Below, one piece after another: positions 1-64,000 of a stretch of 64,000 nt of DNA. The notes beneath the pieces are model-generated. The model did not search any database and was not told the DNA's origin. It was given only the letters and a program-made list of their open reading frames with translations. Each line of letters begins with the position of its first letter. Position 1 is the first letter of the stretch. Position numbers and translations under genes: made by a program. The stretch lies in the NCBI GenBank assembly GCA_002238645.1, contig MPMT01000006.1:1-64000 (forward strand). The letters run 5' to 3'. Source of the stretch: Alphaproteobacteria bacterium bin52 (lineage in GTDB: Bacteria > Pseudomonadota > Alphaproteobacteria > Thalassobaculales > Thalassobaculaceae).

Positions 1-1
1 C

Positions 2-94
2 GGGCCGGGCCAGACCAGCGACCTCGCAGCCCGCTACGCCTTCGATCACATCGCGAACGACATGAACGAACTCGCCAACCAGCTCGGCTGCTGA
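2..94 (+). CDS. C-terminal end of an unidentified protein (partial)
   Basis: An open frame enters from the left edge and stops at the TGA at 92-94, giving about 30 residues ending ...NELANQLGC. The tail is amphipathic and helical in character, with regularly spaced Ala/Leu/Asp/Asn. No motif in so short a piece lets me name the family. It is treated as coding because the frame is open from the edge, its composition is protein-like, and a terminator-like hairpin starts 5 bases after the stop. The last codons and stop are part of a short duplication (see the repeat entry). Confidence 0.5.
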   Translation, partial: GPGQTSDLAARYAFDHIANDMNELANQLGC

Positions 95-190
95 ACATCC
101 CGCCTGTTCGGTACCGGCGGGCGGGGAGCCCCCCCCGCAACCAACCGGCCCGGGTGCTGAACACCCCGCCTGTTCGGTACCGGCGGGCGG
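89..190. repeat. 36-bp direct repeat containing a hairpin, two copies
   Basis: Positions 89-124 and 155-190 are the same 36 bases except for one substitution (t/c at the tenth base). Each copy begins with the last codon and stop of the upstream gene (TGC TGA) and contains the inverted repeat CCCGCC / GGCGGG (arms 99-104 with 116-121, and 165-170 with 182-187) around a loop that includes the palindrome CGGTACCG. No T-run follows either hairpin, so a rho-independent terminator is possible but not canonical. The second copy ends exactly where the minus-strand gene stop begins, so the pair could act as a bidirectional terminator between convergent genes. Confidence 0.7.
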
Positions 191-1120
191 CTACCCCCTC
201 GGGAACTCCAGCGCCAGGCCGGAACGCGGCCACGGCATCGAAACCAGGCAGCCGCCCCAGGACAGTGTCACAAGCGCGGTATCGAGGCCGGCGCCGGCAA
301 AGCAGATGTTGGTGGTGTAGGGGTCATCGAGCGGAACGAACTCCAGCGTCCCGCCGTCCGGGCGTGCGACGGTGATGCCGCCGGTCAGCAGGGTTGCCAC
401 GCAGACGTTGCCGCCCGCCTCGACGGCGAGCGAGTCGAACCGCCGCAACCCGCCGTCACAGGTGACCAGCCTGCCCCCGTTGATCGAGTCCGGGAACGCG
501 ATCATCGAGACCTCGCCGGGGCCGGTGATCGGCCAGGCGTAGAGCCGTGCCCCCTCGGTCTCCGCAACGTAGAGGGTCTGGCCGTCCGGTGACAGGCCGA
601 TCCCGTTCGGCGTGGTGACCGGCTGGATCACTTCCCGGATCTCGCTCCCGTCCGGGCGAGCCCAGTAGACCGCTCCGCGATCCATGTCACGGTGACGCAT
701 CTTGCCAAGGTCGGTAAACCACATGTTCCCGTCCCGGTCGAACACGATGTCGTTGGGGCCGTTCAGGCGGACATCACCGCAGCGATCGTAGAGCCGATCC
801 ACCTTTCCTGTGGCCAGATCGACGCGCTCGATGCGGCCGGTCTCGTAGTCGTCGGCCTGCCGGATCGGGCGGCTTCGCCCGGTCGACGGGTCGCGTTCCC
901 ACTCGAACCCGCCGTTGTTGCAGACATAGCAGGCGCCGTCCGGACCGATCGCCGCGCCGTTGGGACCACCTCCGGTCTCGGCGATGACCTCGGTCCTGCC
1001 ATCCGGCATCACCCGGGTGAGCGTACCGCGTGCAATCTCGACCAGGACGACGGAGCCATCCGGCATGGCGATCGGGCCCTCGGGAAACAGCAGTCCGTCA
1101 GCAAGCAGTTGAACCGACAT
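191..1120 (-). CDS. SMP-30/gluconolactonase/LRE-family protein
   Basis: 309-residue cytosolic six-bladed beta-propeller of the SMP-30/gluconolactonase family. These are usually metal-dependent lactonases acting on sugar lactones. Family marks: LLFPEGP near residue 11 with the metal-ligand Glu, LNGPNDIVFDRDGNMWFTD mid-protein, TPNGIGLSPDGQTLYVAET, and a late DGGLRRFDSLAV blade with the Asp position. The ATG at 1118-1120 is preceded by AGGAG at good spacing. A longer frame reaches upstream only through the neighbouring gene. It begins 5 nt after the stop of the PhyH-type gene, so the two are probably one transcript. The substrate cannot be deduced. Confidence 0.88.
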   Translation of the reverse strand: MSVQLLADGLLFPEGPIAMPDGSVVLVEIARGTLTRVMPDGRTEVIAETGGGPNGAAIGPDGACYVCNNGGFEWERDPSTGRSRPIRQADDYETGRIERVDLATGKVDRLYDRCGDVRLNGPNDIVFDRDGNMWFTDLGKMRHRDMDRGAVYWARPDGSEIREVIQPVTTPNGIGLSPDGQTLYVAETEGARLYAWPITGPGEVSMIAFPDSINGGRLVTCDGGLRRFDSLAVEAGGNVCVATLLTGGITVARPDGGTLEFVPLDDPYTTNICFAGAGLDTALVTLSWGGCLVSMPWPRSGLALEFPRG

Positions 1121-1125
1121 CACCT

Positions 1126-1939
1126 TTACACTCCTACTTGCCAGACAATGGGATATTGAGTGATCTCCAGCGGATCGCTGTCGAAGAGTTCCGGATTGCG
1201 CAGTCCGGCGCTGGGTCCCGGACCGGCAAAGTAGCGGCACTCCTCGCCGCAATGGCGCACCGCATAGCCGTGCCGACGCGTCCCCTCGGTCAGGTTGCCC
1301 CCGGCGCCGTGAATGGTCAGGGCATGGAAGGCGAGCACGTCGCCCGGGTCCATGTCCCAGCCGACGATCCGGTAACGGTCGCGCCGGCTGTCGATGTCGG
1401 GCATCGGCTCGTAACCTTCGCCGGCCTCGTAGGCCGACGTGCCCTCGGCAAAGGGCTCCGGCTGGAACCAGCGGCCCCACAGGTGGGACCCGGCAACGAA
1501 TTCGAGCCCGCCGCTCTCACGGATCACCGGATCCAACGGGATCCAGATCGACATCACCGGCCAGCCCCTCACCGGCCGGTACGGTTGGTCGTTGTGCCAC
1601 CGGGTCGGTTGCGGGGTTGTCGGTTCCTTCACGAACAGCTGGTCGTAGAACAGCGTCAGCGCACGGTCTCCCAGCAGGTCGCCCGCCACGGTGCGGTGCG
1701 GACCGTGGAGGCAGAATTGCCGAAACCCGTCATCGTTCTCCCAGACCCGCAGGTTGCCGTGAAAGTAACCGGCCTCGGACCGGTACACGTTGAATGAAGA
1801 GCCTCGGGTCGGCGATGTCCCGTTCCACGGCCGCCTCGAGTTCGCCGCGCCAGTCAGCGTCGACAACGTCGCGCACCATCACCACACCGTCCTGTTCGAA
1901 TGCCCGGCGCTGCTCTCCGGCCACACGGAAACCCGCCAT
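1126..1939 (-). pseudogene. Phytanoyl-CoA dioxygenase (PhyH) family gene with a frameshift
   Basis: Two overlapping minus-strand frames together make one Fe(II)/2-oxoglutarate dioxygenase of the PhyH family. The N-terminal half starts at the ATG at 1937-1939 (MAGFRVAGEQRRAFEQDG...) and runs to about 1795. The rest continues in another frame (FNVYRSEAGYFHGNLRVWE...) to the stop at 1126. The C-terminal frame carries the HxD iron motif (RWHNDQPYR) and the distal His in FHALTIHGAGG. The total span of 814 bases is one base over a multiple of three, so a single-base insertion near 1790-1795 (CTCTTCATTCAACG) explains it. This is either a real inactivation or an assembly error. It sits 5 nt ahead of the SMP-30 gene. 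Confidence 0.8.
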
Positions 1940-2109
1940 CGACGTCTCCCGTCCTTTCCCTCGCCAGCGTAGTGCCGCCCGTCAGCGCGGCGCAAGTCCG
2001 CGGGCCGGGTGCCGCGGCTTGTTCCGGTTCGGCTGTTCGCGATAGGATGATGTGGAATCACGCCGGAAACGGCGCGATCACCGGTCCGTCGGACCGGAAA
2101 CCTGTATGG

Positions 2110-2187
2110 CTCGGGGTGCCGCACCGCACAGTGTGCGGCTGAGAGCACACTCGTTGAACCTGAACTGGGTAATTCCAGCGCAGGGAG
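2110..2187 (+). promoter_or_regulatory. TPP riboswitch (THI element)
   Basis: The aptamer is almost letter-for-letter the classic thi box: CTCGGGGTGCC at 2110-2120, CTGAGA at 2139-2144, and GAACCTGAACTGGGTAATTC with CCAGCGCAGGGA through 2187. The 3' strand of the aptamer contains the GGGAGG that serves as the Shine-Dalgarno sequence of thiO (start 2198). Binding of thiamine pyrophosphate is therefore expected to hide the ribosome site and shut off the thiOSGE operon at translation. That mode is inferred from this overlap. No separate terminator hairpin is visible between the aptamer and the start codon. Confidence 0.95.
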
Positions 2188-2197
2188 GCCGCACGTC

Positions 2198-3369
2198 ATG
2201 TCTGTCCACTTCGCCGGTTCGCGTTCCCGCGACCGGCCGCGCGTTGCCATCATCGGGGCCGGTGTGTCCGGTCTGGGGATCGGGTGGCGGCTGGGAGCCG
2301 CAGGGTGCACGGTCGACCTGTTCGAGCGCAACTTTGCCGGCGGCGGGGCCAGCTGGGCGGCCGCGGGCATGCTTGCCGCCGGCGTCGAGGCCGAACCCGG
2401 CGAGGAGTCCCTGTTCCGGCTGAACCGGATGGCGCAGCAACTGTGGCCGGAGTTCAGGACCGAACTCGAGGCCGAGAGCAGGCGCGACATCGGTTACCGG
2501 GACGACGGAACACTGGTTGTTGCCTCGACCCGGGATGATCTCGAACAGCTGCGCCATGTCACCGCCTTCCAGACGGGCATCGGAGTCGAACTCGAGTGGC
2601 TCACCGCCGCCGAGGCGCGCCGAAGGGAGCCTTACCTGAAGTCCGGCCTGGCGGGTGCCGTGTTTTCGCCGCATGACCACCAGGTCGACAACCGCAGGCT
2701 GGCGATGGCGCTGAAGGATGCCGCGCTTGCGCGCGGCTGCAGGCTGCACGAAACCCGGAACGTCGATGCCGTGGACCTCGAGGCCGGCCGGTTGCGGGGC
2801 ATCGTGGTCAATGGAGAACGCCACCGGGCCGACATCGTGATCAATGCGGCCGGAGCCTGGGCAAACCGGATTGACGGGGTCCCCGAGTTGTGCCGACCAC
2901 CGGTCCGCCCGGTCAAGGGCCAGATGGCGGCGCTCAGGATGGACCGGAACCATCCGATCGCGACACGTGTCATCTGGGGGCCGAACACCTACTTGGCGCC
3001 CAAGGCCGACGGACGGCTTCTGGTCGGCGCCACGGTCGAGGAACGCGGGTTCGACGACGATCTGACCGCGGGCGGCATCATGGCGGTGATCGAGGCGGCG
3101 TGGCGCGTCCTGCCGGGGATCGAGGAATTGCCGGTTGACGAGCTCTGGGCGGGATTCCGCCCGACAAGCCGTGACGACGCCCCCGTTCTGGGGACAAGCA
3201 GGCTCGATGGCCTGCTGCTGGCAACCGGTCATCACCGCAACGGCATCCTTCTTGCTCCGGTCACCGCCAACCTGCTTGCCGAGCTGGTGCTCACCGGCAG
3301 GACCGACCCGGCCATCGACGCCTTCGGGCTTGACCGGTTCCACCACGTCAGCCATGCGGGAGCGGCCTC

Positions 3370-3373
<4 letters not shown>
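2198..3373 (+). CDS. thiO: Glycine oxidase ThiO
   Basis: 391-residue FAD-dependent amine oxidase of the DAO family. ThiO oxidises glycine to iminoacetate (dehydroglycine), the C-N source for the thiazole ring. The Rossmann dinucleotide motif is near residue 17 (VAIIGAGVSGLGIGWRL) with the acidic end of strand 2 (VDLFERN). The GGGASWAAAGMLA segment is typical of ThiO, and the C-terminal flavin/substrate motifs are LWAGFRPTSRDDAPVLG and TGHHRNGILLAP. It is first in the operon, directly behind the TPP riboswitch, and its end overlaps thiS by 4 nt. Having thiO rather than thiH indicates the oxygen-dependent route to the thiazole. Confidence 0.96.
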
Positions 3374-5017
<1,644 letters not shown>

Positions 5018-5068
5018 CCCGACCGGCGACCGCACCATCGCGGCGCAACCGCCGGACCTGCGGCCGGT

Positions 5069-6313
5069 TCAGGCCTGTCGCCGAACCTCCGCCCGATCGG
5101 TTTCGGGCGAATACGCGAGGCTCACGGGTGCATCGACATCGAAGGGACTGTGCAGTCCGAGTTCCTGGCCGATTTCCCGGATAGCGGGGAACACCTCTTC
5201 CCCGAGCAGTCGGATGCAGGACAGGGAGTCGGCGTGGCTGACCGTCCCGTCGTTGCCCCAGACCGCGTAGATCGACGGCCGGGTTTCCTCGAGGACCCGC
5301 CGGATCCGCGGGATCACGGTCTTTGGTGTTCCGCAGATGATGCGGCCCTGCTCGACCTGTTCCTCGAAACTGGTGATACCACGCGGGTTTTCCCGCCGTC
5401 CGACGGAAAACTCGACGAAGGCACGCCGGTTGTTCGGCGACGAATAGCCGGCGGGAGACGCCCAGCTCGGATGCGCCAGTCCGGTGAACTCACCCTGCAT
5501 CCAGCGGAACTGGCGTGCGTTCTCGATTGCCTTCTCTTCGGTTTCCGCGACATGGCACTGCTGCAGGTACCCGCGGTTCTCGGGGCCTGCGGTATAGCCG
5601 CAACGTTCGGCTTCCTCATCGTAGATCTTCCAGATGTTCCTGGTGCTCTCGATAGAGGTGTTGAGCGCGATGTAGGGATATCGGTGCCGGGCCGCCCAGA
5701 CGATGGTTTCCCTGCTGATCACCCCCGGGACCCAGACACGCGGATAGGGTTTCTGGAGCGGGAGCGCCCACGGGTTGACCACGCGGTTATGGTAGTGGGT
5801 TCCTTCGAAACGGAACGGGCCCTCGCGGGTCCAGGCGGCGATGATCAGGTCGTGCGCTTCCTCGAACCGTTCCCGGTTGAAGGCGGGATTGACCCCGGCA
5901 GCAAGCTGCTCCTGGCCACCGCCGCGGACGAAGCCGGAGACCAGACGGCCCCTGGAGATCATGTCGATCATCGCCAACTCTTCGGCCAGGCGAACCGGGT
6001 TCTCGGCGAGTGGCAGCGGATTTCCCAGCAGGACAATCTTCATCCTCTCGGTCACGGCCGCCAGGATGGCTGCAAAGATATTGGCCTTGGCCTGCATGCA
6101 GAACGGTGCGTTGTGATGCTCGTTCAGCATGATCCCGTCGATGCCGACACTCTCCGCCAGCTTGTATTCCTCGATATACTCATTGTAGAGGCGGCTGCCG
6201 GACACCGGATCGAAATGCCGGTTTGAGAACATCAGCGCCGTTGCCCCGAAGTCGAGTCCTTCCTGCTGCGGATATGTCGACATCGGCTGTTCGGTGAAGT
6301 ACATCAGATGCAT
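5069..6313 (-). CDS. LLM-class flavin-dependent monooxygenase (luciferase-like)
   Basis: 414-residue bacterial-luciferase-like TIM barrel using reduced FMN (or F420 in relatives). The N-terminal strand MHLMYFTEQPM, LNEHHNAPF, LGNPLPLAENPVRLAEE and MIDMISRGRLVSGFVRGGG are hallmark segments of the family; the last one shapes the flavin phosphate site. The ATG at 6311-6313 has AGGGAG upstream; the longer open frame beyond it falls in the alpha/beta hydrolase gene. It lies 31 nt downstream of that hydrolase on the same strand. Such pairs occur in degradation of unactivated ketones, sulfonates or amides, but nothing here fixes the substrate. Confidence 0.88.
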   Translation of the reverse strand: MHLMYFTEQPMSTYPQQEGLDFGATALMFSNRHFDPVSGSRLYNEYIEEYKLAESVGIDGIMLNEHHNAPFCMQAKANIFAAILAAVTERMKIVLLGNPLPLAENPVRLAEELAMIDMISRGRLVSGFVRGGGQEQLAAGVNPAFNRERFEEAHDLIIAAWTREGPFRFEGTHYHNRVVNPWALPLQKPYPRVWVPGVISRETIVWAARHRYPYIALNTSIESTRNIWKIYDEEAERCGYTAGPENRGYLQQCHVAETEEKAIENARQFRWMQGEFTGLAHPSWASPAGYSSPNNRRAFVEFSVGRRENPRGITSFEEQVEQGRIICGTPKTVIPRIRRVLEETRPSIYAVWGNDGTVSHADSLSCIRLLGEEVFPAIREIGQELGLHSPFDVDAPVSLAYSPETDRAEVRRQA

Positions 6314-6344
6314 CGTGCGGCTCCCTGCTTCTGCGTCCGGCTCG

Positions 6345-7130
6345 TCATCCGACGAGAAAACCGGTGACCAGTCGGGCAAGCGCGTCCGGCTGTTCGAGAT
6401 CGACGAAGTGTCCCGCGTTCTCCACGAATTCCAGCGTGGCGTCGGGCAGGTTCTCGAGCCAGGGACCGGTGGCGGATTGCGGAACAACCCGATCGTCATC
6501 GCCCCAGACAACGAGAGACGGCGCCGTCACGCTGCCCAGCAGATGCGGCAGGGTCTGGCTGTACATGTAGGGCTTCCACGCGACCCGAAAATTCATCTCG
6601 CGGCAGATTTCCCACTCGACGACGAGATCTGTGGGCGGTTCCGCTCCGAACACCCGGTCGTAGGCGGCCTGATCGTGAAATCCCGCCCGGGTGTATTCCA
6701 GATGATTGTAGAGCGCCTGGTCGAGAATGTGGCCGTCCGGAGGCTTGATGCCCATCGGGCCTACCAGCACCAGCCGGTCGAGGAGTGACGGCGCCATGGT
6801 GGCCATTTCGGCGGCGATCCACCCTCCGAACCCGAGTCCGACCAGGGATACCCGCTCCAGACCCAGTGTGCCGAGCAACCAGCGGTAGACCACCGCCATG
6901 TCCCGGACGCTGCGCATCCATTCCGGGCGTTCCGACCGGCCGTGGCCCGGATGGTGGGGAACCACGACGTCGAACTGCCGGCTCAGGGCGTCATAGAACG
7001 GGGTCCGGTCGAGGGTGCCGATGTCGTGGTGCAGGATGAGAACCGGCGCGCCGTCGCCGCACCGCATCACATGGAGCGCGCCTCCCGCGATGACCGGTTC
7101 GCATGTTCGCCACTCCGTCGCCTGGTCCAT
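6345..7130 (-). CDS. Alpha/beta-hydrolase fold protein lacking the nucleophile
   Basis: 261-residue alpha/beta hydrolase. The fold is clear: oxyanion loop LILHHDIGT, VVVPHHPGHGRSERP, the nucleophile elbow VSLVGLGFGGWIAAEMA, an acid region VVWGDDDRVVP, and the catalytic His in NAGHFVDLEQP. At the elbow the usual G-x-S-x-G reads G-L-G-F-G, so Ser/Asp/Cys is replaced by Gly. The Asp and His remain. Either it is not a classic hydrolase (lyase or binding role) or it uses another residue. I chose the ATG at 7128-7130 (AAGGGGGC upstream) over a TTG at 7151. It probably forms an operon with the following LLM monooxygenase. Confidence 0.85.
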   Translation of the reverse strand: MDQATEWRTCEPVIAGGALHVMRCGDGAPVLILHHDIGTLDRTPFYDALSRQFDVVVPHHPGHGRSERPEWMRSVRDMAVVYRWLLGTLGLERVSLVGLGFGGWIAAEMATMAPSLLDRLVLVGPMGIKPPDGHILDQALYNHLEYTRAGFHDQAAYDRVFGAEPPTDLVVEWEICREMNFRVAWKPYMYSQTLPHLLGSVTAPSLVVWGDDDRVVPQSATGPWLENLPDATLEFVENAGHFVDLEQPDALARLVTGFLVG

Positions 7131-7652
7131 GCCGCCCCCTTGTGCTGTCAATGACGGTGAAGCTACCGGGACCGGGCGGCGAGCGAAAGTCGCCTTCAGC
7201 CCGGATCGGCGGCTTTATTCGCCTTGTGATGGGACATCACGAAACCATCGGTTGGATTCCGCGGCGTTCCGGACCCCGTCGAGGCGTTGATGCCGGGGCG
7301 CTACTACCCGTCCGTCACAACGCAGAAGGCATGGCGCGACCAGCCACCGCATACGGTGGTCTCTTCGCGCGGCAACAGCGCCGCCAGTTGCACCGCTTTC
7401 CGGTTGCCTCCCGGCCGATGCGCGAGGACGAGTATCTTGCGCCGGGTGACAGCCACGGGTGCCCCGGGGCCGGACACCGTCGGCCGGCGCCCCCGTGTAC
7501 GCACCGAACAAGGCGATGGCCGGACTTGAGGGACGGGTCATTGGCAAGAAGCGCGTGTGCGGCGCCATTGACCCGTTGATCACTGCCTGACACCACGTCG
7601 TCATCTTTCGTGGAAAAATGACGGGAACATTGCGGGAGAAACCGATCCCCGA
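7131..7652. other. Intergenic stretch, no gene recognised
   Basis: About 520 bases between the hydrolase start and the ATPase remnant. Short open frames exist on both strands, but none has a family motif or a convincing ribosome site. The region presumably holds the promoter for the minus-strand hydrolase/LLM pair near 7131-7250; I cannot point to a clear -35/-10. A minus-strand frame ending at 7304 (about 45 protein-like residues ending SRHAFCVVTDG) could be a decayed gene tail but is unidentified. Confidence 0.5.
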
Positions 7653-7871
7653 CTAGGCCGCCTGCCCGGGCAGAGCGTCTTTCTTCTTGGTGTCCGCGGT
7701 GTCGGAAAGAGCAACAGGGCGCGAGCGCAGTTCCCCGCTGCGCTGCGCGTCGACCTGCTCGACGAGGCCCGCTACCAGGACTACCTTGTCGATCCGTCCC
7801 TCATCGTCGCAGATCTCCAGCCGGCGGCGCCGGGCAGTTGGGTCATTGTCGACGAGATCCAGCGCCTTTTT
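7653..7871 (+). pseudogene. Remnant of a COG1373-type AAA ATPase (N-terminal P-loop part)
   Basis: In the frame starting at 7653 (no start codon) the translation reads LGRLPGQSVFLLGVRGVGKS..., then FPAALRVDLLDEARYQDYLVD... and SWVIVDEIQRLFG. It has a Walker A motif (GVRGVGKS), the LLDEARYQ segment and a Walker B motif (WVIVDEIQR). This order and spacing are those of the AAA-type ATPases with a C-terminal DUF4143 domain (COG1373), which are common accessory genes. After IQRL the similarity stops and the frame degenerates, so the rest of the ATPase and DUF4143 are missing. The normal start is also absent: the nearest ATG (7618) is in another frame and closes quickly. Confidence 0.75.
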
Positions 7872-8070
7872 GGGGTGGGGCGCGGGCCCGACCAACCCGG
7901 AGCACGATCCGCGGCGCGCGACGCTGCGGACACGTCCCCTTCTTGCAGGCTGTGCCACACCGTTCCACAATCCGCCCCGCTGGTCGGGGGTCCCTTGACG
8001 GCGTCCGGCCTTCGGATCGGACCCGGGATCAACCCCGGACCGGTGCGGCACTGATGGAGGAGGAGGCACC

Positions 8071-9042
8071 ATGCTGACGCTGGAGACAACCGATTTCGGA
8101 TACCTCGGATCCGGTCTTGTACGCCCGGAGTGCATTGTCGCAACCGCAGCCGGTGCCGTCTTCGCCAGCCACGGCGGCGCGCCGGGCGGCATTGCGCGGA
8201 TCGGCGACGACGGTGAATCGGAACTGATCCTGGCTCGCAATGGCGACATCCCCGGGGACTTCATTCCCAACGGCTATGCGCTGATGCCCGACGGCTCGTT
8301 CGTGATCGCCAATGTCGGCAGCGATGGCGGCGTCTACCGGTTGCACCGCGACGGCACCCTGGAAGCGTTCCTGCTCGAGATCGACGGCCGCACCCTGCCG
8401 GCCTGCAACTTCGTCAACCGGGATGAGGAGGGACGGATCTGGATCTCGGTCAGTACCTGGTTCCGCGACCGCGACCGGGCGCTGCGCAGGGGGCACGCCG
8501 ACGGGTTTGTCATCCTGGTCGACGAACGCGGCGCCCGCATCGCGGTGGACGGTATCGGCTATACCAACGAGAACAAGCTGCATCCGTCGGGGCGCTGGCT
8601 CTACGTGCACGAGACCGTGGGCCGGTCGATCTGCCGGTTCGAACTGGGAACGAACGGGCGTCTCGGACCACGGGAGACCGTGGCCGAATACGGACCGGGG
8701 ATCTTTCCCGACGGGTTCGAATTCGACGCCGAGGGCGGGATCTGGTGCACCAGCGTGGTGACCAACCGGATCGTCAGGATCAGCCCCGAAGGCGACGAGC
8801 AGCTGGTCTACGACGATGCCGACCCGGAGCTTGCCGAACGTGCCCAGGCCGCCTGGGAGAGCGACAGTTTCGGGCGCGACCTGCTGAACGCAGGACACGA
8901 CCACCCGCTCGGCAACTGCGCGAGCATCTGCTTTGCCGGACCCGACCTGCGCACCTGCATGATCGGCTCGCTCGCCGCTTCGCGGATCGCCACCTTCCGC
9001 TCGCCGATCGCTGGAGCGCGCCCGCCGCACTGGTCGTTCTGA
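8071..9042 (+). CDS. SMP-30/gluconolactonase-family protein
   Basis: 323-residue beta-propeller of the SMP-30/strictosidine-synthase-like group. Repeated blade motifs are visible: PNGYALMPDGSFVIANVG, DEEGRIWISVST, YTNENKLHPSGRWLYVHET (the Asn-rich metal-site strand) and FPDGFEFDAEGGIWCTSVV. Its C-terminal third (LLNAGHDHPLGNCASICFAG) differs from the first SMP-30 of this window, so the two are not recent duplicates. A strong GGAGGAGG lies just before the ATG. It is followed 100 nt later by an HMG-CoA-lyase-like gene and a CoA-transferase on the same strand, suggesting a catabolic set with lactone or acyl-CoA intermediates. Confidence 0.85.
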   Translation: MLTLETTDFGYLGSGLVRPECIVATAAGAVFASHGGAPGGIARIGDDGESELILARNGDIPGDFIPNGYALMPDGSFVIANVGSDGGVYRLHRDGTLEAFLLEIDGRTLPACNFVNRDEEGRIWISVSTWFRDRDRALRRGHADGFVILVDERGARIAVDGIGYTNENKLHPSGRWLYVHETVGRSICRFELGTNGRLGPRETVAEYGPGIFPDGFEFDAEGGIWCTSVVTNRIVRISPEGDEQLVYDDADPELAERAQAAWESDSFGRDLLNAGHDHPLGNCASICFAGPDLRTCMIGSLAASRIATFRSPIAGARPPHWSF

Positions 9043-9142
9043 ACCCGCCGCCGCCCCCGGCACCGGGCGGGGACCGGCTTGCGCGTCCCGGCCGGGCATG
9101 CGATTGAGTGGTCCGGCAGGCGATCGTGAACGGAGCGAAGAA

Positions 9143-10081
9143 ATGAACCGACCGGATTCAGTCGAAATCACCGAGGTGGGCCCGCGGGACGGCCTGCAGT
9201 CGGAACCGGAGTTCATCGCCACCGGGGACAAGATTCGGCTGATCAACGGCCTGATCGCGGCCGGCCTGAAACGGATCGAGTTTTCCTCCTTCGTCTCGCC
9301 ACGCGCGGTCCCCCAGCTCGCCGACGTCAACGAGGTTCTCGCCGGTATCGATCGCAGCGGCAACACCGTGCTGTCCGCCCTGGTTCCGAACGCCCGCGGC
9401 GCCATCAGGGCCGTTGACGCCGGTGTCGACGAGATCGTGGTGTTCATGTCGGCGTCGGAGAGCCACAACCTGAAGAACGTCAACCGCACCGTGGACGAAT
9501 CTCTGGCCGGCTTCGCCGACGTGGCCAGGATTGCCGGTGACGCCGGCATCCCGGTACACGGCGCCATCGCCACCGCGCTCGGATGCCCGTTCGAGGGTGA
9601 CGTCCCGGTCTCGCAGCTCGAGTACATCGCCCGGCACTACCGCGACATGGGGTTCACCGGCGTCGGCCTCGGCGACACCACCGGCATGGCCACGCCCCCC
9701 GTGGTCCAGAGGGCGGTCCGCCACCTGCAGGACACCGTGCCGGACCTGCCGATCACGCTGCATTTCCACAACACCCGCGGTCTCGGCCTGGTCAATGTCA
9801 TGACCGGGCTGGACGAGGGGATCTGCCGGTTCGAGTCCTCCTTCGGCGGCATGGGCGGCTGCCCCTTCGCCCCGAAGGCGACCGGCAACATCTGTACCGA
9901 GGACCTCGTCTACATGATGCACGAGATGGGCATCGGCACCGGGATCGACCTCGCGGCCCTGATCGAGGTGGCCCGGGAGGTCGAACGGGTGATGGGACGG
10001 GAACTGCCGGGCCAGGTAATGAAGGCCGGGCCGCGGCTCAGCCTGCACAGCATGGACGCCGTCGCCACGGCCGCTGGCTGA
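9143..10081 (+). CDS. Hydroxymethylglutaryl-CoA lyase family protein
   Basis: 312-residue TIM-barrel lyase of the HMGL-like (DRE-TIM) superfamily, which cleaves 3-hydroxy-3-methyl acyl-CoAs by retro-Claisen reaction. EVGPRDGLQ near residue 9 supplies the catalytic Arg-Asp, HFHNTRG the metal-binding His pair, and GGMGGCPFAPKATGN the catalytic Cys loop with the downstream Asn. The start is the ATG at 9143; the frame also continues 45 nt upstream. It is followed 7 nt later by a class III CoA-transferase, the usual partner for activating the acid substrate. This could be HMG-CoA lyase proper or an enzyme for a related 3-hydroxyacyl-CoA such as citramalyl-CoA. Confidence 0.9.
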   Translation: MNRPDSVEITEVGPRDGLQSEPEFIATGDKIRLINGLIAAGLKRIEFSSFVSPRAVPQLADVNEVLAGIDRSGNTVLSALVPNARGAIRAVDAGVDEIVVFMSASESHNLKNVNRTVDESLAGFADVARIAGDAGIPVHGAIATALGCPFEGDVPVSQLEYIARHYRDMGFTGVGLGDTTGMATPPVVQRAVRHLQDTVPDLPITLHFHNTRGLGLVNVMTGLDEGICRFESSFGGMGGCPFAPKATGNICTEDLVYMMHEMGIGTGIDLAALIEVAREVERVMGRELPGQVMKAGPRLSLHSMDAVATAAG

Positions 10082-10088
10082 CCCGGCG

Positions 10089-11228
10089 GTGGCACTCAGC
10101 GGTATCCGGGTCGTCGATCTCACCCGCATCCTCGCCGGCCCGTTCTGCACTCTCCTGCTTGCGGATCTTGGCGCCGAGGTCATCAAGATAGAAAGCCCGA
10201 AGGGCGGTGACCCGGTTCGTCACCAGGGCGCGATCCGCGATGGCCTGTCCTGGTACTTCGCCCAGTTCAACCGCAACAAGAAATCGGTCGTGCTCGACCT
10301 GTACACGGCAGAGGGCAAGGACACCCTGGCACGGCTGCTCCGGACCGCCGACGTGGTGGTCGAGAACTACCGACCGGGCGTGTTTGCCTCGATGGGCTTC
10401 GATGCCGGACGCCTGCGGGAACTCAATCCGCGCCTGATCCACGCGAGCGTCAACGGGTACGGCTCCACCGGACCATATGCCGACCGACCCTCCTTCGACT
10501 TCATCGCCCAGGCGATGAGCGGCTTCATGAGTGTCAATGGCGCGCAGGACACCGATCCGATGCGGGCGGCCCCGCCGCTCAGCGATCTCATTGCCGGTCT
10601 CTACTGCGCGTTCGGAGTGGTCTCGGCGCTGCAGTCGAGGGAGCGGACCGGCCTCGGTCAGGAGGTCGAATCAAGTCTGACCAACGGCCTGATCAGCATG
10701 CTCGCCTACCTGTCCGCCGAGTACCTTGCCACCGACCGGCTGCCGCAGCGCACCGGCAACAACCACCCCATCGTCGCACCCTACGGGCTGTTCCGCGCAG
10801 CCGACGGCATGGTCGCGGTGGCTCCGTCGACCGACACCTTCGTGCGCCGGTTCCTCGGCGTCCTCGGGCTGTCGCAGATACTGGAAGAACCCCGGTTTCG
10901 CACCAACGCCGACCGGGTGACGCACCGCGAGGAACTGAATGCCATCATCAACCGGGTCACCGGGGCCAGGACCGTCGATCACTGGATCAGCGAGATCAAC
11001 GCCGGCGGCTGTCCGTGCGGACGGGTCCAGGACCTGGCCGAGGTCTTCAGCGACCCGCAGGTGCTGGCCCAGGACATGCTGCTCGAGGTTGATCACCCGG
11101 GCCACGGAACCGTGCGGATGACCGGGTTTCCGGTGAAGCTGTCCGCGACCCCGGCCCTGGTCAGGCGGCCCGCGCCGGAACTCGGCGCCGATACCGAGGC
11201 GGTTCTCGGTTCCCTGCCGCCCGACTGA
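10089..11228 (+). CDS. CaiB/BaiF (class III) CoA-transferase
   Basis: 379-residue family III CoA-transferase moving CoA from a donor thioester to an acid through an aspartyl-CoA anhydride. The N-terminal signature is complete (VVDLTRILAGPFCTLLLADLGAEVIKIE). FNRNKKSVVLDL, VVVENYRPGV and the FDFIAQAMSGFMSVNG segment follow, then the C-terminal wrap PQVLAQDMLLEVDHPGHG. GTG start at 10089, 7 nt after the lyase stop, with no gap for a promoter. It probably activates the substrate of the upstream lyase. The second CoA-transferase at 54602 is a clear paralogue but not a close duplicate. Confidence 0.9.
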   Translation: MALSGIRVVDLTRILAGPFCTLLLADLGAEVIKIESPKGGDPVRHQGAIRDGLSWYFAQFNRNKKSVVLDLYTAEGKDTLARLLRTADVVVENYRPGVFASMGFDAGRLRELNPRLIHASVNGYGSTGPYADRPSFDFIAQAMSGFMSVNGAQDTDPMRAAPPLSDLIAGLYCAFGVVSALQSRERTGLGQEVESSLTNGLISMLAYLSAEYLATDRLPQRTGNNHPIVAPYGLFRAADGMVAVAPSTDTFVRRFLGVLGLSQILEEPRFRTNADRVTHREELNAIINRVTGARTVDHWISEINAGGCPCGRVQDLAEVFSDPQVLAQDMLLEVDHPGHGTVRMTGFPVKLSATPALVRRPAPELGADTEAVLGSLPPD

Positions 11229-11234
11229 AAACGG

Positions 11235-13037
11235 CTACGCGTCGCCCATCCTCAGTGCCTCGATGAAGGCGCTCTGCGGAATTTCGACCTTGCCGAAACG
11301 ACGCATGCGCTTCTTCCCCTCCTTCTGGCGCTCGAGCAGCTTGCGCTTGCGGCTGACATCGCCGCCGTAACACTTGGCGGTCACGTCCTTGCGCATCGCG
11401 CTGATCGTCTCCCGGGCGATGATGCGCCCGCCAATCGCCGCCTGGATCGGCACCTTGAACAGCTGGCGCGGGATCAGTTCCTTCAACCGCCCGCACAGCG
11501 CCCGCCCCCGGGGTTCGGCCTGACTTGCGTGCACGATCATCGAAAGCGCATCGACCGGTTCCGAGTTCACGAGCAGGCTCATGCGCACGAGGTCTCCCTC
11601 GCGGTAGCCGTCGATCTGGTAGTCGAAGCTGGCGTAGCCGCGCGAGACCGACTTCAGCCGGTCGTAGAAGTCGAACACGACCTCGTTGAGCGGCAGGCGG
11701 TAGACCACCATCGCCCGGCTGCCGACGTAGGTCAGTTCGACCTGTTCGCCGCGACGCTCGGTGCATAGCGCCAGGATCGAGCCGAGATACTCGTCGGAAA
11801 CCAGGATGGTCGCTGTGATCCACGGCTCCTCGATGCCGACGATCCTGACCGGATCGGGCATGTCGGAGGGATTGTGCAGCTCGATCACCTCTCCGGAGGT
11901 GAGCGTGACCCGGTAGACGACGCTCGGGGCGGTGGTGATCAGGTCGAGATCGAACTCGCGGGCCAGCCGTTCCTGGATGATCTCGAGGTGCAGCAAACCG
12001 AGGAAGCCGCATCGCAGTCCGAACCCGAGCGCGGCCGACATCTCGGGTTCGAAGGAGAAGCTCGCGTCGTTCAGCTGCAGCTTCTCCAGGCTCTCCCGCA
12101 GGTGACCGTACTCGGCCGAATCGACGGGAAACAGGCCGCAGAACACCACCGGCACGCTGGGCTTGAACCCGGGCAGGGAGCTGTCGGCCGGCCTGCGGTC
12201 ACCGGTGAGCGTATCGCCGACACGGCAGTCGGCGACCGTCTTGATCGCGGCGGTCACGAACCCGATCTCGCCCGGACCGAGTTCACCTGTTTCCAGCAGC
12301 TTGGGCGTGAACACGCCGACGCGCTCGACCTGGTGGACCGCGCCGGTCTGCAGCATGCGGATCTTCTGCCCCTTGCGCAGTTGACCGTCAAACACCCGGA
12401 CCAGCGCAATGACCCCGAGGTAGGGATCGTACCAGGAATCCACCAGTAGCGCCTTGAGCGGCGCCTCGGCGTTACCGCTGGGCGGCGGCAGGCGTTCGGT
12501 CAGTGCCTGCAGGACCTGCTCGATGCCCTGTCCGGTCTTGGCCGAGACCTCGATCGCGTCCGAGGCGTCAAGCCCGATGACGTCCTCGATCTGGCGGCGT
12601 ACCCGGTCGGGGTCGGCGGCGGGCAGGTCGATCTTGTTCAATACCGGGATGATCTCGTGATCGGCGTCGATCGCCTGGTAGACGTTGGCAAGGGTCTGCG
12701 CTTCGACACCCTGGCTCGCGTCGACCACCAGCAGCGATCCCTCGCAGGCCGCCAGCGACCGGCTGACCTCGTAGCCGAAGTCCACGTGTCCCGGCGTGTC
12801 CATCAGGTTGAGTTGCCAGATCCGCGCGTCCGGCGCTCGCCACGCCAGCTGGACCGCCTGGGCCTTGATGGTGATGCCGCGTTCGCGCTCGATGTCCATG
12901 GTATCGAGCACCTGTTCCTTCATCTCCCGCTCGGCAAGGCCGCCGCACAGCTGGATCATCCGGTCGGCAAGCGTCGACTTGCCGTGGTCGATATGCGCGA
13001 TAATCGCGAAATTGCGAATGTTCGAGAGCGTGGTCAT
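11235..13037 (-). CDS. lepA: Elongation factor 4 (LepA), ribosomal back-translocase
   Basis: 600-residue translational GTPase. G1 AHIDHGKST lies near residue 13, the switch region [10 protein letters not shown] follows, then G3 DTPGHVDF and G4 NKID. The LepA-specific C-terminal domain is intact ([24 protein letters not shown]...[20 protein letters not shown]). The ATG at 13035-13037 gives the family's usual length; an upstream GTG would add three residues. Expected to be cytosolic or membrane-associated and active under ionic or cold stress. It is convergent with the CoA-transferase, only 6 nt separating the stops. Confidence 0.97.
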
Positions 13038-13109
13038 CACCCGCACCGCCCTGCCTCGCGAGCCCCCGGGAACATAGGTCGACCGTCGCGTCGGTGCAAC
13101 GCGCGCCCG

Positions 13110-13973
13110 TCAGCGCTCGGAGGCCTGCCCGCGAAACGGGTGCGCCGGGTAGCAGCCGAGAATGGTCACCGCGCCCGCGGGGCAGAAGAACCGCAGTTCC
13201 TCGAGTGCCAGGATCACGTTGGGCGCATCGACGTGACCTTCCGCGTCAACGTAGAACTGGGCCGCCTCGAACGACCCGCCGACCAGGTAGGACTCCAGCT
13301 TGGTCAGGTTGATGCCGTTGGTGGCAAACCCGCCAAGCGCCTTGTAGAGAGCCGCCGGCACACTGCGCACGCGGAACACGATGGTGGTGACGGCAGGACC
13401 GCCGTCGAGCGGCGGCACGGCCCCTTCCCTTGCCATGATCAGCATGCGCGTCGTGTTGTGCTCGGCATCCTCGACGTCGGCCCGCAGGACCTCGAGCCCG
13501 TAGATCTCGGCCGCCAGACGGGGACCGATCGCGGCAATGGTTGGATCACCGCGATCACGCACGTCCCGGGCCGCCCCGGCGGTGTCGGCGTGCTGCACCG
13601 GGCGCACGCCGAGTTCCGCGATCAGGCGGCGCGACTGGCCCAGTGCGTGCACGTGGCTGTGGATCTCCGCCAGGTCCTCGATCCTGGACCCGGGCAGGCC
13701 GAGCAGCATCGCGTTCACCCGCTGGAAATGCTCGCCGATGATGTGAAGCCCCGAACTGGGCAACAGGTGGTGGATGTCGGCCACACGGCCGGCCACCGAG
13801 TTCTCCACCGGAACCATGGCACACAGCGCCCTGCCCTCCTGCACCGCCGCAAGCATTTCCTCGAAACTGGAGCAGGGCATCGGCTCCAGGTCCGGTCGCG
13901 CCGCCGTACAGGCGAGATGGGAGTTTGCTCCCAGCTCTCCCTGGAATGCGATCATCTGGTTCGGTGACGACAC
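13110..13973 (-). CDS. pheA: Prephenate dehydratase
   Basis: 287-residue monofunctional prephenate dehydratase making phenylpyruvate for phenylalanine. It has a periplasmic-binding-like catalytic domain (IAFQGELGANSH, VPVENSVAGRV) with the catalytic Thr in EHNTTRMLIM; the usual TRF reads TRM. A C-terminal ACT domain gives Phe feedback regulation (LGGFATNGINLTKLESYLVGGSFEAAQFYVDAEGH). The ESRP motif of many homologues reads ESYL here, as in other short alphaproteobacterial forms as I recall. GTG start at 13971-13973. It lies downstream of kdsB on the same strand with a 34-nt gap. Confidence 0.94.
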   Translation of the reverse strand: MSSPNQMIAFQGELGANSHLACTAARPDLEPMPCSSFEEMLAAVQEGRALCAMVPVENSVAGRVADIHHLLPSSGLHIIGEHFQRVNAMLLGLPGSRIEDLAEIHSHVHALGQSRRLIAELGVRPVQHADTAGAARDVRDRGDPTIAAIGPRLAAEIYGLEVLRADVEDAEHNTTRMLIMAREGAVPPLDGGPAVTTIVFRVRSVPAALYKALGGFATNGINLTKLESYLVGGSFEAAQFYVDAEGHVDAPNVILALEELRFFCPAGAVTILGCYPAHPFRGQASER

Positions 13974-14007
13974 GTCGGGCCCTTCCTGTCAGCACACGGA
14001 CGCCGCT

Positions 14008-14769
14008 TCAGTCCGGCGACGCGCCGGGGTCAGCGAGAAGCTGTCGGGCCCGCTCAAGGTCGGCGGGAATATCAACACCGAGGGGAACGGAGTCAACGCG
14101 GGCCACGTCGATCCGCATTCCGGCCTCCAGCGCGCGGAGCTGCTCGAGCATCTCGCGGCGTTCGAGCACGCCGCGGGGCAGGCCGACAAACCGCTCGAGA
14201 GCAGTGCGCCGGTAGGCGTAGAGACCGATGTGGTGAAACAGTGGCCCCTCTCCCGTCGGGACCTCGGCCCGGCTGAAGTAGAGGGCCCGGCCACGGCGGC
14301 CGTCCTGCTGCCAGGCCACCACGGCCTTGACCACCGACGGACTGTCGCGCTCCTCCTCGCGGGTGATTTCGGCCGCGACGGTGCCGATGTCGACCCCTTC
14401 GGTTTCGAGCAGGGCGAGGGCGGCACGCACGGTGTGCGGATCGAGGACCGGCAGATCGCCCTGGATGTTCACGACCGCGTCATGCAGCGATTCGGGATCG
14501 ATGATCCCGAGTGCGGCGTGGATACGGTCGGACCCCGTCAACAGATCCGGGTCGGTCAACACCGCCTCGCCGCCGGCCGAGCGTACCGCATCGGCAATCT
14601 CCTCCTGGGCGCATGCAACGACGACCGGCCCAAGATCGCACTCGACGGCACGGCGCCAGACATGAACGATCATCGGGGAACCGTTGATGTCGGCAAGCGG
14701 CTTGCCGGGCAGGCGCGAGGCCTGGAGTCGGGACGGGATGAGGACAACGGGTCGGTGCGGCGCGGTCAT
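14008..14769 (-). CDS. kdsB: 3-deoxy-manno-octulosonate cytidylyltransferase (CMP-KDO synthetase)
   Basis: 253-residue nucleotidyltransferase that activates KDO with CTP for LPS inner-core synthesis. Signature pieces: VVLIPSRLQASRLPGKPLADI at the N terminus (CTP site), VNIQGDLPVLDP (metal/sugar site), FSRAEVP, and HHIGLYAYRRTALERF, all standard for KdsB. The ATG at 14767-14769 has GGAGGATC upstream at good spacing; the longer frame adds 12 unlikely residues. Its presence indicates a Gram-negative outer membrane with LPS. The divergent neighbour is a membrane-anchored cytochrome c, an arrangement common in Rhodospirillales as far as I recall. Confidence 0.95.
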   Translation of the reverse strand: MTAPHRPVVLIPSRLQASRLPGKPLADINGSPMIVHVWRRAVECDLGPVVVACAQEEIADAVRSAGGEAVLTDPDLLTGSDRIHAALGIIDPESLHDAVVNIQGDLPVLDPHTVRAALALLETEGVDIGTVAAEITREEERDSPSVVKAVVAWQQDGRRGRALYFSRAEVPTGEGPLFHHIGLYAYRRTALERFVGLPRGVLERREMLEQLRALEAGMRIDVARVDSVPLGVDIPADLERARQLLADPGASPD

Positions 14770-14956
14770 GTCCTGATCCTCCGGCGGTACGGAACCGGCA
14801 CGCACACATAGGGATGTGCCCGGCTCCTGTCACGCTTTGGCAGGGTACGGGCATCCCGTCAAACCGGTTGGACAGCGAAGTGCCGACCCGATAGAGTGCG
14901 CGCCGTTCGGAGGCTGGCCGCGGGCATGCGGCCGTGGTGCGCGCGGGGACTGGAGC

Positions 14957-15547
14957 ATGGCATCTCTGGAATTGAACAAGATTGCGGCGGGCGTGCTGTG
15001 CGCGGGGTTGCTGGCAATGGCCTCGGGCCAGATCGCCGGCATACTTGTCAGTCCGAAGATGCCCGAGCAGAACGCCTACGAAGTTGACACCAGTGCGGTC
15101 CGGGACGGCGCAGCGGCCCCTGCGAAGAGCGCGGGACCGGTTCTGGAGCCGATCATGGCGCTGCTGGCTGATGCCGACCCGCAGGCGGGCCTGAAGGTGT
15201 TCAAGAAATGCGCGGCCTGCCACACCACCGAAAGCGGTGGTGCCAACAGGGTCGGCCCCAACCTGTGGAACATCGTCGGCGGCGCGAAGGGTGCCAGGGA
15301 CGGATTCGGGTACTCCAGCGCATTGACGAACTTCGAGGGAACGCAGGCATGGGACTACGCGTCCCTGAACGCGTTCCTCGCCAGCCCGAAGACCTACATG
15401 CCGGGAACCAAGATGACCTTCGTCGGACTGAGGAAGGTCTCGGACCGCGCCAACGTGATCGCCTACCTGCGCACAATCGCCGATACCCCGGCCCCGCTGC
15501 CCACGCCGGACGACATCGCAAACGAGGAAGCGGCGGCGGGCGGCTGA
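14957..15547 (+). CDS. Membrane-anchored class I cytochrome c (CycM/c552-like)
   Basis: 196 residues. An uncleaved N-terminal membrane segment (about residues 9-29, AAGVLCAGLLAMASGQIAGI) is followed by an Ala/Pro linker and a cytochrome c domain. It carries the heme site CAACH near residue 80, GPNLWNIVGG, and a C-terminal Met ligand in TYMPGTKMTF with the helix VIAYLRTIAD. The architecture matches membrane-bound cytochromes that carry electrons from the bc1 complex to the aa3 oxidase. The ATG at 14957 was chosen because it starts the anchor and follows GGGGACTGGAG. It is divergent from kdsB and 24 nt before a phosphatase gene. Confidence 0.9.
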   Translation: MASLELNKIAAGVLCAGLLAMASGQIAGILVSPKMPEQNAYEVDTSAVRDGAAAPAKSAGPVLEPIMALLADADPQAGLKVFKKCAACHTTESGGANRVGPNLWNIVGGAKGARDGFGYSSALTNFEGTQAWDYASLNAFLASPKTYMPGTKMTFVGLRKVSDRANVIAYLRTIADTPAPLPTPDDIANEEAAAGG

Positions 15548-15571
15548 GGTCGTGCGCGGACAGCGCCGGCC

Positions 15572-16366
15572 ATGAGCGGGATCCCCGAACGGCTCGTCGC
15601 CTTCGCAGACAGTCTCGCCGACGCGAGCCGTCCCCTCGCCCTGCGGCACTGGCGCCGGACCCGTGACTTCGACCGCAAGGCGGACGAAAGTCCGGTCACG
15701 GTTGCCGACCGCGCGATCGAGAAGACCCTGCGCGACCTGATCGAACACCACTATCCCGACCATGGCATTGCCGGCGAGGAATTCGGCGGGCTGCGGACCG
15801 ATGCGCGCCACGTCTGGTCGATCGATCCCATCGACGGGACCCGGGCCTTTGTCAGCGGCTCGCCGCTGTTCGGCACCCTGATCGCGCTGGTCCGTGACGG
15901 TGTGCCGATCCTCGGCATCATCGATATCCCGGCCCTCGACGAACGCTGGAGGGGTGCCGGTGATGGCCCGGCCACACTGAACGGCACGCCGGTGGGTACC
16001 CGGCGACCACGATCCCTCGGCGACGCCATACTCGGTTCCACCAGCCCGTTGATGTTCACCGACACCGATACCGCGACCCTTGCCCCGGTGCGCGAGCGGG
16101 TCGGCATGCAGATCTTCGGCGGCGACTGCTACCTGTACGGGCTGCTCGCCCTCGGCACCATCGACCTGGTGATCGAGGCCGGGCTCAGCGACTATGACTA
16201 CCTGGCCGGAGCCGCGCTGATCCACGCCGCCGGCGGCATCATGACGGACTGGCAGGGGCGTCCGCTGGGGATCGGCACGTCGGACCGCGTGGTCGCCGCG
16301 GGCGATCCGGCGGTTCATGCCGAGGTGATTTCCCTGCTTGGGGGCGCGGCGGCACACGACGGGTAA
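15572..16366 (+). CDS. hisN: Inositol-monophosphatase-family phosphatase, probable histidinol-phosphatase
   Basis: 264-residue Mg-dependent phosphatase of the IMPase/HisN family. The metal-binding motifs are GEEFG (first Glu), WSIDPIDGTRAF (D-x-x-D-G-T) and the late LSDYDYLAGAALI region with the third Asp. The SGSPLFGTLIALV and IFGGDCYLYGLLALG segments resemble alphaproteobacterial HisN more than SuhB or CysQ, so histidinol-phosphate is the likeliest substrate. That assignment is by pattern only. It sits between cytochrome c and yejA on the same strand. Confidence 0.8.
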   Translation: MSGIPERLVAFADSLADASRPLALRHWRRTRDFDRKADESPVTVADRAIEKTLRDLIEHHYPDHGIAGEEFGGLRTDARHVWSIDPIDGTRAFVSGSPLFGTLIALVRDGVPILGIIDIPALDERWRGAGDGPATLNGTPVGTRRPRSLGDAILGSTSPLMFTDTDTATLAPVRERVGMQIFGGDCYLYGLLALGTIDLVIEAGLSDYDYLAGAALIHAAGGIMTDWQGRPLGIGTSDRVVAAGDPAVHAEVISLLGGAAAHDG

Positions 16367-16495
16367 GCGGGGTCGTGCGGCGCGCTGCCGGCCACGGAGA
16401 CTGTCGCACGATGCAACCGGGGCAGCGCCGGCCTCGGAATGCCACCGGAATGCGGCACTATCCCGATGAACGTCACTGCATGACGGAGCCTGACC

Positions 16496-18379
16496 ATGTC
16501 CATGACACGCCGGACTTTCATCGTGGCGGGGACCGCGCTCGGTTCGATGGCGCCCCTGGGTTCACCCTGGGGTCGGGAACATGCGCCGCGCTCTGCGGTC
16601 GCCCTGCACGGGGCACCGAAATACGCCGACGGGTTCGGCCACTTCGACTACGCGAACCCGGCGGCTCCCAGGGGCGGCAGCGTGGTGCTCCAGGCAAACG
16701 GGACCTTCGACTCCCTCAACCCCTGGATCGCGAAGGGGCGCCCGGCAGCCGGGATCACGCTGACCCACGACACGCTCATGGCGCGATCCTACGACGAGCC
16801 GTTCAGTCTCTACGGGCTCGTCGCCGAAACCATCTCGATTGCCGAGGACGGCGCTTCCGTCACCTTCGCGATCAGTCCCGGCGCCCGCTGGCACGACGGA
16901 AGTGCCATCAGTCCCGCGGACGTGATCTGGACCTTCAACACGCTTACCACGCAGGGCACACCCCGCTACCGGACCTACTATGCCGGCGTCGACCGGGTCG
17001 AACAGACCGGGGAACGGCAGGTGACCTTCCGGTTCAGGTCCGGCGTCAACCGGGAACTGCCGCTCATCCTGGCCGACATGGTCGTCCTGTGCGCGAGTTT
17101 CTGGAAGGACCGCGAATTCAGGGACACGCTGCTCGAACCCCCTCTGGGAAGCGGACCGTACGAGATCGAGGCCCTCGAACCGAACAAGCACATCATCTAC
17201 AGGCGGCGCGAGGACTACTGGGCCGCGGACCTGCCCGTCAACAGGGGGCACTGGAATTTCGACACTGTCCGGTTCGACTACTACCGCGACCGGGATGTCG
17301 CCACCGAGGCGCTGAAGGCCGGAAACTTCGACCTGCGGGCGGAAAACTCCGCCAGGCGGTGGAACACCCAGTACGATTTCGATGCGGTTACCGACGGTTT
17401 CATGGTCAGGGAACGGATCGACCACGAGATCCCGACCGGCATGCAGGGGTTCCTGTTCAACACCCGCAGGGATCTGTTTGCGGACCCGCGGGTCAGGTAT
17501 GCCCTCGCGCATGCCTTCGACTTCGAGTGGACCAACAAGACCCTGATGTACGACGAGTACACCCGGACCAGGAGCTACTTCTCCAACACCGAGCTCTCCT
17601 CCGAACACGGGCCGCCGGACAGCGATGAACTCGCGATCCTCGACCCCTATCGGAGCGTGCTCCCCGCGGAGGTCTTCACCACCCCCTACGCACCGCCAAC
17701 GACCCGGGGCGACGGCAACGTGCGCAACAACCTGCGCGCGGCACTCGGACTGCTGGGCGAGGCCGGCTGGAAGGTGAACACCGACAGCGGGCGACTGGTC
17801 AACGCGGCCGGTCAGCGGTTTGAATTCGAACTGCTGCTGCTGCAGCCGTCACTCGAGCCGATATCGCAATCCTTCGCCGACAACCTGGACCGGCTGGGGA
17901 TCACCATGTCGATCCGAATCGTCGAGACATCCCAGTACCTGAACCGGATCCGGAGCTTCGATTTCGACATGATTGTGGCGTCGATCGGGCAGTCGCTGTC
18001 ACCGGGCAACGAGCAACGCAACCTGTGGCAGTCCAGGGGCGCCGCCATCGAAGGTTCCGGCAACCTGACGGGAGTGAGCGACCCGGTGGTCGACGAGATT
18101 GTCGAGACACTGATCGCGGCCCCCGACCGGGCCCAGCTGGTCACGCGCACCAGGGCGCTCGACCGCGTCCTGCTGTGGAAGCACCTGGTGATCCCGCACT
18201 TCCACAACACGCACCACCGCCTGGTCTACTGGAACCGGTTCGGCCGCCCGCGGATCTCGCCCAGGTACGGGCTCGGTTTTCCCTCGACCTGGTGGATCGA
18301 CGAGCGCAGGGAACAGGCGCTCGAGACCTGGCGCCAGGGCAGGAGCGGCGCGGGGAAAGCGTCCGGAACCGGACAGTGA
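16496..18379 (+). CDS. yejA: Extracellular solute-binding protein family 5 (YejA-like)
   Basis: 627-residue periplasmic binding protein for oligopeptides or peptide-nucleotides, partner of the YejBEF transporter encoded downstream. It begins with a twin-arginine-like signal ([14 protein letters not shown] near residues 4-17). The mature domain shows family-5 motifs ([61 protein letters not shown]) and ends with the YejA-type [16 protein letters not shown]...WWID block. The ATG at 16496 precedes a second in-frame ATG at 16502; both are usable. First gene of yejABEF, with a 4-nt gap to yejB. Confidence 0.93.
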
Positions 18380-18383
18380 CCGG

Positions 18384-19502
18384 ATGCTCACCTATCTCGT
18401 CAAACGGCTCCTGCTGGTTCCGGTCACGCTGTTCGTCATCATCCTGATCAACTTCGTGATCGTTCAGTTCGCGCCGGGAGGACCGGTCGAACAGGCGATC
18501 GCGATGATCCAGGGCATCGGTGTCGAGGCAACGGCCCGGATCAGCGGAACCGGCGGCGGCGACCTGGTGGTCGGCGGCCAGGAAGGGCTGTCGGAGCGCC
18601 AGATGACGGGAAGCCAATCCGGCTACCGGGGCGCGCAGGGCCTCGATCCGGACATCATCAGGGCGATTGAGAAGGAATTCGGGTTCGACAAGCCGCTTGG
18701 CGAACGGTTCCTGCACATGATGCGGAACTACCTGGTGATGGACTTCGGCGAGAGCTACTTCAAGGACCGGAGGGTGGTCGACCTGGTCCTCGACAAGATG
18801 CCGGTCTCGATCTCGCTCGGGCTGTGGACCACCCTGCTTGTGTACCTGATCTCGATCCCGCTCGGCATCCGCAAGGCGGTGCGTGACGGATCCCGGTTCG
18901 ACGTCTGGACCTCCGGTCTCGTCATTGTCGGCAACGCCATCCCGGCATTCCTGTTCGCCATCCTGCTGGTGGTGCTGTTTACCGGCGGAAGCTTCTGGAA
19001 GATCTTTCCCAATCGCGGGCTGCTCTCACACGGCTGGGAAGCGCTGTCGTGGTGGGAACTGGTGCTCGACTATCTCTGGCACATGGTGCTGCCGATCACC
19101 GCCATGGTGATCGGCGGGTTTGCCGGTCTCACCATGCTGACCAAGAACTCGTTTCTCGAGGAGATCAACAAGCAGTACGTCATCACCGCCCGGGCCAAGG
19201 GGCTCGGTGAGCGCCGGGTCCTGTATGGCCATGTGTTCCGCAACGCCATGCTGATCGTGGTCGCCGGGTTTCCGTCCGCATTCATCGGTATCCTGTTTAC
19301 CGGGTCGCTCATCATCGAGATCATCTTCTCGCTCGACGGGCTGGGATTGCTCGGGTTCGAGGCGGCGCTGGACCGTGACTACCCGGTCATGTTTGCCACG
19401 CTGTACTTCTTCACGCTGCTCGGGCTGCTGATGGGCATCATCGGCGACATCATGTACGTGGTGATCGACCGGCGCATCGATTTCGAGACCCGGGAGGTCT
19501 GA
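18384..19502 (+). CDS. yejB: ABC transporter permease YejB
   Basis: 372-residue inner-membrane permease of the DppB/OppB type. TM1 is at residues 9-30 ([26 protein letters not shown]). A periplasmic loop rich in Gly/Gln follows, the [21 protein letters not shown] segment is characteristic of YejB, and about five further TM segments follow. The EAA coupling loop that contacts the ATPase is [27 protein letters not shown]. The distinctive fusion-free, yejABEF-ordered context makes the YejB assignment firm. Confidence 0.94.
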
Positions 19503-19505
19503 GCT

Positions 19506-20558
19506 GTGCCCGGATCACACCCGGACCGGATCCGCAGGATCAGTCCGCTCAACCGCCGGCGCCTGGAGAATTTCCGGCGCAACCGGCGTGGCTACTGGTC
19601 GTTCTGGATCTTTCTTGCTCTGTTCGCGCTGAGCCTGTGTTCCGAGTTGATCGCCAACGAGAAGCCGCTGGTGGTGTGGTTCGACGGCACCCTTCGCTTC
19701 CCGGTCGCCGTTGCCTACCCGGAAACGGAGTTCGGTGGCATCTTCCCGACCGAAGCGGACTACACCGATCCCTTCGTGAGCGACCTGATCAACGAGAAGG
19801 GCTGGATGATCCGGGCGCCGGTCCCGTTCAGCTACCACACCATCGACCGCCAGCTCGACCGCCCTGCCCCGTCGCCACCGGATGCACGGCACTGGCTCGG
19901 AACCGACGACCAGGCCCGAGACGTGCTTGCCCGGCTGTTCTACGGCTTCCGGATCTCGGTGCTGTTCGGGCTGATCCTGACAGCGTTCAGCAGCGTGATC
20001 GGGGTCGCCGCGGGAGCGGTGCAGGGTTACTACGGCGGCTGGCTCGACCTGCTGTTCCAGAGGTTCGTCGAGATCTGGGCAGGCATGCCCCAGCTCTACG
20101 TCCTGATCATCATGTCGAGCGTTCTGGTCCCCGGGTTCTGGGTACTGCTGTGCATCCTGCTGATCTTCAGCTGGCTCACCCTGGTGGGCGTGGTACGGGC
20201 CGAGTTCCTGCGGGCCCGCAATCTCGACTTCGTTCGCGCCGCCCGGGCGCTCGGGGTCGGTGACGCGGTGATCATGTTCCGCCACGTCCTGCCCAACGCC
20301 ATGGTCGCGACACTGACCCTGATGCCGTTCATCCTGAGCGGCGCGGTCACGGCGCTGACATCGCTCGACTTTCTCGGTCTCGGCCTGCCACCCGGATCGC
20401 CGTCACTCGGCGAGCTGCTGAGCCAGGGCAAACGGAACCTTCAGGCCCCGTGGCTCGGCATTGCCGGGTTCTGCGTGCTGGCGCTGATGCTGAGCCTGCT
20501 GATCTTCATCGGCGAGGCGGTTCGTGACGCCTTCGATCCCAGGAAGACCTTCGCGTGA
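19506..20558 (+). CDS. yejE: ABC transporter permease YejE
   Basis: 350-residue DppC/OppC-type permease. A cytoplasmic basic N terminus (RRRLENFRRNRRGYWSFW) leads into TM1. A long periplasmic insertion (SELIANEKPLVVWFDGTLRFP...HWLGTDDQARDVLARLFYG) is diagnostic of YejE. A five-helix permease core follows, with the EAA loop NLDFVRAARALGVGDAVIMFRHVLPNAM and the C-terminal EAVRDAFDPRKTF tail. GTG start at 19506, 3 nt after yejB. Its stop overlaps yejF by 4 nt, so the two products are likely made in fixed ratio. Confidence 0.94.
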   Translation: MPGSHPDRIRRISPLNRRRLENFRRNRRGYWSFWIFLALFALSLCSELIANEKPLVVWFDGTLRFPVAVAYPETEFGGIFPTEADYTDPFVSDLINEKGWMIRAPVPFSYHTIDRQLDRPAPSPPDARHWLGTDDQARDVLARLFYGFRISVLFGLILTAFSSVIGVAAGAVQGYYGGWLDLLFQRFVEIWAGMPQLYVLIIMSSVLVPGFWVLLCILLIFSWLTLVGVVRAEFLRARNLDFVRAARALGVGDAVIMFRHVLPNAMVATLTLMPFILSGAVTALTSLDFLGLGLPPGSPSLGELLSQGKRNLQAPWLGIAGFCVLALMLSLLIFIGEAVRDAFDPRKTFA

Positions 20559-22186
20559 GCGCGTCCCTGCTCGCGATCCGTGACCTCGACGTCACCTTCC
20601 GGACCGAAGGCAACCCGGTCCTCGCCGTCAGGGGCGGCGCGCTTTCGCTCGATCGCGGCGAGACGGTAGCCCTGGTCGGCGAGAGCGGATCGGGCAAGTC
20701 GGTCACGGCCCTGTCGGTGCTGCAGCTCCTGCCCTACCCCGCCGCGGCCCACTCGCCGCGAAGCAGCATCACCCTCGAGGGGCAGGAACTGGTCGGGGCC
20801 GACGAGACGTTCCTGCGCAGCGTGCGGGGAAACCGCATCTCGATGATCTTCCAGGAACCGATGACCTCGCTCAACCCGCTGCACGTGATCGAGCGGCAGA
20901 TCGGGGAGACACTGCGCCTGCACCGGGGGCTCGGACCAGACGCAGCCCGGCGCCGGACGCTGGAACTGCTGGACCTCGTCGGGATCCGCGACCCCGGCAG
21001 CCGGTTGCCGGCCTACCCGCACCAGCTGTCGGGCGGCCAGAGACAGCGGGTGATGATCGCAATGGCGCTTGCCAATGAGCCGGACCTGCTGATTGCCGAC
21101 GAACCCACCACCGCGCTCGATGTGACCATCCAGGCCCAGATCCTCGAGTTGCTGGCCCAGCTGCAACGCGACCTCGGAATGGCCATGCTGCTGATCACCC
21201 ACGACCTCAACATCGTGCGCAAGATGGCCGACCGTGTCTGCGTGATGACAGGCGGGGAGATGGTCGAGACCGGCGAGACCGGGACCGTCTTCGGGAACCC
21301 GTCACACGCCTACACCAGGCAACTGCTGGCCGCCGAGCCGACCGGTTCCCCCGATCCGGTACCGGAGGATGCGGAAACGGTGATGGAAACCCGAGACCTC
21401 AGGGTCTGGTTCCCGATCCAGCGCGGTATCCTCAAGCGCACCGTCGGACACGTGAAGGCGGTGGACGGGGTCACGGTCTCGATCCGCGAAGGCGAGACCG
21501 TCGGCGTGGTGGGCGAGAGCGGGTCGGGAAAGACCAGCTTCGGACTTGCCCTGCTGCGCCTGGTCTCGAGCGCAGGGCCGATCGTCTATTGCGGCAGCGA
21601 CATCCAGGGCCTGCGGTTTCGCCAGACCCGTGAGCTGCGCCGGGAGATGCAGGTGGTCTTCCAGGACCCGTTCGGGAGTCTGAGCCCGCGCATGTCAATG
21701 GCGGAGATCATCGGCGAGGGCCTGCAGGTCCATGCGCGGGACCTGCCGGCGGGTGAACGCGACCGGCGCATCGACGAGGCCATCGCCGAGGTCGGGCTCG
21801 ATCCGGCTATGCGGGACCGCTACCCGCACGAGTTTTCCGGTGGACAGAGACAACGGATCTCGATCGCCCGGGCGGTGGTGCTGCGTCCGCGTCTGATCGT
21901 GCTGGACGAGCCGACGTCGGCGCTCGACCTCAGCGTGCAGGCCCGCATTGTCGACCTGCTTCGCAACCTGCAGGCGCGCCGTGGCCTCGCCTACCTGTTC
22001 ATCAGCCATGACCTCAAGGTCGTGCGTGCGATGAGCCACCGTATCCTGGTGATGCGTGACGGCGTGGTGGTGGAGGACGGCACCACCGGCGAGATCATCG
22101 GGCGTGCCCGCCATCCCTACACCCGCGCCCTGATGGCGGCAGCCTTCGAACTCGAGGCCCATGGCGGCGACGTGGTTCGCCACTGA
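20555..22186 (+). CDS. yejF: ABC transporter ATP-binding protein YejF (tandem ATPase)
   Basis: 543 residues carrying two complete ABC ATPase domains in one chain. Walker A is GESGSGKS near residue 41 and GESGSGKT near 320. Signature motifs are LSGGQRQRV and FSGGQRQRI, and the Walker B motifs are [11 protein letters not shown] and [11 protein letters not shown]. Each domain ends in the oligopeptide-transporter C-terminal zone ([25 protein letters not shown]). Energises uptake of peptides such as antimicrobial microcin-C-like peptides through YejBE. GTG start overlapping yejE; last gene of the cluster. Confidence 0.95.
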
Positions 22187-22222
22187 CCGCCCGTGACCCT
22201 GACAACCGGGAAAGGACTCACA

Positions 22223-23155
22223 ATGCCGGTGGTGATGTTTCATGATGCGCTCGCCTCTCCCGATGCCTGGAGAGACGGTCTCGCGGCACGGATACCGGAG
22301 TTGGACTTCCGGGTCTGGCCGGATATAGGCGATCCCGGAGAGATCGAGTTTGCGATGGTGTGGAACCTGCCGCCCGGCAGCTACGCGGGAATGACCGGCC
22401 TGCGCTGCATCTGTTCACTCGGACAGGGTGTCGATCACCTGTTCCTTGATCCCGACTTGCCACGCGACGTCCCGATCATGCGGCTGGTGGATCCGTGGAT
22501 GTCGCAATCCATGACCGAGTGGATCCTGCTCAACCTGCTGTACTTCCACCGCCAGGGCCCGGAGTACGATGCGCTCGTCCGACAGCACCGGTGGCACGTG
22601 CTGCCGCCGCCGGAGACCTCGGAATGCCGGGTCGGCATCATGGGCCTGGGCGCACTCGGACTGCATGCCGCCCGCGCGATCTCCGGGCTCGGCTTCCCGA
22701 CCGCGGGATGGGCGAGGACGGCGAGGACGGTCGACGGCGTGGAGGTGTATTCCGGGAACGGCCAGCTCACCGACTTCCTGGCGCGGACCGATGTCCTGTG
22801 CTGCCTGCTGCCGCTCACAGCGGCGACCCGCGGCATCATCAACACCGACACGCTGGCCCTGCTGCCCCGCGGCACCTTCGTCATCAATGCGGCCCGCGGC
22901 GCCCACATCGTGGACGAGGACCTGCTCGCGGCGCTCGACAGCGGCCAGGTTGCCGGCGCGGCACTCGACGTGTTCCACACCGAGCCCCTGCCCCCGGAAC
23001 ACGCGTACTGGGCCCACCCGGCGGTACGGGTCTGGCCGCATGTCTCCGCCCAGACCAACCCGGCAACCGCGCTGGAACAGGTTGCGGCCGCAATCAGGCG
23101 GGTCGCCGACGGACGGATTCCGGAAAACCTGGTCGACCCCACGCTCGGATACTGA
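22223..23155 (+). CDS. ghrA: Glyoxylate/hydroxypyruvate reductase A-like 2-hydroxyacid dehydrogenase
   Basis: 310-residue NAD(P)H-dependent D-2-hydroxyacid dehydrogenase. A GhrA-type N-terminal domain has SLGQGVDHLF. The Rossmann motif is VGIMGLGALGLHAARAISGLGF, NAARGAHIVDEDLLAAL carries the catalytic Arg region, FHTEPLP the Glu, and VWPHVSAQTNP the catalytic His. It would reduce glyoxylate or hydroxypyruvate. I took the ATG at 22223 (GGAAAGGA upstream) rather than the GTG at 22193, which lies against the yejF stop. The 36-nt gap to yejF leaves operon membership open. Confidence 0.88.
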   Translation: MPVVMFHDALASPDAWRDGLAARIPELDFRVWPDIGDPGEIEFAMVWNLPPGSYAGMTGLRCICSLGQGVDHLFLDPDLPRDVPIMRLVDPWMSQSMTEWILLNLLYFHRQGPEYDALVRQHRWHVLPPPETSECRVGIMGLGALGLHAARAISGLGFPTAGWARTARTVDGVEVYSGNGQLTDFLARTDVLCCLLPLTAATRGIINTDTLALLPRGTFVINAARGAHIVDEDLLAALDSGQVAGAALDVFHTEPLPPEHAYWAHPAVRVWPHVSAQTNPATALEQVAAAIRRVADGRIPENLVDPTLGY

Positions 23156-23168
23156 TGGCCCGTGCGCT

Positions 23169-24518
23169 TCAGCCGAACCGGCTGCGAATCATGCCGTAGA
23201 CGGCGCGCAGGGCCTGAGCCTCACCGCCTTCCGGCCGGCCCGGCCGGTCGGCCTGGTTGTAGGCAATGAGATCGATATGGGCCCAGGCGACATCCTCCTG
23301 CACGAAACGCTCCAGGAACAGTGCCGCGATGATCGCGCCGCCAAGGCCGCCGGTGCCGGTGCTCGAGACGTCCGCCACCTTCGAGTCGATATGGCTGTGG
23401 TAGCCGGGCCACAGCGGCATCCGCCACAGCGGATCCTCCTGCTCCTCGCCGTTCTGCAGGATCTCGCCTGCAAGCGTGTCGTCGTTGCAGAACAGTGCCG
23501 GCAGGTCCGCTCCAAGCGCGACCCGGGCCGCTCCGGTCAGGGTCGCGTAGTCGACAATCATCTCCGGCCGCTCGCTTGCCGCTTCCGCCAGCGCGTCGGA
23601 CAGGATCAACCGGCCCTCCGCATCGGTGTTGCCCACCTCGACGGTCAGCCCCTTACGGGTCCGCAGCACGTCGCGCGGCCTGAAGGCATCTCCGGAAATC
23701 GCGTTTTCCACCGCCGGGATCAGCACCCTGAGGCGAACCGGCAGCCCGGCTCCCATGATCATCCGTGCCAGTCCGAGCACCTGGGCAGCCCCGCCCATAT
23801 CCTTCTTCATGTGCAGCATGCCGGCGGCCGACTTGATGTCGAGCCCGCCGCTGTCGAAGCACACCCCCTTGCCGACGAGGGTTACAGCCGGATGTCCGGG
23901 TTCGCCCCACCGCATGTCGATGAGGCATGGCGGCCTCGCCGCCGCCCGGCCCACGGCGTGGATGCTCGGATAGTCTTGAACCAGCAGGTCGGCCCCTTCG
24001 ATCACCGAGACCGAGGCGCCCGCGTCTTCGGCAACGGCTCGCGCGGTTTCGGCCAGTTCACGCGGGCCGAGATCGCATGCCGGTGTATTGATCAGGTCAC
24101 GGACCAGGGCGATACCTGACGCGCAGCGCTCGACCTCGGCAAGGTCAACACCGGCCGGCACCACGAGCCGCGCTCCGGAGCGGGGCTTCGCGGCATACCG
24201 ATCGAAGGCGTAACAGCCGAGCGACCAGCCGAGTGACCACAGCGTCGCCTGGTGCGCATCGAGGCCGGGTGCATCCACCCTGTAGTCACCTTCGGGCAGG
24301 CTTGCCGGCAGTCCGGCAAGGCTCCACATGTTCCGGGACGGGTCGAGCCCGACCAGGATCCCGGCGAGGCGCCCGGCCTCGTCGGGAACGAACCTGAATT
24401 CCCCTGGCCTGGCCTCGAACCCCGTCACTCGTGCCCAGCCGTTCCCGTCGGGCAGTTCACCCGCGAGCACCGGGACGATCGGAACGGCACCATCACCAGC
24501 GGTCCGGACCAGGTTCAT
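23169..24518 (-). CDS. M17-family leucyl aminopeptidase-like peptidase
   Basis: 449-residue cytosolic M17 zinc aminopeptidase. The catalytic domain shows VGKGVCFDSGGLDIKSAAGM (metal-binding Lys/Asp), AVENAISGDAFRPRDVL, the signature NTDAEGRLILSDAL (Asp and Glu ligands, catalytic Arg), and VDYATLTGAARVALG. The N-terminal domain is short, as in PepB/alphaproteobacterial forms, so I do not assign pepA proper. The ATG at 24516-24518 lies behind GGGGGAATACC. It is convergent with ghrA (13 nt between stops) and divergent from a GST gene. Confidence 0.9.
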   Translation of the reverse strand: MNLVRTAGDGAVPIVPVLAGELPDGNGWARVTGFEARPGEFRFVPDEAGRLAGILVGLDPSRNMWSLAGLPASLPEGDYRVDAPGLDAHQATLWSLGWSLGCYAFDRYAAKPRSGARLVVPAGVDLAEVERCASGIALVRDLINTPACDLGPRELAETARAVAEDAGASVSVIEGADLLVQDYPSIHAVGRAAARPPCLIDMRWGEPGHPAVTLVGKGVCFDSGGLDIKSAAGMLHMKKDMGGAAQVLGLARMIMGAGLPVRLRVLIPAVENAISGDAFRPRDVLRTRKGLTVEVGNTDAEGRLILSDALAEAASERPEMIVDYATLTGAARVALGADLPALFCNDDTLAGEILQNGEEQEDPLWRMPLWPGYHSHIDSKVADVSSTGTGGLGGAIIAALFLERFVQEDVAWAHIDLIAYNQADRPGRPEGGEAQALRAVYGMIRSRFG

Positions 24519-24749
24519 GTCAGGTATTCCCCCGCGTTCTCGGCCTAACGTCTCTTCGAGACCCGCACAACATAGTGCTGGCCACCAAACCGCGCCAGAG
24601 CGTTCCCGCGGGTCGGAAGGCCCCGCCGGCGCTGCACCTTCCACGCACGCGTGGCTCGAACACGGAACCCCGCACGGTGCCAAGACTGTTGCGTTCGGGC
24701 ATGGCTCGGGCTCAAATGCCGGCGCCGAACCGGGGGGAAGGAGTACGCG

Positions 24750-25409
24750 ATGGATGATCTTGTGCTGATCATCGGCAACAAGAACTATTCGTCATGGTCG
24801 CTGCGGGCATGGCTGTCGCTCTCGGCTGCCGGCGCCGTCTTCGAGGAGATTCTCGTCCCGCTTGATCAACCCAACACGCGCCAGGAAATCCTCAAGCACT
24901 GGCGCAACGGACGGGTCCCGATCCTGAAACAGGGTGACAACGTCGTCTGGGAAAGCCTGTCGATCTGCGAGTACGCCGCCGAACTGTTTCCCGAGGTCGG
25001 GCTGTGGCCGCAGGACATCCGCGCCCGCGCCATCGCCCGCTCGCTCTGCTGCGAGGTCCACGCCGAGTTCAACTCCATCAAGACACACATGCCGATGAAC
25101 ATCCGCAGCCGCTTTCCGAACGAGGGGCGCAAGCCGGGTGTCCAGGATGACATCAACCGGATCACCGCGGTGTGGCGCCGCGCCCGCGAACGCTATGGAC
25201 GCGACGGCGGCGGACCGTTCCTGTTCGGTCCGTTTACCAATGCCGACGCCATGTTCGCCCCGATGGTCAGCCGCATGCGCACCTACGCCGTCGAACTCGG
25301 CGACATCGAGACCGCCTACTCGGAAGCGGTCTGGTCCTACCCCCCGGTGCAGGAATGGGTGAGGGCGGCGCACGCGGAACCGTGGGTGATCGAGAACGCG
25401 GAGTTCTGA
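24750..25409 (+). CDS. Glutathione S-transferase family protein
   Basis: 219-residue GST. Its N-terminal thioredoxin fold starts LVLIIGNKNYSSWSLRAWLSL, the zeta/YfcF-like 'NYSSWSLR' variant with Ser at the catalytic position. NGRVPILKQGDNVVWESLSICEYAAEL supplies the cis-Pro and the glutathione gamma-glutamyl-binding Glu-Ser pair. The all-helical C-terminal domain is complete (FLFGPFTNADAMFAPMVSRMRTYAVEL). The ATG at 24750 follows GGGGGGAAGGAG. Probably cytosolic detoxification; substrate unknown. It is convergent with cobD. Confidence 0.92.
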   Translation: MDDLVLIIGNKNYSSWSLRAWLSLSAAGAVFEEILVPLDQPNTRQEILKHWRNGRVPILKQGDNVVWESLSICEYAAELFPEVGLWPQDIRARAIARSLCCEVHAEFNSIKTHMPMNIRSRFPNEGRKPGVQDDINRITAVWRRARERYGRDGGGPFLFGPFTNADAMFAPMVSRMRTYAVELGDIETAYSEAVWSYPPVQEWVRAAHAEPWVIENAEF

Positions 25410-25420
25410 GGCGCGGGCGT

Positions 25421-26407
25421 TCAGACGATCGAGACCGTGGCCAGAAGCAGCACCCCGGCTGCGAGAAGCGCGCAGGCGCCCGTGTAGAGAGCAAGCGCGT
25501 GCCTGATGTCCGGGGCTCCGAGTCCGGCACGTCCGTCGCCCATCCAGGCGTCGTCGATACGTACGCCGTCGTAGGACCGGGGACCGGCGAGCCTGAACCC
25601 GAGCGCTCCCGCCATCGCCGCCTCCGGCCAGCCGGCGTTGATCGACCGATGCCGGGCTGCGTCGCGCCATGCCGCCAAGACCCCGGACCGCCACGACGCT
25701 CCGGCGACGCCGGGAGCCGCGAGCGAGAGCAGCGCCGCTGACAGTCGCGCCGGTACCAGGTTTGCGAAGTCGTCGAGCCGTGCCGCCGCACCTCCAAAGG
25801 CCCGGAATCGGTCGGAGCGGTGCCCGATCATGCTGTCGGCGGTATTGATCATCTTGCAGGCGACAATGCCGGGCAGACCAAGCACCAGGTACCAGAATAC
25901 CGGGGCTACCACGGCATCGGAGAAGTTCTCCGCCAGTGATTCGACCGCGGCTCGGGAAACCGCTGCCTCGTCCAGCGAGGCCGGCGTGCGTCCGACAATA
26001 TGGGCAACCGATCCCCGGGCAGCCTCGAGACCGTCCGTTTCGAGTGCGCGCGCAACCCCGGCAACGTGGCGGTAGAGATCTTTCTGCGCAAGCAGGGCCG
26101 CGACACACGCCACCTCGATCAGCGTGCCTCCCGGCAGGTATGCCGCGGCAGCGGCCAGCGCCCAGCCAGCGCCCGCCGCCGCCGCGACCAGGATCAGGAT
26201 CGCCAGCGTTCCCAGGATCCTGCGCTCGACTTCGGCCAGTGCCGGCCGGTTCCATGCCCGCTCGAAGCGGTCGACCATGCGCCCCATGAGCACCACGGGA
26301 TGCGGGATGCGCCGCCATACCGCGTCAGGATCCCCGATCAACGCATCCAGCACCAGGGCTGCGAAGAGGACCGGTGCATGGTCGACGGGCGTGAATGCTC
26401 CGGTCAC
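25421..26407 (-). CDS. cobD: Adenosylcobinamide-phosphate synthase
   Basis: 328-residue integral membrane enzyme (CobD/CbiB) attaching aminopropanol or its phosphate to adenosylcobyric acid. Characteristic motifs: LVLDALIGDPDAVWRRIPHPVVLMGRMVD at the N terminus, AAVESLAENFSDAVVAPVFWYLVLGLPG, YK-equivalent CKMINTADSMIGHRSDRFRAFG, and HRSINAGWPEAAMAGALG. Several TM helices are predicted by eye. GTG start at 26405-26407 overlaps the end of cobU (4 nt), so the pair is translationally coupled. It works in the same pathway as cobN at the right edge, 35 kb away. Confidence 0.95.
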   Translation of the reverse strand: MTGAFTPVDHAPVLFAALVLDALIGDPDAVWRRIPHPVVLMGRMVDRFERAWNRPALAEVERRILGTLAILILVAAAAGAGWALAAAAAYLPGGTLIEVACVAALLAQKDLYRHVAGVARALETDGLEAARGSVAHIVGRTPASLDEAAVSRAAVESLAENFSDAVVAPVFWYLVLGLPGIVACKMINTADSMIGHRSDRFRAFGGAAARLDDFANLVPARLSAALLSLAAPGVAGASWRSGVLAAWRDAARHRSINAGWPEAAMAGALGFRLAGPRSYDGVRIDDAWMGDGRAGLGAPDIRHALALYTGACALLAAGVLLLATVSIV

Positions 26408-26937
26408 GCGTCGCTGCCGCCGTCCTGTTTGACCAGGAGCGGGAGCCCCGCCACCATCATCACCACCGTTCCGGCGCCGCGGGCTATTTCCTGGTGCAGT
26501 TCTCCGAGCCGGTCGCGAAACCGCCTCCCGAGGGACGTTGCCGGCACCACGCCGAGCCCGACCTCGCTCGAGACCAGCAGCAGCTGTCCCTCGACACTGT
26601 CGATCGCCTCGAGCAGGGCGGCCGCCGGCGGTTCCGGCTCACACCCGGCGACCAGCAGGTTGGACAACCACATCGAGAGGCAGTCGACAAGCACCACCGT
26701 TCCGGCGGTGGCCTCCCGGCGCAGGGCCGCGGCCAGTTCCGTCGGTTCCTCGACCAGACGCCATCCCTGCCCGGCCCGGCGTTCGCGGTGACGCGCAATT
26801 CGCGCGCGCATCTCCCCGTCGCCGGCCCGCGCGGTGGCCAGGTAGACCGGGGCCAGGCCGGAGGCGAGAGCGAGTGACTCGCCGTAGCTGCTCTTGCCCG
26901 ACCGCGCGCCTCCCAGAATGAGTGTGGACCGGGTCAT
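26404..26937 (-). CDS. cobU: Adenosylcobinamide kinase / cobinamide-phosphate guanylyltransferase
   Basis: 177-residue bifunctional CobU/CobP. It phosphorylates adenosylcobinamide and then transfers GMP to form AdoCbi-GDP. The P-loop is LILGGARSGKSSYGE at residues 6-20. The His-containing loop RIARHRERRAGQGW holds the guanylylated histidine region, and VVLVDCLSMWLSNLL and LLLVSSEVGLGVVPATSLGRRFRD are signature strands. The ATG at 26935-26937 is the first in the frame. I looked upstream for a cobalamin riboswitch and did not find a convincing one. Confidence 0.95.
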   Translation of the reverse strand: MTRSTLILGGARSGKSSYGESLALASGLAPVYLATARAGDGEMRARIARHRERRAGQGWRLVEEPTELAAALRREATAGTVVLVDCLSMWLSNLLVAGCEPEPPAAALLEAIDSVEGQLLLVSSEVGLGVVPATSLGRRFRDRLGELHQEIARGAGTVVMMVAGLPLLVKQDGGSDA

Positions 26938-27233
26938 GCGTCAGGGGTTCCGGCACTCATCACGCCACTTGCCTCCACACGCCGACCTGTCGCACCGTCC
27001 GGAACCGTCCGCGCACGATCCTACCACGCCGGACCGCGGAACCTGAGCACCCGGAACGGGCTGCGGGACACGGCCTGCCCGGGCGCGTGCGGGGGCAGCC
27101 TGCGAGGCGAGTTTCCGGACAGTCATGGCTCGGGCTCGACACGACCCGCCAATCCCCGCACACTGGCGCAGGCAAGGCCGGAACCCGCGGGCACGCGTGC
27201 GGGACCAGTCGCCGGGAGGAAGGGAGGTCCGTG

Positions 27234-28115
27234 ATGGGAGGTGAACTCGATCAGAGCGCCATAGAGCGCTACCGCCGCACCGGTGCCCTGTCGCCGTTCC
27301 GGGTGTTCGACGAAGCAGAAGCCGCCCGGCTGCGAGGGGCGCTCGAGGCCGTCGAAGCCGAGCGCGGTCCGGTGTTTACCGAGAATCGGCCGCGACCGGG
27401 TGACATGATCCGCGGGTCCTACCGGTTCAAAAGCCACCTGCTGTTCCGATGGCTGGCCGAGGTGGTCCGCACCCCCCGCATCCTCGATCTGGTCGAGGAT
27501 CTGATCGGGCCGGACATCCTGTGCTGGACCACCCACTGGTTCATCAAGGAGGCCCATTCCCCGCAGTACGTGTCATGGCACCAGGACAGTCGGTACTGGG
27601 GTGTGGAGAGTGACCGCTTCGTCTCGGTGTGGCTGGCGCTCTCGCCCGCAACGCGCGCAAGCGGCTGCCTGCGCGTCCTGCCGGGGTCGCATCTCAAACC
27701 GCCCATGGAGCACGAGGACACCTGGTCCGAACACAACATGCTCACCCGCGGCCAGTCGATCAACGGCATCGACGAGGCGCGGGCACTCGAACTCGAACTG
27801 GCCCCTGGCGAGGTTGCGTTGTTCGACTATCGCCTGGCGCACGCGTCGGCCCCCAACACCAGCGATGACCGGCGCATCGGCATCGGCATTCGCTACATCG
27901 CGCCCTCGGCCCGCCAGGTACAGGCCGACTGGGATTCGGCGTCGCTGGTCAGGGGAAGCGACCGTTTCGGTCACTTCGAACCCGAACCGGAACCGTCGTG
28001 CGACTTCGATCCGGTGGCGGTCGCATTCCACGAGCGCGCCGACGCGGAACAGAGGAAGATCTACTACCAGGGTGCCACAACCGCGGGGGACCGGGACCAT
28101 GCCGCTGCTGGGTAA
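27234..28115 (+). CDS. Phytanoyl-CoA dioxygenase family protein
   Basis: 293-residue non-heme Fe(II)/2-oxoglutarate oxygenase of the PhyH/EctD type, here intact. The iron site is visible as HxD in VSWHQDSRYWG plus the distal His in LFDYRLAHASAPN, with the 2-oxoglutarate-binding Arg in RRIGIGIRYIAPS. GCLRVLPGSHLKPP is the usual core strand. The ATG at 27234 follows GGGAGGAAGGGAGG; the frame is open upstream but without family similarity. It overlaps the next gene by 17 nt, so they act together. The substrate of this subgroup is unknown to me. Confidence 0.9.
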   Translation: MGGELDQSAIERYRRTGALSPFRVFDEAEAARLRGALEAVEAERGPVFTENRPRPGDMIRGSYRFKSHLLFRWLAEVVRTPRILDLVEDLIGPDILCWTTHWFIKEAHSPQYVSWHQDSRYWGVESDRFVSVWLALSPATRASGCLRVLPGSHLKPPMEHEDTWSEHNMLTRGQSINGIDEARALELELAPGEVALFDYRLAHASAPNTSDDRRIGIGIRYIAPSARQVQADWDSASLVRGSDRFGHFEPEPEPSCDFDPVAVAFHERADAEQRKIYYQGATTAGDRDHAAAG

Positions 28116-28782
28116 GGGCGTTGCCGCCATCTGGCACAACGTCGCCCCGTCGGCGCAGGCCGACTACAACCACTGGCATGTCCACGAACACGTGCCCGAA
28201 CGTGTTGGTATACGGGGTTTCCTTCGTGGCCGACGCTACGGCCCGATCGACGCCAACCCGGAGTTCTTCCACTTCTACGAGACCGAGTCGCTCGAAACCC
28301 TCACGTCACCGGCCTACGTCGGGCGGCTCAATACTCCAACCCCGTGGACCCGAAGGGTGGTCCCGAACCTGAAGGACAACAACCGGTCGCTCTGCCGGGT
28401 CGAGGCGTCCTTCGGGACCGGCCAGGGCGCGGCCATCCTCACCGGCCGGTTCGCAACCGCAGCCGGCGAACCGGATCCTGCGGCGTGGCTCGCGCACGAG
28501 GCACTGCCGGCACTGATCGGCAGCCCGGGGATCGTCGCAGCCCACCTGCTGCGGGGTGACCTGGCGGCAAGCCACGTGCAGACGGAGGAAAAGGCGATGC
28601 GCGAGCGTGCCGACGCGGTGGCAGACGGCGTGTTCCTCATCGAGGCCGTGGAGGCGGGGCCCCTTGAGGAGCTTGTCGCCGGAACACTGTCACCCGCAGC
28701 ACTCGCAACCCGCGGCGCGAGCGACGTCGCGCTCGGCACCTACCGGCTTCACTTCACGCTGTCGGACGGGGATCTCGCCTGA
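28099..28782 (+). CDS. Tandem dimeric alpha/beta-barrel protein (EthD-like), function unknown
   Basis: 227 residues with two similar halves. The first has AIWHNVAPSAQADYNHWHVHEHVPERVGI then GFLRGRRY. The second has AILTGRF...AAWLAHEALPALIGSPGIVAAHLLRG. The 'W...HE..P...G..G...' pattern in each half is that of EthD/ferredoxin-like dimeric barrels, here fused as an intramolecular dimer. Family members include oxygenases, isomerases and heme-binding proteins; I cannot choose. It overlaps the PhyH oxygenase stop by 17 nt, which suggests a joint pathway such as handling the oxygenase product. Confidence 0.8.
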   Translation: MPLLGKGVAAIWHNVAPSAQADYNHWHVHEHVPERVGIRGFLRGRRYGPIDANPEFFHFYETESLETLTSPAYVGRLNTPTPWTRRVVPNLKDNNRSLCRVEASFGTGQGAAILTGRFATAAGEPDPAAWLAHEALPALIGSPGIVAAHLLRGDLAASHVQTEEKAMRERADAVADGVFLIEAVEAGPLEELVAGTLSPAALATRGASDVALGTYRLHFTLSDGDLA

Positions 28783-28791
28783 AACGCAGAC

Positions 28792-29868
28792 CTACTCGCT
28801 GCTGCCCGAACTCCCGTTTCGGCCCTGCTGTTCCATCGCGCGTTCGCGCTGCACCTTCAGGTAGCCGGATGACAGCCGGTCGCCGTTCCAGCGTCCCATG
28901 GTCCACCACCGCTTCGCCTCTTCTTCGCTCCGGTCGACGCCGAACCCGCCCATGTACATGAAGCCGAGCATGCCCTGGGAAAACCCGTCCCCGGCCTCGG
29001 CTCCGCGTCGGAACCAGCTGACCGCCTCCTCAAGCTCACCCTTGTTCTGGTAGATCTGGCCCATGGTGCCGTAGGCCCTGGTCAGGCCGCCGTCTATGGC
29101 CATCCGGGCGAACTCTATCGCCTTGGCCTCGTCCTTCGGAACCACCTCGCCCTGGTTGTAGAGCAGGCTCAGATAGATCATGGCCTGGGTATCGCCGGTT
29201 TCCTCGGCTGCGCGGTGCAGCAACGCCATGCCTTCCTCCGCCTCGGCGTCGCCGGCGGACCGCTTCTGCAGGCCGAGGACCTTCATGGCGTAGGTGATCA
29301 TCGCCTCGCTGTTGCCCTGATCGGCGAGATCCATGATGACCGTGCGCGCCCGCTGCGGGTTCTCGGGCCCGGCGCCACCGGGCAGGAACTCGAGCGCGGC
29401 TTGGATCCGGGCTGCCGCATCATCCGACTTCAGCGCCTGGATCAGCAGCAGCCAGGCTCCCTCGACATCCTTTTCCACCAGCTCGCCACGCGCATGGTAG
29501 CGGGCCAGCATCACCATCGCCGCCGCATGACCGGCATCTGCCGCCTGTTCGATCAGCGCCACCCCGGCCTTTCGATCCTCCCTGGCGAAGGCGGCGTAGG
29601 CGCTGTGCACCATGACTTCCGTGTCCTGCGGCAATGCCGCACGGGCCGCGTCACACAGTCTTCCAGTCTCCCGGACGGCAGCCTGTACCCGTGCGTGTTC
29701 CTCCTCCGGCGCACCGGATTCGGTCGCACGGATCCACTGGCGGACACGGTCAAGCGACTCCACGCATGCCGCCTTCTCGCCCGCGGCACGGGCAGTGGGG
29801 ACCGTCGCCCACGTCGCAAGCACCGCACCCGCCAACAGGACGACACAGCCAGTTCTGCATCCGATCAT
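28792..29868 (-). CDS. Secreted Sel1/TPR-repeat protein
   Basis: 358 residues with a Sec signal peptide (GCVVLLAGAVLATWATVPTARA) followed by several Sel1-like alpha-helical repeats. Clear units include AADAGHAAAMVMLARYHARGELVEKD, ALLHRAAEETGDTQAMIYLSLLYNQGEVVPKD, MAIDGGLTRAYGTMGQIYQNKGELEEA and GAEAGDGFSQGMLGFMYMGGFGVDRS. Such proteins scaffold periplasmic or envelope complexes. Two in-frame ATGs (29872-29874 and 29866-29868) are possible; the second has better spacing from GGGAG. The frame is open far upstream but lacks repeats. Convergent with the barrel protein. Confidence 0.85.
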   Translation of the reverse strand: MIGCRTGCVVLLAGAVLATWATVPTARAAGEKAACVESLDRVRQWIRATESGAPEEEHARVQAAVRETGRLCDAARAALPQDTEVMVHSAYAAFAREDRKAGVALIEQAADAGHAAAMVMLARYHARGELVEKDVEGAWLLLIQALKSDDAAARIQAALEFLPGGAGPENPQRARTVIMDLADQGNSEAMITYAMKVLGLQKRSAGDAEAEEGMALLHRAAEETGDTQAMIYLSLLYNQGEVVPKDEAKAIEFARMAIDGGLTRAYGTMGQIYQNKGELEEAVSWFRRGAEAGDGFSQGMLGFMYMGGFGVDRSEEEAKRWWTMGRWNGDRLSSGYLKVQRERAMEQQGRNGSSGSSE

Positions 29869-30143
29869 GATCATCGCTCCCACGGGCTCCTGCTCCACCG
29901 GCTCCACGAGGCCGGGCAGCAGCATGAAGAAAGCGGCGTGGCACGGCAAGGTCCGCAGGCCCGGACCCGGACGGCACTTGCCCCTGTCGAGACTTGCCCG
30001 GCAAGATGGATACCGGTTCCCACCGGCGCCGGCATCGCGAAACCGACACCGCCTGCGGGCCGACATGCCGCCCTCGCCGGCGGTCCGGGGGCGGACCCTC
30101 CTGCGGGAGCCCCGTTCGAACACTGCGTGAAGGAACCCCGAGA

Positions 30144-31295
30144 ATGGCACAGGTCTCGTTTCCGGCGACATTCATGCGTGGCGGCTCGTCAAAAGGGGTG
30201 TTCTTCCGCACCGTCGCCCTTCCCGATGACCCGGCACTCCGCGAGCGGATCCTGCTCGCCGTTCTCGGCAGTCCGGATCCCTACCAGAGACAGCTGAACG
30301 GTCTCGGCGGTGGCCTTTCCTCGGTATCCAAGGCGGTGATCATCGGTCCGTCGACACGCCCTGACGCCGATGTCGACTACACCTTCGTCCAGGTCGATGT
30401 CGCGGCACCGGCCGTGCATCTCGGCTCCAACTGCGGCAACCTGAGCTCCGCGGTCGGACCCTTCGCCATCGACAGCGGACTGGTCGGTGCCAACGGCTCC
30501 GAGGCCCAGGTCCTGATCCACAATACCAACACCCGCAAGCTTATCCGCGCCCGGGTGCCAGTGGCGGACGGTGCGCCGAAAGTCGAAGGATCCCTCGCCA
30601 TCCCGGGCGTGGCCGGGACCGGGGCTGGGATCAGGCTGGATTTCATGGATCCGGCCGGACCGACAACCGGCACGCTGCTGCCCACCGGGCGGCCTGTCGA
30701 CACGCTGTCGCTGGACGAGGAAGGAACCATCGAGGCCTCGATGGTCGATTCAAGCAATCCCTGCGTGTTTCTCGAAGCGGAGCGTTTCGGGCTCGAAGGC
30801 ACCGAAGGGATCGATGCGCTTGACGCGGACACCGGGCTCGCGGACCGGCTCGAACGGGTCCGGCGCGAGGCGGCGGTCAGGATGGGACTGGCCACTTCGC
30901 CCGAAGTCGCCCGTCCCAATGCGCCGATGATCGGCCTGGTCGCACCGCCACGGAGCTACCGCACCCTGTCGGGCGCCACGGTCGCAAGCCGCGAGGCTGT
31001 CATCGCGGCGCGGATCTGGTCCATGGGCCGGGTCCACCGGGTTTTGCCGCTGACAGGTGCCATGTGTCTCGCCGTTGCCTGCCGCATTCCCGGCTCGGTC
31101 TGCGCGCGGGTGTTGGCGCGGCAGGCGGACGCGCTGTGCATCGCAACACCGTCGGGAGTATTGCCGCTCGACGCATCGGTCCGCACGGACGACGGGACCG
31201 TTACCGTCGAGCAGGTCACGGCGTGGCGGACCGCGCGCATCCTCATGAAGGGCGAAGTCTTCGTTCCACGCTCCATCGTCTCCCCGATGCCCTGA
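30144..31295 (+). CDS. PrpF-family isomerase (4-oxalomesaconate tautomerase-like)
   Basis: 383-residue member of the PrpF/4-oxalomesaconate tautomerase family (diaminopimelate-epimerase-like fold), which shifts double bonds in tricarboxylic acids. Hallmarks: FMRGGSSKGVFF at the N terminus, NGLGGGLSSVSKAVIIGPS, HLGSNCGNLSSAVGPFAI (active-site Cys) and the late SMGRVHRVLPLTGAMCLAVACRIPG. Alternatives are 2-methylaconitate isomerase or the gallate-pathway tautomerase; with neither prp nor lig genes nearby I leave it open. The ATG at 30144 follows AAGGAACC. It is divergent from the Sel1 protein. Confidence 0.9.
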   Translation: MAQVSFPATFMRGGSSKGVFFRTVALPDDPALRERILLAVLGSPDPYQRQLNGLGGGLSSVSKAVIIGPSTRPDADVDYTFVQVDVAAPAVHLGSNCGNLSSAVGPFAIDSGLVGANGSEAQVLIHNTNTRKLIRARVPVADGAPKVEGSLAIPGVAGTGAGIRLDFMDPAGPTTGTLLPTGRPVDTLSLDEEGTIEASMVDSSNPCVFLEAERFGLEGTEGIDALDADTGLADRLERVRREAAVRMGLATSPEVARPNAPMIGLVAPPRSYRTLSGATVASREAVIAARIWSMGRVHRVLPLTGAMCLAVACRIPGSVCARVLARQADALCIATPSGVLPLDASVRTDDGTVTVEQVTAWRTARILMKGEVFVPRSIVSPMP

Positions 31296-31302
31296 ACGGC
31301 CG

Positions 31303-32820
31303 TCACCGGCGGGATTTTCGGTCGAGCGTGACCAGGGCCAGGATCGGCAGGCTGGCGAAACAGGTGGCGGCATACAGGTAGAAGCAGTTGTTGTAGCCGA
31401 TCATCGTCGACTGGCGGACGGCTTCGGACGCGAGCCTGCCGAGGCTGTCGACCCAGTCCACGGAACCCGTGCCGATGACATGTCCGAAGTCCAGACGCTC
31501 GGAGTACGGCGTCACCGTACCCACCATCTCGGAGTAGCGGATCTTCGTGGTCCGCACCAGCAGGAACACGCTGAAGGCTACGAACAGGCTGGTGCCGAGG
31601 TTGCGCAGCAGATGGAACAGCGCCGACCCGTCCGGCAGCATGGTTGGCGGCAGGGTGGAGAATGTCACGATCGACAGCGGCACCCACATGATGCCGCAGC
31701 CGAACCCCTGCAGGATGCTGGGCCAAGCGAGCGCCCACATGCCGACATTGAGATCATGCAGGCTGAGTGCCCAGCCGCTGATGCCGACGCAGACCATGCC
31801 CACCACCAGGCCAACCCGCGGATCCACCCGCCCCATCCGGGCCGCAACCATGAAACCGACGATCATTCCGACACCGCGCATCGCGAGCAGGATGCCGATC
31901 AGCCCGTCCGGATACCCCTTCAGGTTCTGCAGCAGCGGCGGCAGCAGGACCAGCGGCGTGAAGTTCAGCGAGCCGTATATGAAGACCAGGAACAGCCCGA
32001 TGGTGTAGTTGCGATCGGCGAACAGACGAGGGTTGATGAACGGCTGTTCTGTGAAGCAGCTGTTCACGAGGTACATGAGGATCGCAACCACCATCAGTAC
32101 CGTCGTCGAGACGATGAAATGCGATTCCAGCCAGTCGAGCCGTTCTCCCCGGTCAAGGATGAGCTGCAGCGACACGATCGCAATCGAGAACAGGGCGAAC
32201 CCGGCGAAGTCGAAGCGGAACGCGGTGTTGCGTCCTCCTTCGCGAATCCAGCGCACGACGCCAAGGTAGGTGACGACGCCGAGTGGCACCATCATCAGGA
32301 ATACCCAGCGCCAGCTGTATTCCTGCGAGAGGTATCCGCCGAGCGATGGGGCGATCGCAGGCCCGATCACGACCGACATCCCCATGAAGCCGTTCGCCTT
32401 GGCATGTTCCTCCCGCGGCCAGGTCTGCAGGATGATGGCCTGTGCCATCGGTACCAGCGGCGCGCCGAGCGCCCCCTGGAGCACCCGGAAGAACAGCAGG
32501 GATTCAAGGCTGGTGGCAAAGGCGCAGGCAAGCGTCACCAGGGTGAAGCCGGAGATGCACCAGAGCAGCAGACGCCGCTGACCGAACATGGCGACCATCG
32601 CCCCGGTGAGCGGCGTGACCACGGCGGTGGCAACCACGTTGAGCGTCACCACCCACGCGACCTGTTCCTGGGTCGCGCCAAGCGCGCCCTGCAGCTGCGG
32701 CAGGGCGACATTCACCATGGTGATCGTGAGCGAATACAACATGGCGCTCAACGCCATGATGACGAGCACGAGCATCCGGTAGGCGCGGCTGACCGGGGCT
32801 TCCTCGGCGCGAGCCGTCAT
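31303..32820 (-). CDS. MFS drug:H+ antiporter, DHA2 (EmrB/QacA) family
   Basis: 505-residue inner-membrane exporter with about 14 hydrophobic segments, typical of DHA2. Motif A occurs between TM2 and TM3 (GAMVAMFGQRRLLLW), motif C in TM5 (VVIGPAIAPSLGGYLSQ), and the N-terminal helix contains SLTITMVNVALPQLQGALGAT as in EmrB. No EmrA-like membrane-fusion partner or TolC is adjacent, so it may act alone or with a distant partner. ATG at 32818-32820. Convergent with the PrpF-like gene (7 nt apart). Confidence 0.93.
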   Translation of the reverse strand: MTARAEEAPVSRAYRMLVLVIMALSAMLYSLTITMVNVALPQLQGALGATQEQVAWVVTLNVVATAVVTPLTGAMVAMFGQRRLLLWCISGFTLVTLACAFATSLESLLFFRVLQGALGAPLVPMAQAIILQTWPREEHAKANGFMGMSVVIGPAIAPSLGGYLSQEYSWRWVFLMMVPLGVVTYLGVVRWIREGGRNTAFRFDFAGFALFSIAIVSLQLILDRGERLDWLESHFIVSTTVLMVVAILMYLVNSCFTEQPFINPRLFADRNYTIGLFLVFIYGSLNFTPLVLLPPLLQNLKGYPDGLIGILLAMRGVGMIVGFMVAARMGRVDPRVGLVVGMVCVGISGWALSLHDLNVGMWALAWPSILQGFGCGIMWVPLSIVTFSTLPPTMLPDGSALFHLLRNLGTSLFVAFSVFLLVRTTKIRYSEMVGTVTPYSERLDFGHVIGTGSVDWVDSLGRLASEAVRQSTMIGYNNCFYLYAATCFASLPILALVTLDRKSRR

Positions 32821-33404
32821 GCATCACCCCGCTCACGGGACCAGAACACCCGGCAACTGTAGACGCCCGCCCCCTCCGCCGCCATCGCGCGCGACAAAGA
32901 ATACCTCCGTGATCAGGGACCTGCGGGACAAGCCGCAGCTGTCCCGGCGCGATGAATGCCGACGCGGCGAGACACCACGGAGTCACGTGCCGTTCGGTGC
33001 GACGCGGCGCGCTCACCCGTCCCTTCGACGTTCAGGCTGCCAGTCACGGAAAACACGATGACGCGGCACGGCGAACAGTCCGCCACCGCAACGGCCGGCG
33101 TCCGCGGGCTCCGTGCGACCCGTTCCCGTCCAGAAACGGGCGGCACGCTCTGTCCGGTCCCCGCATGCGCTGGTACCGCCACGCTGCCGTCCGGAACCGC
33201 GCCGTGACCTTCATCGATCGTGTGGAACCGCGGACATCCGCGTAAACACTGTTCCGGCAAAGACAGCCCGCCATTTCGGTTCAGATCCGGTAGTCGGCAA
33301 CCATCAAGCGGCAGGTGCGCCGATTGGCTCCGGGTCGTGACAAGTTGTTCCCGGAGTCATGTAACTGTACAATAAACGCTTATTGAACGATCTGTGAGGC
33401 TGAT
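32821..33404. other. Intergenic region upstream of the zur-like gene
   Basis: About 580 bases with no credible gene on either strand: the open frames have shadow-like composition and no motif. It should contain the divergent promoters for the MFS exporter (left) and the zur/azt genes (right). Close to the right end, base composition falls sharply to AT-rich around 33358-33390, where an inverted repeat sits (see separate entry). Confidence 0.6.
33370..33385. promoter_or_regulatory. AT-rich palindrome, candidate Zur/Fur-family operator
   Basis: CAATAAACGCTTATTG is a perfect inverted repeat: 6-bp arms CAATAA/TTATTG around ACGC. It lies 20 bp before the GTG start of the Fur-family regulator, inside a short AT-rich island (TGTAACTGTACAATAAACGC...) in otherwise GC-rich DNA. 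Position and symmetry fit an autoregulatory operator. The exact sequence does not match a Zur consensus I can quote, so the identity of the bound protein is inferred from location only. Confidence 0.5.
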
Positions 33405-33791
33405 GTGAATCAACGCAGTGGGAACATGCAGGAAAAGGTTCTCGCGGTCCTCCAGAGACATGGTACGCCGATGTCTGCGTACGAGGTCCTCGGCCAGTTG
33501 CGCGATGTTCACCCGCGACTTGCTCCACCAACGATCTACCGGGCGCTGGCGGCATTGATCGAGCGGGGCGGAGTCCATCGGCTCGAATCCCTCAACGCCT
33601 TTGTCGCATGTTCGGTTGACCGGCACGGAGATGCACCGGTTCTTCTTATCTGCGAGGATTGCGGCACGGTTGAGGAACCTGTCTCGTCACTCGTCGCAGA
33701 CCAGCTGTCAAGCATCGCGAAACTGGTCAACTTCACTCCGACACGCCAGGTCATCGAGGTCCATGGCCAGTGCGCACGCTGCAGAAGGTAA
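33405..33791 (+). CDS. zur: Fur-family transcriptional regulator, Zur-like
   Basis: 128-residue Fur-superfamily repressor. A winged-helix domain (MSAYEVLGQLRDVHPRLAPPTIYRALAALIERGGVHRLE) contains the recognition helix PPTIYRAL. The dimerisation domain has the structural zinc cysteines CEDCGT and CARC (two CxxC). Acidic/His residues typical of the regulatory site (CSVDRHGDAP) are present. Adjacency to a zinc-ABC ATPase supports Zur rather than Fur. GTG start at 33405 with GAGG upstream; an ATG at 33426 would remove seven residues. Confidence 0.85.
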   Translation: MNQRSGNMQEKVLAVLQRHGTPMSAYEVLGQLRDVHPRLAPPTIYRALAALIERGGVHRLESLNAFVACSVDRHGDAPVLLICEDCGTVEEPVSSLVADQLSSIAKLVNFTPTRQVIEVHGQCARCRR

Positions 33792-33832
33792 CGGCCCGAC
33801 GCACGAGGGCTGCGTACAGGCCTGAACGCAGG

Positions 33833-33937
33833 ATGCTGCTCGTCGGGGTCGGACCGCGGCTTGCCGGAGCGCTCCTGCTTGTCCTGGCGCTGTGGTCCGG
33901 TTTCCTCTGGGCGACATCTACACCGGGGGCGTCATGA
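33833..33937 (+). CDS. Small single-pass membrane ORF (34 aa), hypothetical
   Basis: The ATG at 33833 opens a 34-residue frame: a short start, a hydrophobic segment (LAGALLLVLALWSGFLWA) long enough for one TM helix, and a short polar tail. Its stop overlaps the aztA start as ATGA (33934-33937), so translation of this peptide could feed the ATPase gene. AACGCAGG upstream is a weak ribosome site. Too short to call from similarity; position and coupling are the only support. It may be a genuine small membrane peptide or merely a coupling leader. Confidence 0.45.
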   Translation: MLLVGVGPRLAGALLLVLALWSGFLWATSTPGAS

Positions 33938-34677
33938 CCTATGCGGTCGCGTTTCAGGAGCTGACCCTTGGATATGACCGGCGCCCTGCGGTGCGTCACG
34001 TCAGCGGCCAGGTTTCCGATGGCAGCCTGACCGCCATCGTAGGGCCAAATGGTGCGGGCAAGTCGACGCTGCTCAAGGGCATGACAGGTGCGTTGCGGCC
34101 ACTCGCGGGGCGCGTCCATTTCGGAACCTGTGCGCGCAGCGACGTCGCGTATCTGCCTCAGCAGTCAGACATCGACAGGTCTTTCCCGGTCACGGTCGTC
34201 GACCTCGTGGCGATGGGGCTCTGGCGCGAGATCGGTGCGTTTTCCGGACTTCGCGCCCGGCACCGGTCCCGGATCGACGACGCCATAGCCGCCGTCGGGC
34301 TCACCGGGTTCGAGTCCCGGCCCATCCGCACCCTGTCAGGCGGGCAGTTTCAGCGCTCGCTGTTCGCCCGTCTCCTGCTTGAGGATGCACGGCTCATGCT
34401 GCTCGACGAACCGTTCACGGCCATCGATTCCAGGACGATGGCCGATTTGCTCGGTGTGATACAGCGCTGGCACGGAGAAGGACGCACGGTGCTCACCGTT
34501 CTGCATGATGTCGAGACCGTCCACACTCATTTTCCGGAAACGATGATCCTGGCGCGGGATCTGGTCGCACACGGGCCCACGGCAGACGTACTGACCGCCG
34601 CCAACCAGTTCCGTGCCCGCCAGATGTGCGAGGCCTGTTCGGGCCCGCCCCACGATTGCGGAAGACATCCTTCGTGA
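33934..34677 (+). CDS. aztA: Zinc ABC transporter ATP-binding protein, AztA-like
   Basis: 247-residue ATPase of the metal-ABC (ZnuC/AztA) type. It starts with the AztA-like stretch FQELTLGYDRRPAVRHVSG and has Walker A GPNGAGKST, YLPQQSDIDRSFPVTVVDLVAMGLW with the Q-loop, the signature LSGGQFQRSLFAR, Walker B LMLLDEPFTAID and the H-loop VLTVLHDVETV. The C terminus carries a Cys pair (CEAC) that may touch metal. It should power zinc uptake with an AztB permease and AztC binding protein. None of these follows: the next 490 bases hold no permease and the next gene is unrelated. Confidence 0.85.
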   Translation: MTYAVAFQELTLGYDRRPAVRHVSGQVSDGSLTAIVGPNGAGKSTLLKGMTGALRPLAGRVHFGTCARSDVAYLPQQSDIDRSFPVTVVDLVAMGLWREIGAFSGLRARHRSRIDDAIAAVGLTGFESRPIRTLSGGQFQRSLFARLLLEDARLMLLDEPFTAIDSRTMADLLGVIQRWHGEGRTVLTVLHDVETVHTHFPETMILARDLVAHGPTADVLTAANQFRARQMCEACSGPPHDCGRHPS

Positions 34678-35168
34678 AGCGGAAGGTCCTGATCCAGCCG
34701 TCTGCCGAATCTGGAACACGGGCCGGGCGCTGACGAGCTGATTCCCGGTCACCATTGAAGCGGCATCGGCGGGCGTCTTCCTGCGCCCGCGCCGGACGGA
34801 TCCCGTGGTGCGCGCGCCCCCCGGCGCGGCCGTCGGCTTTCCCGTCGCCGGTCTCGGGCCCGGAGCAATGACTGCGGGCGCGAGACCGGAATGGCCGTGG
34901 CCCTGCTTCCGGGTTTCATTACGCGCGTCACGGCACTGCGGCAGAATGCAAGCCCTGCCGCGTTCTGCCTCGTATCGCCGGCTCCCGGCATGCTGGTCGT
35001 GTCGACCTCGTGCATGTGCGTTCCGGCAGCGTGCCCGTACTCGGCACGCGATGCCGATCCCGTTGCGCTGCATCACCAGCCTGACACCGGACGCACTCGC
35101 GCTTGGCGCCGCTCGCGCCAGCGCGATAGTGTGTATCCGGACCCGGAACCGTGACGGGCAGAGGCACG
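34678..35168. other. Intergenic region where aztB would be expected; no gene seen
   Basis: About 490 bases downstream of aztA. I read all frames for a hydrophobic permease (AztB) or periplasmic binding protein and saw none. Frames present are Arg/Pro/Ala-rich shadows. The right end must carry the promoter for the aspartate dehydrogenase gene. Confidence 0.55.
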
Positions 35169-35993
35169 ATGGGAACATCGGCAACGAAAGATCGCAGGCC
35201 CCTCGCCCTCGGGCTGATCGGGATGGGCGCGATCGGTCTCGACGTGCTCGGGATGATCAGATCCTCGCTCGCAGACAGGATCACCGTCGAGTCGGTGCTC
35301 GTTCGCACTCCCAGGGCGGAGTCCGGCGACGTTCCCGTCACCCACGAGCCCGAGCGGTTTCTGGCTCACCGGTTCGATGCCGTCCTCGAGGGCGCCGGCC
35401 ACGCCGCGGTGCGGGACCACGGCGAACGCATTCTCGCATCCGGCGCCGACCTCATCGTGACCTCGGTCGGCGCGTTTTGCGAAGATGACCTCTACCGCCG
35501 GTGCGTCGGGGCCGCTGAACGCTCGGGTGGGCGCCTGATCATTCCATCAGCCGGCATCGGCGCCCTCGACACCCTTTCGGCGGCAGCGGTCGGCGGTCTC
35601 GACGAGGTCCACATGATCGTGCGCAAGGATCCGTCCGCCTGGTACGGAACCCGGGCGGAGGGCGAGCACGACCTTGCCGCACTCACCGGGCCGACGGTCA
35701 TTTTCGAGGGGACGCCGCGCGAGGGCGCCCTGCTCTACCCGCAGAACGTGAACATCTCCGCAGCGGTATCGCTGGCCGGGCTCGGACTTGACCGGACTCA
35801 CCTGACCATCATCGCCGACCCGCAGATTGACACCCATGTCTGCGAAGTTCACGCAACCGGCGCCTTCGGGTCGTTTTCGTTCCGCGAGGACATCGCGGTC
35901 TCACCGACCAACCGCAAGACGGGTCAGATCGTTGCGATGGCGGTCATGAAGACAATACGCCAGCTGGTAAACCCGGTCGTCATCGGCGCCTGA
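35169..35993 (+). CDS. nadX: Aspartate dehydrogenase (NadX-like)
   Basis: 274-residue NAD(P)-dependent L-aspartate dehydrogenase, which yields iminoaspartate for quinolinate/NAD synthesis or oxaloacetate. The Rossmann motif is LGLIGMGAIGLDVLGMI. The family-specific core IVTSVGAFCEDDLYRRC, IIPSAGIGALDTL and VHMIVRKDPSAWYGT follows. The C-terminal FEGTPREGALLYPQNVNISAAVSLAGLG and DPQIDTHVCEVHATGAFGSF cover the catalytic His and substrate loop. The start is either the ATG at 35169 (AGAGG upstream) or a GTG at 35151. No nadA/nadC neighbours are seen. Confidence 0.9.
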   Translation: MGTSATKDRRPLALGLIGMGAIGLDVLGMIRSSLADRITVESVLVRTPRAESGDVPVTHEPERFLAHRFDAVLEGAGHAAVRDHGERILASGADLIVTSVGAFCEDDLYRRCVGAAERSGGRLIIPSAGIGALDTLSAAAVGGLDEVHMIVRKDPSAWYGTRAEGEHDLAALTGPTVIFEGTPREGALLYPQNVNISAAVSLAGLGLDRTHLTIIADPQIDTHVCEVHATGAFGSFSFREDIAVSPTNRKTGQIVAMAVMKTIRQLVNPVVIGA

Positions 35994-36324
35994 CGCACCG
36001 ACCCCGGATCATCCCGCAGTTCACAGGCGCTGTTTCCGGCATTCCGGGCCAGGGATCAGGAGCATCTCCAGAGTCCGAGATCCTGGCCGACCAGGAACGC
36101 CGTGACCGCGTCCCCGATCACATCCGTGTCCTCCTTGGGAAGCCCGACAGGCATGACCGGCGCCAGCGCTTCCGACGGACGGTCGGTGCGGTTTTCTGCC
36201 GATGGAAGAAGCGGATCGCGTCGTAGGGAGAACATCAGCGTTTTTCCCGTTGTAGCGGACCGAAACCGATCCCCTACAGGATCTTGTGGGTCCTTCCACA
36301 TGGTGTGGGCAACCCGGGTCCGCG
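35994..36324. other. Intergenic, no gene recognised
   Basis: About 330 bases between the nadX stop and the end of the broken GST gene. A minus-strand 90-codon frame (36056-36328) has uneven composition, no motif and no ribosome site. I do not call it. Confidence 0.5.
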
Positions 36325-37009
36325 TCAATAGTTGATCGACGTCACCGGTGCAGGAAGGTGACCGGGAAACCGGACCCTACGGCGTGACCGCGGCTGGTTC
36401 GAACAGGCTGCAAACCAGCCTGCAACCGCGGGGAACCGGTCCTCGATCGCCATCCCGACCGTGCCGGTGCTCCGAGGCGCGAAGAAGCCGATGATGTCGG
36501 CGGCGGTCAATCGGTCACAGGCCACGAACCCGCGGTCCGCCATGTGCGGCTCGAAACGGCCCAGGAACACCTCCGTCATCTCGGTTCCCCGCTGCGCCAG
36601 GTCGGGCAGCTGGGGCCGGTCGCTCCGTGTCCCCGGGATGACCCTGCCCGCAAAAGTCGGCACATGGTTGCGGACCGCGTGGAGCATGGGCAGGAACCCG
36701 TCGAGTTCGATCCTGCGGCACCACATGTCGATACTCCGCCCGCTCGCGCGGGGTGCGCCTGAACAGCGACGGCTCGGGATGCAGCTCCTCGATGTATCGG
36801 CATATGGTCATGGACTCGGCGATGACGGTGCCATCATCAAGCTCGAGAAAGGGTACGTAATTGAACGGGTTCATGCTTGCCCAGGGCTTGGAATACTGAT
36901 CGCCGTCGCGCACGTTGAGCTCGACGAGGGGTATCTCGATCCCCTTCTCCGCCAGAAATACCTGGACCCGCTACGCGTTTGCCGCCGGGCCGAAACCATA
37001 CAGTTTCAT
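36325..37009 (-). pseudogene. Glutathione S-transferase gene broken by a stop codon and a frameshift
   Basis: With a good ribosome site (GGGGGGACACG) the ATG at 37007-37009 starts MKLYGFGPAANA. Codon 13 is then TAG (36971-36973). The same frame resumes at once as a GST thioredoxin domain (RVQVFLAEKGIEIPLVELNV, then NYVPFLELDDGTVIAESMTICRYIEEL). Near 36726-36735 the sequence shifts by one base into a frame that continues the helical domain (MWCRRIELDGFLPMLHAVRNH... to ...DRLTAADIIGFFAPRS). Two independent lesions make this a pseudogene unless both are sequence errors. It follows the transsulfuration genes by 26 nt. Confidence 0.85.
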
Positions 37010-37035
37010 CGTGTCCCCCCCTGCTCCTGCACGCG

Positions 37036-38202
37036 TCACCCCAGCGCCTGGGACAGTTCGGCGATCAGGTCGTCGCCATCCTCGATCCCGACCGACAGGC
37101 GCACCAGTCCGTCCGATATTCCGAGACTTTCGCGCACCTCGCGCGGAACAGAGGCGTGGGTCATGATCGCCGGGTGCTCGATCAGGCTCTCGACACCCCC
37201 GAGTGACTCGGCCAGTGCGAACAACGTGCACCGCTCGAGGAACCGGCGCGCGTCCTCGAGCCCGCCGGAAATGATCGCCGTCACCATGCCCCCGAACCCG
37301 TGCATCTGCCGTCGCGCGAGCTCGTGCTGCGGGTGGCTCTCCAGTCCCGGGTACCACACCCGTTCCACCCGCGGATGCGCCTCGAGGAAGGCGGCAACCC
37401 GGGCCGCATTCTCGCAGTGCCGTTGCATGCGAATCGGCAGCGTCTTGAGCGCACGGAGGACCAGGAAACTGTCAAACGGCCCTGGTACCGAGCCGATCGC
37501 GTTCTGCAGGTAGCCGATCCGGCCGGCCAGTTCCTCGCGCCCTTCCCGGACGACGGCAATACCTCCGACGATGTCCGAATGGCCGTTGAGGTACTTGGTC
37601 GTCGAGTGCATCACGACGTCGAACCCGTGGTCGAGCGGGCGCTGGACCCACGGAGAGGCAAAGGTGTTGTCACACACCGTCATTACCCCGTGACGTGCTG
37701 CGAGTGTCGCGACCGCCTCGAGGTCGACCAGCTTGAGCAGGGGATTGGTCGGCGTCTCGACCCATATCATCCGGGTCCTGTCCGTCAGCGCCGCCTCAAG
37801 GCGGTCCGGGTCCGACAGGTCGACGAAGCTGAAGGTGAGCCCGGAGGAGCGCCGACGGACGTTTTCGAACAAACGGTACGAGCCACCGTACAGGTCGTCC
37901 ATCGCGATCACGTGGTCGCCTGTATCCAGCAACTCGAGCAGGGTTCCCATCGCCGCCTGCCCGGAGGCAAAGGCGTATCCCCTGGCCCCGTTCTCGAGAT
38001 CGGCCACGCAGGCTTCCAGTGCCGCCCGGGTAGGATTGCCGGTGCGCGAATACTCGTAGCCCTTGTTGATACCGGGGCTTTCCTGGACATAGGTCGAGGT
38101 GGCGTAGATCGGGGTCATGATCGCACCGGTGGTCGGGTCGGGCGATTGACCGGCATGGATTGCCCGGGTCGCGAAACCGGGGCGGTTGGGCTTCTGTGTC
38201 AT
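37036..38202 (-). CDS. Cystathionine gamma-lyase/synthase (PLP, Cys/Met metabolism family)
   Basis: 388-residue fold-type I PLP enzyme. The PLP lysine lies in [18 protein letters not shown]. Other marks are [15 protein letters not shown], the cofactor strand [17 protein letters not shown], and the C-terminal [21 protein letters not shown]. Family members are cystathionine gamma-synthase (MetB), gamma-lyase (CGL) or beta-lyase. Placement directly behind a cystathionine beta-synthase gene (50-nt gap) favours gamma-lyase of reverse transsulfuration (methionine to cysteine). Sequence alone does not separate CGL from CGS here. Confidence 0.92.
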
Positions 38203-38252
38203 GGCATCCCGGGGTGGGAAAGCGGAGACCCCTCCGGTTCCCCTTGCGAAGT

Positions 38253-39626
38253 TCAGGACAGGGCGCGGCGCATGTGGTTGATGAGATCGACCCTGGTGAT
38301 GATTCCGAGGAACCGCGTACCGTCTACCACGATCGCTACCTTGTCGGCACGAAACAGTGTCACCAGATCGGAGAGCCGGCCATCGACAGGCATCAGGTCG
38401 AGCCGCTCGGTCATGTGCCGGCTTGCCGGGTCATTGAACACTTCCGGCTGGCCGTGGACCGCCAGCAGGATGTCCTCCTCGTCCAGCACCCCGGCGACAG
38501 ACCCGTCGTCAGCCAGGACCGGCACCTGGCTGACTTCGTTGGCGCGCATCCTGCTGTAGGCCGTGTTCAGGGTGTCGGAAGGCGACACCGAAATCACCCG
38601 GCCCTGATCCGCCCGGTTGACAATCAGGTCGCCCAGATCTCCCGCCATGGCGCGTTCGACCAGTCCCTGCTCCACCATCCATGCCGGGTCGAAGGCCCGG
38701 CCCAGGTACTTGTTTCCGGTGTCGCACACGAAGGTGACCACCCGCATCGGCCTGGTCTGGCGCCGGCACCACCGCAGCGCGCCCGCCAGCAGTGTTCCGG
38801 TCGAGCTGCCAGCCAGGATGCCCTCTTCACTCAACAGCGTGTTGATGGCCGCAAAGGCTTCTGAATCGGGCACGATCTCGGCGTCGTCGATGAGCGAGAG
38901 ATCAAGGTTGTCCGGAATGAAATCCTCGCCGATGCCTTCAACCAGCCAGGACCCGCCCTCGTAGTTCACCTTGCCGGTCATCACCGCCGGGCCAACCACG
39001 GACCCGACCGGATCCGCGACCACCACCTTGAGGTCGGGATTCATGCGCTTCAGAAACCGGCCGGTGCCGGTGATCGTTCCACCGGACCCGACGCCGGCGA
39101 CCAGCGCGTCGACGTCGCCGTCCATTTGTTCCCAGATCTCCGGGCCCGTCGTGGTCTCGTGCGCGAGCGGGTTGGCCGGATTGTCAAACTGGCTGGCCCA
39201 GAACGCGCCCGGCGTCTCGGCCACGATCCGCTCCGCCATGTCCTGGTAGTACTCGGGGTGACCCTTCGGCACATCCGAGCGGGAAAGCAGCACCTCCGCA
39301 CCAAGCGCCCTCAGGTGACGGATCTTGTCGAGGCCCATCTTGTCGGGAATGATCAGGATCAGACGGTAGCCCTTCCTCGCCGCAACCAGTGCCAGGCCGA
39401 GACCGGTGTTGCCAGCGGTCGCCTCAACGATGACACCGCCCTTGCGAAGCCTACCGTCGCGCTCGGCCGTCTCGATCATCGCGAGCCCGATCCGGTCCTT
39501 GATGGATCCGCCCGGATTCTGGTTCTCCAGCTTGACGAACAGCCGGCATGATCCAGCATCCAGTCGGCTCAGTTCGAGAACCGGGGTGTTGCCGATCAGT
39601 TTCAGTACCGAATCAACGGGTTTCAT
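38253..39626 (-). CDS. Cystathionine beta-synthase with C-terminal CBS domains
   Basis: 457-residue PLP enzyme condensing serine (or O-acetylserine) with homocysteine. The catalytic domain shows the Schiff-base Lys in NPGGSIKDRIG, TAGNTGLGLALVAA, the PLP-phosphate loop GVGSGGTITGTGRFLK and EEGILAGSSTGTLLAGAL. From about residue 335 two CBS (Bateman) repeats follow (DQGRVISVSPSDTLNTAYSRMRANEVSQVPVL...; RLDLMPVDGRLSDLVTLFRADKVAIVV), so activity may respond to an adenosyl ligand. No heme-binding N-terminal extension. ATG at 39624-39626. Confidence 0.93.
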   Translation of the reverse strand: MKPVDSVLKLIGNTPVLELSRLDAGSCRLFVKLENQNPGGSIKDRIGLAMIETAERDGRLRKGGVIVEATAGNTGLGLALVAARKGYRLILIIPDKMGLDKIRHLRALGAEVLLSRSDVPKGHPEYYQDMAERIVAETPGAFWASQFDNPANPLAHETTTGPEIWEQMDGDVDALVAGVGSGGTITGTGRFLKRMNPDLKVVVADPVGSVVGPAVMTGKVNYEGGSWLVEGIGEDFIPDNLDLSLIDDAEIVPDSEAFAAINTLLSEEGILAGSSTGTLLAGALRWCRRQTRPMRVVTFVCDTGNKYLGRAFDPAWMVEQGLVERAMAGDLGDLIVNRADQGRVISVSPSDTLNTAYSRMRANEVSQVPVLADDGSVAGVLDEEDILLAVHGQPEVFNDPASRHMTERLDLMPVDGRLSDLVTLFRADKVAIVVDGTRFLGIITRVDLINHMRRALS

Positions 39627-39687
39627 CCTCGTCTCCACAAGGTGGCGCACCTGGAGCGGGCCGGAATTCTGCCAGCCCAAACGCAGA

Positions 39688-39712
39688 CACCCCGGCGACG
39701 AGCGCCGGGGTG
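39688..39712. terminator. Perfect 10-bp hairpin
   Basis: CACCCCGGCG and CGCCGGGGTG form a perfect 10-bp stem with loop ACGAG. It lies about 60 bp upstream of the CBS start on the minus strand. No U-tract follows on either strand. It may terminate read-through from the decayed region on the right before the CBS promoter, or act as a leader hairpin. I cannot tell which. Confidence 0.45.
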
Positions 39713-39732
39713 CCGCGGAACAGGTCATGGCG

Positions 39733-39862
39733 CGAACCGAAAAAGGTCCCACTCATGGCACGAACCGAAAGCAGGTCCGTAGGGACGTACCCTATCTGTC
39801 GAACCGAAACGTGTCCAGCCTGACCACGTCGCGGACACCGGTCAGCAGCCCTTCGAACCGAA
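39733..39862. repeat. Four copies of CGAACCGAA, IS21-end-like array
   Basis: CGAACCGAA occurs at 39733-39741, 39761-39769, 39800-39808 and 39854-39862. The first two have longer shared flanks (TCATGGCRCGAACCGAAA). Between copies 2 and 3 is GGTCCGTAGGGACGTACC, itself an interrupted palindrome. Short repeated blocks like these resemble the multiple terminal repeats at IS21-family ends, and an IstB tail lies 1.7 kb to the right. I infer a remnant end of an IS21-like element; exact tips and target duplications are not visible. Confidence 0.5.
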
Positions 39863-39988
39863 CCGCATGGCTTCGACCGCCGCGCGCAGGTTGCCGCCCA
39901 CGTTGGGCAACCGTTCCGGCGTGGCCGGATCACCGGCAACCACGGCGTGCAGTCGGCATGTCGGTAAACCGGATGCATCGAGCCCCGT

Positions 39989-40117
39989 GAGTCGGGGAGC
40001 AAGGCCGACCTCCCGCACGTGGAAACCGGGATCAAGGGCGAGATGACCGAGGTCAGGAGCGAGCTCACGTGGAACAGGTTGATCGGCACGGCAGTCCTGG
40101 CGATTCCGGTCCCGCCG
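39989..40117 (+). pseudogene. Tail of a coiled-coil/transmembrane protein (DUF1640-like), fragment
   Basis: In this frame the translation is ESGSKADLPHVETGIKGEMT continuing EVRSELTWNRLIGTAVLAIP. The pattern 'KADL..VE..I..EM.EVRSELT' followed by a hydrophobic segment is that of small coiled-coil proteins with a C-terminal membrane helix, related to CCDC90/DUF1640, often found near toxin-antitoxin and IS loci. No start codon or N-terminal half is present and the end is degenerate. A fragment in the decayed region; identification is by pattern only. Confidence 0.35.
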
Positions 40118-40351
40118 TGTGACCGGCTCAACCAATCTCGACGATCCTGCCGGTTCAGTGGGGCCGACTTGCCTGGCCCGACGTCCTTCAAGTGACCGCC
40201 GCCGGGGCCAGTGTCCTGTCTCCCGTGCCATACCGGGACCCTTCCGCGGGGAACGCCCGGGAGGAGCCCAGCGTCAGCTGTCATCACCGAACGGAACCTG
40301 GCCACCGCCTGTCGGCAGACACTGCGACTGTGACCACAGGCCCGGGACGCA

Positions 40352-40900
40352 GTGCCGTTTGGTTCCCGCGCGCGCGGAACGCAGCGACCCGTTAGCGACT
40401 GGGGCATCGCCATCGTGCTCAAGGGCAACACGCTTCGTCATCCGGACCCGGCGAGATCGGTGTTTCCGCAACAACAGATGGCAGTCGATCTGCCGCACTT
40501 CGATGTCCGGGCGCTGTTCGAGGATGATCCGCAGCACCGCGTCTGTGCCCTCGGCTCCCTCCCCCACGTCATCTGCCGCGACGGCGGGGTACTCGCAGGT
40601 GACTGGAAAAGACCGGACCCAGCGCGAACGGAACGGGATGCCGCCATTCTGCCGATCGGGAAAGTACTGTGGAGACCGCTCCGGACTGGCAGCGACAGGA
40701 AATGCTCCCACCTGTTGCGAAACACCGCTGACGCCGCCCTGTCGCTGGTCAAGGCGACGATGGAGCGGCGTGGCTCGCCCGCCGACCGTAGCCATGACAT
40801 CGCCCGACTAGCCGCCGCCTTCGCCGCGCACCGGCCCGACGAAGGTGCACTGGCGGAGCGGATGGCGGTTCCGAACGGCAGCAGCCGCGTCCATCAGTGA
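40352..40900 (+). CDS. Hypothetical protein in the decayed region
   Basis: An open frame of up to 182 codons (GTG at 40352; other in-frame starts at 40415 and 40478). From about residue 20 the composition is protein-like, with hydrophobic/charged alternation (FDVRALFEDDPQHRVCALG, LRNTADAALSLVKATMERRG). The stop overlaps the GTG of the next small frame as GTGA, which supports real coding. Against this, an antisense frame over the same bases has equally coding-like statistics, and I recognise no family. It may be an intact accessory gene or part of an older one. Confidence 0.3.
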   Translation: MPFGSRARGTQRPVSDWGIAIVLKGNTLRHPDPARSVFPQQQMAVDLPHFDVRALFEDDPQHRVCALGSLPHVICRDGGVLAGDWKRPDPARTERDAAILPIGKVLWRPLRTGSDRKCSHLLRNTADAALSLVKATMERRGSPADRSHDIARLAAAFAAHRPDEGALAERMAVPNGSSRVHQ

Positions 40901-41058
40901 CGATGGACGAATTTTGGCCACCGGCCGCTCAGGCCGCTGGCTTTCGTCTTGGTGGAACCCTGGATGTCCGGATATCCGAGATCGAAAAGCAGGACGATGA
41001 CATGGCCGGACAGATTCCCGATCTGGCACGGGATGCAGCGTTTGACATGGCTGCGTGA
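40897..41058 (+). CDS. Small hypothetical protein (53 aa)
   Basis: A GTG at 40897 overlapping the previous stop (or the ATG at 40903) opens a short acidic protein with an amphipathic, charged C-terminal half (VRISEIEKQDDDMAGQIPDL). No family recognised. Size, acidity and coupling to the preceding frame would fit a small accessory partner such as an antitoxin, but nothing proves it. Confidence 0.3.
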   Translation: MTMDEFWPPAAQAAGFRLGGTLDVRISEIEKQDDDMAGQIPDLARDAAFDMAA

Positions 41059-41270
41059 CCCGATCTCACGAGCACACTGGCGAAACCCCAAGGCTGACGA
41101 GGGGCATCCGGCTCAAGCTGCGGCACAAACCGCGTTGGCGCGCCGGACGGGGCTGGCTTAGGCCATCGCGTCGTTCCGCAACAGGGTACGCCGGATGGTG
41201 GACGATTGGCCGGTCCCGACGCCGTTCGACGACATGTCGTGATGGACAGCGGTGTCGCGCCGGAATCGCC

Positions 41271-41435
41271 TCAGAAGCCGTAACGCATCGAGACGACGGT
41301 TTTCGTCTCCTCGGTATCCGCGGCCCTGACCCCGCTGATGGTGGCCTCGGCCCTCGCGTGGTTGACGCCGAGATTGTCACGGGCGGAGAGAAACCAGACC
41401 AAAGGGCGGAGCAAGATACTGCCACCACGGTCGTG
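41271..41435 (-). pseudogene. C-terminal fragment of a beta-barrel outer-membrane protein
   Basis: The minus-strand frame reads ...VWFLSARDNLGVNHARAEAT... and ends TEETKTVVSMRYGF then TGA (41271-41273). Alternating residues and a terminal aromatic Phe preceded by Y-G are the signature of the last strand of Gram-negative beta-barrels recognised by BamA. No start codon or upstream barrel strands remain: the frame loses similarity by about 41435. A truncated tail; whether it came from a TonB receptor or porin is unknown. Confidence 0.4.
41375..41394 (+). repeat. Left copy of a 20-bp direct repeat flanking the three-gene operon
   Basis: TGTCACGGGCGGAGAGAAAC here and TGTCAAGGGCGGAGAGAAAC at 44937-44956 match at 19 of 20 bases in the same orientation, 3.56 kb apart. 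Between them lie the ankyrin/IstB chimera and the intact secreted-protein operon. They could mark ends of an inserted segment, or be chance similarity in GC-rich DNA. Confidence 0.4.
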
Positions 41436-41542
41436 GGGTGAGGTGGCCCGAGGAGGTCGGGATTCGGCTTGAGACGGCCGGTGGCGGAAACGCAGGAAGG
41501 GCGTGGCCCGACCGGAGTTTCCGGCTCAGGACCGCGCGACGG

Positions 41543-41869
41543 TCAGCCCGTGGGGGCCGTTTTGCGCGCGTGGCTGTGGTTGAGGCGGAAGCTCTCGCCG
41601 TTCATTTCCAGGATATGGACATGATGGGTGAGACGGTCGAGCAGATCCGCTCCAGTCCGCCCCCGTTCGAGCAGAATGTCCATCATTTTCCACTTCCCGC
41701 CGCCGATGGCCTCGTGAAGTGATGTGGCCGCATCGGTTGATGATTGGGCGTTGACGTCTGCGCCAGCGTCGAGCCCCACGGCGCGCATTCGGTCGGCGAG
41801 TTTGCGGGTGCGGCCGGGGTCGAGCTCAACGTTGAGGAAACGCCGGATCTCGGCGGGTCGGGCGGCCAA
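41543..41869 (-). pseudogene. Chimeric remnant: ankyrin-repeat piece joined to the IstB C-terminus (IS21 family)
   Basis: One open frame contains two unrelated parts. Residues about 35-70 are an ankyrin repeat (GADVNAQSSTDAATSLHEAI followed by MMDILLERG). From about 41650 to the stop at 41543 it reads ADLLDRLTHHVHILEMNGES plus FRLNHS, the conserved C-terminal end of the IS21 helper ATPase IstB. No IstB P-loop or IstA is present. The junction sits at TGADLLDRL. It looks like the scar of an IS21 element lost after inserting in or beside an ankyrin gene. The only start is a TTG. Confidence 0.65.
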
Positions 41870-42003
41870 CCTGCCGAACCCAGGCGCCGATGGACCGAAA
41901 CGGTCTTCCCTCCCGAATCAGCCCCGTTCCTGAAGCTGGTCTTGCTAGTCGGCGACACCGCGCACTAGAGTCGCCGGGCACCCTGCAACCGGGAGGAAGC
42001 CCC

Positions 42004-42981
42004 GTGGACCCCTTCGTTCGTGCCGGAGCGCTCCTCCTGGTTTGCATTGCCTGGTCCGGTGAGCCGCAGCAGGCGTTGGCGGGTTCTTGTGACACGGTGC
42101 ATACGGTGACGGTGTCTCCTGAGGAGTACATGGAAGGTGTCTCGCTGACGGACCTGATGTCGCATCTGATCTCGACCGGACGGCGGATGGCCGTCGAGCA
42201 GGTAACGACGACGCGGGTCCTGAGCGCGAGCAGCGAGACAATTCACGATGACGACGTGGACTTTCGTTCCCATAGCTCAGAACGAGTTGTCGGTACGGTC
42301 AACTCCCACAAGGTTGTCGCTCGGGAGTTCGGGAAGATCGGCACCCGGGAAACGCTCCGCGTCACGCTACAGGTGGACGTTTGCGTGGGTCCGGCAGACC
42401 AGATCTGGTACGTCCGAATCGACGACCTGGTATCGGAGACGAAGGGAGATCTCGCGTGGATGAAGTCACGCCTGAAGAGCCCGACGGACAGAATCCAGTT
42501 GGTGCGCCCGGGAGAGCTGGGCGCAGAACATGCGCCGTACCGGATCGAGGGGCTCGCGTTTTCGGAGAAGGCCTCGGTTCACAGCTTTACCAATGACGAT
42601 CAGATACGCCGGTATGACCAGTGTGTCCAGACAAGGCGCTCGCAAGCCCAGACCCAGATGCAATTCCTGAACTCGTTTGGCCTAGGAAACTTCGGCTCGG
42701 TTGTGCGAGGTGCGGGTGACCCCTCGCGGGCCTGCGGGGACCGTCCTCGGCACACCAGAGGAAATAGACTGGAAGCGGAAGCGGTATTCGAGATCAAGAT
42801 CTGCGACACCCATATTGGAAATTGTCAGGTCGTTCGTCAGCGTCATGACTCCCGGACTATCGTAAGGACGAAGGAGGATGCAGAAGTCGCACATCGTCAG
42901 TTCTATCACGAAGGGTTCGGTTTCGTGGGAGCGATTGCTCTCCACACCCTTCAGCGGTCTCTGGGAATGCTCGACAGGTGA
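42004..42981 (+). CDS. Secreted protein of unknown function, first gene of a three-gene operon
   Basis: 325 residues. GTG start at 42004 behind GGGAGGAAG, then a Sec signal peptide (VRAGALLLVCIAWSGEPQQALA). The mature protein has a helix (LMSHLISTGRRMAVEQV), then long alternating beta stretches (SERVVGTVNSHKVVAREFG; ETLRVTLQVDVCVG), and six or more cysteines, so disulfides in the periplasm are likely. Helix 'A..A..qv' followed by strands with 'G.V.s..vv.e' and 'v.v.VDV' resembles FlgT/LPP20-type domains; that is inference. Base composition is more AT-rich than neighbours. The stop overlaps gene 2 by 4 nt (GTGA). Confidence 0.8.
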   Translation: MDPFVRAGALLLVCIAWSGEPQQALAGSCDTVHTVTVSPEEYMEGVSLTDLMSHLISTGRRMAVEQVTTTRVLSASSETIHDDDVDFRSHSSERVVGTVNSHKVVAREFGKIGTRETLRVTLQVDVCVGPADQIWYVRIDDLVSETKGDLAWMKSRLKSPTDRIQLVRPGELGAEHAPYRIEGLAFSEKASVHSFTNDDQIRRYDQCVQTRRSQAQTQMQFLNSFGLGNFGSVVRGAGDPSRACGDRPRHTRGNRLEAEAVFEIKICDTHIGNCQVVRQRHDSRTIVRTKEDAEVAHRQFYHEGFGFVGAIALHTLQRSLGMLDR

Positions 42982-43418
42982 GGGCAATCGTCGCGCTTCT
43001 GGCTCTGGTCGGAGCGAGCCCGCTTCATGCCGAGCAGTCCGGGGTTCTGCCGGCTCTGGAGGTGCAGAACTGCGCCGCCGGAGTCGACTACCACGTTCGC
43101 ATCAGGCTTCCCGCGGGGCCGCCGCTGGCGGTACAGATGCGTCGCGCGCGAAGTCAGGCGGTCCGGACGTTGACTCGACACATCTTTGGATCGGCAACGG
43201 CAAGCGTCGTTGCCGCGGAGTCCCGGGAAGGCGAGGAGATGGCGGTCAGCATCCGGCGCTTCGAGCGGACCGATGGTCTCTTTCGGGGCATGGTCCACCG
43301 GGGTAGCAGTGAGGGTGACTCGGGATTGGAATTCGCGTTTTCACTGTCCTTCCTGAACGAGCTTTCGGCTGTCGTACATGACCTCGTATGTGGACACGAA
43401 TTGAGGGAGACCCAATGA
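42978..43418 (+). CDS. Small secreted protein of unknown function, second gene of the operon
   Basis: 146 residues starting at a GTG overlapping the previous stop. A signal peptide is clear (RAIVALLALVGASPLHAEQ). A short mature protein follows with one Cys near the start (VQNCAAG) and one near the end (VCGHE), a helix MRRARSQAVRTLTRHIFG and then strands (MAVSIRRFERTDGLFRGMV, GLEFAFSLSFLNEL). The helix-then-strands order repeats that of gene 1 in miniature. No known family recognised. Its stop overlaps gene 3 as ATGA. Confidence 0.75.
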   Translation: MRAIVALLALVGASPLHAEQSGVLPALEVQNCAAGVDYHVRIRLPAGPPLAVQMRRARSQAVRTLTRHIFGSATASVVAAESREGEEMAVSIRRFERTDGLFRGMVHRGSSEGDSGLEFAFSLSFLNELSAVVHDLVCGHELRETQ

Positions 43419-44719
43419 ACAGCATAGTCAGAACCGCCTTGACTGCATGCCTTGTCACCCTCGCATGGGCGGTTGCGGCGTCTGGGGCCGGCGATGTCGG
43501 GAATCAGCATGTCGGAATGTACAGCCCTGGCCTGATTGCCGATTGGGAGAGAAGCCTTGGCGATAAGGGTCTTGTCCAGGGAGCGAACGAGCGCGACATA
43601 TACGTCGCGGTCGGACGAAATGCGGTGGAATTTCCGCCGGGCCATCCGGGGTTTCACGAGGCAAGGAGCGTTGCCTACGATATCGCGTATCTTCGGGCCA
43701 AGACGGAGCTCGTGAGGTTTCTCGGTGCGTCGATCGAGCAGAGCAACTCGTACGAAGCACTCGAGAACGCACAATGGTCGGACGGTCAAGGGGAGGCCCT
43801 GGAGCGGCTGAAGCAGGCGGACCGGATCTCGAGGAAGCTAAACGACCTTGAGGAAGCGAAGCTGGATCAGGAGCTTGCCAGTATCGACCCGGAATACGAT
43901 CCGGATCGGTACGGAAGCCGGGAAGAGAAGGAAAAGGCCTTCCGTGGCGCGTTCCAACGCCAGATTCGAGAAGTCGCGTCCAGCCACGTATCCGGAGCCC
44001 TTCCCCTTGAGGTGTTGGAGGGGCCGGTAGAAGACGGGAACTCGTACGAAATCTTGGTCGGACTGGTATGGAGTCCACGGCTGGAGCTTGCGGCTCGGGC
44101 CGTTTCCGGGGGCTACGCTCCTGCCCGCGCGGACGTGGCTGGGTTACGGATCGCGGACTGGTTGCCGAAAGAGGCGGATTTGCTCTCTGCGAGCTGGGGC
44201 GTTCACAAGATGATTGACGAGAACGGAGATCAGGTTTTTGTAGGATTTGGGCAGGCCGCACCCCGAAAGACCTCGGCATCTCGCCGGAGCCGGGCGGAGG
44301 AGGTGGCGCTCCGGCGCGCGGAGCTTCGCGCCAGGGGAGCCATCCGGGGGTTTGTCGGCGAGGTCGTAAGATCGGAAAGGTCGGAGGAGGGCGAGGAGAT
44401 CGCCATCGAGTACGCCGATGCAGCGGTCAGCGGGGCGATCGGCAGTACGTTTCTCGAGAAGCTGGAATCGAACGCGAAGGCCCTGACGATCACGGGTCTC
44501 ACGGTTGTCGGTCAGTGGATCCTGGCGCATTCTGCTGACAAGCAGCGGGTGGCGGTGGTGGCGGTGTCCTGGTCTCCGAGTGGCCTGGGCACGGCAAATC
44601 GGGTACGCGATGCGATGCTCGCCCCGGACAAGGCATCCTCGGCAAGACCGGACCCGAAGTCCGAAAAAGCGGATCCGAAATTGCTGCAGAAGGAAAACGT
44701 CAAGGTCAGGGACTTGTAG
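43415..44719 (+). CDS. Secreted two-domain protein of unknown function, third gene of the operon
   Basis: 434 residues with a signal peptide (ALTACLVTLAWAVAASGAG). Two similar domains: the first runs from DIYVAVGRNAVEF through a helix AYDIAYLRAKTELVRFLG to ILVGLVWSP. The second runs from QVFVGFGQAAP through EVALRRAELRARGAIRGFVG to VAVVAVSWSP. Between them is a charged coiled-coil-like stretch (RLKQADRISRKLNDLEEAKL), and the C-terminus is Lys/Asp-rich. The 'vG.g.A......A...A...l..fvG' pattern recalls LPP20/FlgT/SIMPL-like periplasmic domains. I cannot name a family. ATG overlaps the stop of gene 2. Confidence 0.8.
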   Translation: MNSIVRTALTACLVTLAWAVAASGAGDVGNQHVGMYSPGLIADWERSLGDKGLVQGANERDIYVAVGRNAVEFPPGHPGFHEARSVAYDIAYLRAKTELVRFLGASIEQSNSYEALENAQWSDGQGEALERLKQADRISRKLNDLEEAKLDQELASIDPEYDPDRYGSREEKEKAFRGAFQRQIREVASSHVSGALPLEVLEGPVEDGNSYEILVGLVWSPRLELAARAVSGGYAPARADVAGLRIADWLPKEADLLSASWGVHKMIDENGDQVFVGFGQAAPRKTSASRRSRAEEVALRRAELRARGAIRGFVGEVVRSERSEEGEEIAIEYADAAVSGAIGSTFLEKLESNAKALTITGLTVVGQWILAHSADKQRVAVVAVSWSPSGLGTANRVRDAMLAPDKASSARPDPKSEKADPKLLQKENVKVRDL

Positions 44720-45159
44720 CCCCGGCACCAGGGCGGACCCCTGCTCGGGGCCTTCTCGCCGCCTGACAGGCAGTTGACGCTGATACTGGACTTCCCCTCC
44801 GTGCCCTGATTCTGCCGCCGTGAAGCAATCACCAATGTGCGATGCACCCACCCCGCCGACTCCCCTGACCACCGATAGCTTCCGATGACAGGACCATCGT
44901 TGAAAGCAGGACGATGGCGCGGATCACCGCACCGGGTGTCAAGGGCGGAGAGAAACTGGAGATTCGCCTCTGACCGTTTATCCGTCGCAGGAGACGTCGC
45001 GCACGAAACGTGGGCGATACTCGTTGCCCCAGCTCGCAGGAGCGCGAGGACGAGTTCGGCAGTGGCTTGTTCGGAGGAAGCGAGGTCAGGCCGTGGACGG
45101 TCTCGTGCCGTTCCTCGCCGGTCTTGCGGATCCCCCGGCGACGTCGACCCTCCGCCGGA
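44720..45159. other. Gap between the secreted-protein operon and the amidase, with the right direct repeat
   Basis: About 440 bases without a recognisable gene. Shortly after the operon stop, 44729-44756 has GC-rich runs that may form a weak terminator. The right copy of the 20-bp repeat is at 44937-44956. Frames here are short or shadow-like. Confidence 0.5.
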
Positions 45160-46566
45160 TCACCAGTCCGGTGGATGCATCCTGTGCCATTCGGTCGCGG
45201 ATTCAAACGCCGCTCCGGCCCGAATCAGCAACGGCTCGGACAACCGGTGGCCAACCAGCTGCACGGAGAGCGGCAGTTCCGAGCGACCCAGTCCGCACGG
45301 CATCGCGATGGTCGGCAGGCCGGCGTAGTCCATCGGAACCGTATAGCGGGAATCCCACGCCCGGCGCTCCGGGGAAATCGGACCGTAGGCCGCACTCGGG
45401 GGATAGGGGATTGCGGCCTGCGGCGTGGACGGGCACAGAAGCAGGTCCGTATCGGCCATTGTCCGGGCAAGCGCTCCGTTGCACTCGAGCCGCAGCTGGT
45501 GCGCCGCCGCGTAGTCTGCAGCACTGTATTGCGAACCCCGATCGAGCCATTCTCCGAACCAGGCGCCATACTCGTCGCGGCGTGCGGGCCAGAAGTCCCG
45601 GTGAGCATGGACCGCCTCGACCGAGCACAGGACCTGCCACCCCTCGAGATAGCGTTCGAGTCCTTCCGGCATCGCCACCTCGACGATGACGGCTCCGAGA
45701 CCCCGCAGGACCTCAAGGCTCGCCATCACCGCATCCGCAAAGTCCGGCGCCAGGTCAGCAAGACCATAGGTCGCATCCCATCCGATCCGTATTCCCTCGA
45801 TGCCGCGGGAGATCCCGGAGAGCATGTCGGGAACCGGGTCGGAAACGGCGGTCGGATCGAGTGGATCGGGACCCGCAATTGCCTCGAGCACAATCCCGGC
45901 ATCCGCCGCGCACCGCGCCAGTGGACCGACGTGGTCGAGCGAAGGCGCCAGATCGAGAACGCCGAACCGGCTCACGCGGCCCCAGGTCGGTTTCACTCCC
46001 ACCGTGCCACACACTGCGGCCGGATGACGGATCGAACCGCCGGTATCGCTGCCGAGCGTCGCGTAGGCGAGTCCCGCTGCGGTGGCGGCCCCGGACCCGC
46101 TTGACGATGCCCCTGGCCAGAACCCCTTGCGCCACGGGTTTTCGGGTACGGTAAAGCCGGGATTATAGCCGGCCATTGCACCTTCGGTGAGGGCCAGCTT
46201 GCCGAGAATGACCGCTCCGGCATCGCGCAGACGCGCAACAACCGTCGAATCGGTCCCGGGCACCCGGTCTGCCATGACGGCGCAGCCACCCGACGTGATC
46301 GTGCCGGAGGTATCGCAAAGGTCCTTTACCGCAACCGGGATGCCGTGCAGCCGTCCCCTGTTGCGACCGGCAGCAAGTTCGGCCTCGGCACGCCGCGCGT
46401 CTTCAAGCGCCTCCTCTGCCATGACGGTCTGGTAGGAGTGCAGCGTCGAATCGAATGCCTCGATGCGCTCCAGCATCATCGTGGCGAGTTCGACCGGCGA
46501 GATCTCGCGCGCGCGGACCAGGTCCGAGACCTCAACGATTGTCCGATAGTGCAAGGGTTCGTCCAT
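45160..46566 (-). CDS. Amidase (amidase-signature family)
   Basis: 468-residue amidase-signature hydrolase with the Ser-cisSer-Lys triad. The Lys is in GIPVAVKDLCDTSG near residue 80. The Ser pair lies in the Gly/Ser-rich block GASSSGSGAATAAGLAYATLGSDTGGSIRHPAAVCG (cis-Ser in GASSSGSG, nucleophile in TGGSIR). CGTVGVKPTWGRVS and the C-terminal YTVPMDYAGLPTIAMPCG are typical. Not GatA-like in context. It sits 15 nt from the tail of a peptide-ABC permease, so it may once have been in an operon importing amides or peptides. Confidence 0.92.
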   Translation of the reverse strand: MDEPLHYRTIVEVSDLVRAREISPVELATMMLERIEAFDSTLHSYQTVMAEEALEDARRAEAELAAGRNRGRLHGIPVAVKDLCDTSGTITSGGCAVMADRVPGTDSTVVARLRDAGAVILGKLALTEGAMAGYNPGFTVPENPWRKGFWPGASSSGSGAATAAGLAYATLGSDTGGSIRHPAAVCGTVGVKPTWGRVSRFGVLDLAPSLDHVGPLARCAADAGIVLEAIAGPDPLDPTAVSDPVPDMLSGISRGIEGIRIGWDATYGLADLAPDFADAVMASLEVLRGLGAVIVEVAMPEGLERYLEGWQVLCSVEAVHAHRDFWPARRDEYGAWFGEWLDRGSQYSAADYAAAHQLRLECNGALARTMADTDLLLCPSTPQAAIPYPPSAAYGPISPERRAWDSRYTVPMDYAGLPTIAMPCGLGRSELPLSVQLVGHRLSEPLLIRAGAAFESATEWHRMHPPDW

Positions 46567-46580
46567 GGTCCCGTTCCAGT

Positions 46581-46682
46581 TCAGCTCGAGCCGCAGCGCC
46601 GCGGGTCGAAGGTGTCGCGGATCCCGTTACCGGACCGGTTGAACGCCACCACCGCGATGGCGATCGCCGCACCGGGAAGAGC
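46581..46682 (-). pseudogene. C-terminal remnant of a DppC/OppC-type ABC permease
   Basis: The last 33 codons before the stop at 46581-46583 read LPGAAIAIAVVAFNRSGNGI then RDTFDPRR plus a short tail. This is the standard end of peptide ABC permeases ('[26 protein letters not shown]'; compare YejE in this window, EAVRDAFDPR). Upstream the frame has no TM helices or EAA loop, so the gene is truncated to its last membrane helix. Being just ahead of the amidase fits loss of an upstream dpp-type operon. Confidence 0.65.
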
Positions 46683-47253
46683 ATGGTGCGCCGTGCAGGT
46701 CTCGGCGGTGCAACCCCGATCCCAGGGAAGGCGGATTATGCACGAAACAGGGATCGAAGTTCCTCCCTTCTCTTTCACCGGTCCACAACCGGCGGAGGAT
46801 GGCATTCCCTGCCCTCGGAACCTGGGGCGCGGCACGTCTTCGTCACACGCTGCGCACGCCCCTGCACCCGAATTGCCACAGCTGCCGGGATCGGTGCCTT
46901 TCCACGGGCGCGGTCATCGGCATGACCCGTCCCCCGGGAGACCTCCACCGCTTCGCGAACGGAGCGTTCCCGCACCGGGTCGGTCGTGGCCCGGCGACAG
47001 CCATCGCGGTTACATACGCCCGGACTGCGCCACAGACGAGCCAGGCCCGGGCGGCCACGCCGATCCCTTTCGGGCTCTCGACGGGGAGCGGCAGTGTTTC
47101 TCGACACTCACCCCGATCTCGCGCGGTGCGCGCGATGATCCCCCGTTGGAAGGCGTCGTGCGCGTGCGGATGCCGGGGTCGATGACGCACGGACCCTGGC
47201 GGCCGGGAGCGACCAATTCCCGCAGACGGGTGTCGGTGTGGTGTAGGACGCGG
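46683..47253. other. Intergenic, no gene recognised
   Basis: About 570 bases between the permease tail and the nucleosidase stop. Open frames are Arg/Pro-rich and unsupported. A short direct or inverted motif search by eye found nothing striking. Confidence 0.5.
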
Positions 47254-48237
47254 TCAATCCGGCTTCGGCAACTCTCGCAACAGTGCCTTGACCACCCTCG
47301 CGGCGTTGCCGGCCGCAAGCTCGAGGAAGACCTCCATCTGGTTCGCGCCTTCGCCGCCGCCGGCGAGGTCGGCGAGGCTGCGAACGGCGATGAACGGCAC
47401 GCCATTCGCGTAGGCAACATGGGCAACCGAAGCGCTCTCCATGTCCAGCACCCGCGCGTCGAAGGTCTCGAAGACCCAGATCCGGAAGGCGGCATTGTCG
47501 ACGAAGGCGCCGCCTGACACACCCGCACCTCCGACGACGATCCGCGGCGTGTCGCGCAGGCACCTGTCCTCTGCCGCACACCGGGCGAGTACCGTTTCCG
47601 GAGCCACACGGCGGACGCCAGCCAGCATCTCCTCATCCGCCGGAAACCAGAACCGGGTTTCCGGAGCCTCGGCACCCTCGCGGGTTACGGTAACCGAGCG
47701 CGGGAACATCATGCCGAAATTCGCGTAGGGGTACTCGAAGAACGGCATCGTGGCCCAGCCGCCCCCCACCTGACGCGCAAACAGCATTTCGAGATACTGT
47801 GCCCACCGATCGGCGATCACGACATCACCGATGTTCAGTCCGGGATCCACGCCGCCCGCGATGCCGGTGAACAGGATGCGCTTGACCGCGAAGTGGTCCA
47901 GGGCGAGCTGCACGGTCATCGCCGCGTTCACGACACTGATCCCGCTCAGAAACAGCACGACGTCGCGGTCTTCCAGTGTGCCGGTGGCAAATGCAACCCC
48001 GTTGAGCGAATGCTCCGACGCTCCCTCGAGTTCCGCCCGAAGAACGGTCATCTCGGGTACAAAGGCGGAAATCACGGCGGTGCGCGGGGTCACATCGTGA
48101 CGATCATGCGCGCCGACCGGTGCAACTGCCGCTGCCAGAAGCGGCACCGAACCGATGGCCACCGCAAGGCAGCGCAGCACTGCCCGCGCGCAGGGAATGG
48201 CCCCGAACTGCGTGATCGTCGCCTTCTTTCCCGTCAT
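47254..48237 (-). CDS. Exported phosphorylase-superfamily (MTA/SAH) nucleosidase-like protein
   Basis: 327 residues. An N-terminal signal peptide (residues about 18-43, ARAVLRCLAVAIGSVPLLAAAVAPVGA) precedes a PNP_UDP_1 domain. Nucleosidase motifs: SGISVVNAAMTVQLALDHF, FTGIAGGVDPGLNIGDVVIA (Gly-rich base/ribose site), and VLDMESASVAHVAYANGVPFIAVRSLADLAGG with the substrate Met-Glu and catalytic Asp. Most MTA/SAH nucleosidases are cytosolic; a signal peptide points to a periplasmic member acting on imported or extracellular nucleosides. ATG at 48235-48237. Confidence 0.85.
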   Translation of the reverse strand: MTGKKATITQFGAIPCARAVLRCLAVAIGSVPLLAAAVAPVGAHDRHDVTPRTAVISAFVPEMTVLRAELEGASEHSLNGVAFATGTLEDRDVVLFLSGISVVNAAMTVQLALDHFAVKRILFTGIAGGVDPGLNIGDVVIADRWAQYLEMLFARQVGGGWATMPFFEYPYANFGMMFPRSVTVTREGAEAPETRFWFPADEEMLAGVRRVAPETVLARCAAEDRCLRDTPRIVVGGAGVSGGAFVDNAAFRIWVFETFDARVLDMESASVAHVAYANGVPFIAVRSLADLAGGGEGANQMEVFLELAAGNAARVVKALLRELPKPD

Positions 48238-48665
48238 GGCGCAAAAGCCTCCCTCGACCGCCAGCCCGTACCAGGGACCGTGGACCCGTCGTGCTGACGA
48301 TAACCGCGTCCCGCAAAACGAGCCTTACCCGAAACCCCGCCGAACGTCAGCCCTCGCGCGCACGCCCTGCAGACGCGACACCCGTCACGCATGGTCCCTT
48401 GGCCCTGCCCCTCGCCCGGGCATGCATGGCGTGCCCGCCGCGTGCATCCGTCCGAATGTTCAGCTCGCCCGGCCGCCGGACCGGAATTCAGCAGCCTCGG
48501 CCACCTAGTTGCGGCTCGCGGCCGGGCCGACAAACCACCGTGCCAACGCCCGTTGCCGCGTCACGCCCATCGGCGATGCTGCGCGGTCGCACACCGGGAT
48601 CGATCAGGCCGGGTTGGCGGCGGGCACGGCCTTGCCACTCGCCCGCGACTTCGGGCAGGTGCCGA
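48238..48665. other. Intergenic, no gene recognised
   Basis: About 430 bases between the nucleosidase start and the cueR stop. It should hold the nucleosidase promoter on its left side. No gene or RNA could be recognised; frames have shadow composition. Confidence 0.5.
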
Positions 48666-49067
48666 TCACTCACCGGAGTGACGCCTGCCCAGTCCGTCGA
48701 TGATGGGACAGTCCGGCCTGTCGTCGCCGCTGCACGCCTCGACGAGATGGGCGAGTTCGTCGTGCAGCGACTGCAGCTCACGCTGCTTGGACGCGATCTG
48801 CTGGAGTCGCCGTGCCGCGATCCGCTTGACGTCGGCGCTTGACCGGCGGCGATCGGCATAGAGGTCGAGCAGCTCGCGGCATTCCCCGATCGAGAACCCG
48901 AACTCCCGTGCCCGACGGACGAAGACGAGCCGGCGGACGGTTTCGTCATCGTAGACCCTGTATCCTGCCGCGGACCGCGCGGCCGGGACCACCAGCCCGA
49001 TGTCGGCGTAGTACCTGACCGTCTTCACCGGCAGACCACACATTGTCGAGGCAGTGGAAATGTTCAT
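48666..49067 (-). CDS. cueR: Copper-responsive MerR-family regulator CueR
   Basis: 133-residue MerR-family activator. The N-terminal winged helix is MNISTASTMCGLPVKTVRYYADIGLV, then RSAAGYRVYDDETVRRLVFVRRAREFGFSI. A long dimerisation helix (RIAARRLQQIASKQRELQSLHDELAHL) leads to the metal loop ACSGDDRPDCPIID. The two Cys are separated by seven residues, exactly as in CueR, and the RRSSADVK segment also matches. This predicts Cu(I)/Ag(I)/Au(I) sensing. ATG at 49065-49067; a TTG two codons upstream is less likely. It is divergent from the copper operon it should control. Confidence 0.93.
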   Translation of the reverse strand: MNISTASTMCGLPVKTVRYYADIGLVVPAARSAAGYRVYDDETVRRLVFVRRAREFGFSIGECRELLDLYADRRRSSADVKRIAARRLQQIASKQRELQSLHDELAHLVEACSGDDRPDCPIIDGLGRRHSGE

Positions 49068-49076
49068 CGCCAAGCG

Positions 49077-49107
49077 TTGACTCTCCTGTTGCTGGAAACC
49101 CTAGGCT
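49077..49107 (+). promoter_or_regulatory. CueR-type promoter/operator
   Basis: -35 TTGACT (49077-49082) and -10 TAGGCT (49102-49107) are separated by 19 bp, the overlong spacing that MerR-family activators correct by twisting DNA. The spacer reads CTCCTGTTGCTGGAAACCC, with the CTGGAA core seen in CueR sites of copA/cueO promoters. It drives the DUF4396-copC-copD-cytochrome operon. Because it lies 10 bp from the cueR start it should also affect cueR. Confidence 0.85.
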
Positions 49108-49137
49108 ACCACCGCGTTGTGGACAAGGGGCACAGAG

Positions 49138-49584
49138 ATGACAGACCTGACCGCCCGAATGGCGATTGACTGGCAATGCCGGGGTACGTGGCACCGGGCG
49201 TCACGCAACACCGGCTGGTGCCTGCTCGGGTGCGCGATCGGCGACCTCGGGACAATCGCCTTCTTCCAGGTGACCGGCATTCCCTGGCCGACGCTGGCGA
49301 TCATGGCCCTCGCGATCGTTAACGGCCTGCTGACCTCGATCGCGCTCGAGACCGTGATCCTGTCCCGCCAGATGGATCCCGGCACCGCGTTCCGCACGGC
49401 GATCGGCATGTCGTTCATCTCGATGATCGCCATGGAGGCAACCATGAATGCCGTCGACTGGGCGCTGACCGGAGGCGCCGTGCTGACCTGGTGGGTGATA
49501 CCGCTGATGCTCGCCGCCGGTTTTGTCACCCCCCTTCCCTACAACTACTGGCGGCTGAAGGCACTGGGGCGCGCATGCCACTGA
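49138..49584 (+). CDS. DUF4396 membrane protein
   Basis: 148-residue membrane protein with about four TM helices. NTGWCLLGCAIGDLGTIAFF, IVNGLLTSIALETVIL and FRTAIGMSFISMIAMEATMN are hallmark segments of DUF4396, which is often found in copper and metal-stress loci. Conserved Cys, Met and Glu within helices could bind Cu(I); the transport role is inferred. It is the first gene of the CueR-controlled operon. Its stop overlaps copC by 10 nt. ATG at 49138 with AGGGGCACAGAG upstream. Confidence 0.85.
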   Translation: MTDLTARMAIDWQCRGTWHRASRNTGWCLLGCAIGDLGTIAFFQVTGIPWPTLAIMALAIVNGLLTSIALETVILSRQMDPGTAFRTAIGMSFISMIAMEATMNAVDWALTGGAVLTWWVIPLMLAAGFVTPLPYNYWRLKALGRACH

Positions 49585-49997
49585 GACCGACAGCACCGGG
49601 GGCCCTGCCTCGCCGGACCTGCGGCGCGCGCACGGCGGCCGCGGGACGATGGTGGTTCCCGCCGATGGCGATGGCGATGCTGGTCGCGCTTGCGGCGTCG
49701 CCGGCACTGCCCCATTCCCGCGTCGATACCACGGTGCCGGCGGACGGCGCGGTCCTGGACCGGACACCCGCCCAGGTGGTGCTGACCTTCGCGAACGGTC
49801 TGCGCCTGACCCGGGTCCTCCTGAGCCACAACGACGGTCCCGAGATCGAGGTCGACCCCGGCTCGCAGACCGGATTTGGTACCCGGTTCGAGCTTGCCAT
49901 CGAAGATCGGGGCAGCGGACGGTACCGCATCGAGTGGCGCGGGTTGTCGGCCGACGGACATGTGATGAAGAACACCCTGGAATTCCGGGTGCGCTGA
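49575..49997 (+). CDS. copC: Periplasmic copper-binding protein CopC
   Basis: 140 residues. An unusually basic leader (RRTCGARTAAAGRWWFPPMA) is followed by a hydrophobic core (MAMLVALAASPALPHS) and then the CopC Ig-like beta-barrel. After cleavage the mature protein would begin at or near His (HSRVDTTVPADGAVL), the N-terminal copper ligand. VLTFANGLRLTRVLLS and the conserved ending YRIEWRGLSADGHVMKNTLEFRV include the Asp/His copper site (SADGH). The ATG at 49575 overlaps the previous gene; an internal ATG inside the leader may be used instead. Delivers copper to CopD. Confidence 0.92.
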   Translation: MPLRPTAPGALPRRTCGARTAAAGRWWFPPMAMAMLVALAASPALPHSRVDTTVPADGAVLDRTPAQVVLTFANGLRLTRVLLSHNDGPEIEVDPGSQTGFGTRFELAIEDRGSGRYRIEWRGLSADGHVMKNTLEFRVR

Positions 49998-50000
49998 GAC

Positions 50001-50873
50001 ATGCCGGACGCCTGGGAACTGGCATCGATTGCGGTCCGGTTCCTGACCGGCCTCGGGTTGCTCGGCTCTGTCGGGCTGGTGCTGGTGCGGATGGTGTTTC
50101 GCTCCGAGACCGAGGACCTGCACCGCTACATCGTGGCCCGGGCAGGCGTTCTGGCGATGCTCGCCCTTGTCGCCACCGCACTGGGGTACATGGTCACGGC
50201 CGGGGCGCTCGTCGACGGGGTCTCCGGCATGATCGACGCACAATTCCTCGGCATGCTCTGGAACACGCCGGTCGGCATGGCGCTGGGCATGCGATGCGCC
50301 GGCCTGGCGCTGCTCCTGGCCGGCCTGTCCTGTGGCGCGTTTCCCCTCGCCGCCGCGGGCGGGCTGCTGGCACTCTGGTCGGTCACCGGTGTCGGCCACG
50401 TGGCGAATACCGACACGCCGTGGCTGCGCATGCTGCTGTTGCTGCACCTCGCCGCCGCCGCGTTCTGGATCGGCATCCTGCTCCCGCTGCGTCACATGCT
50501 GAATGATCCCGGCACGCACGCGCTTGCGGCCATGCTGGGTACCGGGTTCGGGGCCATCGCGCAGGTCGCCGTCCCGGCCCTGGTCGTCGCTGGAGCGGTG
50601 ATGGCGTGGCGCCTGCTCGGACACCCGTCAGCACTGATCACAACCGGGTACGGAGTGACCCTGCTAGTCAAGCTCGGTGCGGTCGCCGGTCTGCTGACAG
50701 CCGGAGCGGTCAACAGGTTCCGGTTCGTCCCCGCCCTGCGCACGGGCGACAGGACAGCGGCGAGGGGGCTGCGTCGATCGATTGCCGTCGAGACGATTCT
50801 GGTCTGTCTGGTGCTCATGGCAACTGCCGTGCTCACCACGCTTGCCGGCCCGGCACGCGGGACCGGGATGTGA
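50001..50873 (+). CDS. copD: Copper resistance/uptake membrane protein CopD
   Basis: 290-residue polytopic membrane protein with about eight TM helices. CopD-type features include VRFLTGLGLLGSVGLVLVRMVF, ALWSVTGVGHVANTDTPWLRMLLLLHLAAAAFWIGILLPL (conserved GH...H and W-G), and YGVTLLVKLGAVAGLLTAGAVNRFRFVPAL. It pairs with periplasmic CopC to bring copper into the cytoplasm for cuproprotein assembly. The ATG at 50001 is 3 nt after the copC stop. Confidence 0.93.
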   Translation: MPDAWELASIAVRFLTGLGLLGSVGLVLVRMVFRSETEDLHRYIVARAGVLAMLALVATALGYMVTAGALVDGVSGMIDAQFLGMLWNTPVGMALGMRCAGLALLLAGLSCGAFPLAAAGGLLALWSVTGVGHVANTDTPWLRMLLLLHLAAAAFWIGILLPLRHMLNDPGTHALAAMLGTGFGAIAQVAVPALVVAGAVMAWRLLGHPSALITTGYGVTLLVKLGAVAGLLTAGAVNRFRFVPALRTGDRTAARGLRRSIAVETILVCLVLMATAVLTTLAGPARGTGM

Positions 50874-50901
50874 AACAGGCCCCTAACGGGAGGGACGGAT
50901 C

Positions 50902-51345
50902 ATGATCACGGCCGCACGGATACTCGCGGTGTTGTTCGTGGGCTGGCCCGTGGTTGCAAGCGCCGACCACGAACTGGAGAACCGCGACACCGCCAGGGGC
51001 CAGGTGCTGTACCAGGAGCACTGCGCATCCTGTCATGGCGCCGAACTTGAGGGACAGGCGAACTGGCGGACTCCGGGAGCCGGCGGCATCCTGCCCGCGC
51101 CTCCGCACGACGCGAGTGGCCACACCTGGCACCACGACAACCGCCTGCTGTTCGATTACACGAAGCTGGGCGGCGAGGCGCTGATGCGCGAACGCGGCAT
51201 TTCCGGGTTCGGGAGCGGCATGCCCGGGTTCGCCGACGTGCTGGGTGACGAGGAGATCTGGGACATTCTGGCGTGGATCAGGTCCACCTGGCCCGACGAC
51301 ATCCGGGAAATCCAGTCCGGACGCAACCCGGAACACCGGCGGTGA
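50902..51345 (+). CDS. Exported class I cytochrome c in the copper operon
   Basis: 147 residues with signal peptide (ITAARILAVLFVGWPVVASA) and one heme c site CASCH near residue 41 with the preceding GQVLYQEH helix. The axial Met is probably in GFGSGMPGFADVLGDEEIWDILAWI. A His-rich loop (PPHDASGHTWHHDNRLLF) resembles the copper-locus cytochromes found with CopC/CopD, and may bind metal. Its place last in the CueR operon implies a redox role in copper handling. ATG at 50902 behind GGGAGGG. Confidence 0.9.
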   Translation: MITAARILAVLFVGWPVVASADHELENRDTARGQVLYQEHCASCHGAELEGQANWRTPGAGGILPAPPHDASGHTWHHDNRLLFDYTKLGGEALMRERGISGFGSGMPGFADVLGDEEIWDILAWIRSTWPDDIREIQSGRNPEHRR

Positions 51346-51360
51346 CCCGGCAACCGCCGG

Positions 51361-52653
51361 TCACCGTCCCGCAGCGATCCGGTCGCGCCACCGGTACCAG
51401 GCAACGGCCGCGGGCAGGAACCAGGGTCGACCGGTATACAACGGCCGGGTCGAAAACGGCACGCGGTCGAAGCCGGTACGGCTTTCCGGACGCCCGAGCA
51501 CCCGCTGGCCCAGCCTCCTGCCGAGGTAGCACGCCATCGACACTCCCGATCCGCAGTAGCCCATGGCGTAGTGAACGCCATCGTGCTCGCCGACATGCGC
51601 CAGCCTGTCGAAGGTATAAGCGACGAAGCCCATCCAGGAGTGGCTGATCCTGACGCCCGAGAGTTCGGGAAACAGCCGGACAAGATCCCGACGCAACAGG
51701 GCACCCGCCCTGAGCGGCGAGGCCTCGCCCGTGGTGACCCGCCCGCCGAAGAGGATGCGGGTGCGATCCGGCGACGGCCGGTAGTAGTAGATGACGTCGC
51801 GGGTGTCGCTGATCACCCGATCGGTCGGCAGCAGGCAATCGAGCACGCCCGGCGCCAGCGGTTCGGTCGCGATCATGTAACTGCCGATCGGGATCACGCG
51901 TCGGCGCAGCCACGGCACCAGACCGTCGGTATAGCCGTTGGTGGCCACGATCACCGTGCCGGCTTCGATGTCGCCGCGCGAGGTGGTCACAGTGGTCCCG
52001 CTGCCGGCGCGCACCAGCCGGCTGGCCCGGCAGCCGGTGACCAGGATCACGCCGGCGGCGCGGGCACGGTCCAGCAGTCCGCGATGCAGGCGTGCGGGAT
52101 CGACCGAGGCGTGGGAGGCGTAGACGACACCACCGCAATAGGCATCGGTCCCGATTTCACGATGCTGGTCCGCGCGGGGAACCGCCCACGCCTCGCCGGC
52201 GCGATCATCGATCGAACGGGTGAGCCTTTCGTAGGCCGCCCGGCTGTGCGCGGCATGGAACCGGCCCGGTACCCGAAAGTCGCAATCAATGCCCTCCTCG
52301 CGCACGAAATCGCCGATCCAGGCCAGCGCGGCGCGCCCCTCGGCGACGACCTCGCGCGCGACGTCGGCTCCGTGACGGCGGGCCAGATCGTCCTCCTCCG
52401 GCTTGATGCTGGTGCTGATCTGCCCGCCGTTGCGCGAACTGCAGCCCCAGCCGGCGGTCTCGGCCTCGAGCACGACCACCTCGCGTCCGCCCCGGGCCAG
52501 CTGCAGCGCCGCGGAAAGCCCGGTGTAGCCGGATCCGACCACCACCACGTCGGCGCGACCGGGCACGTCGACCGCCGCCGCGGGCTCTGGCGGGGTCCGG
52601 TCCCACCAGTAGGGTGCCGGCCGGAAGGTGTCGGTCACGCCCGTGTTGCTCAT
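51361..52653 (-). CDS. FAD-dependent amine oxidoreductase (DAO/GlpD-like; gamma-glutamylputrescine oxidase type)
   Basis: 430-residue flavoprotein of the DAO family. The dinucleotide motif is VVVVGSGYTGLSAALQLARGGREVVVLEAE near residue 36. The SSRNGGQISTSIKPE loop is typical of PuuB/OrdL-like oxidases, and the C-terminal HYAMGYCGSGVSMACYLGRRLGQ is the FAD-contact helix. Substrates of relatives are gamma-glutamylputrescine or N-methyl amino acids. It overlaps the upstream methyltransferase by 4 nt (ATGA), suggesting a joint operon. Confidence 0.88.
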   Translation of the reverse strand: MSNTGVTDTFRPAPYWWDRTPPEPAAAVDVPGRADVVVVGSGYTGLSAALQLARGGREVVVLEAETAGWGCSSRNGGQISTSIKPEEDDLARRHGADVAREVVAEGRAALAWIGDFVREEGIDCDFRVPGRFHAAHSRAAYERLTRSIDDRAGEAWAVPRADQHREIGTDAYCGGVVYASHASVDPARLHRGLLDRARAAGVILVTGCRASRLVRAGSGTTVTTSRGDIEAGTVIVATNGYTDGLVPWLRRRVIPIGSYMIATEPLAPGVLDCLLPTDRVISDTRDVIYYYRPSPDRTRILFGGRVTTGEASPLRAGALLRRDLVRLFPELSGVRISHSWMGFVAYTFDRLAHVGEHDGVHYAMGYCGSGVSMACYLGRRLGQRVLGRPESRTGFDRVPFSTRPLYTGRPWFLPAAVAWYRWRDRIAAGR

Positions 52654-53549
52654 CTGTTCTGATCCCCCGGATTTCCGCCCACCGCATCCGCCAGCGACTG
52701 CCGGGCGCTGCCCGGGCGCAGCGGCCGCTGCTGGACCGGGTGCGGGACCCAGCCCGTCATGGTCAGGATCCGGAAACTGGCCCGGATCCGGCCGTCCGCA
52801 GTCGCATGGCGCTGCCTGTAGAGTTCGGCGGTCCGCATGAACAGCGCCGCCCGCGAAGGCGTGCGCCGGCGCTCCACCACCAGGTTGGTCTCCGCCATGC
52901 CTCTCAGGTCCCGCATCAGGTCGAACGCCGTGTCGTATGTGACGGTGATCTCGTCGCTGTCGACCACCGGCAGCGCGAAACCGGCGCGTTGCAGCAGGCT
53001 GCCGAGATCGCGGACATCCGCCATCGGAGAGGTCCTCGGACTTAATCCACCCATGATCTCGAGTTCCGCCTGCGCCAGGCAGTCACGAAGCTCGCCCAGG
53101 GTCCCGGCTCCGAGCATTGACGCGAGCAACAGCCCGTCCGGCCGCAGCGCCCGGCGCAGCTGTACCAGTGCGCCCGGCAGATCGTTGGTCCAGTGCAGTG
53201 TCAGGCAACTGACCACCGCGTCCAGGCTGGCCTCGGCAAACGGGAGCAGTTCCTCGTCACAGGCGAGCGCCGGTCCCCGCCGCACCGCGGCCTCGGCCAT
53301 TGCCACCGACAGGTCGGCATGGACGAGCATGCGCGGCCGGCAGGCGCGGGGCCAGACCTCGGCCAGCACCCCGGTGCGGCTGCCGAGGTCGAGTACGGTG
53401 GCAAACTCCCGGTTGAGATCGAGCAGGCGTTCGAGCAGGCGTGCTGCCGCCTCGCGCAGCAGAAAATCGTGGTCGTCGAACCCGGGCGCAGCCCGGTCTC
53501 GCCGCTCCCGCAGCAGGCGACGGTCGAAAGGTGCGTGGCCGGGCTCCAT
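52650..53549 (-). CDS. SAM-dependent methyltransferase, NDUFAF5/BioC-like
   Basis: 299-residue class I methyltransferase with the SAM motif VLDLGSRTGVLAEVW near residue 52, the acidic end of strand 2 (LVHADLSVAMA), ALACDEELLPFAEASLDAVVSCLTLHWTNDLP and LRRALRPDGLLLASMLGAGTLGELR. The latter two match the BioC/NDUFAF5 family (arginine hydroxylase of a complex I subunit in mitochondria). The alphaproteobacterial homologue's target is not established from sequence. ATG at 53547-53549. Divergent from the HIBADH gene. Confidence 0.87.
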   Translation of the reverse strand: MEPGHAPFDRRLLRERRDRAAPGFDDHDFLLREAAARLLERLLDLNREFATVLDLGSRTGVLAEVWPRACRPRMLVHADLSVAMAEAAVRRGPALACDEELLPFAEASLDAVVSCLTLHWTNDLPGALVQLRRALRPDGLLLASMLGAGTLGELRDCLAQAELEIMGGLSPRTSPMADVRDLGSLLQRAGFALPVVDSDEITVTYDTAFDLMRDLRGMAETNLVVERRRTPSRAALFMRTAELYRQRHATADGRIRASFRILTMTGWVPHPVQQRPLRPGSARQSLADAVGGNPGDQNR

Positions 53550-53691
53550 GACGCGACTATGCCACGAACCGGCCGGCCTGTGGCATGGACCGGTAGCCGT
53601 CTAGCGCCGCAGCGCGTGTCGGTCTATCGTCGGACCCGACGCCGTGCGGAACGGATCCACGGCGCGGACAGACCCGGCGGGAGAAAATGAC

Positions 53692-54582
53692 ATGGCGCGA
53701 GTAGGTTTCATTGGACTGGGCAACATGGGCGCACCCATGGCTCGCAATCTGATCCGTGCCGGTCACAGCCTCAAGGTGTTCGACCTGTCCGAAGAGGCGA
53801 TGAACTACGTCGTCCAGTCCGGCGCCGAGCCGGCACAGTCGGTCACCGACGCGGCCAGCGGTGTCGAGTTCGTGGTGACAATGCTCCCGGTCGGAGCCAA
53901 CGTCAGGCAGGTCTACATCGAGGACCAGGTGATCGGTGCGGCCGACGCCGGCACCGTGCTGATCGATTCCTCGACCATTGACGTCGAGAGCGCGCGGGCT
54001 GCCCACGCCGCGGCCGAGGCGGCCGGCTACCGCATGCTCGACGCACCGGTCTCGGGCGGTGTGGTCGGAGCGGAGAACGCGACCCTGACCTTCATGTGCG
54101 GCGGCTCGCCCGCGGTCTTCGAGGCGGCACGCCCGATCCTCGATGACATGGGCGGCAAGATCGTGCATTGCGGTGCCGCGGGACTGGGGCAGGTGACCAA
54201 GATCTGCAACAACATGCTGGCCGGGATCAACGCGCTCGCCGCCGCCGAAACCATGACCATGGGCCAGCGTCTCGGGGTGTCCGCAAGAACGCTCTACGAG
54301 GTCATCTCGGCTTCCACCGGACGATCGTACTTCTTCAACGAATCCAATCCGGTCCCGGGCATCCTGCCCACCGTGCCGGCGAGCAACGGGTTCAAGCCGG
54401 GTTTCATGGCCAAGCTCATGCTGAAGGATCTTCGTCTCTCCCAGGCTGCCGCCCAGGCATCGGGAACCACGACACCGCTCGGAGCCGCGGCAACCGCGGC
54501 CTTCCAGGCCCTGGTCGAGATGGGTTACGGCGACGAGGACACCGCCAGCATCATCAAGCTGATCGATTCCGAGCTCAGCTGA
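53692..54582 (+). CDS. mmsB: 3-hydroxyisobutyrate dehydrogenase family oxidoreductase
   Basis: 296-residue NAD-dependent beta-hydroxyacid dehydrogenase. The Rossmann motif VGFIGLGNMGAPMARNLIRAGH is followed by the substrate loop MLDAPVSGGVVGAENATLTFM and the catalytic Lys in LGQVTKICNNML. NESNPVPG near the C-terminal domain is typical of 3-hydroxyisobutyrate dehydrogenase (valine catabolism). ATG at 53692 with GGCGGGAG upstream. It is followed 19 nt later by a CoA-transferase, which could place both in branched-chain or hydroxyacid breakdown. Confidence 0.92.
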   Translation: MARVGFIGLGNMGAPMARNLIRAGHSLKVFDLSEEAMNYVVQSGAEPAQSVTDAASGVEFVVTMLPVGANVRQVYIEDQVIGAADAGTVLIDSSTIDVESARAAHAAAEAAGYRMLDAPVSGGVVGAENATLTFMCGGSPAVFEAARPILDDMGGKIVHCGAAGLGQVTKICNNMLAGINALAAAETMTMGQRLGVSARTLYEVISASTGRSYFFNESNPVPGILPTVPASNGFKPGFMAKLMLKDLRLSQAAAQASGTTTPLGAAATAAFQALVEMGYGDEDTASIIKLIDSELS

Positions 54583-54601
54583 CATAACCCGGGAGAAGAC
54601 C

Positions 54602-55765
54602 ATGCCGTCCCTCTCGCACATCAGGGTCCTGGACCTCACAAGTCATCTTTCGGGCCCGTACTGCGCCATGATCCTGGCCGATCACGGCGCCGACGTGGTG
54701 AAGGTCGAAAACCCGCGGGCCGGGGATTCTCTCAGGCTTACGCCACCCTTCCAGGAAGGCGAAAGTGCCCCGTTCATGCTGTGGAACCGCAACAAGCGAT
54801 CCATCGCGCTCGATCTGAAGGACCCGGCCGCAAAACAACGCCTGATCGAGCTGGTGCGGGTGGCCGACGTGATGATCGAGAACTTCAGGCCGGGCACGGC
54901 CGCACGTCTCGGCATCGACTACGACACGGTGACCGCAATCAATCCGTCGCTCGTGTACTGCTCGATTTCCGGCTTCGGCCAGACCGGGCCCTATGCGCCG
55001 CGCGGCGGGTTCGACCTGATTGCCTGCGGCATGTCCGGCCTGATGGCCATCAACGGACCGCCGGAAGGACCGCCCTACCGGATCCCGGTTCCCGTCACCG
55101 ATCTTGCCGCCGGGATGAACGGGACCATCGGTATCCTTGCTGCCCTTGCCGCTCGCGAGCGGACCGGCCAGGGCCAGCACGTCGATACCTCGCTGTACGA
55201 GTCCGGGATCGCGCTCGGTGTCTACGAGGCGGCGGGCCTGTTTGCCACTGGCGAGGTTCCCGAACGCCTCGGCCAGGCGCACCGCGGCAGTGCCCCCTAC
55301 CAGCTGTTTCCGACGGCTGACGGCTACATCACCATCGGTGGTGCCCAGGACAGTTTCTGGCGCGGCGCCTGCGACATTCTGGGCTGCGCGCACCTCGTCG
55401 ACGATCCGCGTTTTGCAACCAAGGCCGACCGGGTCGGGAACAACGCCGCGCTTGTTTCCGAGCTTGAGGTGTACTTCCGCAGGCAGACCACCGAGCAGCT
55501 GTGTTGCGCCTTCGAGGCCGCCGGGATCCCGGCCGGACCGGTGATGGATCATCGACAGGTCTATGATGATCCCCAGACCAGGGCCCGCGAGATGGCGGTC
55601 GAGGTCGATCATCCGAAGGTCGGCAGGATGAAGACCATCGGCATTCCGGTGAAGCTCTCGGACACTCCCGGTTCGGTTCGCCGGCCGGCGCCGATGCTGG
55701 GCGAGCACGGTGACGAGGTGGTCGCCGACTGGCTTGCCGGGGTTCCGCAGGCGGCGGATGATTGA
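54602..55765 (+). CDS. CaiB/BaiF (class III) CoA-transferase
   Basis: 387-residue formyl-CoA-transferase-like enzyme. The N-terminal signature is VLDLTSHLSGPYCAMILADHGADVVKVE. Further marks are WNRNKRSIALDLKDP, MIENFRPGTA, SGFGQTGPYAPRGGFDLIACGMSGLM and the C-terminal GIPAGPVMDHRQVYDDPQTRAREM. All blocks of the family are present, so it should be active. The ATG at 54602 follows GGGAGAAG. It lies in a string of plus-strand genes (HIBADH, this one, glutaredoxin, nitrilase). Confidence 0.9.
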   Translation: MPSLSHIRVLDLTSHLSGPYCAMILADHGADVVKVENPRAGDSLRLTPPFQEGESAPFMLWNRNKRSIALDLKDPAAKQRLIELVRVADVMIENFRPGTAARLGIDYDTVTAINPSLVYCSISGFGQTGPYAPRGGFDLIACGMSGLMAINGPPEGPPYRIPVPVTDLAAGMNGTIGILAALAARERTGQGQHVDTSLYESGIALGVYEAAGLFATGEVPERLGQAHRGSAPYQLFPTADGYITIGGAQDSFWRGACDILGCAHLVDDPRFATKADRVGNNAALVSELEVYFRRQTTEQLCCAFEAAGIPAGPVMDHRQVYDDPQTRAREMAVEVDHPKVGRMKTIGIPVKLSDTPGSVRRPAPMLGEHGDEVVADWLAGVPQAADD

Positions 55766-55824
55766 CGGGGCGCAGGAAGGCCCGTCGGGGTGAGTGACCC
55801 CGGGGTCGCAACGGAGAGGCGGCT

Positions 55825-56085
55825 ATGGCCACGGTCGAGATCTACACCAGCCTGTTTTGCCCGTTCTGCACTCGCGCCAAGCGGCTGCTGACCGCCAAGG
55901 GCGTCGCGTTTACCGAGATCGGCGTCGACATGAGGCCGGCCCGGCGGGCCGAAATGCGCGAGCGCGCGGATGAAAGGCACACGGTCCCGCAGATCTTCAT
56001 CAACGGTGTCGGCATCGGCGGGTCGGACGAACTGCACGCGCTCGACGCCTCCGGCCGACTCGACGAGATGTTGGCCGCGGACTGA
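55825..56085 (+). CDS. grxC: Glutaredoxin 3
   Basis: 86-residue dithiol glutaredoxin. The active site CPFC is at residues 12-15 (SLFCPFCTRAKRLL), the cis-Pro in HTVPQIFINGVGIGG, and the glutathione-binding GGSDELHALDASGRLD helix follows. Reduces protein disulfides with glutathione. Complete length for GrxC. It is 34 nt ahead of a nitrilase-family gene, the grxC-nitrilase pairing common in alphaproteobacteria. Confidence 0.95.
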   Translation: MATVEIYTSLFCPFCTRAKRLLTAKGVAFTEIGVDMRPARRAEMRERADERHTVPQIFINGVGIGGSDELHALDASGRLDEMLAAD

Positions 56086-56119
56086 CAGTGCCATACCCCG
56101 ACCGACAGGGAGACAACCG

Positions 56120-56977
56120 ATGACAGTGATCAGGGTCGCCTGCATCCAGACCAATTCCGGGCCGGACCCGGATCGCAACAGTGTCGAGGTGGGCGAGATG
56201 ATCAGGCAGGCCGCCGCCGACGGCGCCGAGATGGTCACCACGCCCGAAATCGTCGGAATGTTCGAGCCCGACCGCGCACGCGCGCTCGCCACTGCCCGAC
56301 CGGAAGAGAGCCATCAGGTTCTGGCACGGTTCCGGGAAGTCGCCGCCGAGGAGCGCATCTGGCTGCTGATCGGCTCCCTCTCGATCAGCATCGGCGACGA
56401 GATGCTTTCGAACCGCAGTTTTCTGGTCGCGCCGGACGGCAGCGTCGTCGCGCGCTACTCCAAGATCCACATGTTCGACGTCCAGGTCGGTGACGGCGCC
56501 ACCTACCGCGAATCGCGGACCTACCGTCCTGGCGAGAACGCGGTGCTCGCAACCACCCCGTGGGGACCGGTCGGGATGACGATCTGTTACGACGTGCGGT
56601 TCCCGGCACTTTACCGCGACCTTGCCCAGGCCGGTGCGAGGATGATCTTCGTGCCCGCCGCCTTCACCAGGGTGACCGGCGAGGCCCACTGGCACGTGCT
56701 GCAGCGGGCCCGGGCGATCGAGAACGGGTGTTTCATCGTCGCGCCCGCCCAGACCGGAACCCACGCCGGCAACCGCCGCACCTACGGTCATTCGCTTGTC
56801 GTGGCGCCATGGGGAGAGGTCCTGGCCGACGGGGGCACGGAAACCGGAATCATCATGGCGGAATGCGATCTCGATGCCGCGGACACGGCCCGCGCCAGGA
56901 TCCCGTCCCTGACCCACGACCGCCCCTACTCCGCCCCCGTACCCGGCGACCCGGCACTGCGTCTCGCCGGCGAATAG
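56120..56977 (+). CDS. Nitrilase/omega-amidase family carbon-nitrogen hydrolase
   Basis: 285-residue C-N hydrolase with the Glu-Lys-Cys triad: Glu in VTTPEIVGMFE near residue 43, Lys in RYSKIHMFDVQ, Cys in MTICYDVRFPALYRDL. The HMFDV and RTYGHSLVVAPWGEVLAD segments match Nit1/Nit2-type deaminated-glutathione amidases. The grxC neighbour supports a glutathione-repair role. The start is the ATG at 56120 because the upstream frame overlaps grxC. Confidence 0.92.
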   Translation: MTVIRVACIQTNSGPDPDRNSVEVGEMIRQAAADGAEMVTTPEIVGMFEPDRARALATARPEESHQVLARFREVAAEERIWLLIGSLSISIGDEMLSNRSFLVAPDGSVVARYSKIHMFDVQVGDGATYRESRTYRPGENAVLATTPWGPVGMTICYDVRFPALYRDLAQAGARMIFVPAAFTRVTGEAHWHVLQRARAIENGCFIVAPAQTGTHAGNRRTYGHSLVVAPWGEVLADGGTETGIIMAECDLDAADTARARIPSLTHDRPYSAPVPGDPALRLAGE

Positions 56978-56994
56978 GCTCCGCCAACCGGCGG

Positions 56995-57948
56995 TCAGCC
57001 GAGCTCGCCGCCGATCGCGAGGAACCGTTCACGCCGCAGGCGGCGCAGTTCGGCCGGGTCGCAGACCAGCATTCCGGCGAGTTCCTCCTCGACCGCGTCG
57101 GCAAGACTGGTCAGCGCGACCGTCTTCTCCCGGTGCGCCGCGCCGAGGGGCTCCGGCACCACCCGCTCGACGATCGACAGCCGCAGCAGGTCCTGTGCCG
57201 TCAGACGCAGCGCCTCGGCCGCCTCCCGCGCGTGATCGCCGCTGCGCCACAGGATCGAGGCACATCCCTCCGGTGAAATCACCGAGTAGATCGCGTGTTC
57301 GAACATGATGACCCGGTCGGCGGTAGCAAGAGCCACGGCACCGCCGGACCCGCCTTCGCCTATGATGGCGGAAATGATCGGTACCCGCAGGGACAGCGAG
57401 GTCTGGATCGAACGCGCGATGGCCTCGGCCTGGCCACGTTCCTCGGCCCCGATACCCGGATAGGCGCCGGCGGTGTCGACGAAGGTCAGCACCGGCATGC
57501 CGAACCGGTCCGCCATCCGCATCAGCCGACCGGCCTTGCGGTAGCCTTCGGGACGCGCCATTCCGAAGTTCGAGTCGAGCCGCTGCTGGGTCGACTCGCC
57601 CTTCTCGGTCCCGATGACCATGACGCTGCGGCCGCGAAAACGCCCCGGGCCACCGACGACCGCCCGGTCCTCGGCAAAGTGCCGGTCGCCAGCCAGCGGC
57701 GTGAAGTCCTCGACGAGGTGCTCGACGACATCCTTGAAGTGCGGTCTGTCCGGGTGCCGCGCCACCTGGACCTTCTGCCAGGGCGTCAGCTTCTGGTAGG
57801 TGGTCCGCAGCTGCCGCTCGACCTTGACGTTCAGCCGGGCCACCTCCTCGGCGATGTTGACATCGCTCTCGTCGGACAGGTGCCGCAGTTCCTCAATCTT
57901 TCCCTCGAGGTCGGCGACGGTCTTCTCGAAATCAAGAAATGCGCGCAT
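56995..57948 (-). CDS. accA: Acetyl-CoA carboxylase carboxyltransferase subunit alpha
   Basis: 317-residue AccA. The N-terminal coiled segment FEKTVADLEGKIEELRHL precedes the crotonase-fold carboxyltransferase core: HPDRPHFKDVVEHLVEDF, VVGGPGRFRGRSVMVIGTEKG, TFVDTAGAYPGIGAEERGQAEAIA and GEGGSGGAVALATADRVIM, followed by SVISPEGCASILWR. It forms the carboxyltransferase with AccD (not in this window) in fatty-acid synthesis. ATG at 57946-57948. Convergent with the nitrilase (18 nt). Confidence 0.97.
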   Translation of the reverse strand: MRAFLDFEKTVADLEGKIEELRHLSDESDVNIAEEVARLNVKVERQLRTTYQKLTPWQKVQVARHPDRPHFKDVVEHLVEDFTPLAGDRHFAEDRAVVGGPGRFRGRSVMVIGTEKGESTQQRLDSNFGMARPEGYRKAGRLMRMADRFGMPVLTFVDTAGAYPGIGAEERGQAEAIARSIQTSLSLRVPIISAIIGEGGSGGAVALATADRVIMFEHAIYSVISPEGCASILWRSGDHAREAAEALRLTAQDLLRLSIVERVVPEPLGAAHREKTVALTSLADAVEEELAGMLVCDPAELRRLRRERFLAIGGELG

Positions 57949-58053
57949 TCAGGTTCCGCAACCGATGACAACAGCGAAGGTTCTCTCCCAAGGCAGGAGC
58001 GCGCCTGCACCGGAGCAGGCACGTGAAAAGCACGGGGCACTCACCGGCAGTGC

Positions 58054-59130
58054 TCATCCGGCGGGAACGGGACGGTTCCCCGCGATTTCCGGCCGTTCGA
58101 CGTCAACCGGCGCACAGTACCCACCACCCTGACGAATACCACGACACAGGGCACGCAGCACATCGTCCGCTTCTCCGACCGCCGTGACCAGCCGCACGGA
58201 GGCGCCGGTTCCGGCCTTCACATCGACGAGCATCGGAATGTGCAGGCCGAGGTCCGCCGGGTGACGTTCGAGCAGGACCCGCCATCCCCGCATCGCCGAC
58301 ACCCGGTCCGGATAGGATGCGAGGTGGGCACCCCGGGTCTTCACGGTGTCTCCCGTGCCGGGACCGGTGGCAGTACCGCCCGCGCCGGGAGTACCGCTGG
58401 CCGGCAGGTCCTCCAGCAACGATCCGGTGATCACGGTTTGCGCAAGCGCGGGATCGGGTTCCATGTCCTCGCCGGCTGCGGGCGGGCCGGGACCGGCAAC
58501 CGCCGGCCGTGAAACAATCGAGCCCGTCGCGATCGACGTGGTCACGAGTGAGGCGGTCCCGGCATCCGCTGCAGGCGTCGCGTCACGGCCGGCTTCGAAC
58601 ATGGACGGACCCGGCGTCGCCACGGCAGCCCCGGTGACCGGCACACCGCGTGGCGCCGCGACCGTGGGGATGGAAGGCGATGCGGCAAGCGGCCTCACGG
58701 TCCCCGCCGCCCGGAGCGCTGGCAGCGCGGGCGGGGACCGTGCACCTGTTTTCCCGCCCACCCCGGGACCCGCGCCCTGTTCGCCGTCTCCGGTCGCGGC
58801 GAGGGCACGGTCCGTCGACCGTTCGTCATCGATCCCGACCGCCCGGAACAGTGCGTTGACCCGGTCCGCCAGCGCCACCCGATCCGGGACACGCCTGACG
58901 ACCGAGGCGCGGCCGGTCCGCAGTTCACGCAGTCTTCGCTCGATCCGTTGGACGATGTAGTCGCGCCGGCTCTGTTCGCGCCTGTTTCCGCGCTCCAGGT
59001 CATTCTGCCCGGCGCCGGCCTCCACCGTGGCAGGGAGCGGCCGCGCCCGCTCAACAGGGGGCGCGGTGACGGCGCATCCGGCAAGCAGGCCGGCCATCAC
59101 CAGACCGGCCACGACTCGGGCCCCCTGCAT
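58054..59130 (-). CDS. Lipoprotein with a C-terminal SPOR-like domain
   Basis: 358 residues. A lipobox LLAGC at the end of a signal peptide (VVAGLVMAGLLAGC) marks a lipoprotein. A charged helical part (NRREQSRRDYIVQRIERRLREL) precedes a long Pro/Ala/Gly/Thr-rich linker. The C-terminal domain (GAHLASYPDRVSAMRGWRVLLERHPADLG...VRLVTAVGEADDVLRALCRGI) matches SPOR repeats that bind denuded peptidoglycan. Probable envelope or division-associated protein. ATG at 59128-59130. The linker is low-complexity. Confidence 0.85.
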   Translation of the reverse strand: MQGARVVAGLVMAGLLAGCAVTAPPVERARPLPATVEAGAGQNDLERGNRREQSRRDYIVQRIERRLRELRTGRASVVRRVPDRVALADRVNALFRAVGIDDERSTDRALAATGDGEQGAGPGVGGKTGARSPPALPALRAAGTVRPLAASPSIPTVAAPRGVPVTGAAVATPGPSMFEAGRDATPAADAGTASLVTTSIATGSIVSRPAVAGPGPPAAGEDMEPDPALAQTVITGSLLEDLPASGTPGAGGTATGPGTGDTVKTRGAHLASYPDRVSAMRGWRVLLERHPADLGLHIPMLVDVKAGTGASVRLVTAVGEADDVLRALCRGIRQGGGYCAPVDVERPEIAGNRPVPAG

Positions 59131-59250
59131 CAGACACGTCCCCGACCCGCACCGTCACGTCGTGTCCCGGGTCCGGCCGAGGCGCGTTGGACCGGCGCCC
59201 CGGTGCCTTCGGCCCGGCCACGACCCACGACGCCGGCGTGTACGCCTCCC

Positions 59251-59982
59251 CTACTCGCGGTTTCCGAACAGGCTCAGCAGCATGATGAACAGGTTGATGA
59301 AATCGAGATACAGCCGCAGCGCGCCATAGATCGACTTCTTCGCCTGCACTTCCCGGTCGTCGCCTTCCCAGTACTCGTTCTTGATGTTCTGGGTGTCGTA
59401 GGCGGTCAGGCCGGCGAACACCAGCACGCCGATGACCGAGATCGCGAAGTGCAGCGCGCTTGACGCCAGGAAGATGTTGACGACCGACGCGATCAGGATC
59501 CCGATCAGCCCCATGAACAGGAACGACCCCATTCCGGTGAGATCGCGCTTCGTGGTGTAGCCGAACAGGCTCATGCCGGCGAACATGCCGGCCGCGATGA
59601 AGAACACCCGGGTGATGCTCTCGCCGGTATAGATCAGGAAGATACTGGACAGCGAGAGTCCCATCAGGGCGGCGTAGATCCAGAACACAACCTGTGCGGT
59701 GGAAGACGCCATGCGATGGAGCCGGGCGGCGAACAGGAACACCATGCCGATCGGTGCCAGCATGATCACCCACTTCAGCGGGGAGAGGTAGATCGCCTGT
59801 CCGAACGGGGTGAGGACGCCGTTCTGCACTGCGGCAAAGTGGGCACCGAGTGCCACCAGGCCAGTGATCGCAAGACCGATCGTCATGTGGTTGTAGACAC
59901 CGAGCATGTACTGCCGCAGACCGACATCGATCTGCGCAGCCTCCGCCTGTGCCCGGGTCATGCGGCGCCGTTCAAGAGCCAT
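59251..59982 (-). CDS. Bax inhibitor-1 / YccA family membrane protein
   Basis: 243-residue protein with seven hydrophobic helices. N-terminal LRQYMLGVYNHMTIGLAITGLVAL and the conserved GLTAYDTQNIKNEY (Asp of the proposed pH-gated calcium leak) mark BI-1/TMBIM proteins, followed by GALRLYLDFINLFIMLLSLFG. In bacteria it interacts with FtsH (YccA) or acts as an ion leak. ATG at 59980-59982. Confidence 0.95.
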   Translation of the reverse strand: MALERRRMTRAQAEAAQIDVGLRQYMLGVYNHMTIGLAITGLVALGAHFAAVQNGVLTPFGQAIYLSPLKWVIMLAPIGMVFLFAARLHRMASSTAQVVFWIYAALMGLSLSSIFLIYTGESITRVFFIAAGMFAGMSLFGYTTKRDLTGMGSFLFMGLIGILIASVVNIFLASSALHFAISVIGVLVFAGLTAYDTQNIKNEYWEGDDREVQAKKSIYGALRLYLDFINLFIMLLSLFGNRE

Positions 59983-60073
59983 TTTCGATACCCTCCGGAT
60001 CAGAGCACACTTCGCTCACCTTGAGATAGGGGCAATGGCCCCTGGTTTCAACAGTGCGGTTTGCCACGGCCGG

Positions 60074-61236
<1,163 letters not shown>

Positions 61237-61246
<10 letters not shown>

Positions 61247-61749
61247 GCCTGGTCGATCAGCTTCTTGGTTGCCGTGAACCCTTTGAGTGAATAGGTGTCG
61301 GTCGTCTTGGTGCCACGAGTGGAATACCCGACCACCGTCATCCTTATGCCGCCGATCATCGCCTTGACCAGCCGCGCATCGTCCTCGGTCCCGGAAGTCC
61401 AGGCGCGGTCGTTCTCGGGGACCAGGGAGAAGTTGCGTTCGCCGATGGTAACCGTGACGTCACTGTCCTTCCGGTAGATGTAGCCGGCTACCAGGCTCGC
61501 CTCGCCGCTGACACCCTTCGCCGGATGATGGGTCACGAGGGCAAACGGATCGTCACGCCTGGTATACTTGCCCTCCATCTTTTCCGGCGCGCTGGCCATG
61601 AAACAGACCGTGTTTCCGTCTTCCTTGTAGGTGTAGGCAACCCAGGCGTGGTTCTCGCCGATCTTCTCCGGCGTCTGGGCAGAGCCCTGGGAAACCGGCC
61701 ACAGGCTGCATGCCAGAATGCCACCGAGAAGCAACAACAGTTTTCTCAT
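61237..61749 (-). CDS. Invasion-associated locus B (IalB) family periplasmic protein
   Basis: 170 residues with signal peptide ([24 protein letters not shown]). The IalB domain follows: [22 protein letters not shown], the [23 protein letters not shown] strand pair, [28 protein letters not shown], and two Cys likely forming a disulfide. Common in alphaproteobacteria and not limited to pathogens. I chose the ATG at 61747-61749 (AAGAGGTGA upstream) rather than the GTG at 61758. The gene overlaps rlmN, so the two are co-transcribed. Confidence 0.87.
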
Positions 61750-61836
61750 GCATCTCACCTCTTGTCGCGCCGTATTCCGCCCGGACTATTGCAGTGTAGC
61801 GGTCATTGATGCAACGAGGAACCGGTCCGACCGATT

Positions 61837-64000
61837 TCACCCGGCCGCGATCCGCTCGAGCCGGCCCACAACCCGGTTCCGCGCCGGCCGCCACAGACCG
61901 CGGCTCCTGGCCTCGAGCAACCGGGCCGCGATGTCGGCGAGCGCCCGGGGATTGTGGCGTTGGAGGAATCGTCGCACGTCGTCGTCGTCGAGGTAGGCAT
62001 CGAAGACGGCGTCAAAGTGATGGTCACCGACACAGCGTGCGGTGGCGGCAAAGGCAAACAGGTAGTCCACCGTCGCCGCCAGTTCGGCACCGCCCCTGTA
62101 GCCGTGTCGCATGACCCCGGCGGTCCACTTCGGATTGACCACCCGTCCGCGCACGACCCTGGCCACCTCCTCCTCGAGCGAGCGGATGCGCAAGGCGCCG
62201 GGACGGGAGTGATCGCCATGGTAGGCTGCGGGCGCCCGGCCCGAATAGTGTCGCACCGCCACCGCCAGTCCGCCTTCGAACTGGTAGTAGTCGTCGGAAT
62301 CCAGCAGGTCGTGCTCACGGTTGTCCTGGTTGTGCAGGATCAGTTCGGTGTTCTCGAGCCGGGTCCGGAACAGGCCGTGGCCCGGTTCGCCATCCCCGCC
62401 GGCACCGTAGGCATACCCGCCCCACTCGAGATAGGCCGCCGCAAGATCGCCGGCATCGCTCCATATCCCCTCGTCAATCAGCGTCTGCAGCCCGGCACCG
62501 TAGGCTCCCGGCCGGGATCCGAAGACCCTGAATCCGGCCCGGTGACGCGCACTGTCCGGTTCCACTCCATCGACCGCCATCCGTGCCGCCTGCGCGGCGA
62601 CATTCGCGGCAAGCGGATTGAGTTCGGCAGGCTCGTCGAGTGCCGCCACCGCCCGCGCGGCCCCGTCGATAAGCGCGATCTGGGCTGCAAACGCATCCCT
62701 GAAGAAGCCGGATATCCTGAGGGTGACATCGACCCGGGGCCTGTCGAGCACCCCGAGGGGCAGGATTTCGAACCCGGTCACGCGTCGGGATCCGCTTTCC
62801 CAGCGCGGGCGCGTGCCCATCAGCGCCAGCACCTGGGCGATGTCATCGCCACCGGTGCGCATGTTCGCCGTCCCCCAGGCCGACAGCGCCAGGGTGCGCG
62901 GCCAGGCCCCGTGATCCTGGCGGTAGCGGTCGAGGACCAGGCCGGCGGCCTCCCAGCCGAGTTGCCAGGCCGCCGGGGTCGGTACGGCACGGGTGTCGAC
63001 CGAGTAGAAGTTGCGCCCGGTCGGCAGTACTTCGGGCCGCCCGCGCGTGGGCGCACCCGAGGGACCGGGCGGGACGAACCGGCCGGCCAGGCCGGCGAGG
63101 AGACCGTCGAGCTCCGCTCTGCCACTGGCAACCACGGACGGACGGATGGAGGTGGCGAGACGCTGCAGGACGGCTCGGGAACGCGTCCAGCCGGGCTCGG
63201 GTTTCCCTTCGCCCGAGACCAGCCTCGACGCGAGGCATTCCAGGCGTTCCACCGTGTCGCCGGCGGTGCGCCACCGCGAGGCGGGATCGAGGACGGCAAG
63301 GACAGCAGGTCTCGGCCCGGTCCAGGGCTCCGCCATGTCGCAGTCCAGCGGATCGAAGGTTCCGAAACCGAGGTCGGCAGCGAGTGAGCGCTGCAGCGAG
63401 GCGTCTCCTCCGTCTCCGGTGCCGCGGGGTACCCGGACCAGCGCCGTCAGCAAATCGTCGAGCTGCCGCCCCCGCGGAACCGCGCCGAAGACGTGCAGCC
63501 CGTCACGGATCTGCAGTTCCTTCAGTTCACACAGCCACGCGTCAAGCTTGCGCAATCGCTCGGCATCGCCGTCACCGGCCACGATTCCGCAGTCGATGTC
63601 GAGCCGCAACCGTTGCAGGAGATCGAGAATGGCCTCGCCGAGCGGTCCGAGCCGCCTCGGATCGAGTCCTGCCGCCTCGTAGTACTCGTCGACCAGGGCC
63701 TCGAGTTCGCGCAGCGGACCATAGGATTCGGCCCGTGTGAGCGGAGGGGTCAGGTGGTCGACGACGACCGCCGAGCTGCGCCGCTTGGCCTGGGTTCCCT
63801 CGCCGGGGTCATTGACGATGAACGGATACAGGTTGGGCAACGCGCCCAATGCCGCCTCGGGGTAGCAGGCAGATGACAGGGCCACCGCCTTGCCGGGAAG
63901 CCACTCGAGATTGCCGTGCTTGCCGACGTGAACCACGGCATGGGCATCGAAGGCTAGCCGCAGGCAGGCGTAGAAAGCGAGATAGCCATGCGGCGGCGGC
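61837..64000 (-). CDS. cobN: Cobaltochelatase subunit CobN (3' part; gene runs off the right edge)
   Basis: At least 720 residues of the large subunit of the ATP-dependent aerobic cobaltochelatase (CobNST), which inserts cobalt into hydrogenobyrinic acid a,c-diamide. Conserved blocks: VHVGKHGNLEWLPGKAVALS near the left of the fragment, LYPFIVNDPGEGTQAKRRS, VDEYYEAAGLDPRRL, LPTGRNFYSVDTRAVPTPAAW and the C-terminal MRHGYRGGAELAATVDYLFAFAA. Homologous to ChlH/BchH; the CobN reading is supported by cobD-cobU in this window. The frame is open through base 64000. Stop at 61837-61839. Confidence 0.93.
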   Translation of the reverse strand, partial: PPPHGYLAFYACLRLAFDAHAVVHVGKHGNLEWLPGKAVALSSACYPEAALGALPNLYPFIVNDPGEGTQAKRRSSAVVVDHLTPPLTRAESYGPLRELEALVDEYYEAAGLDPRRLGPLGEAILDLLQRLRLDIDCGIVAGDGDAERLRKLDAWLCELKELQIRDGLHVFGAVPRGRQLDDLLTALVRVPRGTGDGGDASLQRSLAADLGFGTFDPLDCDMAEPWTGPRPAVLAVLDPASRWRTAGDTVERLECLASRLVSGEGKPEPGWTRSRAVLQRLATSIRPSVVASGRAELDGLLAGLAGRFVPPGPSGAPTRGRPEVLPTGRNFYSVDTRAVPTPAAWQLGWEAAGLVLDRYRQDHGAWPRTLALSAWGTANMRTGGDDIAQVLALMGTRPRWESGSRRVTGFEILPLGVLDRPRVDVTLRISGFFRDAFAAQIALIDGAARAVAALDEPAELNPLAANVAAQAARMAVDGVEPDSARHRAGFRVFGSRPGAYGAGLQTLIDEGIWSDAGDLAAAYLEWGGYAYGAGGDGEPGHGLFRTRLENTELILHNQDNREHDLLDSDDYYQFEGGLAVAVRHYSGRAPAAYHGDHSRPGALRIRSLEEEVARVVRGRVVNPKWTAGVMRHGYRGGAELAATVDYLFAFAATARCVGDHHFDAVFDAYLDDDDVRRFLQRHNPRALADIAARLLEARSRGLWRPARNRVVGRLERIAAG

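Follow-up and report, generated by a model that had tools for sequence, protein, structure and literature searches.

The three-gene operon at positions 42004-44719 of the window (the whole 64,000-nucleotide stretch analysed) encodes three exported proteins, the third of which is, to judge from its sequence, a divergent homologue of DUF6844, a known family with a solved structure and no characterised function, which includes FTT_1539c of Francisella. As a variant of the setting in which genes of this family usually occur, the operon has genes for two exported orphans, and no COG3014 or CsgG partner was detected. The explanation we favour, with roughly even confidence, is that this is an acquired operon, flanked by IS21-type ends, for an envelope complex in which a DUF6844 subunit would be joined by the products of genes 1 and 2, orphan partners that replace the canonical ones.

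The three genes are packed on the forward strand. Gene 1 (42004..42981, 325 aa) has a GTG start after GGAGGAAG; gene 2 (42978..43418, 146 aa) also starts with GTG, within a GTGA overlap with gene 1; and gene 3 (43415..44719, 434 aa) has an ATG start behind GGGAG, within an ATGA overlap with gene 2. At both junctions the overlap of start and stop codon spans 4 nt. These frames, lengths, overlaps and coordinates are those given in the first-pass annotation, and its call of a signal peptide in each protein also stands: the N-terminus is the most hydrophobic 10-residue stretch in all three, followed by plausible signal-peptidase sites, read by eye as ALA/GS, LHA/EQ and ASG/AG. The operon is more AT-rich than its neighbours, as had been noticed, with a GC content of 0.61-0.63 compared with about 0.67 around it, and a GC3 of 0.70-0.72 compared with 0.75-0.82 in four neighbour genes. 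Of 400 shuffled sequences, few yielded an open reading frame to match gene 1 (6) or gene 3 (1) in length. Most (329) yielded one of the length of gene 2, and what speaks for gene 2 as a coding gene is therefore its overlaps, its signal peptide and its GC content by codon position (0.71/0.49/0.71). A promoter scan found none. Phage, defence and toxin readings were dropped, there being no evidence of any kind for them; defence-system models gave no match.

Protein 3 had been left unassigned, a description that no longer applies. Gene 3 on its own matches FTT_1539c (PDB 4QVR) over residues 69-400 (phmmer, 1.5e-12), and a family profile made of gene 3 and seven homologous rows matches the same structure at full length (7.7e-45), the one solved protein matched in this way. 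The Pfam model DUF6844 (PF20891), which covers a 97-aa stretch, is matched at E 1.9e-5 and 25.2 bits, under the gathering cut-off of 27, which is a score threshold and not a biological feature; we therefore speak of a divergent homologue and not of a Pfam-certified member. The Entotheonella homologue, which lies inside a canonical module, also falls under this cut-off, at 26.4 bits. The closest relative found for gene 3 is encoded by a Candidatus Entotheonella MAG (OY282375.1) and is 68% identical over residues 27-434, compared with 25% identity to the SAR116 homologue from the same bacterial family. When genome contigs were scanned with gene 3 as a single sequence nothing was returned, and an alignment-based scan returned two loci.

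Gene 3 and its homologues can be aligned over their entire length, with invariant residues dispersed along it. Within the family the two halves are themselves homologous (hhalign P 7.1e-6, eight family members); the two-unit repeat is a family trait and not peculiar to gene 3. The first unit of gene 3 (43586..44104, forward strand, residues 58-230) carries the DUF6844-like stretch at residues 137-221, and the second (44177..44596, forward strand, residues 255-394) ends in VAVSWSP. Like gene 3, FTT_1539c and the DUF6844 proteins are exported, have two repeat units with conserved WSP-type ends, and contain a D-x-x-G...GQ stretch; gene 3 differs in forming a divergent branch together with the Entotheonella homologue.

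Elsewhere, homologues of gene 3 belong to a conserved four-gene module; for genes 1 and 2 the gene-order survey suggested by the first-pass annotation had no homologues to draw on. In four genomes (our L015, L016, L017 and L018) the DUF6844 gene takes third place in a group of four, in the order COG3014-like lipoprotein, LpoB, DUF6844 and CsgG/FlgT-type protein. Partners were assigned with Pfam for the proteins tested, and the name COG3014-like was given from the sequence, the five copies being mutually alignable. The order at the Entotheonella locus (L022) is COG3014-like, LpoB (3e-35), a PIN pair, DUF6844 and CsgG-like. The PIN-domain gene and its small partner, inserted there between LpoB and DUF6844 (L022:7048-7702), have a GC content of 0.53-0.57 compared with about 0.60-0.67 over most of the surrounding sequence. 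A natural DUF6844-CsgG fusion (L007:3-2111) adjoins an LpoB gene and supports a physical association of DUF6844 and CsgG proteins. In SAR116 AG-355-O21, two tandem DUF6844-type genes (L006:3-1060, 1532-3028) follow a CsgG/FlgT_C gene, and a 398-aa exported protein that has no family match is encoded nearby.

In Francisella, the gene for FTT_1539c is part of a predicted operon of four genes, FTT1537c-FTT1540c (PMC4696196), and the protein is recognised by sera of mice given outer-membrane vesicles (PMC10963506). Among PDB proteins, the profile built from the CsgG/FlgT partners extends to TsaP-type LysM proteins, which belong to type IV pilus machinery. Taken together, the gene neighbourhood, the Francisella operon and sera, and the TsaP match suggest an outer-membrane role. 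The literature searched held no described function for the COG3014-LpoB-DUF6844-CsgG module.

The window shares with the canonical module (L015-L018, L022 and Francisella) a DUF6844 gene that stands beside other genes for exported proteins on one strand. It differs in having neither a COG3014-like nor a CsgG gene and in the two orphans that precede gene 3. The SAR116 locus, which comes from the same bacterial family, is similar in that a DUF6844-type gene is part of a run of genes for exported proteins and no COG3014 gene was found; unlike the window, it retains the CsgG/FlgT_C gene, and its 398-aa protein has no detectable relation to gene 1. At the operon itself a CsgG/FlgT-type gene beside gene 3 is absent, and genes 1 and 2 have no convincing sequence relation to CsgG. 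The genome (G000) gave no match to CsgG and none to the COG3014-like profile, the same profile that finds its positive control in Entotheonella (G775). Since the genome-wide search covered CsgG and COG3014, and the genome is 96.75% complete, a partner may still be encoded at another locus or have dropped out of the assembly.

By sequence, genes 1 and 2 are orphans. Relatives of gene 1 were found neither in its own genome, 36 genomes of the bacterial family, 385 genomes of the class or the Entotheonella genome, nor among plasmids, viral contigs and PDB sequences. Searches for gene 2 in plasmids, viral contigs, PDB sequences, the Entotheonella locus and a segment of a genome of the same genus (G001) likewise returned none. 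Gene 1 has no Pfam match to CsgG or to FlgT_N/M/C, with hhalign at noise, and neither gene matches LpoB (PF13036). Two Pfam matches, Adeno_PVIII for gene 1 (0.0065, below the cut-off) and DUF7885 for gene 2 (0.12), were judged to be due to chance.

The first-pass annotation had likened all three proteins to LPP20, FlgT or SIMPL domains. Pfam gave no sign of direct membership: its models for LPP20, FlgT and SIMPL match none of proteins 1, 2 and 3, and those for LPP20 and SIMPL none of the eight members of the gene 3 family. A connection with CsgG/FlgT-type envelope proteins does receive indirect support, from the operons in which CsgG/FlgT_C and LpoB genes accompany homologues of protein 3. FlgT, CsgG and LPP20 (the polar-flagellum H ring, the curli channel and Lpp20) are envelope proteins, as the products of the operon would be, and the models for CsgG, LpoB and FlgT_C recognise the partners encoded beside homologues of gene 3; proteins 1-3 differ in matching none of these models by sequence.

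The operon is enclosed by remnants of mobile DNA. On the left, the flank at 41101..41376 is 77% aligned to the same-genus genome, homology stops at 41376, and over its final ~95 nt the flank corresponds to the 3´ end of a porin-like gene, intact in that genome, of which the window retains only this tail. A 20-nt IS21-type terminus (TGTCACGGGCGGAGAGAAAC, 41375..41394, forward strand) starts at this synteny breakpoint, and a second copy in the same orientation (TGTCAAGGGCGGAGAGAAAC, 44937..44956) lies 3562 bp away. The copies are identical at 19 of 20 positions, and such a pair occurred in 0 of 60 shuffles. Between the first copy and gene 1, a decayed reading frame on the reverse strand (41543..41869) combines the C-terminal end of IstB, the IS21 helper ATPase (PF01695, E 4.7e-6, profile positions 211-236 of 238), with a weak ankyrin-like stretch. 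The decayed istB DNA has matches in 262 plasmid records, and most among the matches listed are annotated istB. Annotated IS21 elements of alphaproteobacterial plasmids have the same layout of ends beside istB (for example TGTCAATGGCGGAGTAAAAC). The terminal pair, the 3´ end of istB and the plasmid layout together place the operon between two IS21-type ends, and give substance to the decayed mobile DNA that had been reported on both flanks.

On the right, synteny with the same-genus genome resumes at 45135, with 89% identity from there on, in a flank (45135..46566, reverse strand) that includes an amidase gene (45160-46566, reverse strand, PF01425). At the same site that genome has instead a 342-aa porin-like gene and a 460-aa PAP2/vanadium-haloperoxidase-like gene (L035:6042-8457); the name porin-like was given from the sequence, Pfam being silent. 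With this alternative content, the stretch from a nucleotidyltransferase remnant to the amidase gene is a variable locus. The remnant, at 40119-40900 of the window, is a degenerate, frame-broken sequence of the minimal-nucleotidyltransferase type (GSRARGTQRPVSDWGI); its counterpart in the same-genus genome is one 326-aa open reading frame, and both genomes hold many partial copies. The window contains no tRNA that could have served as a tRNA-type attachment site.

Apparently, the operon was acquired horizontally. Carriers of the gene 3 family are rare (2 of 36 genomes of the bacterial family and 2 of 385 sampled genomes of the class), and we infer acquisition from this rarity together with the greater identity of gene 3 to a homologue from another phylum than to that of SAR116, the IS21-type ends and the different genes in the same-genus genome. 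The view of the first-pass annotation that three co-translated exported proteins are encoded in an accessory segment flanked by mobile DNA is supported.

In the model we prefer, the operon would encode a protein complex of the envelope, in the periplasm or on the outer-membrane side, and gene 3 would supply its DUF6844/FTT_1539c-type subunit, with two tandem copies of the unit. Other bacteria produce this subunit alongside a COG3014-like lipoprotein, an LpoB-like lipoprotein and a CsgG/FlgT-type protein. In this operon, translation of genes 1 and 2 comes just before that of gene 3, through the coupled overlaps, and their products would most likely be partners that replace the CsgG/FlgT and lipoprotein subunits. 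The complex would probably act as an outer-membrane-associated assembly or scaffolding factor, such as an organiser of a ring or channel, or a regulator of a peptidoglycan synthase. Because relatives of genes 1 and 2 were not found, it is the overlapping reading frames that argue for their association with gene 3, and coupled translation makes a putative partnership of the three proteins likely. A more specific version, which we consider unlikely, is that genes 1 and 2 are new exported families that took the places of the lipoprotein and CsgG-type partners in a minimal, mobile form, with three proteins, of a widespread and uncharacterised outer-membrane module, brought by IS21 elements into an alphaproteobacterium from an Entotheonella-related donor.

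It is also possible, if somewhat unlikely, that genes 1 and 2 are the known partners diverged beyond sequence recognition, which would make the operon an ordinary, fast-evolving member of the canonical module. Gene 1 would then be a two-domain CsgG/FlgT-like protein, with a small N-terminal domain followed by a CsgG/LptE-like alpha/beta domain, and gene 2 a single LPP20/FlgT_N-like domain. The predicted topology of the C-terminal half of gene 1 (residues 153-298, pLDDT about 50-82), a long strand, a helix, two long strands and a helix, would fit this, as would its best structural matches, LptE (Z 6-7.6) and CsgG (4uv2, Z 5.5), and the presence of Lpp20 (5ok8, Z 3.1) among the weak, non-specific matches of gene 2. 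However, these models were predicted from single sequences with low confidence (mean pLDDT 49 and 58 for genes 1 and 2), all of the scores fall in the range that the comparison tool calls non-specific, and actin capping protein and SecB come out at a similar rank. In profile alignments with the CsgG and LpoB partners gene 1 scored no better than shuffled sequence, and gene 2 stayed at noise level apart from a marginal and uninformative score with CsgG (22.6 compared with 19.5 in 20 shuffles, probability 3%). An LptE/CsgG-like fold in the C-terminal half of the gene 1 model is a lead, and we treat it as a hint.

That the three genes are neighbours by chance seems improbable to us. Gene 3 would in that case have been transferred singly and have landed behind unrelated, lineage-specific genes for exported proteins, with the overlaps reflecting a compact genome. 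Genes 1 and 2 are orphans and are absent from the Entotheonella locus, where the DUF6844 gene is already parted from LpoB by a PIN-domain gene, and the site varies between the two genomes of the genus, all of which would be expected of such an event. Both junctions are nevertheless 4-nt overlaps, all three proteins carry export signals, base composition is similar throughout, and one pair of IS21-type ends encloses the three genes. The proposal of the first-pass annotation, that the three proteins are paralogues with one fold that form a hetero-complex, is the one we find very hard to sustain. It drew on a common structural theme, and the part of it that concerns protein 3, the unit present twice, is real; an Ala-rich helix followed by strands can also be made out by eye in genes 1 and 2. 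Yet profile comparisons between genes 1 and 2, and of each with either half of gene 3, stayed at noise level, leaving no convincing sequence relation between any two of the three proteins, and the models of genes 1 and 2, though of low confidence, are unlike each other.

The preferred reading, an acquired envelope operon with orphan partners, bears on a family for which there is a solved structure and a conserved neighbourhood of LpoB and CsgG/FlgT genes, with no described function found in the literature searched. If the three genes are a reduced module, they would be a compact system in which to study interactions and structures. Should genes 1 and 2 instead prove to be CsgG/FlgT-like, they would illustrate how rapidly partners can diverge beyond recognition. 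A reduced module with two new exported proteins, if that is what the operon is, would show which parts of the DUF6844 module are dispensable.

Follow-up and report, generated by a model that had tools for sequence, protein, structure and literature searches.

What does a CueR-type promoter control when a gene for a DUF4396 protein, and no copA, stands behind it? CopA-type P1B ATPases are regarded as the main exporters of Cu(I) from the bacterial cytoplasm. In the window analysed here, a stretch of 64,000 nucleotides from Alphaproteobacteria bacterium bin52 (contig MPMT01000006.1), a tight operon of DUF4396, copC, copD and cytochrome c genes (49138-51345, plus strand) lies behind a CueR-type promoter from which a cueR gene diverges. 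The following features were assigned.

48666-49067, minus strand: CueR, an activator of the MerR family predicted to respond to Cu(I), transcribed away from the operon (TIGR02044 and PDB matches)
49077-49107, plus strand: CueR-type promoter, read from the sequence: -35 TTGACT (49077-49082), 19-bp spacer including CTGGAA (49083-49101), -10 TAGGCT (49102-49107)
49138-49584, plus strand: DUF4396 inner-membrane protein of 148 aa, putative Cu(I) exporter (PF14342, 1.7e-36)
49575-49997, plus strand: CopC, periplasmic copper-binding protein, its start overlapping the DUF4396 stop (PF04234, 1.3e-18)
50001-50873, plus strand: CopD, inner-membrane protein (PF05425, 1.2e-21)
50902-51345, plus strand: cytochrome c, exported and with a single heme site (CASCH), carrying the His-rich motif PPHDxxGHTWHH (PF00034, 6.1e-13)

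Regulator, promoter and operon

The regulator scored 153.6 bits against TIGR02044, above the CueR cut-off of 147.4, and matched the CueR structures 6ldi and 1q05 in the PDB with E values of 1.9e-31 and 3.2e-30, respectively. It could be aligned lengthwise to the E. coli CueR chains, including the C-terminal CSGDDRPDC segment, and in this alignment both the C-terminal C-x7-C (CSGDDRPDC) and the dimer-interface serine (SADVK) were present; we take these to be the positions C112, C120 and S77 of CueR. The open reading frame begins with a TTG at 49073, and the ATG at 49067 agrees with the MNIS start of CueR. When one mismatch was allowed, the CueR-box pattern matched twice in the 4.2-Mb source genome, each time directly upstream of a DUF4396 gene. 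As a control, the pattern was reversed, and it then matched nowhere in the same genome. A chance match was rejected on this count, on the reversed control and on the control stretches of relatives described below. Thus, the promoter with a 19-bp spacer and a CTGGAA core that the sequence-only reading had proposed is borne out by the sequence, and its assumption of CueR control is upheld by the TIGR02044 score, the E. coli CueR alignment and the box.

The four genes are closely packed, with a 10-nt overlap between DUF4396 and CopC followed by gaps of 3 nt and 28 nt. DUF4396 is a full-length match to PF14342 (126.1 bits against a cut-off of 27, model positions 1-138 of 141). CopC and CopD exceeded the Pfam cut-offs for their domains (68.2 against 23.3 bits and 77.5 against 32.1 bits, respectively) and fell below the NCBIfam equivalogs NF033814 (42.8 against 95 bits) and NF033808 (109.8 against 195 bits), which makes them divergent members of their families. 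The PPHDxxGHTWHH motif recurred in 27 of the 38 related module cytochromes (cluster c0), and 8 carried H..YEP.HHGD. The former could be an extra metal site beside heme c, and one may speculate from these motifs that copper is bound there, letting the oxidation of Cu(I) feed respiration.

Copper ATPases of the source genome and a second operon

The source genome (4.2 Mb, 96.75% complete) contained two matches to the copper-ATPase model. On contig C103, the ATPase adjoins ccoN/ccoO-like genes and its TM6 motif reads TCPCALALAVP; on C102, the ATPase adjoins a ZntR-like regulator, its motif reads GCPCALVISTP, and it contains a stretch rich in His. By their sequences these look like CcoI and ZntA, respectively; the assignment of TM6 motifs to CopA, CcoI and ZntA is our reading of the motifs and of the neighbouring genes. 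The 7.5-kb contig C102 (L007) also holds Znu-like ABC transporter genes near the ZntA-like ATPase and ZntR-like regulator, as well as a transposase-like ORF. No CopA-type ATPase was found in this 96.75%-complete genome with the copper-ATPase model, and neither of its two CueR boxes leads an ATPase. A copA under the same regulator, which the sequence-only reading had named as the finding that would overturn its proposal, was therefore sought genome-wide and not found, and a copA elsewhere was rejected as the explanation of resistance.

The second box belongs to another operon led by DUF4396.

G000:C49 (locus L009), about 7335-9670, minus strand: second CueR-box operon with DUF4396, cytochrome c and a Tat-type multicopper oxidase

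Because no cueR was found beside it, this operon is probably regulated in trans. The initial contrast of CopC/CopD, DUF4396 and cytochrome c with the usual CopA/CueO targets consequently stood for CopA, which was not found, but not for CueO, since a CueO-like target is present at this second locus.

Copper neighbours of DUF4396 in related bacteria

The class sample comprised 385 genomes, of which 55 contained the DUF4396 family, and 57 stretches around matches were fetched; in named genomes, 80 DUF4396 loci were obtained with a profile search. For the DUF4396 clade of the window, 111 distinct loci were counted after 2 of 113 had been dropped for too little upstream sequence. A divergent CueR gene lay within 450 bp in 54 of the 111, and a CueR box (score of at least 16 within 200 bp upstream) was present in 59, as against 1 of 4060 control stretches. 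CueR adjoined the box in 45 of these 59 loci and did not in 14. Taken together, 72 of the 111 loci had a sensor or a box and 84 had any copper-related neighbour or a box, and by the models applied both were absent from the other 27. When the CueR boxes of 22 genomes were searched for, 21 sites were obtained. DUF4396 follows 17 of them, and the other 4 precede genes for a multicopper oxidase or a cytochrome c; no site was obtained in the same genomes with the reversed control pattern. At the site of genome G329, a small ORF lies between the box and DUF4396.

The genes behind DUF4396 varied. At least one of cytochrome c, CopC, CopD and multicopper oxidase followed in 31 of the 54 CueR-linked loci, and none of these in 23, so that DUF4396 is often the sole recognised target of the cytoplasmic Cu(I) sensor. 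CopC/CopD stood downstream in only 19 of the 54. A survey of the co-occurrence of the four genes had been suggested; in the one made here, DUF4396 rather than CopCD was the constant member of the module. In seven loci of cluster c4 (for example L122, L150, L160 and L177), a cytochrome c' (PF01322) directly follows DUF4396 and occupies the place of the His-rich cytochrome c elsewhere.

The CueR-linked loci came from Rhodospirillaceae, Paracoccaceae, SAR116, Rhizobiaceae and Rhodobiaceae, from Maricaulis, Hirschia and Sneathiella, and from some gammaproteobacterial bins. On a tree of poor resolution, their linkage required 18 changes and is therefore not the property of one tight clade. Among the SAR11-type DUF4396 loci sampled no CueR was found; a CsoR-type repressor lay near four loci (SAR11-type L054, L057 and L058, and Maricaulis L148), and a CopI-type cupredoxin near eight, SAR11-type and gammaproteobacterial. 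Other subfamilies include fusions of DUF4396 with multicopper oxidase (L042 and L048, from other Alphaproteobacteria). In a set of 22 loci with short flanks, most of which had no such neighbour, a multicopper-oxidase match lay in the DUF4396 frame of L233, with a copper-ATPase match nearby, and of L234, with a CueR-like match nearby, and L250 had a CsoR match near DUF4396. Plasmid records yielded only one distant Streptomyces DUF4396 match, without copper genes nearby.

Two further arrangements were observed. Besides a CueR-linked copy, the family f76 genomes G286, G075 and G364 carry a divergent second DUF4396 (L086, L089 and L090, respectively) that has neither CueR nor a box. At L195 (G357:C35, about 1501-2975), a CueR box is followed by a multicopper oxidase, and a stretch there resembles the 3' end of a DUF4396 gene in another frame, which suggests that the DUF4396 gene was lost from a DUF4396-multicopper oxidase operon.

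Copper ATPases in genomes with and without DUF4396

CueR scored above the cut-off in 137 of the 385 class genomes, 124 without the DUF4396 clade and 13 with it. Any copper ATPase was found in 122 of the 124 and in 5 of the 13 (Fisher p = 2e-8), and a CopA-grade ATPase in 108 of the 124 and in none of the 13 (Fisher p = 1e-10), both tests treating genomes as independent with no correction for phylogeny. The CopA-grade line of E <= 1e-158 was our choice, the true CopA-type ATPase of G334 scoring 1.4e-156, and the TM6 motif was examined for a subset of genomes only. Among the five clade genomes with an ATPase, it was CcoI-like in four (with a ZntA-like one in addition in the source genome) and a fragment at a contig edge in the fifth (G185). 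The contrast persisted within the six families that contain CueR genomes of both kinds, to which this comparison was confined (7/8 without the clade against 0/11 with it, p = 1.6e-4), and in the CueR genomes no larger than 3.0 Mb, where a Cu-ATPase was present in 22/23 without the clade and in 0/5 with it.

A second set consisted of 41 genomes picked because CueR adjoins DUF4396, several of them single-cell or metagenome assemblies. CopA was missing from 35, of which 31 had no ATPase match and 4 a CcoI-like or ambiguous one, and 6 carried a true CopA motif alongside CueR-DUF4396. In Amylibacter marinus and Hirschia maritima, which share the arrangement, the sole ATPase matches resemble CcoI. 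Since G329 of the class sample also has CopA, as do these 6 of 41, the exclusion is not strict; CopA is mostly missing where DUF4396 holds the CueR promoter. Two other explanations of the missing CopA were rejected: HME-RND pumps, which were above cut-off in only 5/31 genomes (the label 'A1-type', borne by 31 genomes, was given by us from the sequences), and genome size, on the comparison at 3.0 Mb or less.

Sequence and predicted structure of DUF4396

A helical membrane bundle was predicted for DUF4396 (pLDDT 86.8, pTM 0.76), with the window protein and the sequences of 51 of the 80 loci taken together. In the model, residues 15-46, 52-76 and 81-111 form long helices and residues 120-142 a broken pair, and the charges of the sequence suggest that both ends are cytoplasmic. 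No variation was seen in the 52 sequences at C28, C32 and D36, which lie on a single face of helix 1, at M96, M99, E100, M103, N104 and D107, which run along helix 3, or at C147 close to the C-terminus. Across diverse DUF4396 subfamilies, the invariant residues were C28, G31, G35, S95, P134 and N136. Cysteine and methionine are the usual ligands of Cu(I), and a copper path from the cytoplasm to the periplasm through DUF4396 is therefore plausible.

The 148-aa protein contains neither the DKTGT nor the CPC motif of P1B-type copper ATPases, and it matches only PF14342. Foldseek returned no match to the model at E <= 0.001, no hit with an E value under 0.18 came from a profile search against solved structures, and the best VIA structural match (Z 8.3, rmsd 5.7, 115 aligned residues) was at a level that helical bundles usually reach. 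As there is no confident PDB match, no transporter fold backs the export claim.

Proposed function and alternative explanations

It is very probable that the window and the second operon belong to a CueR-driven copper-tolerance regulon. That DUF4396 does the job of CopA in it, export being the commonest way of doing so, is given an even chance, and the whole statement, a copper-tolerance regulon with its usual exporter exchanged and DUF4396 in CopA's seat, is held with the same half confidence. Under this proposal, CueR would sense cytoplasmic Cu(I) and open the 19-bp-spacer promoter, DUF4396 would export Cu(I) outward, and CopC, CopD, the His-rich cytochrome c and the multicopper oxidase of the second operon would bind, pass on or oxidise copper on the periplasmic side, the cytochrome presumably in a redox role. 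A Cu(I) exporter is the most likely identity of DUF4396 in this position. The suggestion that DUF4396 and the cytochrome turn the module into a tolerance or redox system gains support, the multicopper oxidase of the second box operon being a further such member. A broader claim is made tentatively and with reservations, namely that DUF4396 is an unrecognised family of non-ATPase Cu(I) exporters that replaces CopA in CueR/CsoR regulons of Alphaproteobacteria that are abundant in the sea, SAR11 and SAR116 lineages among them.

DUF4396 could instead be a membrane copper-handling or assembly factor and no transporter, handing copper to periplasmic partners or maturing them. Such a role, which we regard as possible but rather unlikely, would fit the many loci where DUF4396 adjoins cytochrome c, CopC/CopD, multicopper oxidase or CopI, as well as the multicopper oxidase fusions; two of the latter loci also have a copper-ATPase or CueR-like match nearby. 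However, none of cytochrome c, CopC, CopD and multicopper oxidase lies downstream in 23 of the 54 CueR-linked loci, and a periplasmic assembly factor would give no reason to expect an association with missing CopA. An import of copper by CopC/CopD upon CueR firing, which would load cytoplasmic cuproenzymes or a storage sink with the assistance of DUF4396, appears very improbable. CopCD and YcnJ have been tied to uptake (PMC7558416), yet importing on a signal of cytoplasmic copper excess is counter-intuitive, CopC/CopD is downstream in only 19 of 54 CueR-linked loci, and the remaining members of the regulon are of the tolerance type.

The missing CopA might also be a side effect in genomes that are small or oligotrophic, among which DUF4396 merely happens to be common. 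Many DUF4396 genomes are indeed small and marine, and small genomes without DUF4396 (G005 and G006) also lack a Cu-ATPase; against this stand the 22/23 and 0/5 of the CueR genomes of 3.0 Mb or less, the persistence of the contrast inside families and the 4.2 Mb of the source genome, so that we consider this account improbable. For the preferred reading, DUF4396 as the exporter in CopA's seat, a CueR regulon mostly without CopA and led by DUF4396 would give this domain a specific and testable role, and it bears on the means by which abundant ocean bacteria that lack copper ATPases withstand copper.

Comparison with known systems

The regulon shares with that of E. coli CueR (copA, cueO) the regulator, the 19-bp-spacer promoter and a multicopper oxidase target, which lies here at the second locus. 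It differs in that copA is absent, DUF4396 is the first gene at both CueR boxes, and CopC, CopD and cytochrome c are added. CopC, CopD and a PcoA/CopA-type multicopper oxidase are also found in the plasmid cop/pco systems (copABCD, pcoABCDE), which are copper-induced; here, however, the one-component cytoplasmic CueR replaces PcoRS/CopRS, no CopB is among the operon genes, and DUF4396 and cytochrome c are added. According to PMC7558416, cop/pco operons are copper-induced, and the role of PcoD and the transport direction of CopD are unsettled. Since these classical operons contain CopC/CopD, a copper-activated CopCD is not unusual in itself, and the surprise that the sequence-only reading saw in it does not hold. 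What is unusual is that the constant target of CueR is DUF4396 rather than CopCD and that DUF4396 is paired with the absence of CopA. CopI cuproprotein loci resemble the SAR11-type and some gammaproteobacterial loci, where this copper-tolerance cupredoxin stands beside DUF4396, whereas the operon of the window has no CopI.

Caulobacter vibrioides, likewise an alphaproteobacterium, has FixI/CcoI as its sole copper ATPase and no canonical CopA, and its copper exit route at the inner membrane is described as not identified (PMC12617631). Unlike the source genome, that control genome had no DUF4396 match; the absence of CopA alone is therefore no proof of replacement.

The window protein is a full-length member of Pfam PF14342, a family to which no function is assigned. 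PF14342 was not found by name in the open-access literature searched, which may miss reports in print, nor was a description of the CueR-DUF4396 module, which is not proof of its absence from print. One paper of that literature mentions DUF4396 at the flank of a heavy-metal cluster in Acidihalobacter. Elsewhere in the window, positions 47254-48237 (minus strand) encode an MTA/SAH nucleosidase family protein (TIGR01704, 103 against 73.8 bits) with a signal-like hydrophobic N-terminus; an exported nucleosidase would be odd.
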